From the IMG/VR virus record IMGVR_UViG_3300022074_000152, positions 1 through 36,617 of that record: a stretch of DNA of 36,617 nucleotides; one strand, written 5' to 3'. Of this stretch, positions 1-36,617 are shown in pieces. This DNA is from a virus. A program made the position numbers and the translations under genes. The notes under the pieces were generated by a model that did no database searches, was not told the origin of the DNA, and was given only the letters and a program-made list of their open reading frames with translations. The first letter of the stretch is position 1. The number at the start of each line of letters is the position of its first letter.

Positions 1-1496
1 TTTTTCTCAAGTAACTTCTCCAAATATTTGTTCTTTACTTTATATGATCCCGTAAGAGTTTTGTGCGTAAATACATTAGCCCTCGTAGGCTCAATAGAAG
101 GGCTTGTTCCACCACATATAATACTAGAACTAGCATTAGGGGCAATAGCAAGCAGGTGGGAATTACGATAGCCACTATTAGCCATGTCAGGAGCCTCCCC
201 ACGCTCTCTAGCCAAACTGCTGGAAGCCATTTGAGATCTCTCTTTGATGAGTTTAAACGCTCTATTGTTGAAGCTGGCGGCGTACATTCCTTCAAAAGGG
301 ATTCCATTACGTTGAAGGTAACTATGAAAACCCATCGCTCCAAGACCAATCGCACGTTCTCTATATGCGCTATAAGCGGCCTTTCTTTTTCCCTCAAACT
401 CTTTTCCCCTTTTAACATTGTTCATAAACTCCTCTAAACTATTACTGATTTGCCAAACATGGTTTCCATCTGTAACATTATTTATAAAGTGTTCAAGAAT
501 GTTGTCCAGCATAGTAATTAAATCGCCAATAAATAAATCATCATCCTTCCAATCATCAAAGTATTCTAAATTAACGCTAGATAAGCAACACACTGCCGTG
601 CGTTCTTCACTTGTAGGGAGCGTTATCTCAGAGCATAAGTTACTCTGAATTATTTTTAAACCTTTATCTTTTTGAGACTGAGGTAGGGTTTCATTACAGC
701 GATCTAGATTAACAATGTATGGCTCACCCGTCTCTGCTCTGGTGTGTATTAACTGCCACCACAAATCTCTTGCGGAAACAGTTTTGGTTGCCAGTAGAGA
801 CTTGGGGTCGATGAGCCTCCAGCTACCATCATCACGTACACACTGCAAGAATTGATCAGAAATGGTAACGCCATTGTGAAGATTAAGGCACTTACGGTTA
901 AGATCACCGCCAGTGGTTTTACGCATGGCGATAAACTCTTCAATTTCTGGATGGCTAATATCCATATACGCTGCATAGGAACCTCTTCTTGTTACGCCTT
1001 GATTGTAAGCCAACATCTGACTGTCAACTACATGCATGAATGGAATGCTACCAGTAGACTGACTACCGTTAGAAGTTGAAACACCATTACTTCTAACATC
1101 ACCCCAATATCCACCCAAGCCTCCACCTCCACTCGCCAGCCATATATTCTCGTCATGATGATCAGAAAGACCACCCCTTGAATCAGGAACATAATTGAGA
1201 AAGCAGCTAATAGGTAAGCCGCGAGTGGTTCCCCCGTTACTAAGTATAGGAGTGCTAAAACCGAACCAGCCCTTGCTTGCGTAGTCGTAAAGTCGCTGTG
1301 CAAGATTGTAGTCAGTATGTCCTTGAAACGTAGCGCCATATACTGAAGCCCTAGCAAAAGCCTCTTGAGCATGGGTTTCGTCCTCCCAAAAGTATCTATC
1401 TTTTAATGTTTCTAGTGAAAAAATATTTAAAGTACTATCAAGATCATAGTCAATCTGTATCCCTAGATAATTCTGTTTTCCAATTTTTGAGATCAT
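1..1496 (-). CDS. nrdA: Class I ribonucleotide reductase large subunit (partial, C-terminus outside window)
   Basis: Reduces ribonucleotides to deoxyribonucleotides for phage DNA synthesis. About 498 residues are visible and the frame is open to the window edge. Start is ATG at 1496 behind AAAGGATGATGAGT. Seen: STPILSNGG then Cys98 (first redox cysteine), the finger-loop triad in SNLCSEI (Asn286, Cys288, Glu290), second redox cysteine Cys303 in AVCCLSSVNL, and ICGGTSPSIEP near the edge. SNLCxEI is the class I form rather than the NPCGE form of class II. No ATP-cone precedes the catalytic barrel, so the overall-activity site is probably missing. A small-subunit gene (nrdB) is expected further left but is not visible. 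It overlaps the upstream small gene by 47 bp and is the most distal gene of the leftward arm. Family assignment is firm; Ia versus Ib is not settled. Confidence 0.95.
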   Translation of the reverse strand, partial: MISKIGKQNYLGIQIDYDLDSTLNIFSLETLKDRYFWEDETHAQEAFARASVYGATFQGHTDYNLAQRLYDYASKGWFGFSTPILSNGGTTRGLPISCFLNYVPDSRGGLSDHHDENIWLASGGGGLGGYWGDVRSNGVSTSNGSQSTGSIPFMHVVDSQMLAYNQGVTRRGSYAAYMDISHPEIEEFIAMRKTTGGDLNRKCLNLHNGVTISDQFLQCVRDDGSWRLIDPKSLLATKTVSARDLWWQLIHTRAETGEPYIVNLDRCNETLPQSQKDKGLKIIQSNLCSEITLPTSEERTAVCCLSSVNLEYFDDWKDDDLFIGDLITMLDNILEHFINNVTDGNHVWQISNSLEEFMNNVKRGKEFEGKRKAAYSAYRERAIGLGAMGFHSYLQRNGIPFEGMYAASFNNRAFKLIKERSQMASSSLARERGEAPDMANSGYRNSHLLAIAPNASSSIICGGTSPSIEPTRANVFTHKTLTGSYKVKNKYLEKLLEK

Positions 1497-1617
1497 ACTC
1501 ATCATCCTTTTCCGTCAACTGATTTTTGCGGTAACCTTTAGTTCTAGCTTTATTTTTAGATTGTTTTTTCTTATTAAACCTAGCAACTCTTTCAGCTTTT
1601 CTATCGTAGGTGCTCAC
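1450..1617 (-). CDS. Small basic protein, unknown function
   Basis: A 55-residue protein rich in Lys and Arg, with an acidic C-terminal third (EKDDEYDL). I do not recognise it. I prefer the GTG at 1617, which has GGAG seven bases upstream, over the in-frame ATG at 1656, which has no ribosome binding site and would give a hydrophobic start (MKSVLYHICW) unlike the rest. It overlaps the end of the DUF3310 gene by 17 bp and the start of nrdA by 47 bp, an overlap consistent with translational coupling. The basic charge would suit nucleic-acid binding, but that is inference only. Confidence 0.55.
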   Translation of the reverse strand: MSTYDRKAERVARFNKKKQSKNKARTKGYRKNQLTEKDDEYDLKNWKTELSRDTD

Positions 1618-1996
1618 TAGGATGCTCCAGCATATATGATATAAGACGCTCTTCATACCAACGCGCCTTACGTAAGTCTTCTATGGGCTTACCTTTGTAG
1701 CGACAACGCCAGTTATATTTAAGTGCGTTGCCTCGTAAGTAACCAATGTATTCATCGTGGGTAAGCATACCTTTAATAGCATCTATACACTCCATACCAC
1801 CGCTGTTGTAATGCTCTGGTCTGTTTACAGTATCAAACTTAGTGCTGTTATCAGGTATGTTTTCACCAAAGACAGGATGGTCATTAGGCTCATTGTCATC
1901 TTTATAAATATTATTCCACGTATCAGCTACGGGTGTAGCAGGTTTTTTCCTAAGTGCATTCCACTCTTCTGGTGTCGCATCATCAATACTTTTCAC
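1601..1996 (-). CDS. DUF3310 protein (T7 gp1.7-like)
   Basis: 131 residues. The C-terminal half (about 55-119) carries the DUF3310 pattern: VNRPEHYNSGGMECIDAI, then EYIGYLRGNALKYNWR and KGKPIEDLRKARWY. T7 gp1.7, a member of this family, is a nucleotide kinase affecting dTMP/dGMP use, so a role in nucleotide metabolism fits a position between nrdA and the nuclease genes. The N-terminal 50 residues look disordered and polar. The start overlaps the stop of endonuclease I by 4 bp (ATGA type). The family call is strong; enzymatic activity is inferred from the T7 relative only. Confidence 0.85.
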   Translation of the reverse strand: MKSIDDATPEEWNALRKKPATPVADTWNNIYKDDNEPNDHPVFGENIPDNSTKFDTVNRPEHYNSGGMECIDAIKGMLTHDEYIGYLRGNALKYNWRCRYKGKPIEDLRKARWYEERLISYMLEHPSEHLR

Positions 1997-2505
1997 GGCA
2001 TCTCCACTTTTAGTTTATCGTTACGTTTTTTATACTCTTCAGTTTCTCTAGCTTTTTTGTCTATCCAACTATCAGGTATTGTGTCCTCACTAAACCACCT
2101 AAATCCATTTACTTCTGCCCACTCAGCATGAGATCTTTTTGTTCCGTCCTTACGGCGTTTAGCTCCCGGCATAGGGGCTGCTGGATTAGCGAACAAGAAT
2201 ACTAGTTCAGTGTTTTTAGGTAAGATCTTTTTTACCCACACATACTTGTTGTACTCTGCAAAGTCCCAGAACCTGCCCTTAGATTCAAGAAGAATTTTCT
2301 TTCTGCCTATTTTTCTAACAAAGTCAGGCTCATACTTATGCTCAATAATATAAGGCACTAGATCTGTATGATGTTCCCAATCTTTTAAAATTGATTCGTG
2401 AAGAACGGCTTCCCAAATAGAATCATATTTGTTACCGTTAGGGACAAGGAGCTTTGGAGGGCGGGGCACTCTTCTTTTACGTGCGCCAGATTTAACTCGC
2501 GCCAT
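1993..2505 (-). CDS. Endonuclease I, Holliday-junction resolvase (T7 gp3-like)
   Basis: 170 residues. Cleaves branched DNA; in T7 it debranches replicating DNA before packaging and helps degrade host DNA. The T7 active-site pattern is present: Glu32 in SIWEAVL, Asp61 in YEPDFV, Glu74 and Lys76 in LLESKGRF, followed by the conserved C-terminal region (AEWAEVNGFRWF, IPDSWI). Start chosen at MARVKSG: the frame extends 16 residues upstream as a hydrophobic stretch that lies inside the preceding gene and does not resemble the family. The ribosome site (AAGAAG) is weak. The start overlaps the preceding gene by 14 bp. Confidence 0.88.
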   Translation of the reverse strand: MARVKSGARKRRVPRPPKLLVPNGNKYDSIWEAVLHESILKDWEHHTDLVPYIIEHKYEPDFVRKIGRKKILLESKGRFWDFAEYNKYVWVKKILPKNTELVFLFANPAAPMPGAKRRKDGTKRSHAEWAEVNGFRWFSEDTIPDSWIDKKARETEEYKKRNDKLKVEMP

Positions 2506-2788
2506 AAATATACTTCTTATAATTGTTATTAAAAATATCATAGTCAATAGCATCTATAGTATAGCCGTCCTTAATCATCTTTTTAAGGACAACGACTACC
2601 CATTTCTTTGTGTAAATACTAAGGTACAAAGTTTTATTTTTATAAATATATTCTTGCTGTGCCAAGAACTGATCTACATTTTTTATATTTATTTTTACTT
2701 TTTCTTCGTCAGTCACAAGGGTATGTAGCCAACTACAAAGTATTTCAAGACTTTTAGATCTAACACGCTTCATTGTTTTACTATTCAA
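2492..2788 (-). CDS. Hypothetical protein, TTG start
   Basis: 98 residues, basic, predicted mostly helical, with no recognised domain. It starts with TTG at 2788. That TTG shares TTGA with the exonuclease stop codon and has GGAG eight bases upstream; the first ATG (2773) has no ribosome binding site. The end overlaps endonuclease I. The position between two recombination nucleases suggests an accessory replication or recombination role, but no motif supports a specific function. Confidence 0.7.
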   Translation of the reverse strand: MNSKTMKRVRSKSLEILCSWLHTLVTDEEKVKINIKNVDQFLAQQEYIYKNKTLYLSIYTKKWVVVVLKKMIKDGYTIDAIDYDIFNNNYKKYIYGAS

Positions 2789-3648
2789 AGTGGAATCTCC
2801 TCTACTCTAGGTGCAGAAACAACTTTGGTAAAGTATGACAGACCTTTAGAATATTTAAATACTCTCAAACCTTTACCTTTATTACTATCTTCCCAGCAGT
2901 CATACTTATGTGGGCAAAAGACGCACTGCCTACTAAGCTTTTCATTACCTTTCACGCCTTCGGGTATAGGATTATAACACTTTTCAGGGGGAGTGTCAAG
3001 CTTAACTGCTTTCTTTATATTTTTTATTTTACTTTTTATAGTAGGCTTGTCCATATCATCGGGACGAAATAAACACAACTCTCCATTTTCTTTGTTGATC
3101 ACAAGAAAACCACCCGCATCTGTGCCTTCATGTGCCTCATACCCAGCCAACTGAGCCATGTAACCAAAGTCATCTTGCTCTGCTAGTGTGCCCTCTGCAA
3201 ACTTTTTAAATGCAAAACCAGAAGCAGTTTTTATATCAACAACTTCCCCATCTATCTTACAGTCCATATGCCCCGTAATGCCTTCAACAACAACTTCTTT
3301 TTGTTCATCAGTAACTGTATGCCCAGACATACGCACTAAAAGAATAAGAAGCTCTTCTAAAATATGACCGTATAAAAATTTTATTTGAGTAGAAGCTGAG
3401 TGATTAGCTTGTGTCTGTTTGCTACGCATATCATACCACAACTGCCTAGCAGGTTTACCTATATTACTCATACGCAAGCCTTTGGTTTGTGTTCTAGGTG
3501 TAGCCCAGTGTAGTAAAGCATCCTTCATACTCTCACCAAACTCATCTACAAGTTCAGGAGATATTTGTATATCTTCTCCTTTAGACAATGTTTCAATTTT
3601 AGTGTAAATATCTTCAATTAAAGTATCTAAGTTTTTAGAAGAGTTCAA
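2785..3648 (-). CDS. PD-(D/E)XK exonuclease, RecB/Cas4-like with a cysteine cluster
   Basis: 287 residues. The nuclease core is visible: Asp128 in GHMDCKIDG, then VVDIKTAS (Asp138, Lys140) and the QLAGY helix (166-170). Four C-terminal cysteines (Cys224, Cys242, Cys245, Cys251) are spaced as in Cas4/AddB-type 4Fe-4S nucleases. It sits where T7-like genomes place a 5'-3' exonuclease (gp6), so it probably processes DNA ends or degrades host DNA. Start is TTG at 3648 with GGAG six bases upstream; no early ATG exists. It overlaps the GIY-YIG gene by 14 bp. The Fe-S cluster is inferred from cysteine spacing. Confidence 0.85.
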   Translation of the reverse strand: MNSSKNLDTLIEDIYTKIETLSKGEDIQISPELVDEFGESMKDALLHWATPRTQTKGLRMSNIGKPARQLWYDMRSKQTQANHSASTQIKFLYGHILEELLILLVRMSGHTVTDEQKEVVVEGITGHMDCKIDGEVVDIKTASGFAFKKFAEGTLAEQDDFGYMAQLAGYEAHEGTDAGGFLVINKENGELCLFRPDDMDKPTIKSKIKNIKKAVKLDTPPEKCYNPIPEGVKGNEKLSRQCVFCPHKYDCWEDSNKGKGLRVFKYSKGLSYFTKVVSAPRVEEIPL

Positions 3649-4150
3649 ATTGCACTCCGTTGGGAAATAATTTATCTAAAATTTTAGTAGCGGCAGGGTG
3701 CTGAATGTAGAACCACTCGCCCCTACGTTGATGTGACTGAGATAAAATATCGTGGGCATTCTTTTCAGCGGTGCGTCGATCATCAGTATTATATGCCTTA
3801 ATCAACTCATAGTCCCTGTACGGAGAGCTAGTCTGATACTGCTTGAGCCTATCTTCTGCGTCAACAGCCATTCCTATTTTACACCAGCCGGGAAAGGCAG
3901 GGTTAGTTATGATGTACACTTGGCCCTCCTTCATTGTTTCATAGGCTCCCAAGGCGCTGAAAGCAGCATCCCCTAAAGTCTTATACCGTCCGGGCTTGTG
4001 CAGTGGATGGAACTTAGAAATTTCCTTACCATTTACCCACATTCTACGGGCATCTCTAGCTTTCACAGCTTCAGGATTATCCTTGTAGTACATAGGCTTG
4101 CCAGTATTAGGATTAATATTAATGTGTTTCTGCCCAGTTGTTTCCGACAT
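3635..4150 (-). CDS. GIY-YIG family nuclease, T5orf172/MUG113 type
   Basis: 171 residues. The second half has the T5orf172 form of the GIY-YIG fold: VYIITNPAFPGWCKIGMAVD, the Arg of AEDRLKQY, a Glu-containing helix (TAEKNAHDIL) and GEWFYI. The first 80 residues (NTGKPMYY, KARDARRMWVNG) look like a small DNA-binding region. It may be a free-standing homing endonuclease or a repair-type nuclease. It lies between the exonuclease and the polymerase, a common spot for homing enzymes. Start is MSETTG at 4150, six bases after GGAG; the earlier in-frame ATG at 4162 has no ribosome site. The start overlaps the polymerase gene by 32 bp. Confidence 0.8.
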   Translation of the reverse strand: MSETTGQKHININPNTGKPMYYKDNPEAVKARDARRMWVNGKEISKFHPLHKPGRYKTLGDAAFSALGAYETMKEGQVYIITNPAFPGWCKIGMAVDAEDRLKQYQTSSPYRDYELIKAYNTDDRRTAEKNAHDILSQSHQRRGEWFYIQHPAATKILDKLFPNGVQFELF

Positions 4151-5864
4151 TGTATTCTCCATCTAAGGGACATTTTAATTTTAAAGCTAGACCAGCCTCT
4201 CGTATTGCTTCAACACCTAAGTTGCCTACAGTGTCGGCGCTCATTTCTTCAGTCTCAACCTGCCATTCATCGTGTACATTAGCTACGACATGAGCATCAA
4301 TATCTTTTATTTTTTCTTCAAAAATAATCAAAGCTTTTTTCATAACTATCGCACCAGCACTTTGCAGTAAGGTGTTCAGTGCGGCGTGTTCAGATCGTAC
4401 TATTAATTTTCTACCGTCGATACCTTTTATGTGTCCTTTTTTAGCTGCTCTTCCAACCCTATCTTTAAGAGTTTTGAATGATGGTAGATTATCGAAGAAA
4501 GATTTTCTAAGTCTTGCACCAACTTCTCTACCTCCCCCAGCCACTGTACCAAGCTTTGGATCTCCTGCTCCGTACAAGAGGGCATAGATGAAAGTTTTAG
4601 CCTGATTTCTTGATTCAAGTCCCGCAAGTCGCTGATTAGTTGTGTGGATGTCTCCGTTAATGATTTCATTTGTGTATTCTTCATCCTCCATATAGTGTGC
4701 AAGCATTCGTAATTCAAGACCGCTGGCATCTATACCAACAAGCTTATAACCTTGAGGTACTATCCAGCATTGTCTACACTCTTTCCCATAAGGTGAGGAT
4801 AGGCTGGGTATTTGAGCCATGTTAGGGCTGTTGTGTGTCATTCTACCAGTGATGGTGCCATTAGCATTTACATACCCATGAACTCTATCGTCAGCACCAC
4901 TTTCTTTTATCCAAGATTTTATAGCGGCAATGCGTTTTTGCAGCATTAAATATTTAGATATCAACTCAGCTTGGGGTATATTCTTTATTTTATTTAATAC
5001 CTTTTCATCTACTATTGGTTGCCCAGTAGGTGTAAACTTTTTAGGTTTCCAACCAAAGTCTTGTAGGTATTCTCCAATCTGCTTACGAGATCCCAAATTA
5101 AAAGGATGCCTGATAGTTCTCTTTATTTTTTTATCTTTGCAGATGGTTGCATATTCAGCATCATTAAGCCTGACGCGAGTACCTAATTCTCTACACTTGG
5201 CAAACTTAGAAATAGCTCCATCAGAATTATAGCATATCCGTAGTGTGAACACTTCTTCTTTAGGCTTAAACTCTTTCTGAACTTCTTTTTTAATTATACC
5301 AATGTTTTCTTCTAGTTCAGCCCTGAGACAGAGGACATGTTCCCAATCTAAAAGGAACCCTTTGTTTCTTTGTTTATCTAAAAGAGCATACACTTTTTGT
5401 TCTATATCTACACACTGTGCTGAGAATCCCCTAGCTTCAGCTTTTAATATTTTATATACTTTAGTATTTAACATTACGTCATTAGTGCAATACTGTAGCA
5501 TTTCTTTTGAGTACTGACTAAAATCTTCATGCTTTAATTTATTTTGTCCTAGTTTCATACCCCAAGATTTAAGACTGTGACCAGCTTCTCTAGTAGGATT
5601 TATAAGTCTAGACAATACTAAAGTATCTCTAATAATACAGTTTTCAGATAGATCCACACCATACAGATCTTTTACTACTGGTATATCAAAGCCAATAATA
5701 TTGTGGCCTATAAGTTTATCTGCGTTGCTTAGTAAATCAATACCTTCTTGTAACTCAGATGGTCTGAACTTATAGACCACATCATTATCTATATCGTAGG
5801 CTACAATACAAAAGATAACTGAATAATCTAGCCCATCTGTTTCTATGTCAAATACTAAATTCAA
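4119..5864 (-). CDS. polA: DNA polymerase, family A (T7 gp5-like) with 3'-5' exonuclease
   Basis: 581 residues; replicates the phage genome. Exonuclease motifs: DIETDG (Asp6, Glu8), GHNIIGFD (Asp60), YCTND (Tyr125, Asp129). Polymerase motifs: A, GIDASGLELRML (Asp379); B, RNQAKTFIYALLYG (Arg419, Lys423, Tyr427, Tyr431); C, VHDEW (His531-Glu533). The 762-equivalent residue (E. coli Pol I numbering) is Tyr427, as in T7 Tyr526; Tyr or Phe here is usual in virulent phages. It is about 120 residues shorter than T7 gp5, and the thumb region between about 200 and 260 looks too short for the T7 thioredoxin-binding insertion. Start is TTG at 5864, sharing TTGA with the helicase stop codon; the site upstream is AGGATGGGATACCGTT. 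Confidence 0.97.
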   Translation of the reverse strand: MNLVFDIETDGLDYSVIFCIVAYDIDNDVVYKFRPSELQEGIDLLSNADKLIGHNIIGFDIPVVKDLYGVDLSENCIIRDTLVLSRLINPTREAGHSLKSWGMKLGQNKLKHEDFSQYSKEMLQYCTNDVMLNTKVYKILKAEARGFSAQCVDIEQKVYALLDKQRNKGFLLDWEHVLCLRAELEENIGIIKKEVQKEFKPKEEVFTLRICYNSDGAISKFAKCRELGTRVRLNDAEYATICKDKKIKRTIRHPFNLGSRKQIGEYLQDFGWKPKKFTPTGQPIVDEKVLNKIKNIPQAELISKYLMLQKRIAAIKSWIKESGADDRVHGYVNANGTITGRMTHNSPNMAQIPSLSSPYGKECRQCWIVPQGYKLVGIDASGLELRMLAHYMEDEEYTNEIINGDIHTTNQRLAGLESRNQAKTFIYALLYGAGDPKLGTVAGGGREVGARLRKSFFDNLPSFKTLKDRVGRAAKKGHIKGIDGRKLIVRSEHAALNTLLQSAGAIVMKKALIIFEEKIKDIDAHVVANVHDEWQVETEEMSADTVGNLGVEAIREAGLALKLKCPLDGEYNVGNNWAETH

Positions 5865-7528
5865 AACGGTATCCCATCCTGTTCGTCGTAAAATTCATCT
5901 GGCTCTTTAGAAGATATTTCTGATAGTCTACCAGTTTCATTATCATAAAGCAAGTGAGTAGCCAACCCAACGTCGCCAGTGTATCTTGATTTAAGAACTC
6001 TTACATGTGTTGTGCTGGCCTCTATTGGATCGTCACTCTGTTGATTACGCTCAAGTGCGATCACACAATCACTAAGCTGGGCTATAGATTGACTCCCTCG
6101 CAGGTGAGATAGGCCCACAGTAACGCCTTGCTCATGTCCTTTGTTACCCTCTACTCGACGTAGGTGAGAAACGAGAATCATTCCTGCACCTGTCTCCTCC
6201 ACTAAAGATCTAAGGCGAGTCATGATACTGTCGATAGCTCTACGTTCATCACCATCGGCCATAGAAGATACGAGCATGTGTAAGTGATCCACAATGACCC
6301 ACTTACAATCACAGCCTATAGTTAGATAACGTAGCTTAGAAAATATTTCTTCTATATCGTGCTGCCCTAGATGAGAATAGATCCACAGTCTATCTTTAGC
6401 GTCACCTTTGAAAAGATCTTGATAGTGCTTTCGCCATTGCTCTTCTGGAAACTCTTCTCTAATTTGATTGATGTAGAGCTTTGCGTTAGCTTCAATAGAA
6501 ACAATACCATCCACAGTTCTATTCTTGTTTTCTTCAAGAGCTAAAATACCGACACGATCTTTAGTATTTTTAATAATAAAGTGTTCGATCTCTCTGGTAA
6601 TAGAAGTCTTACCTAGCCCTGTGCCTCCCGTTATAGTTACTAATTCACCCTGCCTCATACCATACAGCTTTTCATTGAGGCCGTTCCAAGGATAAGGTAT
6701 AGATTCTAACTGCTCTCTATTAAAATAACTATCATCCATCTCAGAAACATTTATAATACCAGAGGGAGTATAAAGTCTAGCAGCCCACCAAGCCGTGACA
6801 TAAGCCTGCTTACTGTTCTGTCTGAGCATATCATTAGGATCTTTAAACTCTTCAGGCATATGTAATATTTTACTCTTGCCCGGACGTAAAACCCTTGCTA
6901 CCTTCTTAGCTGCATCCTTGCCAGCCTTGTCATTATCAAAGTTAATAACAACGCAATCAAAAGATTCAAGGAACTCTAAGTTTTCTTTGACATCCTTGAC
7001 TGCACCGCCTGCGCCATTTTTAACAGACAGTACAGGCCACTTAGAACCCAGCAACTCGTAAGCTGCCATAGCATCGCACTCACCCTCTACTAGGGTAACG
7101 AACTTACCGCCAGCTTGAAATGCTTGCTGCCCAAATAGGCCAGTGCTTTTTGGAGAACCCTCCCACATAAAACTTTTATCGTTGACATCACGAACCTTCG
7201 CACCTCCCATTTCATTGCCATTATAGTATGGATAGAAATGAGTTATAGTTTTATTAGAAGTATTTGTTATGGACTTAACACCATACTTTTTTACAGTATC
7301 AAGAGAGATTGATCGGTCAGTTAGTGGGTGGAAATCCCCATCGCTGTAGTTCATTGAATTACGTTTGTAAGTTTTAAAATCGCTAACTTGGTCGGTCACG
7401 CCGCCATCCTCATAGTTTCTAAGATAAGTATTACAACTAAAGCAGTAGCCATGACCGTCAGCATCAACAGATACAGGATCACTGCCACCACATTTATCAC
7501 AAGGCAAATGAAATTTTACAAAAGCCAT
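5861..7528 (-). CDS. Primase-helicase (T7 gp4-like)
   Basis: 555 residues; unwinds DNA and primes lagging-strand synthesis. Domains in order: a zinc-binding primase domain (Cys10, Cys13, Cys29, Cys32), a TOPRIM fold with VEGECDAM (Glu148, 147-154) and NFDND (196-200), a linker, and a DnaB-like helicase with Walker A GGTGLGKTS (301-309), VIVDHLH as Walker B, and the SHLRGSQSIAQLSD motif. The C-terminus is acidic and ends in an aromatic residue (DEQDGIPF), like the T7 gp4 tail that contacts the polymerase. Good start: ATG after GGAG with a 5-base spacer. A terminator lies just upstream, so expression may depend on read-through from the ssDNA-binding protein promoter. Confidence 0.96.
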   Translation of the reverse strand: MAFVKFHLPCDKCGGSDPVSVDADGHGYCFSCNTYLRNYEDGGVTDQVSDFKTYKRNSMNYSDGDFHPLTDRSISLDTVKKYGVKSITNTSNKTITHFYPYYNGNEMGGAKVRDVNDKSFMWEGSPKSTGLFGQQAFQAGGKFVTLVEGECDAMAAYELLGSKWPVLSVKNGAGGAVKDVKENLEFLESFDCVVINFDNDKAGKDAAKKVARVLRPGKSKILHMPEEFKDPNDMLRQNSKQAYVTAWWAARLYTPSGIINVSEMDDSYFNREQLESIPYPWNGLNEKLYGMRQGELVTITGGTGLGKTSITREIEHFIIKNTKDRVGILALEENKNRTVDGIVSIEANAKLYINQIREEFPEEQWRKHYQDLFKGDAKDRLWIYSHLGQHDIEEIFSKLRYLTIGCDCKWVIVDHLHMLVSSMADGDERRAIDSIMTRLRSLVEETGAGMILVSHLRRVEGNKGHEQGVTVGLSHLRGSQSIAQLSDCVIALERNQQSDDPIEASTTHVRVLKSRYTGDVGLATHLLYDNETGRLSEISSKEPDEFYDEQDGIPF

Positions 7529-7540
7529 TTTGTCTCCATA

Positions 7541-7562
7541 AAAGAAAGGGGCCGAAGCCCCT
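7541..7562 (-). terminator. Intrinsic terminator between the small acidic protein and primase-helicase genes
   Basis: On the minus strand a 6-bp stem AGGGGC / GCCCCT with a TTCG loop is followed by TTCTTTT. It begins a few bases after the stop codon of the 7567-7818 gene and ends 12 bases before the helicase ATG. It would reduce transcription of helicase and polymerase relative to ssDNA-binding protein. Confidence 0.8.
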
Positions 7563-7566
7563 CAGT

Positions 7567-7818
7567 TTAAGATGCGAAACCCGGAAACTCTTCCTCCTCT
7601 TCTTCGTCATCAGGATCTGCTGCTGTGAACTCACTCTCTAGTTCTTCAGAGAACTTTATCTCTGCTGCTTGGAGAATGTTAAGTCTAGCCTGTAGATTAG
7701 TAGCTTCCGCACGTACATTTTGCACAAGATCTACTAACTGTTGGGCGCGTTCCGACAAGTCTTCAATATTATATTGAATATCCTTGAAAGTTACTGTAGG
7801 TTTAGAGTCTTCACTCAT
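7567..7818 (-). CDS. Small acidic protein, DUF6447-like
   Basis: 83 residues. The N-terminal TFKDIQYNIEDLSERA resembles small phage proteins of the DUF6447 type (TFxxxxYNIDDLS), followed by a helical region likely to form a coiled coil (about 24-60) and a very acidic tail (DPDDEEEEEEF). Function unknown. It overlaps the stop codon of the ssDNA-binding protein by 4 bp (ATGA) and is followed directly by a terminator, so the two are probably made together and in quantity. The family name is from memory of the motif. Confidence 0.75.
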   Translation of the reverse strand: MSEDSKPTVTFKDIQYNIEDLSERAQQLVDLVQNVRAEATNLQARLNILQAAEIKFSEELESEFTAADPDDEEEEEEFPGFAS

Positions 7819-8240
7819 AGTTCAGCTTCCTCCTCATCTTCAATCTCAAACTCATCCGCATTCGGATCATTATATTCTACAAGTTTTATAACTTGCATCT
7901 TCATAAAGTCAAGACCCTTGTAGGTTCGACCATTCCACTGAGACTCCCACTCTTTATATTGAACCTTAACATGAGAGCCATTGCCCACACTTACATCAAT
8001 ATCCTGTTTACGGGTGTCGATCAAGCCGGGAGCCTTACGAATCATACCGTTAGGCCCATTGACCTTACGTTTAATGATGATTGCAGGGCCTTCTTCCATC
8101 TGCTTAACAGGGAACCCACGATCCTCAAAGTCTTGAGCGGTAGACTCATCGACTACTAAGTTAACCGTGTAGCACGGATCATACTTAGTGTTGGGTGAAG
8201 TTACGAAAGCCCAGTAAGCTGTTCCTTCAAGTACTGCCAT
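7815..8240 (-). CDS. Single-stranded DNA-binding protein (T7 gp2.5-like)
   Basis: 141 residues. Coats ssDNA during replication and recombination. It has an OB-fold-like pattern starting GTAYWAFVTSPNTKYDP, a central GRTYKGLDFMKMQVIKL, and an acidic C-terminal tail (DEFEIEDEEEAEL) like the gp2.5 tail that contacts polymerase and helicase. Start is ATG at 8240 after GAGGTATAAA. The frame extends 17 residues further upstream, but that stretch lies over a perfect promoter and would begin in its spacer, so I reject it. It is first in its transcription unit and close to the promoter. Confidence 0.85.
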   Translation of the reverse strand: MAVLEGTAYWAFVTSPNTKYDPCYTVNLVVDESTAQDFEDRGFPVKQMEEGPAIIIKRKVNGPNGMIRKAPGLIDTRKQDIDVSVGNGSHVKVQYKEWESQWNGRTYKGLDFMKMQVIKLVEYNDPNADEFEIEDEEEAEL

Positions 8241-8271
8241 TTTATACCTCGCGTTTGGTTTTGGTTTGCGT

Positions 8272-8300
8272 ATTATACGGACTAAAGACAATCATGTCAA
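8272..8300 (-). promoter_or_regulatory. Consensus sigma70 promoter for the ssDNA-binding protein unit
   Basis: On the minus strand TTGACA (8300-8295), a 17-base spacer, and TATAAT (8277-8272): both hexamers are perfect. The start point would be near 8265, giving a 25-base leader to the ATG at 8240. The TGA inside the -35 box is also the stop codon of the upstream gene. It can be read by unmodified host RNA polymerase. Confidence 0.9.
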
Positions 8301-8590
8301 GCATAATTTTCTTCCCACCGTAATTTTTTTTTCTTTCGCCCTTCTTCTTTGGCGATCCTACTGGCATCACATCTTGCTGCGTACCAATAAAGTGTATTAA
8401 GTTCCTCCTTTAACTTCCTGATTGATAAAGTAATTTTACCCTTGCCAAACTTAGGAGTTACTGAAGCCTTCTTACTCCCAACCTTGACTGTGCAAAATCT
8501 CCAGCCATCTAAATAATACCAAGTAACAAACTCATCGCTGCGTTTTGGATTCAATAAGAAACTTTTTAGTTTTAAAATATCTTCTGTCAC
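8297..8590 (-). CDS. Hypothetical protein
   Basis: 97 residues, strongly basic (pI high by composition), with a C-terminal KKKK tract and RWEENYA end. No recognised family. The central LDGWRFCTVKVGSKKASVTPKFG looks like short beta strands and the rest helical. The start overlaps the preceding stop by 4 bp, and its own stop codon forms part of the next promoter. It is one of a run of small unknown genes on the leftward arm, typical of host-takeover genes; that role is inference. Confidence 0.7.
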   Translation of the reverse strand: MTEDILKLKSFLLNPKRSDEFVTWYYLDGWRFCTVKVGSKKASVTPKFGKGKITLSIRKLKEELNTLYWYAARCDASRIAKEEGRKKKKLRWEENYA

Positions 8591-8808
8591 TCGCAGTTCC
8601 TATCAACAAACTCAACAAACAACATAGATAAATCGTTATCTTGTATTCTCCAACTTCCTACTTCAGAACAACGATCTTCTACAAAATTAATAAACTTAAA
8701 CTTGACACGCTCTGATGGAGGACTCACTCCTATTCTTAAAGCAAACAGTTGACACCACCAATCATCAACTTCACTACAAAATTCTGCCCTTGTATCAATA
8801 GCACTCAT
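8587..8808 (-). CDS. Hypothetical protein
   Basis: 73 residues, acidic, with WW and several cysteines (EVDDWWCQLFALRIGVSPPSERV). No recognised family. It overlaps its neighbours on both sides (4 and 14 bp), as in a translationally coupled operon. No signal peptide or membrane segment. Confidence 0.65.
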   Translation of the reverse strand: MSAIDTRAEFCSEVDDWWCQLFALRIGVSPPSERVKFKFINFVEDRCSEVGSWRIQDNDLSMLFVEFVDRNCE

Positions 8809-8986
8809 TAGCTTCCTCCAGTTGGGTTTTCAAATAAAGTCTAACAAAAGATTCAGGAAATTCCTCGCCATGTTTTAACATTAAGCGCAGCGCATCTTCT
8901 TGCATTTCATCACTGACATCTTCAAACCCACAATAAATAGTGGAGTAATAAAGAATATGATTACACATGTCAATTACGTTTTGCAT
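8795..8986 (-). CDS. Hypothetical protein
   Basis: 63 residues, acidic and helical, with cysteines near the start (MCNHILYYSTIYCGFED). Not recognised. Start and end overlap neighbouring genes by 1 and 14 bp. The tight packing and matching strand are the main support for coding. Confidence 0.6.
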   Translation of the reverse strand: MQNVIDMCNHILYYSTIYCGFEDVSDEMQEDALRLMLKHGEEFPESFVRLYLKTQLEEANECY

Positions 8987-9285
8987 TAAAGATCCCTTTC
9001 AATAAATTTTGTTCCCCAAAAAGCAATATCATTATGCAAATCTTTTAAAGTATTATAAGCATCTTTAGTACGTTCATACTGTGGGCTGACATGCTTGTGA
9101 GGTGTAGCAAGACGAAGTACATTATCATAATGCTTCATTCGATCAGTTAGTATTTCTTTCATTTGAGTATTAACAAGATCACGTAAGCTATTCTCAAATT
9201 GCTTCTTGCTACCATTAACTATGAGAGCCTCTCGACTCTCAGAATGAATCACAAAGTGATCCACAAATAAATCTATATTATCCAA
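8986..9285 (-). CDS. Hypothetical protein
   Basis: 99 residues, predicted helical throughout (KKQFENSLRDLVNTQMKEILTDRMKHYDNVLRL), with charged ends. No recognised domain. The start overlaps the previous gene by 8 bp, and its stop shares one base with the next start. Confidence 0.65.
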   Translation of the reverse strand: MDNIDLFVDHFVIHSESREALIVNGSKKQFENSLRDLVNTQMKEILTDRMKHYDNVLRLATPHKHVSPQYERTKDAYNTLKDLHNDIAFWGTKFIERDL

Positions 9286-9511
9286 CGGTCACAACCTCCA
9301 AGTCAGTTTCGATCCAGACCTTAGCACCGCACGGCAGTGGGTTATCAGGGCAGTAGTAAATACTTACCAGTGCCTTACCTTCAGAGTCCACAACAGCGGC
9401 ATGATTAGCTTTTCTATTTTGTTTGTAGTCTTTGACAGTAATCACTGGCAACTCAGCACCCTTGGCGTTAGCCTTGATGTTATGTTGATTAACATGGATT
9501 CTAGTTTTCAT
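9278..9511 (-). CDS. Conserved small phage protein (KTRIHVNQH type)
   Basis: 77 residues. The N-terminus KTRIHVNQHNIKAN and the C-terminal half (VSIYYCPDNPLPCGAKVWIETD) match a pattern I recall from many small phage proteins of unknown function, probably a compact beta fold. Its ATG is part of TAATG with the upstream stop codon. Role unknown. Confidence 0.7.
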   Translation of the reverse strand: MKTRIHVNQHNIKANAKGAELPVITVKDYKQNRKANHAAVVDSEGKALVSIYYCPDNPLPCGAKVWIETDLEVVTVG

Positions 9512-9690
9512 TAAACATCCTCAGTAATCTTACCATTAGGAAAAACTTCAGTATAGCCTCTAATTTCAGTAGAGATTATCCTGTTGTCATAATCTGTAAA
9601 TGAGTAGTCACAGCAACAAACTACATCTTCAGACTCAACATTCTTTTTAACTGTAAGAGCTACTTCGACAAGAATTTTTTTAGTTTTCAT
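9511..9690 (-). CDS. Hypothetical 59-residue protein
   Basis: A short gene (MKTKKILVEVALTVKK... ending in FPNGKITEDV) with a good ribosome site, AAGGA five bases before ATG. It is linked to the next gene by a TAATG stop/start. It contains a CCC cluster and mixed beta-type sequence (EVALTVKKNVESEDVV). Unknown function. The 90 bases between it and the DUF932 gene (9691-9781) hold nothing I can identify. Confidence 0.7.
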   Translation of the reverse strand: MKTKKILVEVALTVKKNVESEDVVCCCDYSFTDYDNRIISTEIRGYTEVFPNGKITEDV

Positions 9691-9781
9691 ACAATTCCTT
9701 ATCTGTACTGGTATTGGAAGGAGCAGTTTTACACCATGCTCAGGGATTGAGAAGTTTAACCACTTACTCAGGTGACAGGAG

Positions 9782-10726
9782 TTAGGCCGCTATTTGAAAG
9801 TCTGCAATAACCTGTTGAACTTTCTCAGACTTCTTGACTTGAGCTACAGGAATGTCAACAGTATTTTTACGACTACCGACATGGTGGCTTGACCAATCAG
9901 TCAAAGCATTATATATAGCCCAATGATTACTGCCCATTGCAGGAGCATAACGCTCTCTATATTGTGTCCAAGCATACATTAAAGAACTATTATTATATGC
10001 TGTAGGCATGGTCATTATTGAACTAGGTGTCTCTCCCTCTTTTAGTTTACCTACTGCAAATTTAGAACCTGTTGCCTTTGCAATATATTTAAATGCTTTC
10101 TCAATAGAAGCGGGGGTGTTATGCCATCTGGCCCATATTTCATTTTGGGTATCCAGTATATTCATAATCCTATTCATTTGATGTGCGCCTTGATCGACAC
10201 TTAACTTCTGAGTGTGTCGAGCCTTGTAAATACCAGCAGTCTGTCCAAGGAAAACTTGGTGGTTTGTGCAAGCATTTTGTAATGCACCGACAGTGGCTTG
10301 ATAGGGCCATGCAGAATTAAATGAATTGATATGTAGCATCTCAAGGATAGCCGTGTCGCCGTCAGGCGTTACAATCTCATGGTTAGGTAACTGGTGCCTA
10401 ATAAAACAAACCCCACCGTTATCACCAACTTGGATAGTTTCTTTAATGTCACCAAGATTTAATTTGCTGCGCTCTAGGACATTACGAGCAGTGTCGATCA
10501 TCTTAGTATGTGATACAGGCTGATATCGCTCACCGTGGATCGCCAAAGCATCACCAGTATCTTCACGATAATAAACTTTCTTATTGTCAAGTTTAAGTAC
10601 ACCACCATCTTGATCCCTATACAATACTGGTGTGGCGGTCACTTGAAAGTCTGCCTCGCCATAGCCAGAATCCCGAAGGTTATCAACTGCCGAATTGTTT
10701 CCAAACAAAAAACTAATTGTGTTCAT
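9782..10726 (-). CDS. DUF932 protein (phage/plasmid-like TIGR03299 type)
   Basis: 314 residues. The DUF932 pattern runs almost end to end: early YREDTGDALAIHGERYQPVSH, then LHINSFNSAWPYQATVGALQNACTNHQVF, and a C-terminal region with NHWAIYNALTDWSSHH. The family is widespread in phages and plasmids; its biochemical role is unknown to me. The start has AGGAG five bases before the ATG. It follows its own probable promoter (10886-10914) and a leader of about 150 bases beginning with a long hairpin. The leader also has a shorter GGAGGT/GCCTCC pairing near 10794-10825. Confidence 0.88.
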   Translation of the reverse strand: MNTISFLFGNNSAVDNLRDSGYGEADFQVTATPVLYRDQDGGVLKLDNKKVYYREDTGDALAIHGERYQPVSHTKMIDTARNVLERSKLNLGDIKETIQVGDNGGVCFIRHQLPNHEIVTPDGDTAILEMLHINSFNSAWPYQATVGALQNACTNHQVFLGQTAGIYKARHTQKLSVDQGAHQMNRIMNILDTQNEIWARWHNTPASIEKAFKYIAKATGSKFAVGKLKEGETPSSIMTMPTAYNNSSLMYAWTQYRERYAPAMGSNHWAIYNALTDWSSHHVGSRKNTVDIPVAQVKKSEKVQQVIADFQIAA

Positions 10727-10832
10727 ACGAACTCCTGATTATAAAATTATGAGTTGCCAGCGGCTCATTGTCACTCTTTAAAGGCTCCACAAGGGAGGTG
10801 ACGGGTCAGGCTTCACGGTGCCTCCAACCGTA

Positions 10833-10882
10833 CCCTAGAAAAACTAGGAAGGTCGTAAGACCTCCTTCCTAGTTTTCTAGGG
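10833..10882 (-). other. Long bulged hairpin A at the 5' end of the DUF932 transcript
   Basis: Left arm 10833-10852 and right arm 10864-10882 pair over 19 bp with one extra A. The apex adds GGTC-GTAA-GACC. The plus-strand right arm carries three extra bases (CCTCCT where CCT is expected). Read on the minus strand, the 5' arm contains AAGGAGGT, a perfect Shine-Dalgarno with no start codon at a usable distance. The predicted transcription start (about 10879) would put the hairpin at the extreme 5' end of the mRNA, where it could protect the message. Confidence 0.75.
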
Positions 10883-10885
10883 AGA

Positions 10886-10914
10886 ATCTTAAAGTATTTT
10901 AGTTGCGATGTCAA
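10886..10914 (-). promoter_or_regulatory. Probable sigma70 promoter for the DUF932 unit
   Basis: On the minus strand a perfect TTGACA (10914-10909), a 17-base spacer, and TAAGAT (10891-10886; 4 of 6 to consensus). The -35 box includes the TGA stop of the Gp88-like gene and shares the 9-mer GCTTGACAT with the promoter at 8272-8300. Predicted start near 10879. Confidence 0.55.
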
Positions 10915-11720
10915 GCGACCAACTGTAAATTATTAGGGTCTGCAAAGAAGTTCAAGTCGCCTTGATCTCTAAGCCTTTCTAGTTTTGTAGATCCCTTGCG
11001 TGTTAGTTTACCGATGCTACCATCTTCATCTAAAAATCTCAAGTCAGTCTCATCAAAGTCTACTAACTCTACAGTATTACCAAACAACTGTATACTATCA
11101 GGTATCTTAAACTCGCCCTTACACTCTTTAGTATTAAAAGATATTGCGATGTTGAGTCCAAGCTCTGTAGCACTTTTAAGTTGCTTGATTGTCTTGACAC
11201 TATTTAGTGATGCCGAAAATGTAAGATGATAGTTAGACAAAGTATTACGGACAACACGATGTAGAACTTTTGAGTAATCGTAGAACTGTATGTTAGGCAA
11301 AGATTGGACAAGATCAGACCAATCAATATCGCTAGTGCCGTTGAGCCGAATACAATAGTTATCGGTTTCACGGCGCAATATCTCAATTCTTAGCCGATCT
11401 TTAAATCCATCAGGATCTTGAAGATATTGCACAGTCCTACGAGTCATGGCTTTCTGGGCACCAGACATACCAAGCCTACCCGAAGATCTAAGACACGGAT
11501 CTTTACACCCAGCAGTATCAGCATAAGCACATAAAGTTTTCTTAGCAACAAGATTTGCGGGTTGCAAATACAATATACCTGTGGTATACTCTTGCTTTTT
11601 AAAGCCTTTTAAGATCTTAGTAGAACTATTAAACCCCATTAAGGGTAAATTATAATTATATATATACTCCTTAATAGGTTTAATAGACTTTAAAGTTATT
11701 AAGTTTATTTTATTCACCAA
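10911..11720 (-). CDS. Gp88-like protein (mycobacteriophage gene 88 family)
   Basis: About 269 residues. The pattern of the Gp88 domain is visible: ILYLQPANL, then a cysteine block LCAYADTAGCKDPCLRSSGR, TRRTVQYLQDP, YCIRLNGTSDIDW and later LTFSASLNSVKTI. The family is found in many phages; its function is not established, and the cysteine cluster could bind metal. The start is TTG (11720) or GTG (11717), both after GGGAG; there is no nearby ATG. It overlaps the preceding gene by 8-11 bp. It is followed by the DUF932 promoter and hairpin. Confidence 0.72.
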   Translation of the reverse strand: MVNKINLITLKSIKPIKEYIYNYNLPLMGFNSSTKILKGFKKQEYTTGILYLQPANLVAKKTLCAYADTAGCKDPCLRSSGRLGMSGAQKAMTRRTVQYLQDPDGFKDRLRIEILRRETDNYCIRLNGTSDIDWSDLVQSLPNIQFYDYSKVLHRVVRNTLSNYHLTFSASLNSVKTIKQLKSATELGLNIAISFNTKECKGEFKIPDSIQLFGNTVELVDFDETDLRFLDEDGSIGKLTRKGSTKLERLRDQGDLNFFADPNNLQLVA

Positions 11721-11904
11721 AGGCTTTCTCCCATTCTTTAGGTGTTATGCCTGACACTATAAATTCACGTTCACCATCAGTCAAGTTTGGCATTGCATCT
11801 TGAATTAACATACCACCCTGCCAGTTATTAAACTGTTCAGCAGTAATTGGCATATCAATAATGCGACGAACACCAGTTAACATAGATTGTTTTTCGATCA
11901 GCAC
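11710..11904 (-). CDS. Conserved small phage protein (SGITPKEWEKAFGE type)
   Basis: 64 residues from GTG at 11904, which has AGGAGG five bases upstream. The core MPITAEQFNNWQGGMLIQ, then MPNLTDGEREFIVSGITPKEW, is a small helical protein type I recall from many phages, of unknown function. Translation from the internal ATG of MPIT (residue 18) is possible but has no ribosome site. A long bulged hairpin and a terminator lie immediately upstream, so this and the Gp88-like gene are probably under attenuation or processing control. Confidence 0.7.
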   Translation of the reverse strand: MLIEKQSMLTGVRRIIDMPITAEQFNNWQGGMLIQDAMPNLTDGEREFIVSGITPKEWEKAFGE

Positions 11905-11917
11905 ATTATCCTCCTGT

Positions 11918-11970
11918 TCCCTTTTTAATCTTTAGAGGTCTAAAGACCTCCTCTAAAGATTAAAAAGGGA
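11918..11970 (-). other. Long bulged hairpin B overlapping a terminator
   Basis: Perfect 21-bp arms (11918-11938 and 11950-11970). The apex AGGTC-TAAA-GACCT offers an alternative pairing that leaves a 3-base excess in the plus-strand right arm, as in hairpins A and C. On the minus-strand RNA it ends 13 bases before the GTG of the next gene. Its 5' arm uses the 3' half and U-tract of the terminator at 11962-11982, so the two structures exclude each other. Confidence 0.8.
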
Positions 11971-11982
11971 GCCGAAGCTCCC
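11962..11982 (-). terminator. Intrinsic terminator, UUCG loop
   Basis: On the minus strand GGGAGC-TTCG-GCTCCC followed by TTTTT. It lies downstream of the 12079-12348 gene and upstream of the GTG gene at 11904. Its distal stem and U-tract (11962-11970) are also the 5' arm of hairpin B. Confidence 0.78.
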
Positions 11983-11988
11983 AATATT

Positions 11989-12051
11989 TTAATCAGTGCA
12001 GCCGCTGTTACAGGGATTGGTTACCCCGACGAGAAGCTGCACCATAACCAT
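11989..12051 (-). CDS. Possible 20-residue peptide
   Basis: ATG at 12051 to TAA just before the terminator, encoding MVMVQLLVGVTNPCNSGCTD. There is no Shine-Dalgarno sequence. The start lies in an 8-bp inverted repeat (ATAACCAT-ACTA-ATGGTTAT, 12044-12063), which could sequester it. The N-terminal half is hydrophobic and the C-terminal half has two cysteines. This may be chance; the surrounding 11983-12078 otherwise holds only that repeat. Confidence 0.2.
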   Translation of the reverse strand: MVMVQLLVGVTNPCNSGCTD

Positions 12052-12078
12052 ACTAATGGTTATAATTTTAATTAATCC

Positions 12079-12348
12079 CTAAGCGGGATTCTCCGGTTCA
12101 ATTCTTTGAACTAACATCACGATCATTTGCGCGACATCCCATTTATCAATTTGCCAAACTCCAGTTTTACTAAACTTATCAGACACCAAATCTTCATATC
12201 TTGATAACACCGCAGTATGAAGATCAGGACTCATTTGAAGATTACCAATTTCAGAAGCTAACACATCAACCGCATGTTCAAACCTCATTAATTGTTTAAG
12301 TTCAAAAGAAATACCACGACGCTCATCAACTACAACAGAATTAGTCAT
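12079..12348 (-). CDS. Hypothetical protein
   Basis: 89 residues starting MTNSVVVDERRG at 12348, with GGAG five bases upstream. The frame extends 25 residues further, but that stretch overlaps the membrane-peptide gene and lacks a ribosome site. The sequence is helical (LKQLMRFEHAVDVLASEIGNLQM, VWQIDKWDVAQMIVMLVQRI) with no recognised family. A terminator follows about 100 bases downstream. Confidence 0.7.
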   Translation of the reverse strand: MTNSVVVDERRGISFELKQLMRFEHAVDVLASEIGNLQMSPDLHTAVLSRYEDLVSDKFSKTGVWQIDKWDVAQMIVMLVQRIEPENPA

Positions 12349-12356
12349 ATAGACTC

Positions 12357-12446
12357 CTAAGAAAAGATTACAATAATAAATGGGGTCAGTGGAGCAGCTA
12401 ATACTGCAATCACTGGTATCCAAATATCTAAATTATATTTATCCAT
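12357..12446 (-). CDS. Small membrane peptide, 29 residues
   Basis: ATG at 12446 preceded by GGAG with a 5-base spacer; the TAG stop overlaps the ribosome site of the next gene. The sequence begins MDKYNLDIWIPVIAVLAAPL and continues as one hydrophobic segment (about residues 9-28), so it should be a single-pass inner-membrane peptide. Phages use such peptides for host takeover or lysis timing; no homologue is recognised. It lies directly after a terminator. Confidence 0.55.
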   Translation of the reverse strand: MDKYNLDIWIPVIAVLAAPLTPFIIVIFS

Positions 12447-12455
12447 AAAAGCTCC

Positions 12456-12476
12456 AAAAAGCCCCCCGAAGGGGGC
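12456..12476 (-). terminator. Intrinsic terminator after the first leftward gene
   Basis: On the minus strand GCCCCC-TTCG-GGGGGC followed by TTTTT. It starts 10 bases after the stop of the 12486-12860 gene and ends 10 bases before the ATG of the membrane peptide. The first gene of the leftward transcript would therefore be more abundant than those behind it. Confidence 0.85.
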
Positions 12477-12485
12477 CAAGTTAAA

Positions 12486-12860
12486 TTAGATCATTCCAAG
12501 GTCAGCGGCAGTCGCAAGACGAGGAGCCGAAGAAGTCTTAAAGTTCTTTGACTGCTTTGGATTCGCAGTAATCTTAACTTCTTTATTCGACTTCAAGTCT
12601 TCAGTCTTGAGGACTTTAAGATACTTGGCAGCAGCCGAAGTCTTACCGTTGATTTTCTTGACGGAGAATAATTTATTCACATCGCCAGCCAAAGGCTGAC
12701 CTTCGTGAACCGACTTGATCGTGGCCCCAAAGCGAGCTTTGAGCTTGTTAAATTCAAAACGCTTGATATCGTTTTCACCGATATATTTGTAAGCCAAGGT
12801 CGAAGCCACCGCATAGATAGCTTTGTCAGTTGCAGGTTTTGTCAAATCATACTTAGCCAT
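12486..12860 (-). CDS. First leftward gene, basic hypothetical protein
   Basis: 124 residues, strongly basic, starting MAKYDLTKPATDKAIYAVAS, with a Lys/Ser-rich C-terminal third (KSNKEVKITANPKQSKNFKT). No recognised family; basic composition suits nucleic-acid binding. It is the first gene behind the leftward central promoter, after a leader of about 700 bases with nine hairpins, and has its own terminator. This implies early, abundant expression. GGGA lies about 9 bases before the ATG. Codon use is slightly more GC-rich than its neighbours. Confidence 0.75.
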   Translation of the reverse strand: MAKYDLTKPATDKAIYAVASTLAYKYIGENDIKRFEFNKLKARFGATIKSVHEGQPLAGDVNKLFSVKKINGKTSAAAKYLKVLKTEDLKSNKEVKITANPKQSKNFKTSSAPRLATAADLGMI

Positions 12861-12914
12861 AATCGTTTTCCCGATTGTGTAATTTTTCGTTGAGCCGCTG
12901 TCGGCCCTTCCTAG

Positions 12915-12981
12915 TTTTGACTCTCTTTAAAATCTTCAGAAGTCGTAAGACTTCTTCTGAAGATTTTAAAGAGAGTCAAAA
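12915..12981 (-). other. Long bulged hairpin C (largest of the array)
   Basis: Perfect 28-bp arms, 12915-12942 and 12954-12981, with an 11-base apical loop. The apex can refold as AAGTC-GTAA-GACTT, leaving a 3-base excess in the plus-strand right arm, exactly as in hairpins A and B. It is the last structure before the first leftward gene, 55 bases from its ATG. The 13-mer CCTTCCTAGTTTT at 12906-12918 also occurs in hairpin A. Confidence 0.85.
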
Positions 12982-13310
12982 CTTCTCAGCTAGTCCCTTT
13001 AAAACCTTAAAAGGTTTTAAAGGGACTAGCTGGATCGTAAAAGACCCAAAGGGTCTTTTAAATTTGGGAGTTCTTAGCTCCTCTTAGGAGGAGCTAGATG
13101 GCTGTTGAGGCTTGGCAGCTAATTAGTTTTCAAAGCCTTGAAAACTAAGAAGAACTTTGAAGTTTACTTTAAACTTCAAAGACTAAAAAGACTTTAGTTT
13201 ACTTTGTAAACTAGAAGTCTTCAAAGTTTTCTGGAGGGCAAACCTCTAAAGTCTTCTTAGACTTTAGAGTTTTGGGAGGTCGCACTTAAAAGTCTTCAGA
13301 GACTTTTAAG
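12915..13310. repeat. Array of nine hairpins in the central non-coding region
   Basis: Consecutive inverted repeats (arm length, loop): 12915-12981 (28, 11 bases); 12987-13032 (22, AA); 13038-13060 (10, AAA); 13075-13096 (9, TTAG); 13123-13148 (11, AGCC); 13155-13181 (12, CTT); 13188-13221 (15 with one bulge, TTT); 13244-13269 (11, TCTT); 13285-13310 (11, TCAG). Spacers are 5-26 bases. Arms share short words (AAGTCT, CTTTAAA) but differ in sequence. None has a good U-tract like the true terminators here. The array would lie in the leader of the leftward transcript. A weaker pairing AGGTGG/CCACCT follows at 13371-13391. Confidence 0.9.
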
Positions 13311-13431
13311 ATTACGCGGGAAGGTAAGATAGTATTACAGAGTTCTTCTGAGATCTTTAGAGGGCGGGGCAGGTGGCCATACCCCCCACCTACTATATAT
13401 ACTAATTCGTATACATTTTAAGTAGAAATAG

Positions 13432-13522
13432 GTGTTAACTAGTTTAGGCGGGTCTTTAAAGTCCTACCGTACCCCCATATGAGCCAAAAGTAGTGTTCAC
13501 TAGTTTGGGTGGGTCTTCAAAG
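13432..13522. repeat. Two imperfect direct repeats, 61 bases apart
   Basis: GTGTTAACTAGTTTAGGCGG followed by GTCTTTAAAG (from 13432), and GTGTTCACTAGTTTGGGTGG followed by GTCTTCAAAG (from 13493). They match at all but four of about 30 bases. A third, shorter GGTGGGTC occurs near 13559. They lie just downstream of the leftward promoter start and contain a near-palindromic ACTAGT core. They could be protein-binding sites or origin repeats; no specific role is shown. The remaining bases of 13311-13573 hold nothing else I recognise. Confidence 0.6.
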
Positions 13523-13573
13523 AGCTTTAAAGGGGAAGATATATATAGGTATAGCCCCGGTGGGTCTATGTAT

Positions 13574-13602
13574 ATTATAGAGATTATTTTACGATTTGTC
13601 AA
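13574..13602 (-). promoter_or_regulatory. Leftward central sigma70 promoter
   Basis: On the minus strand TTGACA (13602-13597), a 17-base spacer and TATAAT (13579-13574): a perfect consensus. Predicted start near 13567, about 707 bases before the ATG of the first leftward gene, so the transcript carries the direct repeats and hairpin array as its leader. Confidence 0.9.
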
Positions 13603-13620
13603 GAAAAAACTTGACAAATC
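13593..13620. promoter_or_regulatory. Inverted repeat spanning both central -35 boxes (candidate operator)
   Basis: GATTTGTCAAG, six A residues, CTTGACAAATC: perfect 11-bp arms. Each arm contains the -35 box of one of the divergent promoters, so the symmetry extends five bases beyond the hexamers themselves. A dimeric regulator bound here would affect both promoters at once. No repressor gene is identifiable in the window, so the operator role is a hypothesis. The symmetry could also simply reflect two copies of one promoter. Confidence 0.6.
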
Positions 13621-13639
13621 TGTAAACTACCTATATAAT
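13611..13639 (+). promoter_or_regulatory. Rightward central sigma70 promoter
   Basis: TTGACA (13611-13616), a 17-base spacer and TATAAT (13634-13639): a perfect consensus. The predicted start (about 13646) coincides with the A of the small terminase ATG. It is the only strong plus-strand promoter I found, so it may serve much of the structural arm. Confidence 0.9.
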
Positions 13640-13645
13640 AAGAAC

Positions 13646-14029
13646 ATGAAAAAAGAATTGACAACAAAACAACAGTCCTTTTTAGATAACTTAGTTGATA
13701 CAGGAGGTGATCCTAAACTAGCAGCCGAATTAGCTGGCTATGCTCCTAATACTCATTGGCAGGTTACAAAAGCCTTAAAGAATGAAATTATCGACATGGC
13801 ATCTAATATTTTGGCTCAGTCTGCACCTAAAGCTGCCATGAAGCTTGTGCAAGTTATGGAGTCTGATTCACCTATGCCTCAAGCTAATATAAAACTACAG
13901 GCAGCACAAACTATTTTAGATAGAATAGGATTAGGTAAAGCAGATAAACTTGATGTAAGTCATAAAGTAGAAGGAGGTATTTTTTTATTACCTGCTAAAG
14001 AAGAAGTAATAATTAATGTTGAGGCGTAG
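13646..14029 (+). CDS. Terminase small subunit (putative)
   Basis: 127 residues. It begins MKKELTTKQQSFLDNLVDTG, followed by GDPKLAAELAGY, the helix-turn-helix opening typical of small terminases that bind the packaging site, and ends with a helical multimerization-type region. It sits two genes before the large terminase. The frame is open for 51 residues upstream, but that stretch crosses both promoters, so I take the ATG at 13646. This lies at the predicted transcription start with no Shine-Dalgarno sequence, implying a leaderless message unless an upstream promoter is used. Confidence 0.78.
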   Translation: MKKELTTKQQSFLDNLVDTGGDPKLAAELAGYAPNTHWQVTKALKNEIIDMASNILAQSAPKAAMKLVQVMESDSPMPQANIKLQAAQTILDRIGLGKADKLDVSHKVEGGIFLLPAKEEVIINVEA

Positions 14030-14240
14030 ATCTAGTTCCACAATACCTTTTGGCTATATACTTTCTGAAGATCCTAAGTTCTTAGAAGAAGTTCCAACAG
14101 AATTAGAAGCTCTAGAAAAAATAAAACCTTTAATAAAAGATAAAACTTTAAGTTTACGAGAAGGGGCTATGTGGTTAGAGCATATTACTGGACGCCCTTT
14201 AAGCCACACTGGATTAAAAAAGATAGTTGCTAATGGATGA
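14016..14240 (+). CDS. Small helix-turn-helix-like protein between terminase subunits
   Basis: 74 residues with IPFGYILSEDP, then LSLREGAMWLEHITGRPLSHTGLKKIV. The second part looks like a DNA-binding helix-turn-helix of the kind found in recombinase C-terminal regions, and I recall similar small proteins before marine phage large terminases. It may help packaging-site recognition, by position. It overlaps the small terminase by 14 bp and the large terminase by 8 bp. Confidence 0.65.
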   Translation: MLRRRSSSTIPFGYILSEDPKFLEEVPTELEALEKIKPLIKDKTLSLREGAMWLEHITGRPLSHTGLKKIVANG

Positions 14241-15918
14241 TTGGGAAATAAATCCAGACAGTTACCAAAAAGATACTGGTGGTAATTTTATTTTAAAAGT
14301 AGATGGTACTCCTAAAAAGAAAGGCGGTAGGTTAAAAGGATCTAAGTCTAGAGGATATCACTATAGCAAAGCCACTCAAAATAAAATGGCGGCTAAGAAA
14401 GCAGTAAGAGTAAAAGAAAAACTTATTGCAAAAGCAGAAACAAAAATAAAAAATCAAAAGACTGCTTTAAAAACCTCTAAGGCTACACTTGCTAAAATAG
14501 AAAATAAAGAAAAGTCATCAGAAGGTAAAGTATTAACAGCGGATACTATTGAGGATCTGCCTAAAAAATTAAAAGAAGAAGCTTTAGAAAATGTTATTTT
14601 CAGACCAAATGATGGGCCGCAGACAGATTTCCTAGCGGCTCCAGAAACGGACGTATTGTATGGTGGCGCAGCAGGAGGTGGTAAGTCCTATGCTATGCTC
14701 GTAGATCCCCTCAGATTCGCTCACAGGGCTGCTCACAGGGCGTTAATACTAAGACGCTCAATGCCTGAACTGAGGGAACTTATAGATAAGTCTAGGGAGT
14801 TATACCCCAAGGCTTTTCCCGGCTGTAGGTTTAGAGAGGTTGAAAAGATCTGGACATTTCCTAGTGGTGCTAAACTAGAGTTTGGCTTTTTGGAACGAGA
14901 TGCCGATGTGTACCGCTATCAAGGTCAAGCCTATAGTTGGATTGGTTTTGATGAGATTACTCATTTAAATACAGAGTTTTCTTGGAACTACCTAGCATCA
15001 CGGCTACGTACTACAGACCCTGATATAACACCGTACATGCGTTGTACAGCCAACCCCGGTGGTGCGGGTGCGACATGGGTAAAGAAGCGTTATGTGAACC
15101 CATCAGAGCCTAATGAAAGCTTTACAGGTCAAGATGGATTAACACGCAGATTTATACCAGCAAGACTAGAAGACAATCCGTATCTTGCTCAAGATGGCAG
15201 ATACGAACAAATGCTAAAAGCTTTGCCAGATGTTCAACGAAGGCAACTTTTAGAAGGGAACTGGGATATTACAGAAGGTGCTGCCTTTACAGAGTTTGAT
15301 GTAATGGAGCATGTTATTACACCATTTGAACTTCCCATAGGCTGGGAAAGGGTAAAAGGTATAGACTATGGGTATGCTTCTGAAAGTGCTTGTATTTGGG
15401 GTGCTGTTGATCCCACTGATGGTACATTAATAATTTATAGAGAATTATATCGGAAAGGATTAACGGGTGTTGATCTAGCTCAAATGATAACAAGCATGGA
15501 GCTACAAGATCCTTATTCAGTTGCTGGAGTCCTTGACACCGCAGCTTGGAATAGAACAGGCACCACAGGCCCTACAGTTGGAGAAACACTTCAACGTGCA
15601 GGGCATAAACTGCGAAGAGCAGATAAAAACAGGGTACAGGGTAAAATTCAAATACATGAATACTTGAGAGTGCAACCTAGTGGCAGACCAAAGATACAGA
15701 TATTTAATAGCTGCCCAAACTTAATACGTGAACTTCAAAGTATTCCTTTGGATAAATCAAACCCTGAAGATGTTGATACACACGCGCCTGATCATGCTTA
15801 TGATGCATTACGATATTTAATTATGTCAAGACCTAGAGTTAATGATATATTTAGTCAATTCAGAAACATGAGAATGGAACAAGCGTATACACCCGTTGAT
15901 GCGGAGTTTGGATATTAA
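14233..15918 (+). CDS. Terminase large subunit
   Basis: 561 residues from ATG at 14233 (a TTG at 14227 is the alternative). ATP-driven DNA packaging motor and nuclease. Residues 1-115 form a Lys/Ala-rich extension with coiled-coil character. The ATPase has Walker A GGAAGGGKS (144-152) and Walker B WIGFDEI (236-242, Asp240/Glu241). The RNase H-like nuclease has Asp378 in GIDYGY, Asp435 in VLDTAAW, and Asp520/Asp524 in HAPDHAYDALRYLI. Its stop overlaps the portal start as TAATG. The long basic N-terminus is unusual and may contact DNA or the small subunit. Confidence 0.96.
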   Translation: MDDWEINPDSYQKDTGGNFILKVDGTPKKKGGRLKGSKSRGYHYSKATQNKMAAKKAVRVKEKLIAKAETKIKNQKTALKTSKATLAKIENKEKSSEGKVLTADTIEDLPKKLKEEALENVIFRPNDGPQTDFLAAPETDVLYGGAAGGGKSYAMLVDPLRFAHRAAHRALILRRSMPELRELIDKSRELYPKAFPGCRFREVEKIWTFPSGAKLEFGFLERDADVYRYQGQAYSWIGFDEITHLNTEFSWNYLASRLRTTDPDITPYMRCTANPGGAGATWVKKRYVNPSEPNESFTGQDGLTRRFIPARLEDNPYLAQDGRYEQMLKALPDVQRRQLLEGNWDITEGAAFTEFDVMEHVITPFELPIGWERVKGIDYGYASESACIWGAVDPTDGTLIIYRELYRKGLTGVDLAQMITSMELQDPYSVAGVLDTAAWNRTGTTGPTVGETLQRAGHKLRRADKNRVQGKIQIHEYLRVQPSGRPKIQIFNSCPNLIRELQSIPLDKSNPEDVDTHAPDHAYDALRYLIMSRPRVNDIFSQFRNMRMEQAYTPVDAEFGY

Positions 15919-18071
15919 TGGCAGAAAATAATTTAACAGCTAATGACATCTATTTTCAAGATGTACCTAATGAAGATGGCATACAGCTTACGCTAGAAGA
16001 AACTCTGCGTAACAATCTTGTAGGTCTTATTAATGATCGTTATACTTCTGCTAAATCTTCCCGCGATCTAGATGAACAACGCTGGCTTACAGCCTACCAC
16101 AATTATCGTGGTTTGTATGGAAAAAATATAAGATTCCGTGAGTCTGAAAAGTCTAGAGTCTTTGTTAAAGTAACCAAAACCAAAGTTCTTGCAGCCTTTG
16201 GTCAACTCGTAGATGTAGTGTTTGGTGCTAATAAGTTTCCTATTGGTATTAGTGAAACTAAGATACCAGAAGGTGTACCTAAGTATGCCCACGTAACTCC
16301 GGGTGTAGAAACTTCGCAGCCTGAAGTTCAAGAAGAAGAAGCAACAGAAAATCCTTATGATGTAGGGTATGAAGGTGATGGGCGTGTATTAAAACCCGGA
16401 GCTACCTACGGAACAGGAAAGTTTGAAGAGATGATGCTTGATAAACAAGCTGAAGAAAAAGATATGCTTACTGAAGGATTATCTCCAGATCCTCAAGTTC
16501 TTGAATTAAGCCCAGCGCAAAGAGCAGCAAGACGGATGGAAAAAATAATTCACGATCAGATAGAGGAGTCAAACGGCGCAAGTGAAATTAGGAACGCATT
16601 ATTTGAATCAGCTTTATTCGGCACAGGAATCGTCAAAGGGCCGTTCAATTTTAACAAAACCCTCCACCGATGGGATGAAGGAGATGATGGTGATAGAGTT
16701 TATTCTCCTGTTGATGTTAGGGTGCCTCGCTTGGAGTTTGTCAGCATCTGGGACTTTTTCCCAGACCCCAACGCAACAAATATTAACGAATCAGAATATG
16801 TATTTCATCGACACAGAATGAATCGAACACAGCTTCGTAGTCTAGGTAAGATGCCTTACTTTGATAAAGAAGCTATACGTACTTGCCTTCAGATGGGGCC
16901 TAATTACGTAGAAGAAGATTATGAACAAGAGCTAAAAGATGATAGTCGTAATGATGAATATGGATCATCTCAGTTTGAAGTTCTAGAGTACTGGGGTGTG
17001 ATGGATGCGGAATACTGCCGACAAGTAGGTATGGAAATATCTGAAGATGTAGACGATCTGGATGAAGTTCAAATAAATGCTTGGACTTGTAATGGACAGA
17101 TGCTACGCAGTGTTGCAAATCCATTCACTCCTTTCCGCATACCATATCATGCGTTTAGTTATGAAAAGAACCCCTACAGCTTTTTTGGCATAGGTGTAGC
17201 TGAAAACATGGATGATTCGCAAAAGATTATGAATGGTCATGCACGTATGGCTATTGATAATCTTGCGCTATCAGGTTCAGTGATATTTGACGTAGATGAA
17301 ACTGCCCTTGTAGGCGGTCAAAGCATGGAGATTTATCCCGGCAAAGTATTTAGGCGACAAGCAGGTGTACCCGGAACAGCCATTAACGGCTTGAAGTTTC
17401 CTAATACGACTAATGAAAACATGCAGATGTTTGATAAGTTTCGACAACTTGCAGATGAACAAACAGGTATTCCAAGTTATAGTCACGGTCAGACAGGCGT
17501 ACAAAGCATGACACGTACTGCATCAGGAATGTCTATGTTGCTTGGTGCAGCGTCTTTAAACATTAAAACTGTAATTAAAAACCTTGATGACTTTTTGTTA
17601 AAGCCTCTAGGGGAAGCATACTTCCAATGGAACATGCAGTTTTTAGACTCTAGACTAGGCGTAGATGGTGATTTAGAAGTTAAAGCTACAGGCACTAACA
17701 GCTTGATGCAAAAGGAAGTACGCTCTCAAAGGCTTACAATGTTCCTTCAAACTGCATCTAATCCTGCTGTAGCGCCGTTTATTAAGATGAACAAGCTTAT
17801 TAGTGAACTGGCCTACAGCCTTGACTTAGATCCAGATGAGCTAATGAACGACCCTGAAGAAGCCGCACTAATGGCACAAATTATAGGAATGCAAAATGCT
17901 GGACAAACAGTTGGCCCGGAAGCTGGCCCCGGTGGTCAAGAACAAGGAGCTATGGGAGCCGATCAAGGAGTACCTCAACAGCCTCAAGACCTTGGAGCTA
18001 CAGGTACTGGTGGCGGCAACATCGGAACTGGAAATGTTCCGCAGTCAGGGGAAGCTGAGTTTTCTGGCTAG
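15918..18071 (+). CDS. Portal protein
   Basis: 717 residues; forms the dodecameric DNA channel at one capsid vertex. It has the length and layout of podovirus (P22/N4-type) portals: an N-terminal wing (RWLTAYHNYRGLYG), FESALFGTGIVKGPF, FVSIWDFFPDPNATNI, an NPFTPFRIPYHAF region, and the clip/stem with DEQTGIPSYSHGQ and TRTASGMSMLLGAASLNIK. An insert at about 125-195 is acidic and low-complexity. The last 60 residues are rich in Gly, Gln and Ala and are overprinted by another reading frame. Family identity rests on pattern and position. Confidence 0.9.
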   Translation: MAENNLTANDIYFQDVPNEDGIQLTLEETLRNNLVGLINDRYTSAKSSRDLDEQRWLTAYHNYRGLYGKNIRFRESEKSRVFVKVTKTKVLAAFGQLVDVVFGANKFPIGISETKIPEGVPKYAHVTPGVETSQPEVQEEEATENPYDVGYEGDGRVLKPGATYGTGKFEEMMLDKQAEEKDMLTEGLSPDPQVLELSPAQRAARRMEKIIHDQIEESNGASEIRNALFESALFGTGIVKGPFNFNKTLHRWDEGDDGDRVYSPVDVRVPRLEFVSIWDFFPDPNATNINESEYVFHRHRMNRTQLRSLGKMPYFDKEAIRTCLQMGPNYVEEDYEQELKDDSRNDEYGSSQFEVLEYWGVMDAEYCRQVGMEISEDVDDLDEVQINAWTCNGQMLRSVANPFTPFRIPYHAFSYEKNPYSFFGIGVAENMDDSQKIMNGHARMAIDNLALSGSVIFDVDETALVGGQSMEIYPGKVFRRQAGVPGTAINGLKFPNTTNENMQMFDKFRQLADEQTGIPSYSHGQTGVQSMTRTASGMSMLLGAASLNIKTVIKNLDDFLLKPLGEAYFQWNMQFLDSRLGVDGDLEVKATGTNSLMQKEVRSQRLTMFLQTASNPAVAPFIKMNKLISELAYSLDLDPDELMNDPEEAALMAQIIGMQNAGQTVGPEAGPGGQEQGAMGADQGVPQQPQDLGATGTGGGNIGTGNVPQSGEAEFSG

Positions 18072-18129
18072 GCTAGAAACATTGCCTGATCAAATAGACG
18101 AAGCACTTAATAGGAAAGATTATGACTAA
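17896..18129 (+). CDS. Small protein overlapping the portal 3' end
   Basis: 77 residues in the +1 frame relative to portal, overlapping it for 176 bases and running 58 bases past its stop into the next start (8-bp overlap). AGGA lies seven bases before ATG. The sequence is well-composed and helical (WEPIKEYLNSLKTLELQVLV, then LARLETLPDQIDEALNRK), unlike a random shadow frame. The portal frame here keeps A/T-ending codons and encodes low-complexity sequence. I recall similar small proteins between portal and scaffold genes in related phages, but cannot verify it. Confidence 0.55.
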   Translation: MLDKQLARKLAPVVKNKELWEPIKEYLNSLKTLELQVLVAATSELEMFRSQGKLSFLARLETLPDQIDEALNRKDYD

Positions 18130-18748
18130 GAAAAAACTTACAGACCTAACAGGTGACGGCAAGGTAACTCAGGCAGACGTACTAAAAGGTCGTGGAGTTT
18201 TTCAAGAAGGAGGCTCTATGATGATGCCTCCAGAAGGGATGCCAGTAGATACCTACCCTAATATTCCCGCTGATGAAATGGATGAGGCAATGGCCTCACA
18301 ACTTCCAGATGAAGAAATGGAAGATAGTTATATTGAATATGTGATGGATGAGTCACTTAATGAAGATGAACAAGATTACCTAGCAGGTGTATTACAAGAT
18401 GATCCCAGACTATCGGATATCTTAGATAAAGTAATTACAGTTGCTTCAGAATTTTCGGGTGCTGGCGAAGTAGACGGCCCCGGAACTGGTGTATCAGACT
18501 CTATACCTGCGCGTTTAAGCGATGGTGAGTTTGTATTTACCAAAAAAGCGACCGACCAGATTGGTGCAGATCAGCTTCAAACAATGATGGATGATGCTGA
18601 ACGTGCTTATGATGGCGGTTTACAAGCGATGGCTGAAGGTGGAATGATGGAACAAGATGAAGAAGAAACAACTTCTTCATTAAATAAAACAGATGAGGAA
18701 ATTAAAAAACTCATGATGGGTTCCAACAGGATGCCAAGCCTTCGATAA
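18122..18748 (+). CDS. Acidic structural-protein candidate
   Basis: 208 residues, acidic and Met-rich. Residues 7-22 (TDLTGDGKVTQADVLK) look like a dockerin/EF-hand calcium loop. Residues 118-141 (DGPGTGVSDSIPARLSDGEF) match a motif common in phage virion and tail-associated proteins. It is located between portal and scaffold, so it is probably a head or head-completion component. Function not established. It overlaps the preceding small gene by 8 bp. Confidence 0.75.
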   Translation: MTKKKLTDLTGDGKVTQADVLKGRGVFQEGGSMMMPPEGMPVDTYPNIPADEMDEAMASQLPDEEMEDSYIEYVMDESLNEDEQDYLAGVLQDDPRLSDILDKVITVASEFSGAGEVDGPGTGVSDSIPARLSDGEFVFTKKATDQIGADQLQTMMDDAERAYDGGLQAMAEGGMMEQDEEETTSSLNKTDEEIKKLMMGSNRMPSLR

Positions 18749-18755
18749 TTTTTAC

Positions 18756-18832
18756 GGCTACCTTGGTAAGACAAGCCCCATGAACTCGACGGAGTTAATA
18801 ATGGCTACCTTGCAAGACACAAGCCCCGTGAA
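18756..18832 (+). repeat. Imperfect direct repeat upstream of the scaffold gene
   Basis: GGCTACCTTGGTAAGACAAG followed by CCCCATGAA (18756-18784), and GGCTACCTTGCAAGACACAAG-type sequence with CCCCGTGAA (18803-18832), offset 47 bases. Each copy can form a small CTTG/CAAG stem with an outer GG/CC pair. They lie in the 96-base gap before scaffold. They could be an mRNA element or a trace of duplication. Confidence 0.6.
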
Positions 18833-18857
18833 GGAGATTGAGAAATGTCAGAAGTAG
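18801..18857 (+). CDS. Possible leader peptide before scaffold
   Basis: 18 codons (MATLQDTSPVKEIEKCQK) with GGAG six bases before the ATG. The stop falls 10 bases inside the scaffold gene, so it could couple translation. The coding sequence is largely the second copy of the direct repeat, which equally could be an RNA element read by chance. Low confidence. Confidence 0.25.
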   Translation: MATLQDTSPVKEIEKCQK

Positions 18858-19678
18858 AACTACAAGAGGATTCACCTAACCCTTATAACGCTAGGAAGTC
18901 TTGGCATAAGCCAGATGGCCCCTCAAGGGGAAGTGCAGACGGATTATTCTTTGAACCACAGGCTACCCCCGATGAAGAGGCCCCTGTAGAAGAAGAATCC
19001 CAACCTCGTAAAAGGACTAATTATAAAAAAAGATACGATGATCTAAAGCGTCACTATGATCAGAAACTTTCTGAGTTTAAGCAGCGAGAGGAAGAACTTA
19101 CTGCGATGGCTCAGTCGGTACAGCCTAGTTATGAGCCACCTAAGTCTGAAGAAGAGTTAGAGAACTTTAAACAGGAGTACCCTGATCTTTATAATACTGT
19201 TGAATCTGTAGCACATATGCAGAGCCAACGGCAGGTAGCAGATCTTGAAGCACAGCTACAGTCTATGCGGCAACGCGAGTCTGAAGTAATGCGTAGAGAA
19301 GCTGAAGCCACACTGCAACAACGTCATCCAGACTTTGATGAAATCAGAGGAGATGAGGAGTTTCACGATTGGGCAAAGCAGCAACCTGAACAAATTCAGG
19401 AATGGGTTTATAACAATCCTGATAATGTCGCATTAGCATCAAAAGCTATTGATCTTTATAAACTAGAAACTGGCAAGTCTCAAACAAAACAACAGTCCAA
19501 ACCAAAACCTAAAGGTACGGCGGCAGATATGGTATCAACTAAAACAACCAACATAGATGCTAATAGCCAACCTAAGATATGGACTGAACGGGAAATCGCT
19601 GCTATGTCCCTAGATCAGTTTGATAGATTTGAAGATGATATTAAACAAGCAATGATCGAAGGTCGTGTAGTAGCATAA
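18845..19678 (+). CDS. Capsid scaffolding protein
   Basis: 277 residues, highly charged and helical, directly before the major capsid gene. Coiled-coil stretches occur near 60-90 (RYDDLKRHYDQKLSEFKQRE) and 125-163 (EAQLQSMRQRESEVMRREAE). The N-terminus is proline/glutamate-rich and disordered. There is a basic KPKPKG segment near 222. Composition, size and position fit a scaffold that directs capsid assembly and is then removed. Start has AAGGAG eight bases upstream. Confidence 0.85.
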   Translation: MSEVELQEDSPNPYNARKSWHKPDGPSRGSADGLFFEPQATPDEEAPVEEESQPRKRTNYKKRYDDLKRHYDQKLSEFKQREEELTAMAQSVQPSYEPPKSEEELENFKQEYPDLYNTVESVAHMQSQRQVADLEAQLQSMRQRESEVMRREAEATLQQRHPDFDEIRGDEEFHDWAKQQPEQIQEWVYNNPDNVALASKAIDLYKLETGKSQTKQQSKPKPKGTAADMVSTKTTNIDANSQPKIWTEREIAAMSLDQFDRFEDDIKQAMIEGRVVA

Positions 19679-19708
19679 TTAAATTTGTGTTCTTAGGAGA
19701 ATATTAAC

Positions 19709-20698
19709 ATGGCTTCAAATACATCCGATCAATTTTTTGAACCGTCCACAGATACTAATGCCAACTTTGGTAATTCTGTCTCTGGACAAACTAACTCGTT
19801 TTTCCTGCCTAAAGTTTACTCTAAGCAGGTACTTAACTTTTTCCGTAAAGCTTCAGTAGTTGAAGCAATCACTAACACGGACTATGCTGGCGAGATTGCA
19901 TCATTTGGTGATACAGTACGAATCATCAAAGAGCCTGTAATCACGGTAGATCAGTATGAGCGTGGGCAGGACATTACAACTACAAAGCTGACCGATCAAG
20001 AGATTACCTTGATTGTAGATATTGCTAACGCATTTAAGTTTATTGTAGATGACATTGAAACAAATATGTCTCACGTAAACTTCCGTGAAGTAGCAACGTC
20101 TTCAGCGGCTTACTCTCTGCGTGATGCTTTTGACGCAGGCGTAATGGCTACTATGTTTGCTGGTGTTCCAGACTCATCTCCAAACCACAGCATGGGTACG
20201 GACAATGCTACTGACCTTGCTGCTGGCACCTTTGATGGTACTGGTAACTTGGACATTGGTTTTGGTTCTAGTGAGCATGATCCTATTGATGTTATGGCAC
20301 GTATGGCACGTTTGCTAGACGAGCAAAACATCCCAGAAGAAGGACGATGGTTCGTAGCAAATCCTGAGTTCTATGAAGTGCTTGCACAAAGCTCTTCTAA
20401 GCTCTTGTCAGTAGACTTCAACGCAGGCCAAGGCTCAATCCGTAATGGTTTGGTAAGCTCTGGTAAGCTGCGTGGATTTGATATGTACAAGTCAAACAAC
20501 ATTGCTGCAACGTCTAACGCTGCTGGTAAGTGCTTGGCTGGTCACATGTCTTCTACGGCTACGGCTCAAACTATTACCAGCACTGAAGTGATCCGTGATC
20601 CTTCAAGCTTTGGTGATATTGTACGTGGTCTTCATGTCTATGGCGCGAAGGTACTGCGACCAGAAGCTCTGGTTTCAGCTTTCTACGGTATTGACTAA
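19709..20698 (+). CDS. Major capsid protein
   Basis: 329 residues, following scaffold by 30 bases with an AGGAG ribosome site. The sequence has the pattern of HK97-fold coats of the P22/N4-related type: FFLPKVYSKQVLNFFRKASV, FGDTVRIIKEPVI, LIVDIANAFKFIVDDIE, EGRWFVANPEFYEVL, GFDMYKSNNI and a C-terminal GLHVYGAKVLRPEALV. Codon use is the most regular in the window, consistent with high expression, and a strong terminator follows. Confidence 0.93.
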   Translation: MASNTSDQFFEPSTDTNANFGNSVSGQTNSFFLPKVYSKQVLNFFRKASVVEAITNTDYAGEIASFGDTVRIIKEPVITVDQYERGQDITTTKLTDQEITLIVDIANAFKFIVDDIETNMSHVNFREVATSSAAYSLRDAFDAGVMATMFAGVPDSSPNHSMGTDNATDLAAGTFDGTGNLDIGFGSSEHDPIDVMARMARLLDEQNIPEEGRWFVANPEFYEVLAQSSSKLLSVDFNAGQGSIRNGLVSSGKLRGFDMYKSNNIAATSNAAGKCLAGHMSSTATAQTITSTEVIRDPSSFGDIVRGLHVYGAKVLRPEALVSAFYGID

Positions 20699-20711
20699 TA
20701 GACCGTTAAAG

Positions 20712-20740
20712 GAGGGCTGCTTCGGTGGCCCTCTTTTTTT
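20712..20740 (+). terminator. Intrinsic terminator after the major capsid gene
   Basis: GAGGGCTGC-TTCG-GTGGCCCTC (9-bp stem with two G-T pairs, UUCG loop) followed by seven T residues. It would raise capsid message relative to the tail genes behind it. Confidence 0.92.
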
Positions 20741-20755
20741 ACTTGGAGATTAAAT

Positions 20756-20965
20756 ATGCCTCGTATAGGTTCTGATTCAAATCCTATGATGTTTCGTAAA
20801 GCTATTGTAAGTAAAGAAAGCCGTTTCCGTAAAGGAATGAATCTTTCTCAATACAAAGATAATTATGAACGAATCTTTAAAAAGGATGTAGATACGTCAG
20901 AGTATTCTACAGAGTTTGAGGCAGCTAGGGATAAAAGTAAAACTTTTTCTATGGAGCAGGATTAA
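20756..20965 (+). CDS. Hypothetical protein
   Basis: 69 residues, basic at the start (MPRIGSDSNPMMFRKAIVSK) and charged throughout, with no recognised family. Ribosome site GGAG about seven bases upstream of ATG. First gene after the capsid terminator; its stop is joined to the next start as TAATG. Probably a minor head or connector-region protein, by position only. Confidence 0.7.
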   Translation: MPRIGSDSNPMMFRKAIVSKESRFRKGMNLSQYKDNYERIFKKDVDTSEYSTEFEAARDKSKTFSMEQD

Positions 20966-21300
20966 TGAGACAAAAAGCTTTTCTAGGAAAACTATTAAAA
21001 AAACTTGAAGCTAAAATAGCAGCGCAGCAAAATTATGGTGGCGTTCAACAACTTCCTATAGCTCCAGTTGGGTATGATGAAAGAATACAATATTCTAAAG
21101 GAGGCTCAATGAATTACGATAAAAAGAAAATGATGGGTGGCGGTTATAACATGATGGAAGAGAAAAAACGTGGAGGAATGGGACACGGTGGGCGTATGCA
21201 ATACGGTCATGGTGGCAAAGCTTCTTCAGATGTTTTTGCTTTGGAAGCTGCTTGTAATAGCATGGCTGGATACAACGCAAGTCTAAAGTCTAAGCCATGA
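20965..21300 (+). CDS. Gly/Met/Lys-rich hypothetical protein
   Basis: 111 residues: an N-terminal helix (AFLGKLLKKLEAKIAAQQ), then a low-complexity middle rich in Gly, Met, Lys and His (KKKMMGGGYNMMEEKKRGG, HGGRMQYGHGGK), then a short C-terminus. Unknown function. Start and stop overlap neighbours (TAATG, ATGA), supporting real translation. The Gly/Met/Lys-rich tract is common in small structural-region proteins of marine phages. Confidence 0.7.
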   Translation: MRQKAFLGKLLKKLEAKIAAQQNYGGVQQLPIAPVGYDERIQYSKGGSMNYDKKKMMGGGYNMMEEKKRGGMGHGGRMQYGHGGKASSDVFALEAACNSMAGYNASLKSKP

Positions 21301-21440
21301 AGGTAGCAGCCCCAAAAGGCTATCACTGGATGAAAAAGGGCAAAGCTTATAAGCTGATGAAAGACCCTAGAACTGGATATAAAAAGCATCCGGGTTCTAG
21401 TAAGTCTGCTAACTTTGAGGTTCAAAAGGTACATAAATAA
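21297..21440 (+). CDS. Conserved 47-residue basic protein (PKGYHWMK type)
   Basis: MKVAAPKGYHWMKKGKAYKL then MKDPRTGYKKHPGSSKSA and a short end. It is strongly basic. The ATG overlaps the previous stop (ATGA) and its stop overlaps the adaptor start (TAATG). I recall the PKGYHWMKxGKxYKLMK pattern from several marine phages; function unknown. Confidence 0.75.
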   Translation: MKVAAPKGYHWMKKGKAYKLMKDPRTGYKKHPGSSKSANFEVQKVHK

Positions 21441-22210
21441 TGGCTACTACTTTCTTACAGTTGTCTAATGAAATACTACGTGAGATGAATGAAGTAGAGC
21501 TTACGGCTGCAAACTTTTCAACATCCGTAGGCATACAAAGCCATGTTAAAGATGCAATCAATCGTGCATACTTTGATATTGTAAATGAAGAACCTCAGTG
21601 GCCTTTTCTTAGCGCAGGAGAAAGTGGTAATCCTGATCCTAACTATGGTAATGTTTATGTAGAAACAGTAGCTGGTACTAGATGGTACGAACTAAAACCT
21701 GCTAGTTCTAGTATAACTACAGACTACGGATATATAGATTGGGATAACTTCTTAGCTACGACAGTAGGTGTAACAGGAGAGGTAGCGCCTTTTACTGTTC
21801 GTAACTTGCGTTTTACATCTATAGAAGAGTGGAAAGATTATCTTAGGCTCGCACAGAATCAAGATGCTGCCGACACACAAAACTATGGTGTGCCTGATAG
21901 GGTAATTAGAAGTCCTGATAGTCGTAATTTTGGCTTGAGTCCTATACCTGATAAAGTATACAGGATATTTTTCTATGCCTACAATCAACCTACAGAGTTA
22001 TCAGAACACGGCGACACAATAGTATTCGCTGATACCTACAGGTCTGTGTTGGTTGCAAGAGCTAGATATTATGTATATCAATTTAAAGAAAATCCTCAGA
22101 TGTCTGCTTTTTCTTTAGAAGACTACAGGCGCGGATTAAAACTAATGCGACTTCATCTTATGGAACCTACTCCGGGTTATTTTAAAGATGACCGCATGAG
22201 GTTCGTTTAA
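21440..22210 (+). CDS. Head-tail adaptor protein (putative)
   Basis: 256 residues. The opening TTFLQLSNEILREMNEVELT, then VKDAINRAYFDIVNEEPQWPF, is the typical helical start of podovirus adaptor (SU10/T7 gp11-like) proteins, followed by a beta-rich middle and the TYRSVLVARARYYVYQFKENP helix. It would form the ring between portal and tail nozzle. It sits in the expected order before the nozzle gene, with TAATG-type overlaps on both sides. Confidence 0.8.
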   Translation: MATTFLQLSNEILREMNEVELTAANFSTSVGIQSHVKDAINRAYFDIVNEEPQWPFLSAGESGNPDPNYGNVYVETVAGTRWYELKPASSSITTDYGYIDWDNFLATTVGVTGEVAPFTVRNLRFTSIEEWKDYLRLAQNQDAADTQNYGVPDRVIRSPDSRNFGLSPIPDKVYRIFFYAYNQPTELSEHGDTIVFADTYRSVLVARARYYVYQFKENPQMSAFSLEDYRRGLKLMRLHLMEPTPGYFKDDRMRFV

Positions 22211-23814
22211 TGTCTCAGCCATTTGGTTTATCAGCTAGAGGAGGACTTTACACAAGTCTTAATCAACTTGAGATGCTTGCTCAACCGGGAGTTGCTTCAA
22301 AGCTAACAAACTTTGAAGTAGACACTGATGGTGGCTATCGACGCATTAATGGCTTTTCTGCTTTTGGTGGTGGATCAGCAGCAAGACCTAATGGATCTAA
22401 CAAAGTATTAGGAATCTTTGTATATGCTGATGGAGTCGTTGTATGTTCAGGCACAGGAATATTCTTTAGTCAAACTGGAACTTCATGGATCTCTATAGCA
22501 AAACAAAGTGTCAGTAACTCTGGAGATAACTACAGTACTTTTACAGGTCGTTCAGACTTAACAAGGACTTCTCAAGGCCAAGTAAGTTTTTCTTTGTTTG
22601 AAGGAATTTCTGACTATGGTACACTTTTAATATGTGATGGTGCAAATAAGCCTTACTTCTTTAGGATGGAAGGCACAGGTGCATTAACAAGTAGAACATT
22701 TTTTGCTGATGAAATAACAGTAGATAGTACCAAAGCTCCTGCTGTAGGCACTATACATGACAAACACTTTGTAGTAGGTGGAGCAGAAGGTGCTGAGAAT
22801 ACTATTTACTACAGTGCTACTAACAATCCTGAAAGCTTTACCGCTACAGGATCAGGCTCTATAGTCTTAGAAGATCAGGTAGTAGGACTAGCTAGTTTTC
22901 GTAATGACTTAATTATCTTTTGTAAGAATAGTTTATTTAAACTGTTAAATATAAATGATTCAAGCACTATTACAGTACAACCTATTACAAAGAACGTAGG
23001 TTGTTTAGATGCTAACAGCATTCAAGAAATCGCGGGTGACCTCCTTTTCTTGAGTCCTGATGGTCTTAGAACAGTTGCTGGTACGGTACGTATTGGTGAC
23101 GTTGAGTTGGGATCTGTAAGCAGACCTATCCAGCCAACTATTAAGTCTATCGCGGCTAATATAAATAATTTGACTGTAACCAGCGCAGTATTAAGAAGTA
23201 AGTCACAATACAGATTATTTTATAATACAGATGGTACATCTAATACAACAGCTAAGGGTGTAATAGCAACACTTACAAATGAAGGTTTTCAGTATTCAGA
23301 AACTGAAGGCATTAAAGCAACAGCCATAGCTTCTGGTTTTGATAAAGACGGTCTTGAACAAACCTTTCATGGCGATGGGGATGGGTACATATACAATCAC
23401 GATACAGGTAACTCATTTGATTATGCAGGTACAGCAGCTAATATTTCAGCAGCTTATAAAACTCCTAATTTAGATTTCGGTGATGTAGGAACAAAAAAGA
23501 CAATGCGTTATGTTCGCTTGTCTGTGAGTCCTGAAGGAGTTATACAGCCTACACTACGTGTTCGTTTTGACTATGAAGATCCAGCAATTGCACAACCATT
23601 AGATTATGTTTTAGATAGCATCCCTCTTCCTAGTATATTTGGATCAGGTGTTTTTGCCGCTAATACTTTTGGAGCGCCAGCAGATCCACTAGTTAGGAAA
23701 TCTATTCAAGGAAGTGGTAATACAGTAAGTTTCGCAGTAACAAGTGTAGATCAAAATTTTCCATATACGGTAAATGGTCTTTATATAGATTACACTCCAT
23801 CAGGAAGGAGATAA
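22210..23814 (+). CDS. Tail nozzle / DNA-stabilization protein (P22 gp10-like)
   Basis: 534 residues, beta-rich. It begins with RGGLYTSLNQLEMLAQPGVA, then KLTNFEVDTDGGYRRINGF, the pattern of packaged-DNA stabilization or nozzle proteins, with repeated blade-like stretches (GTLLICDGANKPYFF, DLIIFCKNSLFKL, GDLLFLSPDGLRTV). It would close the portal channel and carry fibres. It is consistent with a short-tailed virion and the gene order adaptor-nozzle-fibre. Confidence 0.82.
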   Translation: MSQPFGLSARGGLYTSLNQLEMLAQPGVASKLTNFEVDTDGGYRRINGFSAFGGGSAARPNGSNKVLGIFVYADGVVVCSGTGIFFSQTGTSWISIAKQSVSNSGDNYSTFTGRSDLTRTSQGQVSFSLFEGISDYGTLLICDGANKPYFFRMEGTGALTSRTFFADEITVDSTKAPAVGTIHDKHFVVGGAEGAENTIYYSATNNPESFTATGSGSIVLEDQVVGLASFRNDLIIFCKNSLFKLLNINDSSTITVQPITKNVGCLDANSIQEIAGDLLFLSPDGLRTVAGTVRIGDVELGSVSRPIQPTIKSIAANINNLTVTSAVLRSKSQYRLFYNTDGTSNTTAKGVIATLTNEGFQYSETEGIKATAIASGFDKDGLEQTFHGDGDGYIYNHDTGNSFDYAGTAANISAAYKTPNLDFGDVGTKKTMRYVRLSVSPEGVIQPTLRVRFDYEDPAIAQPLDYVLDSIPLPSIFGSGVFAANTFGAPADPLVRKSIQGSGNTVSFAVTSVDQNFPYTVNGLYIDYTPSGRR

Positions 23815-23817
23815 TAA

Positions 23818-26800
23818 GTGGCCCAGAACTATACCAGACAAAGTACATTTGCAGATGGCGATACTATTTCAGCGTCGCTTTTTAACAATGAATATAATCA
23901 ATTACTAAATGCTTTTGCGTATTCATCTAGCAGTGCTTCTTCTACAGGCCATAGGCATGATGGAACTACTGGACAAGGTGGTAATGTTTTTAAGATTGGT
24001 GATCTCGACTTTTTAAACAAGATTGAAGTAGATGGAACAAACAATCGTCTTGGTTTTTATGTAGAAGTTTCTAGCTCTACAGTAGAGCAAATTCGAGTTC
24101 AAGATGGAGCGATTGTACCTGTCACAGATAATGATATAGACCTTGGTACATCTTCTTTTGAGTTTAAAGATTTATTTATAGACGGTACAGCTAACATTGA
24201 TAGTCTTGTATTGGGTAGCGGCTCTACAGTAACTGCTATTCTTGATGAAGATGATCTTAGTTCTGACAGTGCTACATCATTAGCTACACAACAGTCTATT
24301 AAAGCTTACGTAGACTCTCAAGTAACTGCTCAAGATTTAGATCTTACTACAGATAGCGGCACTATTGCTATTGACTTAGATAGTGAGACACTTACTATTG
24401 GTGGAACCTCTAATGAAGTAGAAACTTCTGCTACAGGCAATGCAGTAACAATAGGACTTCCATCTGCCGTGCAGATTACTACATCTCTTGGTGTAGGCGG
24501 TGGATCTACTAATGGTGTACAGATCTCTCAGGGTGCTATAGCTATTAAAAATGGTGGCACTCAATCTTACGTAGACTTTTACTGTGAGTCTTCTAATGCA
24601 CACTATGCAAGGCTACAAGCTCCTGCACACGCTTCATTTGCTGGTAATACAACTATTACTTTACCTACAAGTACAGGTAACATAGTAGGCACAGGAGATA
24701 CAGGAACCGTAACAAATACTATGCTTGCAGGCAGTATTGCAAACAGCAAGCTATCAAACTCTACAGTCTCCTTTGGAGGCGTATCCCTTGCACTAGGAGC
24801 TTCTGATGCTACGCCTGCTTTTGATCTTAGCGATGCTACTAATTACCCTACCAGTTCACTAAGTGGTACAATTACTAACGCACAGCTTGCTGGTTCTATT
24901 GCAAACTCTAAGCTTGCTAACTCAGCTATTACTGTAACAGATGGATCTAATAGTACTGCAACAAGTCTTGGTGGTACTATAACTTTTGCAGCAGGCGAAG
25001 GACTAGATGTAGCAGAAAGCTCTGGCACTGTAACATTCTCTGGAGAAGATGCAACTTCTTCTAACAAGGGTGTAGCTAGTTTTGACTCTACAGACTTTTC
25101 AGTATCCAGCGGTGCAGTAACACTACAAGCAGAAAGAGTACAAGATATTGTCGGAGCTATGTTTAGCTCTAATACTGAGTCAGGTATTACAGTTACCTAC
25201 GAAGATGGTGATGCTACTATTGATTTAGCAGTAGGTAATGTAGCTACTGTAACAGATGGGTCTAACTCAACTGCTATTGCCTCTGGTGGAACTATTACCT
25301 TCTCAGGAACTTCTAGTGAAGTAGAGGTAGCAGAAAGCAGCGGCACGATCACAGTAGGTCTTCCTAGTAATGTGACTGTTAGCAACAATCTTACGGTATC
25401 AGGTAACTTAGCAGTTAGCGGAACTACAACTCAAACTGGTTCTGTAGTCACTGACAATAACTTCACTGGCTTGACTAATGCGAATACAGGTAACAGTACA
25501 GACTTTGGCTTTCATGGCAAATACGTCGAAGGTGGCACAACTAAATATGCAGGACTTTTCTTTGATGCTTCCACAGATAACACATTTAGGCTTTTCACTG
25601 ACACCCAGACTGTCCCATCTACAACAGTAAACACTAGTGCAACAGGATATGCTGCTGCTGACTTAGTAGTAAATAATATTACAGGTACACTTGCTACTGC
25701 TGCACAAACTAATATTACAAGTGTCGGTACACTAGGAAGTCTTACAGTCTCTGGTGATGTCACTGTAGATACAAACACACTAAAGGTAGACTCTAGTAAT
25801 AATCGTGTAGGTATTAACCAAGCGTCACCTACAGTCTCTCTTGACTTAGGTTCCAACACTGATGCACTTCTTGTACCCGTAGGTACTACAGCACAACGTC
25901 CTAGTGGTGCAGCAGGACAGTTCCGATACAATAGTACTCTTGGACGCTTTGAAGGCCATAACGGTACTGAGTTCGCTGAGATTGGTGGTGGCGGTGGAAC
26001 CAATACATTTACTCGTAACAGTTTTTCAGGTGATGGCTCTACTACTGCATTTACATTATCGCAGTCTATTGATGATGAGAATGACCTAATCGTATTTAAT
26101 GGTGGTGTCTTCCAGAATCAAGCAGCTTACAGTGTCTCTGGCACTACGCTTACCTTTGGAACTGCACCAGCTAATGGCAATACAGTAATTGTATACTCTG
26201 TACGCACAGCAGTATCTGGATCTAATACTAGCCTAGCTACGATGACAGGCGATGGTAGTGATACTACTCTTACACTGTCGGCTGATCCTGTTAATGAAAA
26301 TAACGTACAAGTTTACATTGATGGCGTTTATCAAAACAAGAGTACATTTAGTATCTCTGGTACGACTCTAACGTTTTCTACGGCTCCTCCAAGTGGTGCT
26401 GCTGTAGAAGCTATTACACTTACGCAGACTAGTATTAATACTGCTACGATCTTAAAAGATGCTGATGAAGATACTAAGATTCAAGTAGAAGAGTCTAGTG
26501 ATGAGGACACTATTAGATTTGATGTGGCAGGTGCAGAAGACTTTACTATGACTGCTAATAGTTTTAATGTGCTGTCAGGTAGTAATGCTACTTTTGCTGA
26601 TAGCTCTAAAGCCATCTTCGGTGCTGGCTCTGACCTACAGATTTATCACGATGGTAGCCATAGTTATATTGATGATGCAGGTACAGGTAACTTAAAGATA
26701 CGGACGGCAGGAACTAGTATACGCCTTGAAACGACAGACGGTGATCGTATGTTAGTAGGCACAAAGGACGGTGATTTTAAATTATATTATGATGACGTTG

Positions 26801-28146
26801 AAAAACTAGCCACAACCTCCACAGGCATCGCCGTAACAGGTAACGCTAGCTTTGCTGACAACGGTAAGGCTATCTTCGGTGCTGGCTCAGACCTTGCTTT
26901 GTATCACGATGGGTCTAATAGCTACATCAAAGATCAAGGCACTGGCGATTTATATATTCAAGGCGAAGCTAACGTTAGGATTACCGATGGTGACGGGAAC
27001 AAAATGTTCTTGGGCCAGAATGACGGTGAAGTACAGCTTTATTACAACGGCGCTGAAAAATTAAACACCACCTCCACAGGCATCGACGTAACAGGAAACA
27101 TTAGCGCGGGCGTTGGTGCAGCTAACGCTAACAACTATCAAATCAGGATTTCAGCAGGCACTACAGGGTTGTCTCGTTTTATTGCCGCAGACACTTCTGA
27201 CTCAGGATATATAGACTACGACCACTCTAGTGATTCGTGGATTCACAGAACCGCTGGATCTGAGCGCATGCGCATTGACTCAGGTGGACATACTTCTTTC
27301 ACCCTTGGCACAAATGCAAAGGGCACTTTTGGTGACGCTATCAGCGAAGTAGGTTCCGGTAACTTTGCTCTACAAGTTACGAACTCCGCAGGAAGCGCAT
27401 TAAAACCGTTAGGATTCAGAGCAGAAGACATACGTTTTGCTACAGGAAGCACAGAAGTTTTCAGGCTGACGAGTGCACAGGATATGTACTTCGGACAAAC
27501 CTCAGGATCAGCCGCTGACGTTGGCATTATTCTCCAATCAACGGGCAACATTTTTAATACCGTGAGCGGCGGGACTTGTGCTTTCCTACGACGAAACACC
27601 AGCGACGGTGAGATAATTAGACTAAGCATCAATGCGTCTACGATTGGGACCATCTCAGGGCACAACGGCGATTTGCATATTGGCACAGGCACCTGCGGTG
27701 TGAGATTTTTGGATGGCGATCCTTCAATTTCTCCATATAACCCAACCAGTGGAGCCAACGCTGATAACACTATTTCATTAGGACGCTCTAATGTTCGCTA
27801 TACCGTTGTTTATGCAACAACTGGCACGATAAACACTTCCGACAGAAATTTAAAACAAGACATCGAAGAACTTTCAGACGCTGAAAAACGTGTCGCTGTA
27901 GCAGCTAAAGGTCTACTAAGGAAGTACCGCTGGAAGTCTTCCGTAGCAGAAAAAGGCGACGATGCTCGCATTCACTTTGGAATCATCGCCCAAGACTTAC
28001 AAGACGCATTTACGGCTGAGGGTTTGGACGCGGCGCGTTATGGCATGTGGTGCAGTGACACATGGACTAACGACGATGGTAGTGAGCAGACACGCCTAGG
28101 TGTGCGCTACTCAGAATTACTCGCTTTCATAATTTCGGCACTTTAG
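23818..28146 (+). CDS. Large tail fibre with C-terminal S74 chaperone domain
   Basis: 1442 residues from GTG at 23818 (AGGAG seven bases upstream). Host recognition. It has an N-terminal virion-attachment region (FADGDTISASLFNNEYNQLL), long low-complexity Ser/Thr/Gly beta modules (VTDGSNSTA, TITF, VAESSGT), two tandem 86-residue repeats (923-1094), and a C-terminal peptidase S74 intramolecular chaperone from about 1341 (SDRNLKQDIE; Ser1341/Lys1346 predicted self-cleavage pair) ending YSELLAFIISAL. The S74 domain should trimerize the fibre and then be cut off. Base composition rises toward GC in the last third, suggesting acquisition of a different C-terminus. Confidence 0.93.
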   Translation: MAQNYTRQSTFADGDTISASLFNNEYNQLLNAFAYSSSSASSTGHRHDGTTGQGGNVFKIGDLDFLNKIEVDGTNNRLGFYVEVSSSTVEQIRVQDGAIVPVTDNDIDLGTSSFEFKDLFIDGTANIDSLVLGSGSTVTAILDEDDLSSDSATSLATQQSIKAYVDSQVTAQDLDLTTDSGTIAIDLDSETLTIGGTSNEVETSATGNAVTIGLPSAVQITTSLGVGGGSTNGVQISQGAIAIKNGGTQSYVDFYCESSNAHYARLQAPAHASFAGNTTITLPTSTGNIVGTGDTGTVTNTMLAGSIANSKLSNSTVSFGGVSLALGASDATPAFDLSDATNYPTSSLSGTITNAQLAGSIANSKLANSAITVTDGSNSTATSLGGTITFAAGEGLDVAESSGTVTFSGEDATSSNKGVASFDSTDFSVSSGAVTLQAERVQDIVGAMFSSNTESGITVTYEDGDATIDLAVGNVATVTDGSNSTAIASGGTITFSGTSSEVEVAESSGTITVGLPSNVTVSNNLTVSGNLAVSGTTTQTGSVVTDNNFTGLTNANTGNSTDFGFHGKYVEGGTTKYAGLFFDASTDNTFRLFTDTQTVPSTTVNTSATGYAAADLVVNNITGTLATAAQTNITSVGTLGSLTVSGDVTVDTNTLKVDSSNNRVGINQASPTVSLDLGSNTDALLVPVGTTAQRPSGAAGQFRYNSTLGRFEGHNGTEFAEIGGGGGTNTFTRNSFSGDGSTTAFTLSQSIDDENDLIVFNGGVFQNQAAYSVSGTTLTFGTAPANGNTVIVYSVRTAVSGSNTSLATMTGDGSDTTLTLSADPVNENNVQVYIDGVYQNKSTFSISGTTLTFSTAPPSGAAVEAITLTQTSINTATILKDADEDTKIQVEESSDEDTIRFDVAGAEDFTMTANSFNVLSGSNATFADSSKAIFGAGSDLQIYHDGSHSYIDDAGTGNLKIRTAGTSIRLETTDGDRMLVGTKDGDFKLYYDDVEKLATTSTGIAVTGNASFADNGKAIFGAGSDLALYHDGSNSYIKDQGTGDLYIQGEANVRITDGDGNKMFLGQNDGEVQLYYNGAEKLNTTSTGIDVTGNISAGVGAANANNYQIRISAGTTGLSRFIAADTSDSGYIDYDHSSDSWIHRTAGSERMRIDSGGHTSFTLGTNAKGTFGDAISEVGSGNFALQVTNSAGSALKPLGFRAEDIRFATGSTEVFRLTSAQDMYFGQTSGSAADVGIILQSTGNIFNTVSGGTCAFLRRNTSDGEIIRLSINASTIGTISGHNGDLHIGTGTCGVRFLDGDPSISPYNPTSGANADNTISLGRSNVRYTVVYATTGTINTSDRNLKQDIEELSDAEKRVAVAAKGLLRKYRWKSSVAEKGDDARIHFGIIAQDLQDAFTAEGLDAARYGMWCSDTWTNDDGSEQTRLGVRYSELLAFIISAL
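26584..27099 (+). repeat. Two tandem 86-residue repeats within the fibre gene
   Basis: Copies begin at 26584 and 26842 (258-base period). Shared landmarks: FADxxKAIFGAGSDLxxYHDG, then a GTGxLxI segment, KLYYDDVEKL / QLYYNGAEKL, and TTSTGIxVTG. The copies differ at many third positions, so the duplication is not recent. Confidence 0.85.
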
Positions 28147-28157
28147 GAGAATAACTA

Positions 28158-29357
28158 ATGGCTTTAACTAAAGTATCCAGAGGACTCCTGAGTACAGGAA
28201 TTGTAGATAATTCTGATGCTACAGCTATAACAATTGATAGTAGTGAAAATGTTGGAATTGGAACGAGTAGTCCTGCTGATAAATTAGAAGTTGCAGGAAA
28301 TATACTACTAGATGCAACTAATGCAGAAATAAATTTAAAGTCTGGAGCAACTGGTACATCAGGTGCAATTAATTGGACATTTAATACAGATAGTACAAAT
28401 TTTACTTCAATAAAACATCCTTATGATACTAGAAATACAATCGGATTACATATTGATAGTGGCTATCCAATAACAATTGATGCTTCTGGTATTGGTACTG
28501 TTTTTGCTCAATCTGGCACTGAAAGAATGCGCCTTGATAGCTCTGGCAACTTAGGTATTGGTACGAGTAGCGTTAACTACAAGCTAAACGTACTAGCAGC
28601 TGCTGGCTCGCAAAATATTTTTCAAGCAGGTCAGACTGGCGTTTCAAATGGATTTTCAATAACAAGTGACGGTTCTGCCTTAACATATAGTTTTTTGACA
28701 GGCAACGTCGGCATTGGTACTAGTTCGCCTAATAGAAATTTGCATGTAAGTGGTGGCGCGGCAGACGTAGCATTCGGTATCACTAACTCAGCTTCTGGTA
28801 CATCCGCTTCTGATGGATTCAGTATCACGTTAGAAAACCCAACGCCAGACGTTGCTATTCGTCAGCGTGAAAATGCCAACATGAAATTCTTAACGAACAA
28901 CACAGAAGCCATGCGCATCGACTCATCGGGCCATGCAATTATCCCCGCTGGGGTGACTCTAGGCACTTCTGCTGGTACCTACGCAGCAGCGAATACGCTG
29001 GATGACTATGAAGAAGGCACTTTTACAATGAGTGTTAACGGTGCGTCAGGAAACAACACTACTGGGTACTACGTTAAAATAGGTAATAAAGTTAATTTTC
29101 AATATTACACTGGAACCGCAACTTTTACTGCTGTTCAAGCAAGCTTTACTGGCCTTCCTTTTACAACATCTTCTGGATCACTAAATTATGGATCGTTTTT
29201 TTCGGCGCATAATACTGCTACAACTGACGCTTATTCTGGTTATTTTTCATTAAATAGTACACTTGGATATTTCGTTAATGCTAACAGCACAGCAACCCCT
29301 AATTATAATACAGGATCACGTTATTTTATGGTTTCAGGGCATTATTTTACAGATTAA
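28158..29357 (+). CDS. Tail fibre paralogue (no S74 domain)
   Basis: 399 residues, with AGGAG about nine bases before ATG. It shares GIVDNSDATAITIDSS and GIGTSSP with the following gene, and repeated NLGIGTSS / VGIGTSSPNRNLHV modules with phage fibres generally. The C-terminal module starts LDDYEEGTFTMSVNG and has YYVKIGNKVNFQYY. It is probably an accessory fibre or distal receptor-binding unit. The N-terminus is unlike the large fibre, so it may attach by a different route. Confidence 0.8.
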   Translation: MALTKVSRGLLSTGIVDNSDATAITIDSSENVGIGTSSPADKLEVAGNILLDATNAEINLKSGATGTSGAINWTFNTDSTNFTSIKHPYDTRNTIGLHIDSGYPITIDASGIGTVFAQSGTERMRLDSSGNLGIGTSSVNYKLNVLAAAGSQNIFQAGQTGVSNGFSITSDGSALTYSFLTGNVGIGTSSPNRNLHVSGGAADVAFGITNSASGTSASDGFSITLENPTPDVAIRQRENANMKFLTNNTEAMRIDSSGHAIIPAGVTLGTSAGTYAAANTLDDYEEGTFTMSVNGASGNNTTGYYVKIGNKVNFQYYTGTATFTAVQASFTGLPFTTSSGSLNYGSFFSAHNTATTDAYSGYFSLNSTLGYFVNANSTATPNYNTGSRYFMVSGHYFTD

Positions 29358-29369
29358 TAACAACAATAT

Positions 29370-29400
29370 TCCTAGTGGATTCTAGGGTTGGACAGTCCAT
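29370..29400 (+). promoter_or_regulatory. Repeated RNA-like element, copy 1
   Basis: TCCTAG / CTAGGG stem with TGGATT loop, followed by GGACAGTCC and ATA. The loop can pair with downstream AGTCCA (one G-U pair), giving pseudoknot potential; alternatively GGAC/GTCC forms its own small stem. It occupies most of the 60-base gap before the next fibre gene, whose ATG is at 29418. A second copy lies at 30637. Confidence 0.6.
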
Positions 29401-29417
29401 ATTATAAGGATTAAAAC

Positions 29418-30623
29418 ATGACAACGACAAAAGTCCCAATAGAACTATCTAGCACTCCGGGGATCGTGGATGGCAGCAACGCTACTGCTATTACTATTGA
29501 TAGTAGTGAAAGAGTAGGCATTAATACTTCAAGCCCTAACGCAGTGTTAACAACTGATCCAGAGTCGGGCAACTTCAGTTCTACTTACAACAATTATGAT
29601 GGTGTTGGTCTTTTTCTTAGAGGAAACGGAACATCTGGTAATGGTAATTACGGCCCTGCTTTGGCTTTTGGTAGTTGTGATTCAGATACAGCAAATCAAG
29701 ATCATAAACATGCTTCTATTTCTATAGTACAAACAGATACTGACCCCAATCAAACAGGTTTAGCTTTTTGGACTCATCCTACAGCTACTGCCGCTGATGC
29801 TCTTGCTGAAAAAATGCGTATAGACGCTTCAGGCAATTTGCTGGTAGCAAAGGGTAGCCTTGATGTCGCTACCGTTGGACACGAATTAAGAGCAAGCGGG
29901 TACTCAGCCTCCACGAGAGATGGCGCGACTGTTGGTTCGTTTACTAGATTAAATTCAGACGGAACCATCTTAGAGTTTAGAAAATCATCAGCAGCCGTCG
30001 GTAGTATTGGTACTAACAGTGGCTATATGTATGTAGGTGGTACAGCAGGTAGCGATGCTTTCTTGTCATTTGGTGCTGACGGTGTTCGCCCAGCTACTTC
30101 TGCTGGTGACGCTAGAGATGCCGCTATAGACCTTGGTGGCTCAACCAACCGCTTCAAAGACCTTTATCTATCAGGCGGCGCATTTCTTGGTGGCACAGGG
30201 TCAGCTAATAAGCTTGATGATTACGAGGAAGGCACATGGACTCCTGAAATCTATTATCAAAACAGTACAGACCTAGGCAATGCTACCAATGTAACTCAAA
30301 CAGGTTTGTACACTAAAATAGGCAGGGTAGTCACGTTAAATTTTCGGCTTATTTGGAACATCACTGGAAGCCCTGCAACCGATAATATTGGTGTAAAAAA
30401 TCTTCCCTTTACTGGCACGGGCGATACTTTTAGTTCGGCAGGCACTGCATTTCCTATAAATAACAACACGACTATTAATACATTATTACTGGGGAAACCA
30501 CCTAGCGGAGGTTCGCTTACTATTTTTGAATCGGGAGACATGGCGGGGAACTTAGGAAGCAAGTTTGGCTCTGGTAATAATAAAGAAATAAGAGGAACAC
30601 TAACTTACTTCACTAGTCAGTAA
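29418..30623 (+). CDS. Tail fibre paralogue (no S74 domain)
   Basis: 401 residues. Starts MTTTKVPIELSSTPGIVDGS, then NATAITIDSSERVGINTSSP, closely matching the N-terminal module of the previous gene. A middle region has FRKSSAAVGSIGTNSGYMYVG and a RFKDLYLSGGAF segment. The C-terminal module begins KLDDYEEGTWTPEIYY with LYTKIGRVVTLNF, parallel to but divergent from the previous fibre. AAGGA lies nine bases before ATG. Receptor-binding role is inferred from architecture. Confidence 0.8.
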   Translation: MTTTKVPIELSSTPGIVDGSNATAITIDSSERVGINTSSPNAVLTTDPESGNFSSTYNNYDGVGLFLRGNGTSGNGNYGPALAFGSCDSDTANQDHKHASISIVQTDTDPNQTGLAFWTHPTATAADALAEKMRIDASGNLLVAKGSLDVATVGHELRASGYSASTRDGATVGSFTRLNSDGTILEFRKSSAAVGSIGTNSGYMYVGGTAGSDAFLSFGADGVRPATSAGDARDAAIDLGGSTNRFKDLYLSGGAFLGGTGSANKLDDYEEGTWTPEIYYQNSTDLGNATNVTQTGLYTKIGRVVTLNFRLIWNITGSPATDNIGVKNLPFTGTGDTFSSAGTAFPINNNTTINTLLLGKPPSGGSLTIFESGDMAGNLGSKFGSGNNKEIRGTLTYFTSQ

Positions 30624-30636
30624 CAATTAACCATAC

Positions 30637-30667
30637 GCCTAGTGGACTCTAGGCACGGACAGTCCAT
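30637..30667 (+). promoter_or_regulatory. Repeated RNA-like element, copy 2
   Basis: GCCTAG / CTAGGC stem with TGGACT loop, six bases, then AGTCCA, exactly complementary to the loop. Compared with copy 1, the outer stem pair changes from T-G to G-C and one loop base changes from T to C, and pairing is kept in both cases. It precedes the gene starting at 30687. Confidence 0.6.
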
Positions 30668-30686
30668 AACCATAAGGAGATAAAAT

Positions 30687-30941
30687 ATGGCACTTTCAGA
30701 AAGCGTAGTAGAAGATAAAATTGAAGTAGTGGATTGCGGAGGCTGGAAAGTTATCCAAGTCCGTACAGCTACTATTATTAAAAAAGATGATGTAGAGATC
30801 AGCAGATCTTTTCATCGTCATGTAGTATCCCCTGTAGATGATGTCTCTGGAGAAAGTACAGAAGTACAATCTTTAGCTACGATATTCTTTACAGACTCAG
30901 CAAAAGCTGCATATACAGCATCGCAGTCGGAGACACTATAA
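30687..30941 (+). CDS. Hypothetical tail-region protein
   Basis: 84 residues, beta-rich (GGWKVIQVRTATIIKKDDVEIS RSFHRHVV pattern), with no recognised domain. Ribosome site AGGAG about seven bases upstream; joined to the next gene by a one-base overlap. Small proteins like this often accompany marine phage fibre genes. The function is unknown. Confidence 0.7.
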   Translation: MALSESVVEDKIEVVDCGGWKVIQVRTATIIKKDDVEISRSFHRHVVSPVDDVSGESTEVQSLATIFFTDSAKAAYTASQSETL

Positions 30942-31234
30942 TGGCTACATGGACTATTGCACAACTAGATCGTAATACAGCAGATGGCGGTGTAACTGTC
31001 GCACACTGGAGAGTTTCAGAAGTAGATGGAGATTACTCTGCATCTTCTTATGGCACAGCAGGTTTTACGCCTGATCCTTCAGCATCAGATTTTGTAGCCT
31101 ATGCAGACCTTACTGAGTCTACAGTACTAGGATGGGTTCAAGCAGCAGTAGAAAAAGATGCTATTGAAGCAGGATTAGCTGCTAATATTGCAGAGCAGAA
31201 GACCCCTACAACGTCTGTTGGCGTTCCTTGGTAG
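30941..31234 (+). CDS. Conserved tail-region protein (WTIAQLDRN type)
   Basis: 97 residues. WTIAQLDRNTADGGVTVAHW and YGTAGFTPDPSASDFVAY are a pattern I recall from small proteins next to fibre genes in marine phages; the C-terminus ends NIAEQKTPTTSVGVPW. It is probably a compact virion or fibre-assembly protein. Function unproven. Confidence 0.72.
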   Translation: MATWTIAQLDRNTADGGVTVAHWRVSEVDGDYSASSYGTAGFTPDPSASDFVAYADLTESTVLGWVQAAVEKDAIEAGLAANIAEQKTPTTSVGVPW

Positions 31235-31251
31235 GCTGAGTGAAGCTGAGT

Positions 31252-31473
31252 ATGGCTACTAAAACAGAAATGGATATAGCTTTAGAGGCTTTAGAGCGCA
31301 TTGCAGAGCATGAGAGAGAGTGCGGAGAGCGTTGGGCTGAGTGTACTGTAGAGTTGCGAGAACTTCGTAAAGCTACGGACAACCATGCTGCACGTTGGGA
31401 GAAGCTTGCGTGGTTAGTTGTAACTGTTGTTATCACTACAGCAGCAACTGTTGTTGTTTCAATTTTAGGATAA
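31252..31473 (+). CDS. XhlA-like small membrane protein (possible holin-type)
   Basis: 73 residues from ATG at 31252 (a GTG at 31240 is the alternative; neither has a strong ribosome site). A charged helical N-terminus (ALEALERIAEHERECGERWA) is followed by one membrane segment at about 52-72 (AWLVVTVVITTAATVVVSIL). This layout resembles XhlA-type proteins associated with phage lysis. No endolysin is adjacent, so the lysis role is tentative; a spanin-like or virion membrane protein is also possible. Confidence 0.6.
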   Translation: MATKTEMDIALEALERIAEHERECGERWAECTVELRELRKATDNHAARWEKLAWLVVTVVITTAATVVVSILG

Positions 31474-31476
31474 AAC

Positions 31477-34311
31477 ATGAGTAATAAAAGAAGTAATAGG
31501 AACAATAATAAAGTTCTAAAGTCTTTAAAACAAAAAAGACTCAGGGCGCATGGTGGCACTCACACTTCAAAAAGGAAAGGAGGTGGCAGGTCAAAAATAT
31601 GGGATCCTCACAATCCTAGCAGTAGAGGCCATGATAATACCCCTCCACCAAGCGCTGTTGCAAAGGTTGAAAATGTTGTTTCTGAAAAAACAATTACGCC
31701 TGCTGGTGACGCAACAAAGGGTTCTATAGATGTTAAACAAGAAGGTACAAAAGCAACAAGTGTTAATCCAGTTACGGGAGCAACTAATATTAAAACAACT
31801 TTAGGTGCTCCTGAACAAAAAATTAATTTACCAGATACGCCAAATGCTCCGACAGCAAAAGTAAAAAGATTAGATACTAAATTAATTAAAGATAATGATT
31901 CTGATGCAGTAAAGCAAGCTTATGGTCTTAGCACAGAAGTTCAAAAGTTAGATACGACACCTACTAATGTGCAAAGGGATAAAGCTACAGCAGGTACAGC
32001 TACGGCTACAACTAAAACGGCTTCTCAAGCTACAAGCGTAAATGATTTTGATGCTGAAACATACGATGCAAAAAAGGCAGTAGATCTTGACCCAACTAAA
32101 GCCGCTGTAGGAACAGTTAGTGATGATGCTATAGCTGATCCAGATGAGATAAGAGGTCTTACAGAAAGGGCCGTAGGCCAAGAAACTACTGCTGCTCAAA
32201 AGAAAAGTACTTTAGCTAAAGACGCTACTTATACTATTGATCCTCGTTCTCTTGCGCCTAGCGTAGAGGGGGAAACTGCAAATGTAAGCCCTACTGCTGA
32301 AGCTGAAAGATCAACACGTAGGGACATTGTAGGCACAGAAGCCGATGATGGCACCGCTGCTATGATTGATCAAACTGTAGGCTATGAGGCTGCTAAGCGT
32401 CGAGCAGTGACAGGTACAGCCGCTAAAGGTGCAGCCGCAGATATGGTCGCCGCTGTAGGTAATCTACCTCCTGATATTACAGCCGCAGTAGTAGAAGATC
32501 CTGCAAGTGTAGAAGCTCAACTAGATGAGCAACCTGTAGAAGTACGTGCAGCTATTGCGGCCTTACCTACAGAAGCTCTTGTGTCTTCTCAAATGGAGTC
32601 TTTGTTAGGTGGTCTTGAAGATGGGGAGACACCCGCATGGGCTAGACCAGCCGTAGCAGCTATTGAGCAAAAACTTGCCCAGAGGGGCCTCTCAGCGTCC
32701 ACTGTAGGCCGTGACGCACTGTTTAATGCAATCATACAGAGTGCGCTTCCTATGGCTCAGAGCAACGCACAGGCGCTACAGCAACGTGCTACACAAAACC
32801 TAAGCAATCAGCAACAGGCTAATCTTGCACAGTCTACACAAGACATGCAGAGGCGTATGGCTAACTTAGCTAACCGTCAGGGTGCTGCTTCCCAAACTGC
32901 ACAAATGGCTCAACAGATGGGCGTATTGCAAAGTAATTTTAATCAACAAGCTACTGTTCTTTCTGCACAACAACAGCAGCAAACAAGAACTCAAAATTTA
33001 AATAATCAACAACAGGCTGCTTTATTACGATCTCAAAATCAACAAGCTATAAATGCTCAAGAGCTTGGTAATGAGCAACAAATGGAGCTTGCTGAATTAC
33101 AAATTGAGTCTGCTACAGAAGGCGCAAATCAAAACGCAGAAAACCAAAGAAGGCTTGCAGAGATGCAAACGGCTGCGGATTTTCTTTCAAAGAATGCAGG
33201 TTTTAAACAACAAATGGAACTTGCTAATCTTTCTAATGACCAGCAGATGAGGCTTGCAAATTTATCAGCAAGAAACCAAGCTGAGTCACAAAGAATGTCT
33301 AACGCAGAAAAAATTGAGTTAGCTAATTTAAATTCTGAACTTCAAACAAATATAGCTCAAGGTCGTATAGCAGCAGAAATGAATGTTGCCCAATTAAATG
33401 TTGATCAACAAACAGCTATTAGAAATGCTACAATGATTGCTAATGTTGACTTAACTAAATTTAATGCTGCTCAACAAGTAGAGCTTGCAAATAGCAAAGC
33501 TATGCAGACTTTAGTAATGGCAGATTTAAATAATCGACAACAGGCTACACTTCAAAATGCTACAGCTATGGCTAATTTAGACATGGCAACAGTAGATCAA
33601 AGAACAAAAGTTGCAATTACAAATGCTCAAAGTTTTTTACAAATGGATATGGCTAATTTAAGTAATAAGCAACAAGGAATTATGTTCGATCAACAAGCTA
33701 AACAACAAAGAATACTATCTGATCAAGCCGCTGAAAATGCATCAAGGCAGTTTAATGCTACTTCTGAAAATCAAGTAAATCAATTTTTAACTTCTACAGA
33801 AGCTGCAATGCGTCAATTTAATGCTAGTCAAAGCAATGCTATGAAACAATTTAATGCTAGTGAACAGAATAGAGCTTCTGCTATTAATGCTCAGTTAGCT
33901 ACGGATGTTTCTAAGGCTAATGCTACAATGAAGTTAAATGCAGATCAGTTTAATGAGAATATGGATTTGCAACGAGAAACATGGAATGCTGCAAACGCTC
34001 AAGCAGTAGAGCAGTCTAATATTGAGTGGCGTAGAAAATCAAACACGATTGATACCGCAGCACAAAATGCTTCTAATATGTTAAATGCTCAACAGACTTT
34101 CCAAATGGATTCTGCTGAGATGGCATTTTTATGGCAGACTCTTAGGGACGAAGCTACATATCAAAGAACAGCATATGAAAATGAAGAGCAAAGAAAAACA
34201 ACTTTATATGCTACGGCACTTGCAAATGAAGCAGGGGCTAGTGGAGAAACAAACTCTGAATCAGTAACTAGTCTTTTTAATTTAATCAAGGGCATAACAG
34301 GTGGTACTTAA
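31477..34311 (+). CDS. Internal virion / ejection protein, Asn-Gln-Ala-rich
   Basis: 944 residues. The N-terminus is basic and disordered (MSNKRSNRNNNKVLKSLKQK). Residues to about 400 are Ala/Thr/Asp-rich. From about 425 to 900 there is a long helical region of degenerate repeats (units such as NLSNQQQANLAQ, NLNNQQQAALL, QFNASQSNAMKQFNAS). Such Gln/Asn/Ala-rich helical proteins are typical of podovirus proteins stored in the head and ejected with DNA. Ribosome site AGGA six bases upstream. No enzymatic motif seen. Confidence 0.75.
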   Translation: MSNKRSNRNNNKVLKSLKQKRLRAHGGTHTSKRKGGGRSKIWDPHNPSSRGHDNTPPPSAVAKVENVVSEKTITPAGDATKGSIDVKQEGTKATSVNPVTGATNIKTTLGAPEQKINLPDTPNAPTAKVKRLDTKLIKDNDSDAVKQAYGLSTEVQKLDTTPTNVQRDKATAGTATATTKTASQATSVNDFDAETYDAKKAVDLDPTKAAVGTVSDDAIADPDEIRGLTERAVGQETTAAQKKSTLAKDATYTIDPRSLAPSVEGETANVSPTAEAERSTRRDIVGTEADDGTAAMIDQTVGYEAAKRRAVTGTAAKGAAADMVAAVGNLPPDITAAVVEDPASVEAQLDEQPVEVRAAIAALPTEALVSSQMESLLGGLEDGETPAWARPAVAAIEQKLAQRGLSASTVGRDALFNAIIQSALPMAQSNAQALQQRATQNLSNQQQANLAQSTQDMQRRMANLANRQGAASQTAQMAQQMGVLQSNFNQQATVLSAQQQQQTRTQNLNNQQQAALLRSQNQQAINAQELGNEQQMELAELQIESATEGANQNAENQRRLAEMQTAADFLSKNAGFKQQMELANLSNDQQMRLANLSARNQAESQRMSNAEKIELANLNSELQTNIAQGRIAAEMNVAQLNVDQQTAIRNATMIANVDLTKFNAAQQVELANSKAMQTLVMADLNNRQQATLQNATAMANLDMATVDQRTKVAITNAQSFLQMDMANLSNKQQGIMFDQQAKQQRILSDQAAENASRQFNATSENQVNQFLTSTEAAMRQFNASQSNAMKQFNASEQNRASAINAQLATDVSKANATMKLNADQFNENMDLQRETWNAANAQAVEQSNIEWRRKSNTIDTAAQNASNMLNAQQTFQMDSAEMAFLWQTLRDEATYQRTAYENEEQRKTTLYATALANEAGASGETNSESVTSLFNLIKGITGGT

Positions 34312-35694
34312 ATGAGTTTTTTTAAAAAAATATTTAAAGGTATAGGCAAAGTCTTTCGCAAGATTGGTAGAGCAATTAAAAAAGGCTTTAAAAAGTTTGG
34401 CAAGTTTATGGGCAAGATTGGCATTGTAGGTCAGTTAGCCATGATGTTTATTCTTCCGGGGATAGGAGGAGCCTTAATGAAAGGCTTTGGAAGTTTAGCA
34501 GGCAATATGGCAGGACTTACTGGTAAGTTTATGGGTTTGTCTGGAAGCGCACTAGGGACTGTAGTTAAAGGCGTAGGCACTGTATTAAAGAGCGCTCATG
34601 GGTTTGTTCAAACAGGTGTTAATGCTTTTAAAACTGTCACAAGTGGCTTGATGGAGTTTGGTAAAACTGCATTAAATAAAATTCCGGGTATAGAAATTAG
34701 TAGTGCTAAAGCAAACTTTTTTGGTGCTGATAGTGTAATGGAAGGTATCCGTGTAGATGCAGCTAATATTGCAAACCCTTTCCGTGATAGCATTACACTG
34801 AAGCCGGGAATGACTATGGATAAACTAAGCAGTACAACAGGTTTGTCTGTAGAGTCTTTACAAAAATTAAATCCTAATATTGATTTTACGGCTCCGGGTG
34901 CTGATCTTTCTGGTCGTACATTAAACTTAGACTTTGGTAATATTGCTCCAGATGTAAACGCTGTTATTGAAAATGGAAAGTTGACAGCGGCGGGTGTGGC
35001 CCCAACAGATGCTTTCGGTGTCGATGTTGGCAAAGTAGACACGCTAAAACCGGGAGAAGTTAATTTAAACTTTGACCATACACCTACTCAAAATAATGGA
35101 TTTGCTGTAACAAGTGCTGCTGATCCTTTTCCAGAAGCGACTAATTTAATAAATCAAATACAAGACAGCGACAGATTGTTTGCTGCTACAAGCACACCTG
35201 TTCCTGATGTGACAACTAATCTATTAGATCCTACAACCCCTACAACTTTAGATAAAATTGGAACAACTATGGCAGATCCGATAGGTGGTATTGCAGATCC
35301 AACAAAGTTTATGGATGCTGTAGATACTGGTATACCTGATGTTAGTGGCATTAATCAAGAGTCTTTATTGTCTAGAGGGGTTGGCAGACTTAGAGAAGGA
35401 CTGTCATCAAGTGTATCACGCGCCTTCGATGATCCTATAGGCACAGGATTGCCTATGGTGCAAAGTGTTGCAGGTGCTTTTGCAACTCCTGAAGAAATTG
35501 AAATGGGCCGTAGGGGTACTGGGTATGTTGCAGATGTACTACCGCAATTTGATGTGGGATCTGTTGATATGACTCAACTATTTAATGCTGGAAGCTACGG
35601 GCCGGGGGCGGTATCAATGGATTTCTTAAATCAAGCTATGTTGTTCCAAAGTCCAAATCAGCGTTTTCCGGGCGCATTAGGTTATGGGAGATAA
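34312..35694 (+). CDS. Internal virion protein with membrane-active N-terminus and LysM-like segment
   Basis: 460 residues. Residues 1-38 are an amphipathic polybasic helix (FFKKIFKGIGKVFRKIGRAI), and 39-110 are a Gly-rich hydrophobic region (QLAMMFILPGIGGALM). Residues 161-207 (TLKPGMTMDKLSSTTGLSVE, then LQKLNPNIDF) resemble a LysM peptidoglycan-binding motif. The rest is polar. The combination fits a protein ejected to cross the cell envelope: membrane insertion plus wall binding. The gene follows the previous stop with no gap. The LysM call rests on pattern only. Confidence 0.68.
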   Translation: MSFFKKIFKGIGKVFRKIGRAIKKGFKKFGKFMGKIGIVGQLAMMFILPGIGGALMKGFGSLAGNMAGLTGKFMGLSGSALGTVVKGVGTVLKSAHGFVQTGVNAFKTVTSGLMEFGKTALNKIPGIEISSAKANFFGADSVMEGIRVDAANIANPFRDSITLKPGMTMDKLSSTTGLSVESLQKLNPNIDFTAPGADLSGRTLNLDFGNIAPDVNAVIENGKLTAAGVAPTDAFGVDVGKVDTLKPGEVNLNFDHTPTQNNGFAVTSAADPFPEATNLINQIQDSDRLFAATSTPVPDVTTNLLDPTTPTTLDKIGTTMADPIGGIADPTKFMDAVDTGIPDVSGINQESLLSRGVGRLREGLSSSVSRAFDDPIGTGLPMVQSVAGAFATPEEIEMGRRGTGYVADVLPQFDVGSVDMTQLFNAGSYGPGAVSMDFLNQAMLFQSPNQRFPGALGYGR

Positions 35695-35697
35695 ATA

Positions 35698-36249
35698 ATG
35701 AGTATGCCACAAATTAATACAGATTTTGTTCAAGCAAGAATGAATAGGTCAGTGCCGGGGGAATCATTTGCTAATGATCCTGATACTCCGCTGCCCTTTG
35801 AAAAAGCTCCACAACTTACTTCTGTCAATAAAGCTTCAGAGTTTATCTTTGAAAAAATTACTGAAGAAGAAAACTATATGCAGTTTATGGAGGTTATTGC
35901 TGGGGGCGCTCCACTTATGGAGATCGCTAAAGTTCTATTATACTCTATGTATGAAGAAGGAAAAATTAATCCTGATTTATTAATACTATTAATTGAACCT
36001 ACAGTATATATACTTATGGCTTTGTGTGAAAGGGCAGATATTCCTTTTACTATTGACGGTGAACTTGGGGAAGAAGAAGAGCTTGACGGTAATAGCGAAA
36101 ACTATGAAATCCTTCAAAGACTTCAAGAAGCCCAGAGGTCAAACGAAATACCATTGCCAGAAGCTATAGAGCAACGGTTACAAGAAATGAGGCCACCTCC
36201 GCAAGAGTCGCCGCCCGAACAACCAAGTCTACTAGGTATGGAGCAGTAA
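35698..36249 (+). CDS. Hypothetical structural-region protein
   Basis: 183 residues. A hydrophobic helical centre (about 55-115: FMEVIAGGAPLMEIAKVLLY, LLILLIEPTVYILMAL) is flanked by polar ends, with a Pro/Glu/Gln-rich acidic C-terminus. One or two membrane segments are possible. It lies among internal virion genes, so an ejection-complex or assembly role is plausible. Not recognised as a named family. Confidence 0.7.
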   Translation: MSMPQINTDFVQARMNRSVPGESFANDPDTPLPFEKAPQLTSVNKASEFIFEKITEEENYMQFMEVIAGGAPLMEIAKVLLYSMYEEGKINPDLLILLIEPTVYILMALCERADIPFTIDGELGEEEELDGNSENYEILQRLQEAQRSNEIPLPEAIEQRLQEMRPPPQESPPEQPSLLGMEQ

Positions 36250-36617
36250 ATGGCTATTGAAGAGTTTGGAGAATCATTACTTTCAGCGCAACGTACACGC
36301 CTTGATGAGCAAGATAGGCAAGCGCGTAGGGCGCAAAAGAAAGCAAAACAAGCACAGTATCTTCAAGTAGGAGGTGCTTTGCTTGGTTCTTTCGCACAGA
36401 CAAATGCCCAGAAAAAAGCTACATCTTTTATGCGTACTGAGCCGATCATGGCTGCAAGAGCTAAGTATAATGCTGGTATAGCTCAAAGTATTTCTCATTT
36501 AGAAAACAATAAACTGGCTCAAGCACATCAACAGGGCGTTGTAGGTTATCTTAGAGAAAAATATATCCCATTACTACAGGATCAAATTAATAGAAATATT
36601 AATGAAAAAGATTATAC
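36250..36617 (+). CDS. Internal virion protein (partial, runs off the right edge)
   Basis: 122 codons visible. Starts MAIEEFGESLLSAQRTRLDE, then a Lys/Arg/Gln-rich helix (QARRAQKKAKQAQYLQVGGA) and a hydrophobic Gly/Ala stretch, then further helices. The pattern resembles podovirus internal virion proteins with an N-terminal membrane-interacting helix. The start follows the previous stop immediately. The full function cannot be judged from the fragment. Confidence 0.65.
   Translation, partial: MAIEEFGESLLSAQRTRLDEQDRQARRAQKKAKQAQYLQVGGALLGSFAQTNAQKKATSFMRTEPIMAARAKYNAGIAQSISHLENNKLAQAHQQGVVGYLREKYIPLLQDQINRNINEKDY

Follow-up and report, generated by a model that had tools for sequence, protein, structure and literature searches.

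The RNase III sites in the early mRNA of phage T7 are long hairpins, several per operon, located upstream of genes. In chloroplast spacers, hairpins undergo minute inversions, by which loops at perfect stems are flipped between close relatives. The put element of phage HK022 is a small RNA that folds into two stem-loops. Where compensation takes place at the RNA level and passes through G-U pairs, transitions should prevail and some wobble pairs should be seen in the stems. At the DNA level, homogenisation of arms and inversion of spacers are the signatures of template switching (PMC8604942, PMC8794818), which can both create and maintain RNA hairpins (PMC8794818) and, in bacterial data, favours transversions (PMC8604942). 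PMC9378689 presents put as an antitermination RNA. The locus described below, an array of nine hairpins in the predicted early leader of a marine phage, has points in common with each of these systems.

Genome context and promoters

The window, by which we mean the whole stretch of DNA analysed (a virus record of 36,617 bases), is an HMO-2011-type pelagiphage-like genome. It was placed with the HMO-2011-type phages on the basis of its large terminase, which shares 66% identity with the one in Pelagibacter phage HTVC115P, and 43-50% with those of Roseobacter CRP phages and HMO-2011; the phage is marine and kin of the phages of SAR11 bacteria. In DNA comparisons with isolate phages, only terS was matched, and no array was found in the isolates compared. 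Leftward genes left of ~12.9 kb encode a primase/helicase, a DNA polymerase, and a Cas4-type exonuclease, and rightward genes right of 13.6 kb encode the terminase and portal. The cumulative GC skew reaches its minimum at 13 kb, where gene direction also switches, and the two are not separable. The array (12913-13310) is situated between a leftward promoter and the first leftward gene, with the following features at its borders.

13602-13574, minus strand: leftward sigma-70 promoter P1 (TTGACA-17-TATAAT), 12/12 consensus letters, kept in related leaders
13593-13620, no strand assigned: inverted repeat GATTTGTCAAG-AAAAAA-CTTGACAAATC, containing both -35 boxes of the divergent promoters
12486-12860, minus strand: first leftward gene, encoding a 124-aa basic protein (pI 9.9) of a family found with arrays

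The placement of the array inside the leader of the leftward transcript, predicted in the initial annotation, is supported by P1, which faces the array with a full set of consensus letters. An equally perfect rightward sigma-70 promoter stands back to back with P1 (13593-13646); its -10 box ends at 13639, leaving ~7 nt up to the ATG of the small terminase (13646), and that mRNA would therefore be nearly leaderless. The region between P1 and the array (13380-13567) contains conserved boxes, including TAGACCCACCGGGGCTATA at the predicted transcript start, the repeated GACCCGCCNAAACTRGT, AAAATGTATA...TTAGTATATATA, and GGTATGGCCNCCTGCC, as well as CTAGTTNACA, which is present twice, among these boxes and in H3. 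Parts of these promoter and leader boxes resemble HTVC115P and HTVC103P. A GC-rich UUCG terminator (12460-12477) directly follows the first leftward gene, so that the P1 transcript would be largely monocistronic.

Structure of the hairpin array

Perfect or near-perfect hairpins fill 12913-13310 of the minus strand end to end. The nine inverted repeats and the extent of about 400 bases reported initially are thereby confirmed, with two corrections: the left edge lies at 12913 and not 12915, and the arms range from 8 to 30 bp in place of 10-28 bp. The example given there of arms that differ at two positions with compensation in the opposite arm, CTCTAAAGTCT/AGACTTTAGAG versus CTTAAAAGTCT/AGACTTTTAAG, is also correct. 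The hairpins are as follows.

H1, 13310-13285, minus strand: 11-bp arms; 100% of cells paired in 12 relatives
H2, 13274-13239, minus strand: 15 of 16 positions paired, one mismatch; loop AAGA, flipped to TCTT in relatives
H3, 13213-13195, minus strand: 8-bp arms, 3-nt loop
H4, 13181-13155, minus strand: 12-bp arms; loop orientation flips among relatives
H5, 13148-13123, minus strand: 11-bp arms
H6, 13096-13075, minus strand: 9-bp arms; loop CTAA, orientation fixed
H7, 13060-13038, minus strand: 10-bp arms; loop flips between TTT and AAA
H8, 13032-12987, minus strand: 22-bp perfect arms, 2-nt loop; stems exchanged wholesale in relatives
H9, 12983-12913, minus strand: 30-bp perfect arms; further 7-bp stem inside, bulged by 3 nt on its 5' side
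12894-12905, minus strand: small hairpin GCCG-ACAG-CGGC; in relatives GGGC-UUCG-GCUC, which has a single G-U pair in its stem and UUCG as tetraloop
12861-12876, minus strand: hairpin AATCG-GGAAAA-CGATT, adjoining the ATG, with a Shine-Dalgarno-like loop

The loops of the array measure 2-4 nt, H9 excepted. The apex of H9 has its 3-nt 5' bulge below an invariant GTCTTACGAC and is fixed in orientation. The H3 core is kept in 18 of 18 leaders, either as CTAGTTTACAAAGTAAACT or as the first 17 letters of it, and a flip of its loop was never seen among them; the core AGTTTACAAAGTAAAC is invariant among related leaders, and a search of 257 Gb of cellular genomes returned no exact match to the H3 core. 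The palindromic leader continues past the array with the two small hairpins (12905-12894 and 12876-12861), the one at the start codon becoming ATTAG-GAAA-CTAAT in another subclade with its pairing kept. In dinucleotide shuffles of the leaders, 0.1-0.7 hairpins are expected, versus 3-9, mostly 6-9, in the leaders with arrays.

Several other identities of the array were rejected. The stems are A+T-rich and without U-tracts, as stated in the initial annotation, and H4 alone has a weak U-rich tail, which is the one tract flagged by the terminator scan; intrinsic terminators are thus discarded. Dispersed repeats or a mobile element (REP/BIME, MITE) were rejected on finding only self and inverted-self matches in the genome, the H9 apex being the sole motif of the array that recurs elsewhere in it. 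The GGA motifs in hairpin loops of a sponge RNA of the CsrB/RsmY type were not found among the listed loops. Searches of the window gave no Rfam 15 match above the curated threshold and no tRNA or tmRNA, and in the literature on hairpin arrays in phages or pelagiphage leaders no relevant description was found. Together with the lack of an array in the isolates compared, the Rfam result bears out the initial impression that no element of this form has been described. An assembly artefact was rejected as well, as the array recurs in many independent assemblies and its arms and flips lie within one read length. Several public contigs (L001, L005, and L032-L035) end inside or near the array. Assemblies probably break at perfect hairpins, which may leave such arrays under-recorded.

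Conservation and turnover of pairing in relatives

Relatives were gathered via the first gene, the H3 pattern, and the small terminase, which yielded 18 distinct full IMG/VR leaders that retain the array, the window included. Conserved pairing in relatives, in line with the initial annotation, is seen in 93.7% of cells when the structure of the window is counted on 12 of the 18 leaders. In these 12 leaders, 40 of the 128 pairs are changed on both sides, and cells changed on both sides number 125. Shuffling brings this number to 39 ± 5, and sliding the partner by one column to 6-21. Helices 7-9 lose cells where one subclade has other, equally perfect hairpins, which the aligner shifts; these counts are therefore conservative. 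The leaders are no less identical than the DNA on either side of them, and in part more so (for example, 99.4% versus 97-98%, and 97.0% versus 91-95%).

The number of hairpins, their stems, and even whole hairpins turn over among relatives. In one leader (L063), about five of the nine hairpins are lost, with H3, H8, and H9 retained and a new 22-bp hairpin added, which suggests that the short hairpins are interchangeable.

Template switching in the hairpin arms

In 75 distinct hairpins, we counted 1155 Watson-Crick pairs, 2 G-U pairs, 5 A-C pairs, and 32 other mismatches, mostly in the H9 bulge and at stem ends. Double stem changes in pairwise comparisons of the leaders comprise 570 of transition type and 702 of transversion type, from sequence pairs that share history and are not independent. 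For G-U against A-C to serve as a test of the strand, there are too few of either, namely 2 versus 5 pairs and 9 versus 0 intermediates in the pairwise leader comparison. For six loops, relatives carry the exact reverse complement while the stem stays the same (two cases each at H2 and H4, one each at H7 and H8). Between two of the leaders (L059 and L061), one loop flip is the sole difference; the DNA flanking them differs by 2-3%. As expected of template switching, the arms change together without single-side intermediates, and the spacers invert between relatives.

Since G-U pairs are nearly absent, transversions make up the double changes at least as often as transitions do, and loops are flipped, the pairing is renewed at the DNA level, and the sequences lend good support to DNA template switching as the process that renews the hairpin arms, one being rewritten from the other during replication. 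Compensated changes are usually read as proof of RNA function, and taken alone they had been the ground for assuming selection on the RNA in the initial annotation; the same three observations leave that assumption unsupported for the array. Perfect Watson-Crick pairing without G-U pairs is no sign of RNA selection, and roles at the DNA level fit it too. Template switching does not by itself say whether the hairpins are useful.

Signs of a role in the leftward RNA

The loops of H3 and H6 and the apex of H9 never flip, unlike the other loops. The linkers contain 28% C versus 13% G on the leftward strand, on which CTCC occurs 23 times and GGAG 0 times, and CCAA 24 times and TTGG 0 times; this excess of C over G is the opposite of what the leftward coding strand tends to show, namely more G than C. 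Linkers poor in G insulate hairpins from one another. Folding the 710-nt leader as RNA gives a z-score of -19.6 for the leftward strand versus -11.9 for the opposite one (20 shuffles each), and predicted stem formation in the window is only slightly better in the leftward RNA (0.95 versus 0.90). Apices of the H9 type, in which a purine repeat of 3-4 nt on the 5' side precedes GTCTTACGAC from below, are also present in two further palindromes of the operon.

11918-11970, minus strand: palindrome with an H9-type 3-nt-bulge apex (GGAGGTCTTTAGACC) on a 21-bp duplex, just upstream of the gene at 11904
10833-10882, minus strand: palindrome with an H9-type apex (GGAGGTCTTACGACC), preceding the gene at 10726 by ~110 nt

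The apices, which take the form GGTCTTTAGACC at 11918-11970, share one orientation and sit on different stems, and both further copies are located upstream of leftward genes; exact copies of the apex 10-mer number two, versus 0.03 expected. The 5' arm of the palindrome at 11970-11918 overlaps the U-tract of a UUCG terminator (11982-11967), and the terminator and the palindrome therefore exclude each other. The hairpin that contains the ribosome-binding site covaries among relatives, its small neighbour acquires a UUCG loop in some of them, and the leaders are at least as well kept as their flanks, all of which also speak for an RNA role. Taken together, the fixed H3, H6, and H9 apex, the G-poor linkers, and the recurring apex point to a putative function in the leftward RNA.

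Association with the first leftward gene

The 124-aa product of the first leftward gene is predicted to be helical (a model of moderate confidence; pLDDT, 76) and has no match in Pfam, PHROG, PDB, or fold searches. Among small-terminase-linked relatives, a relative of this basic protein is encoded at 10 of 10 loci that have an array and a readable first gene, and at 2 of 18 loci without an array (Fisher p, 5e-6, with kinship among loci ignored). Arrays are present in the clade of the window, in a sister clade (L084, L085, L087, and L118), and in L116; in L078, long hairpins are seen on a contig that ends before the first gene. Two loci (L107 and L108) have members of the basic-protein family and no array. 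L085 and L089 share a near-identical upstream leader, followed in the former by an array and the basic-protein gene and in the latter by another gene without an array, as if array and gene had been exchanged as a module.

In the sister clade, a stretch of ~450 nt that contains a different small ORF separates the array from the basic-protein gene, and the array is therefore not simply a translational operator of that gene. In sister-clade loci L136-L140, a second promoter-like site lies between the array and the basic-protein gene, and a long hairpin precedes the gene. A comparable leader lacking the array is found in many TerS-linked relatives, as well as in the isolates HTVC115P, HTVC103P, and HTVC033P; considering these together with the losses in L063, the array is not universally needed.

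Proposed function of the leader

Our tentative reading, to which we give somewhat less than even weight, is that the array is a structured early leader that shields the transcript, is processed at its long duplexes, and is kept perfect by template switching. The early leftward transcript would start at P1 and carry a 5' untranslated leader of ~700 nt, with the small basic protein encoded first. This leader RNA would fold into at least nine insulated hairpins with short G-poor linkers between them, and would end in a hairpin holding the ribosome-binding site beside the start codon. Selection would keep the array since the leader works as a structured RNA. By analogy with the early mRNA of T7, generic hairpins may shield untranslated RNA from decay and from Rho, and H8 and H9, as the long duplexes, may be cut and matured, probably by RNase III. 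H1-H7 would then be mostly interchangeable shielding units, and H3, H6, and the H9 apex specific recognition points. RNase III processing, one of the possibilities raised initially for the array, is plausible for H8, H9, and the two further long palindromes, duplexes of ~20 bp or more being found in H8 (22), H9 (30), and 11918-11970 (21); H1-H7 (8-16 bp) look too short.

It is unlikely, in our estimate, that the palindromes are a self-reinforcing mutational product of template switching in a tolerant non-coding stretch, devoid of an RNA role. Such a product would account for the homogenised arms, the flipped loops, the near-absence of G-U pairs, the turnover of hairpins, and the many relatives without an array, but not readily for leaders at least as identical as their flanks, for H3, H6, and the H9 apex being fixed in sequence or orientation, or for strand-asymmetric linkers; moreover, a compact phage spends some 400 nt on the array, and arrays track one gene family. 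A rather unlikely proposal is a single early module made up of the array and the basic first-gene protein. The array would be a non-coding RNA whose interchangeable, self-renewing hairpins offer many docking sites to that protein, or to an RNA-binding protein captured from the host, and template switching would let the phage change every stem without broken intermediates.

A DNA-level element, either a replication origin or a DNA-hairpin binding region separating the divergent operons, we regard as quite improbable. The skew minimum at 13 kb, which would suit an origin in this long non-coding divergent region, is inseparable from the change of gene direction, and the array is wholly on the leftward side, starting only past the leftward promoters. 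Pairing at the Watson-Crick level and template switching, which shows that the arms align in replicating DNA, are compatible with such an element; isolates lack an array at the same place, and no iterons were found. We give similarly little credence to a protein sponge or ribonucleoprotein, in which the hairpins and C-rich linkers would bind the basic first-gene product (autoregulation) or titrate a host RNA-binding protein. The restriction of arrays to loci with the basic-protein family in the TerS-linked set, the swap of array and gene for another gene between L085 and L089, the basic and predicted helical nature of the protein, and the CUCC(C)A words repeated in the linkers speak for it. 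Against these stand the lack of a fold or family match for the protein, stems and linkers too variable for one sequence-specific site, the family members without an array, and the non-adjacent array and gene of the sister clade. Transcription control by pausing or processive antitermination through the nascent leader, as with HK022 put, is very unlikely: intrinsic terminators do lie directly downstream of the first gene of the window (12477-12460 and 11982-11967), but first-gene terminators are also present in array-less relatives and missing from several array-bearing ones, with no association, and the array varies in sequence and number, in contrast to put with its two stem-loops in a short RNA.

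Comparison with known systems

The structured leader that we favour represents a modular element of the early leader for which we found no earlier description, linked to a basic protein family in HMO-2011-type phages, and its occurrence in an abundant type of marine phage offers a natural test of how far template switching alone makes and keeps RNA-like structure. It resembles the RNase III sites of T7 in its long early-transcript hairpins with an asymmetric bulge near the apex (H9, 11918-11970, and 10833-10882); the T7 sites, however, are not arrays, whereas here seven short hairpins stand in a row in addition, arms are perfect, and cleavage is a candidate process only. With the hairpins attributed to template switching (PMC8794818, PMC8604942), it shares double changes without intermediates, multi-base stem changes, and inverted loops; loop inversion is rare in the rRNA hairpins and frequent in the phage array, where it affects H2, H4, H7, and H8, four of the nine hairpins, within 400 bases. 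The minute inversions of chloroplasts concern single hairpins, in contrast to a conserved array in a leader. Like put, the array is a structured RNA in an early phage leader, but put is short and conserved in sequence. The many hairpins and a repeated short motif recall CsrB/RsmY, from which the array differs in having no GGA loops and in carrying its repeated words, which are C-rich, in the linkers. In kind, the element thus belongs with structured phage leaders, and what is new to us is a multi-hairpin array that is renewed by template switching and tied to one gene family.
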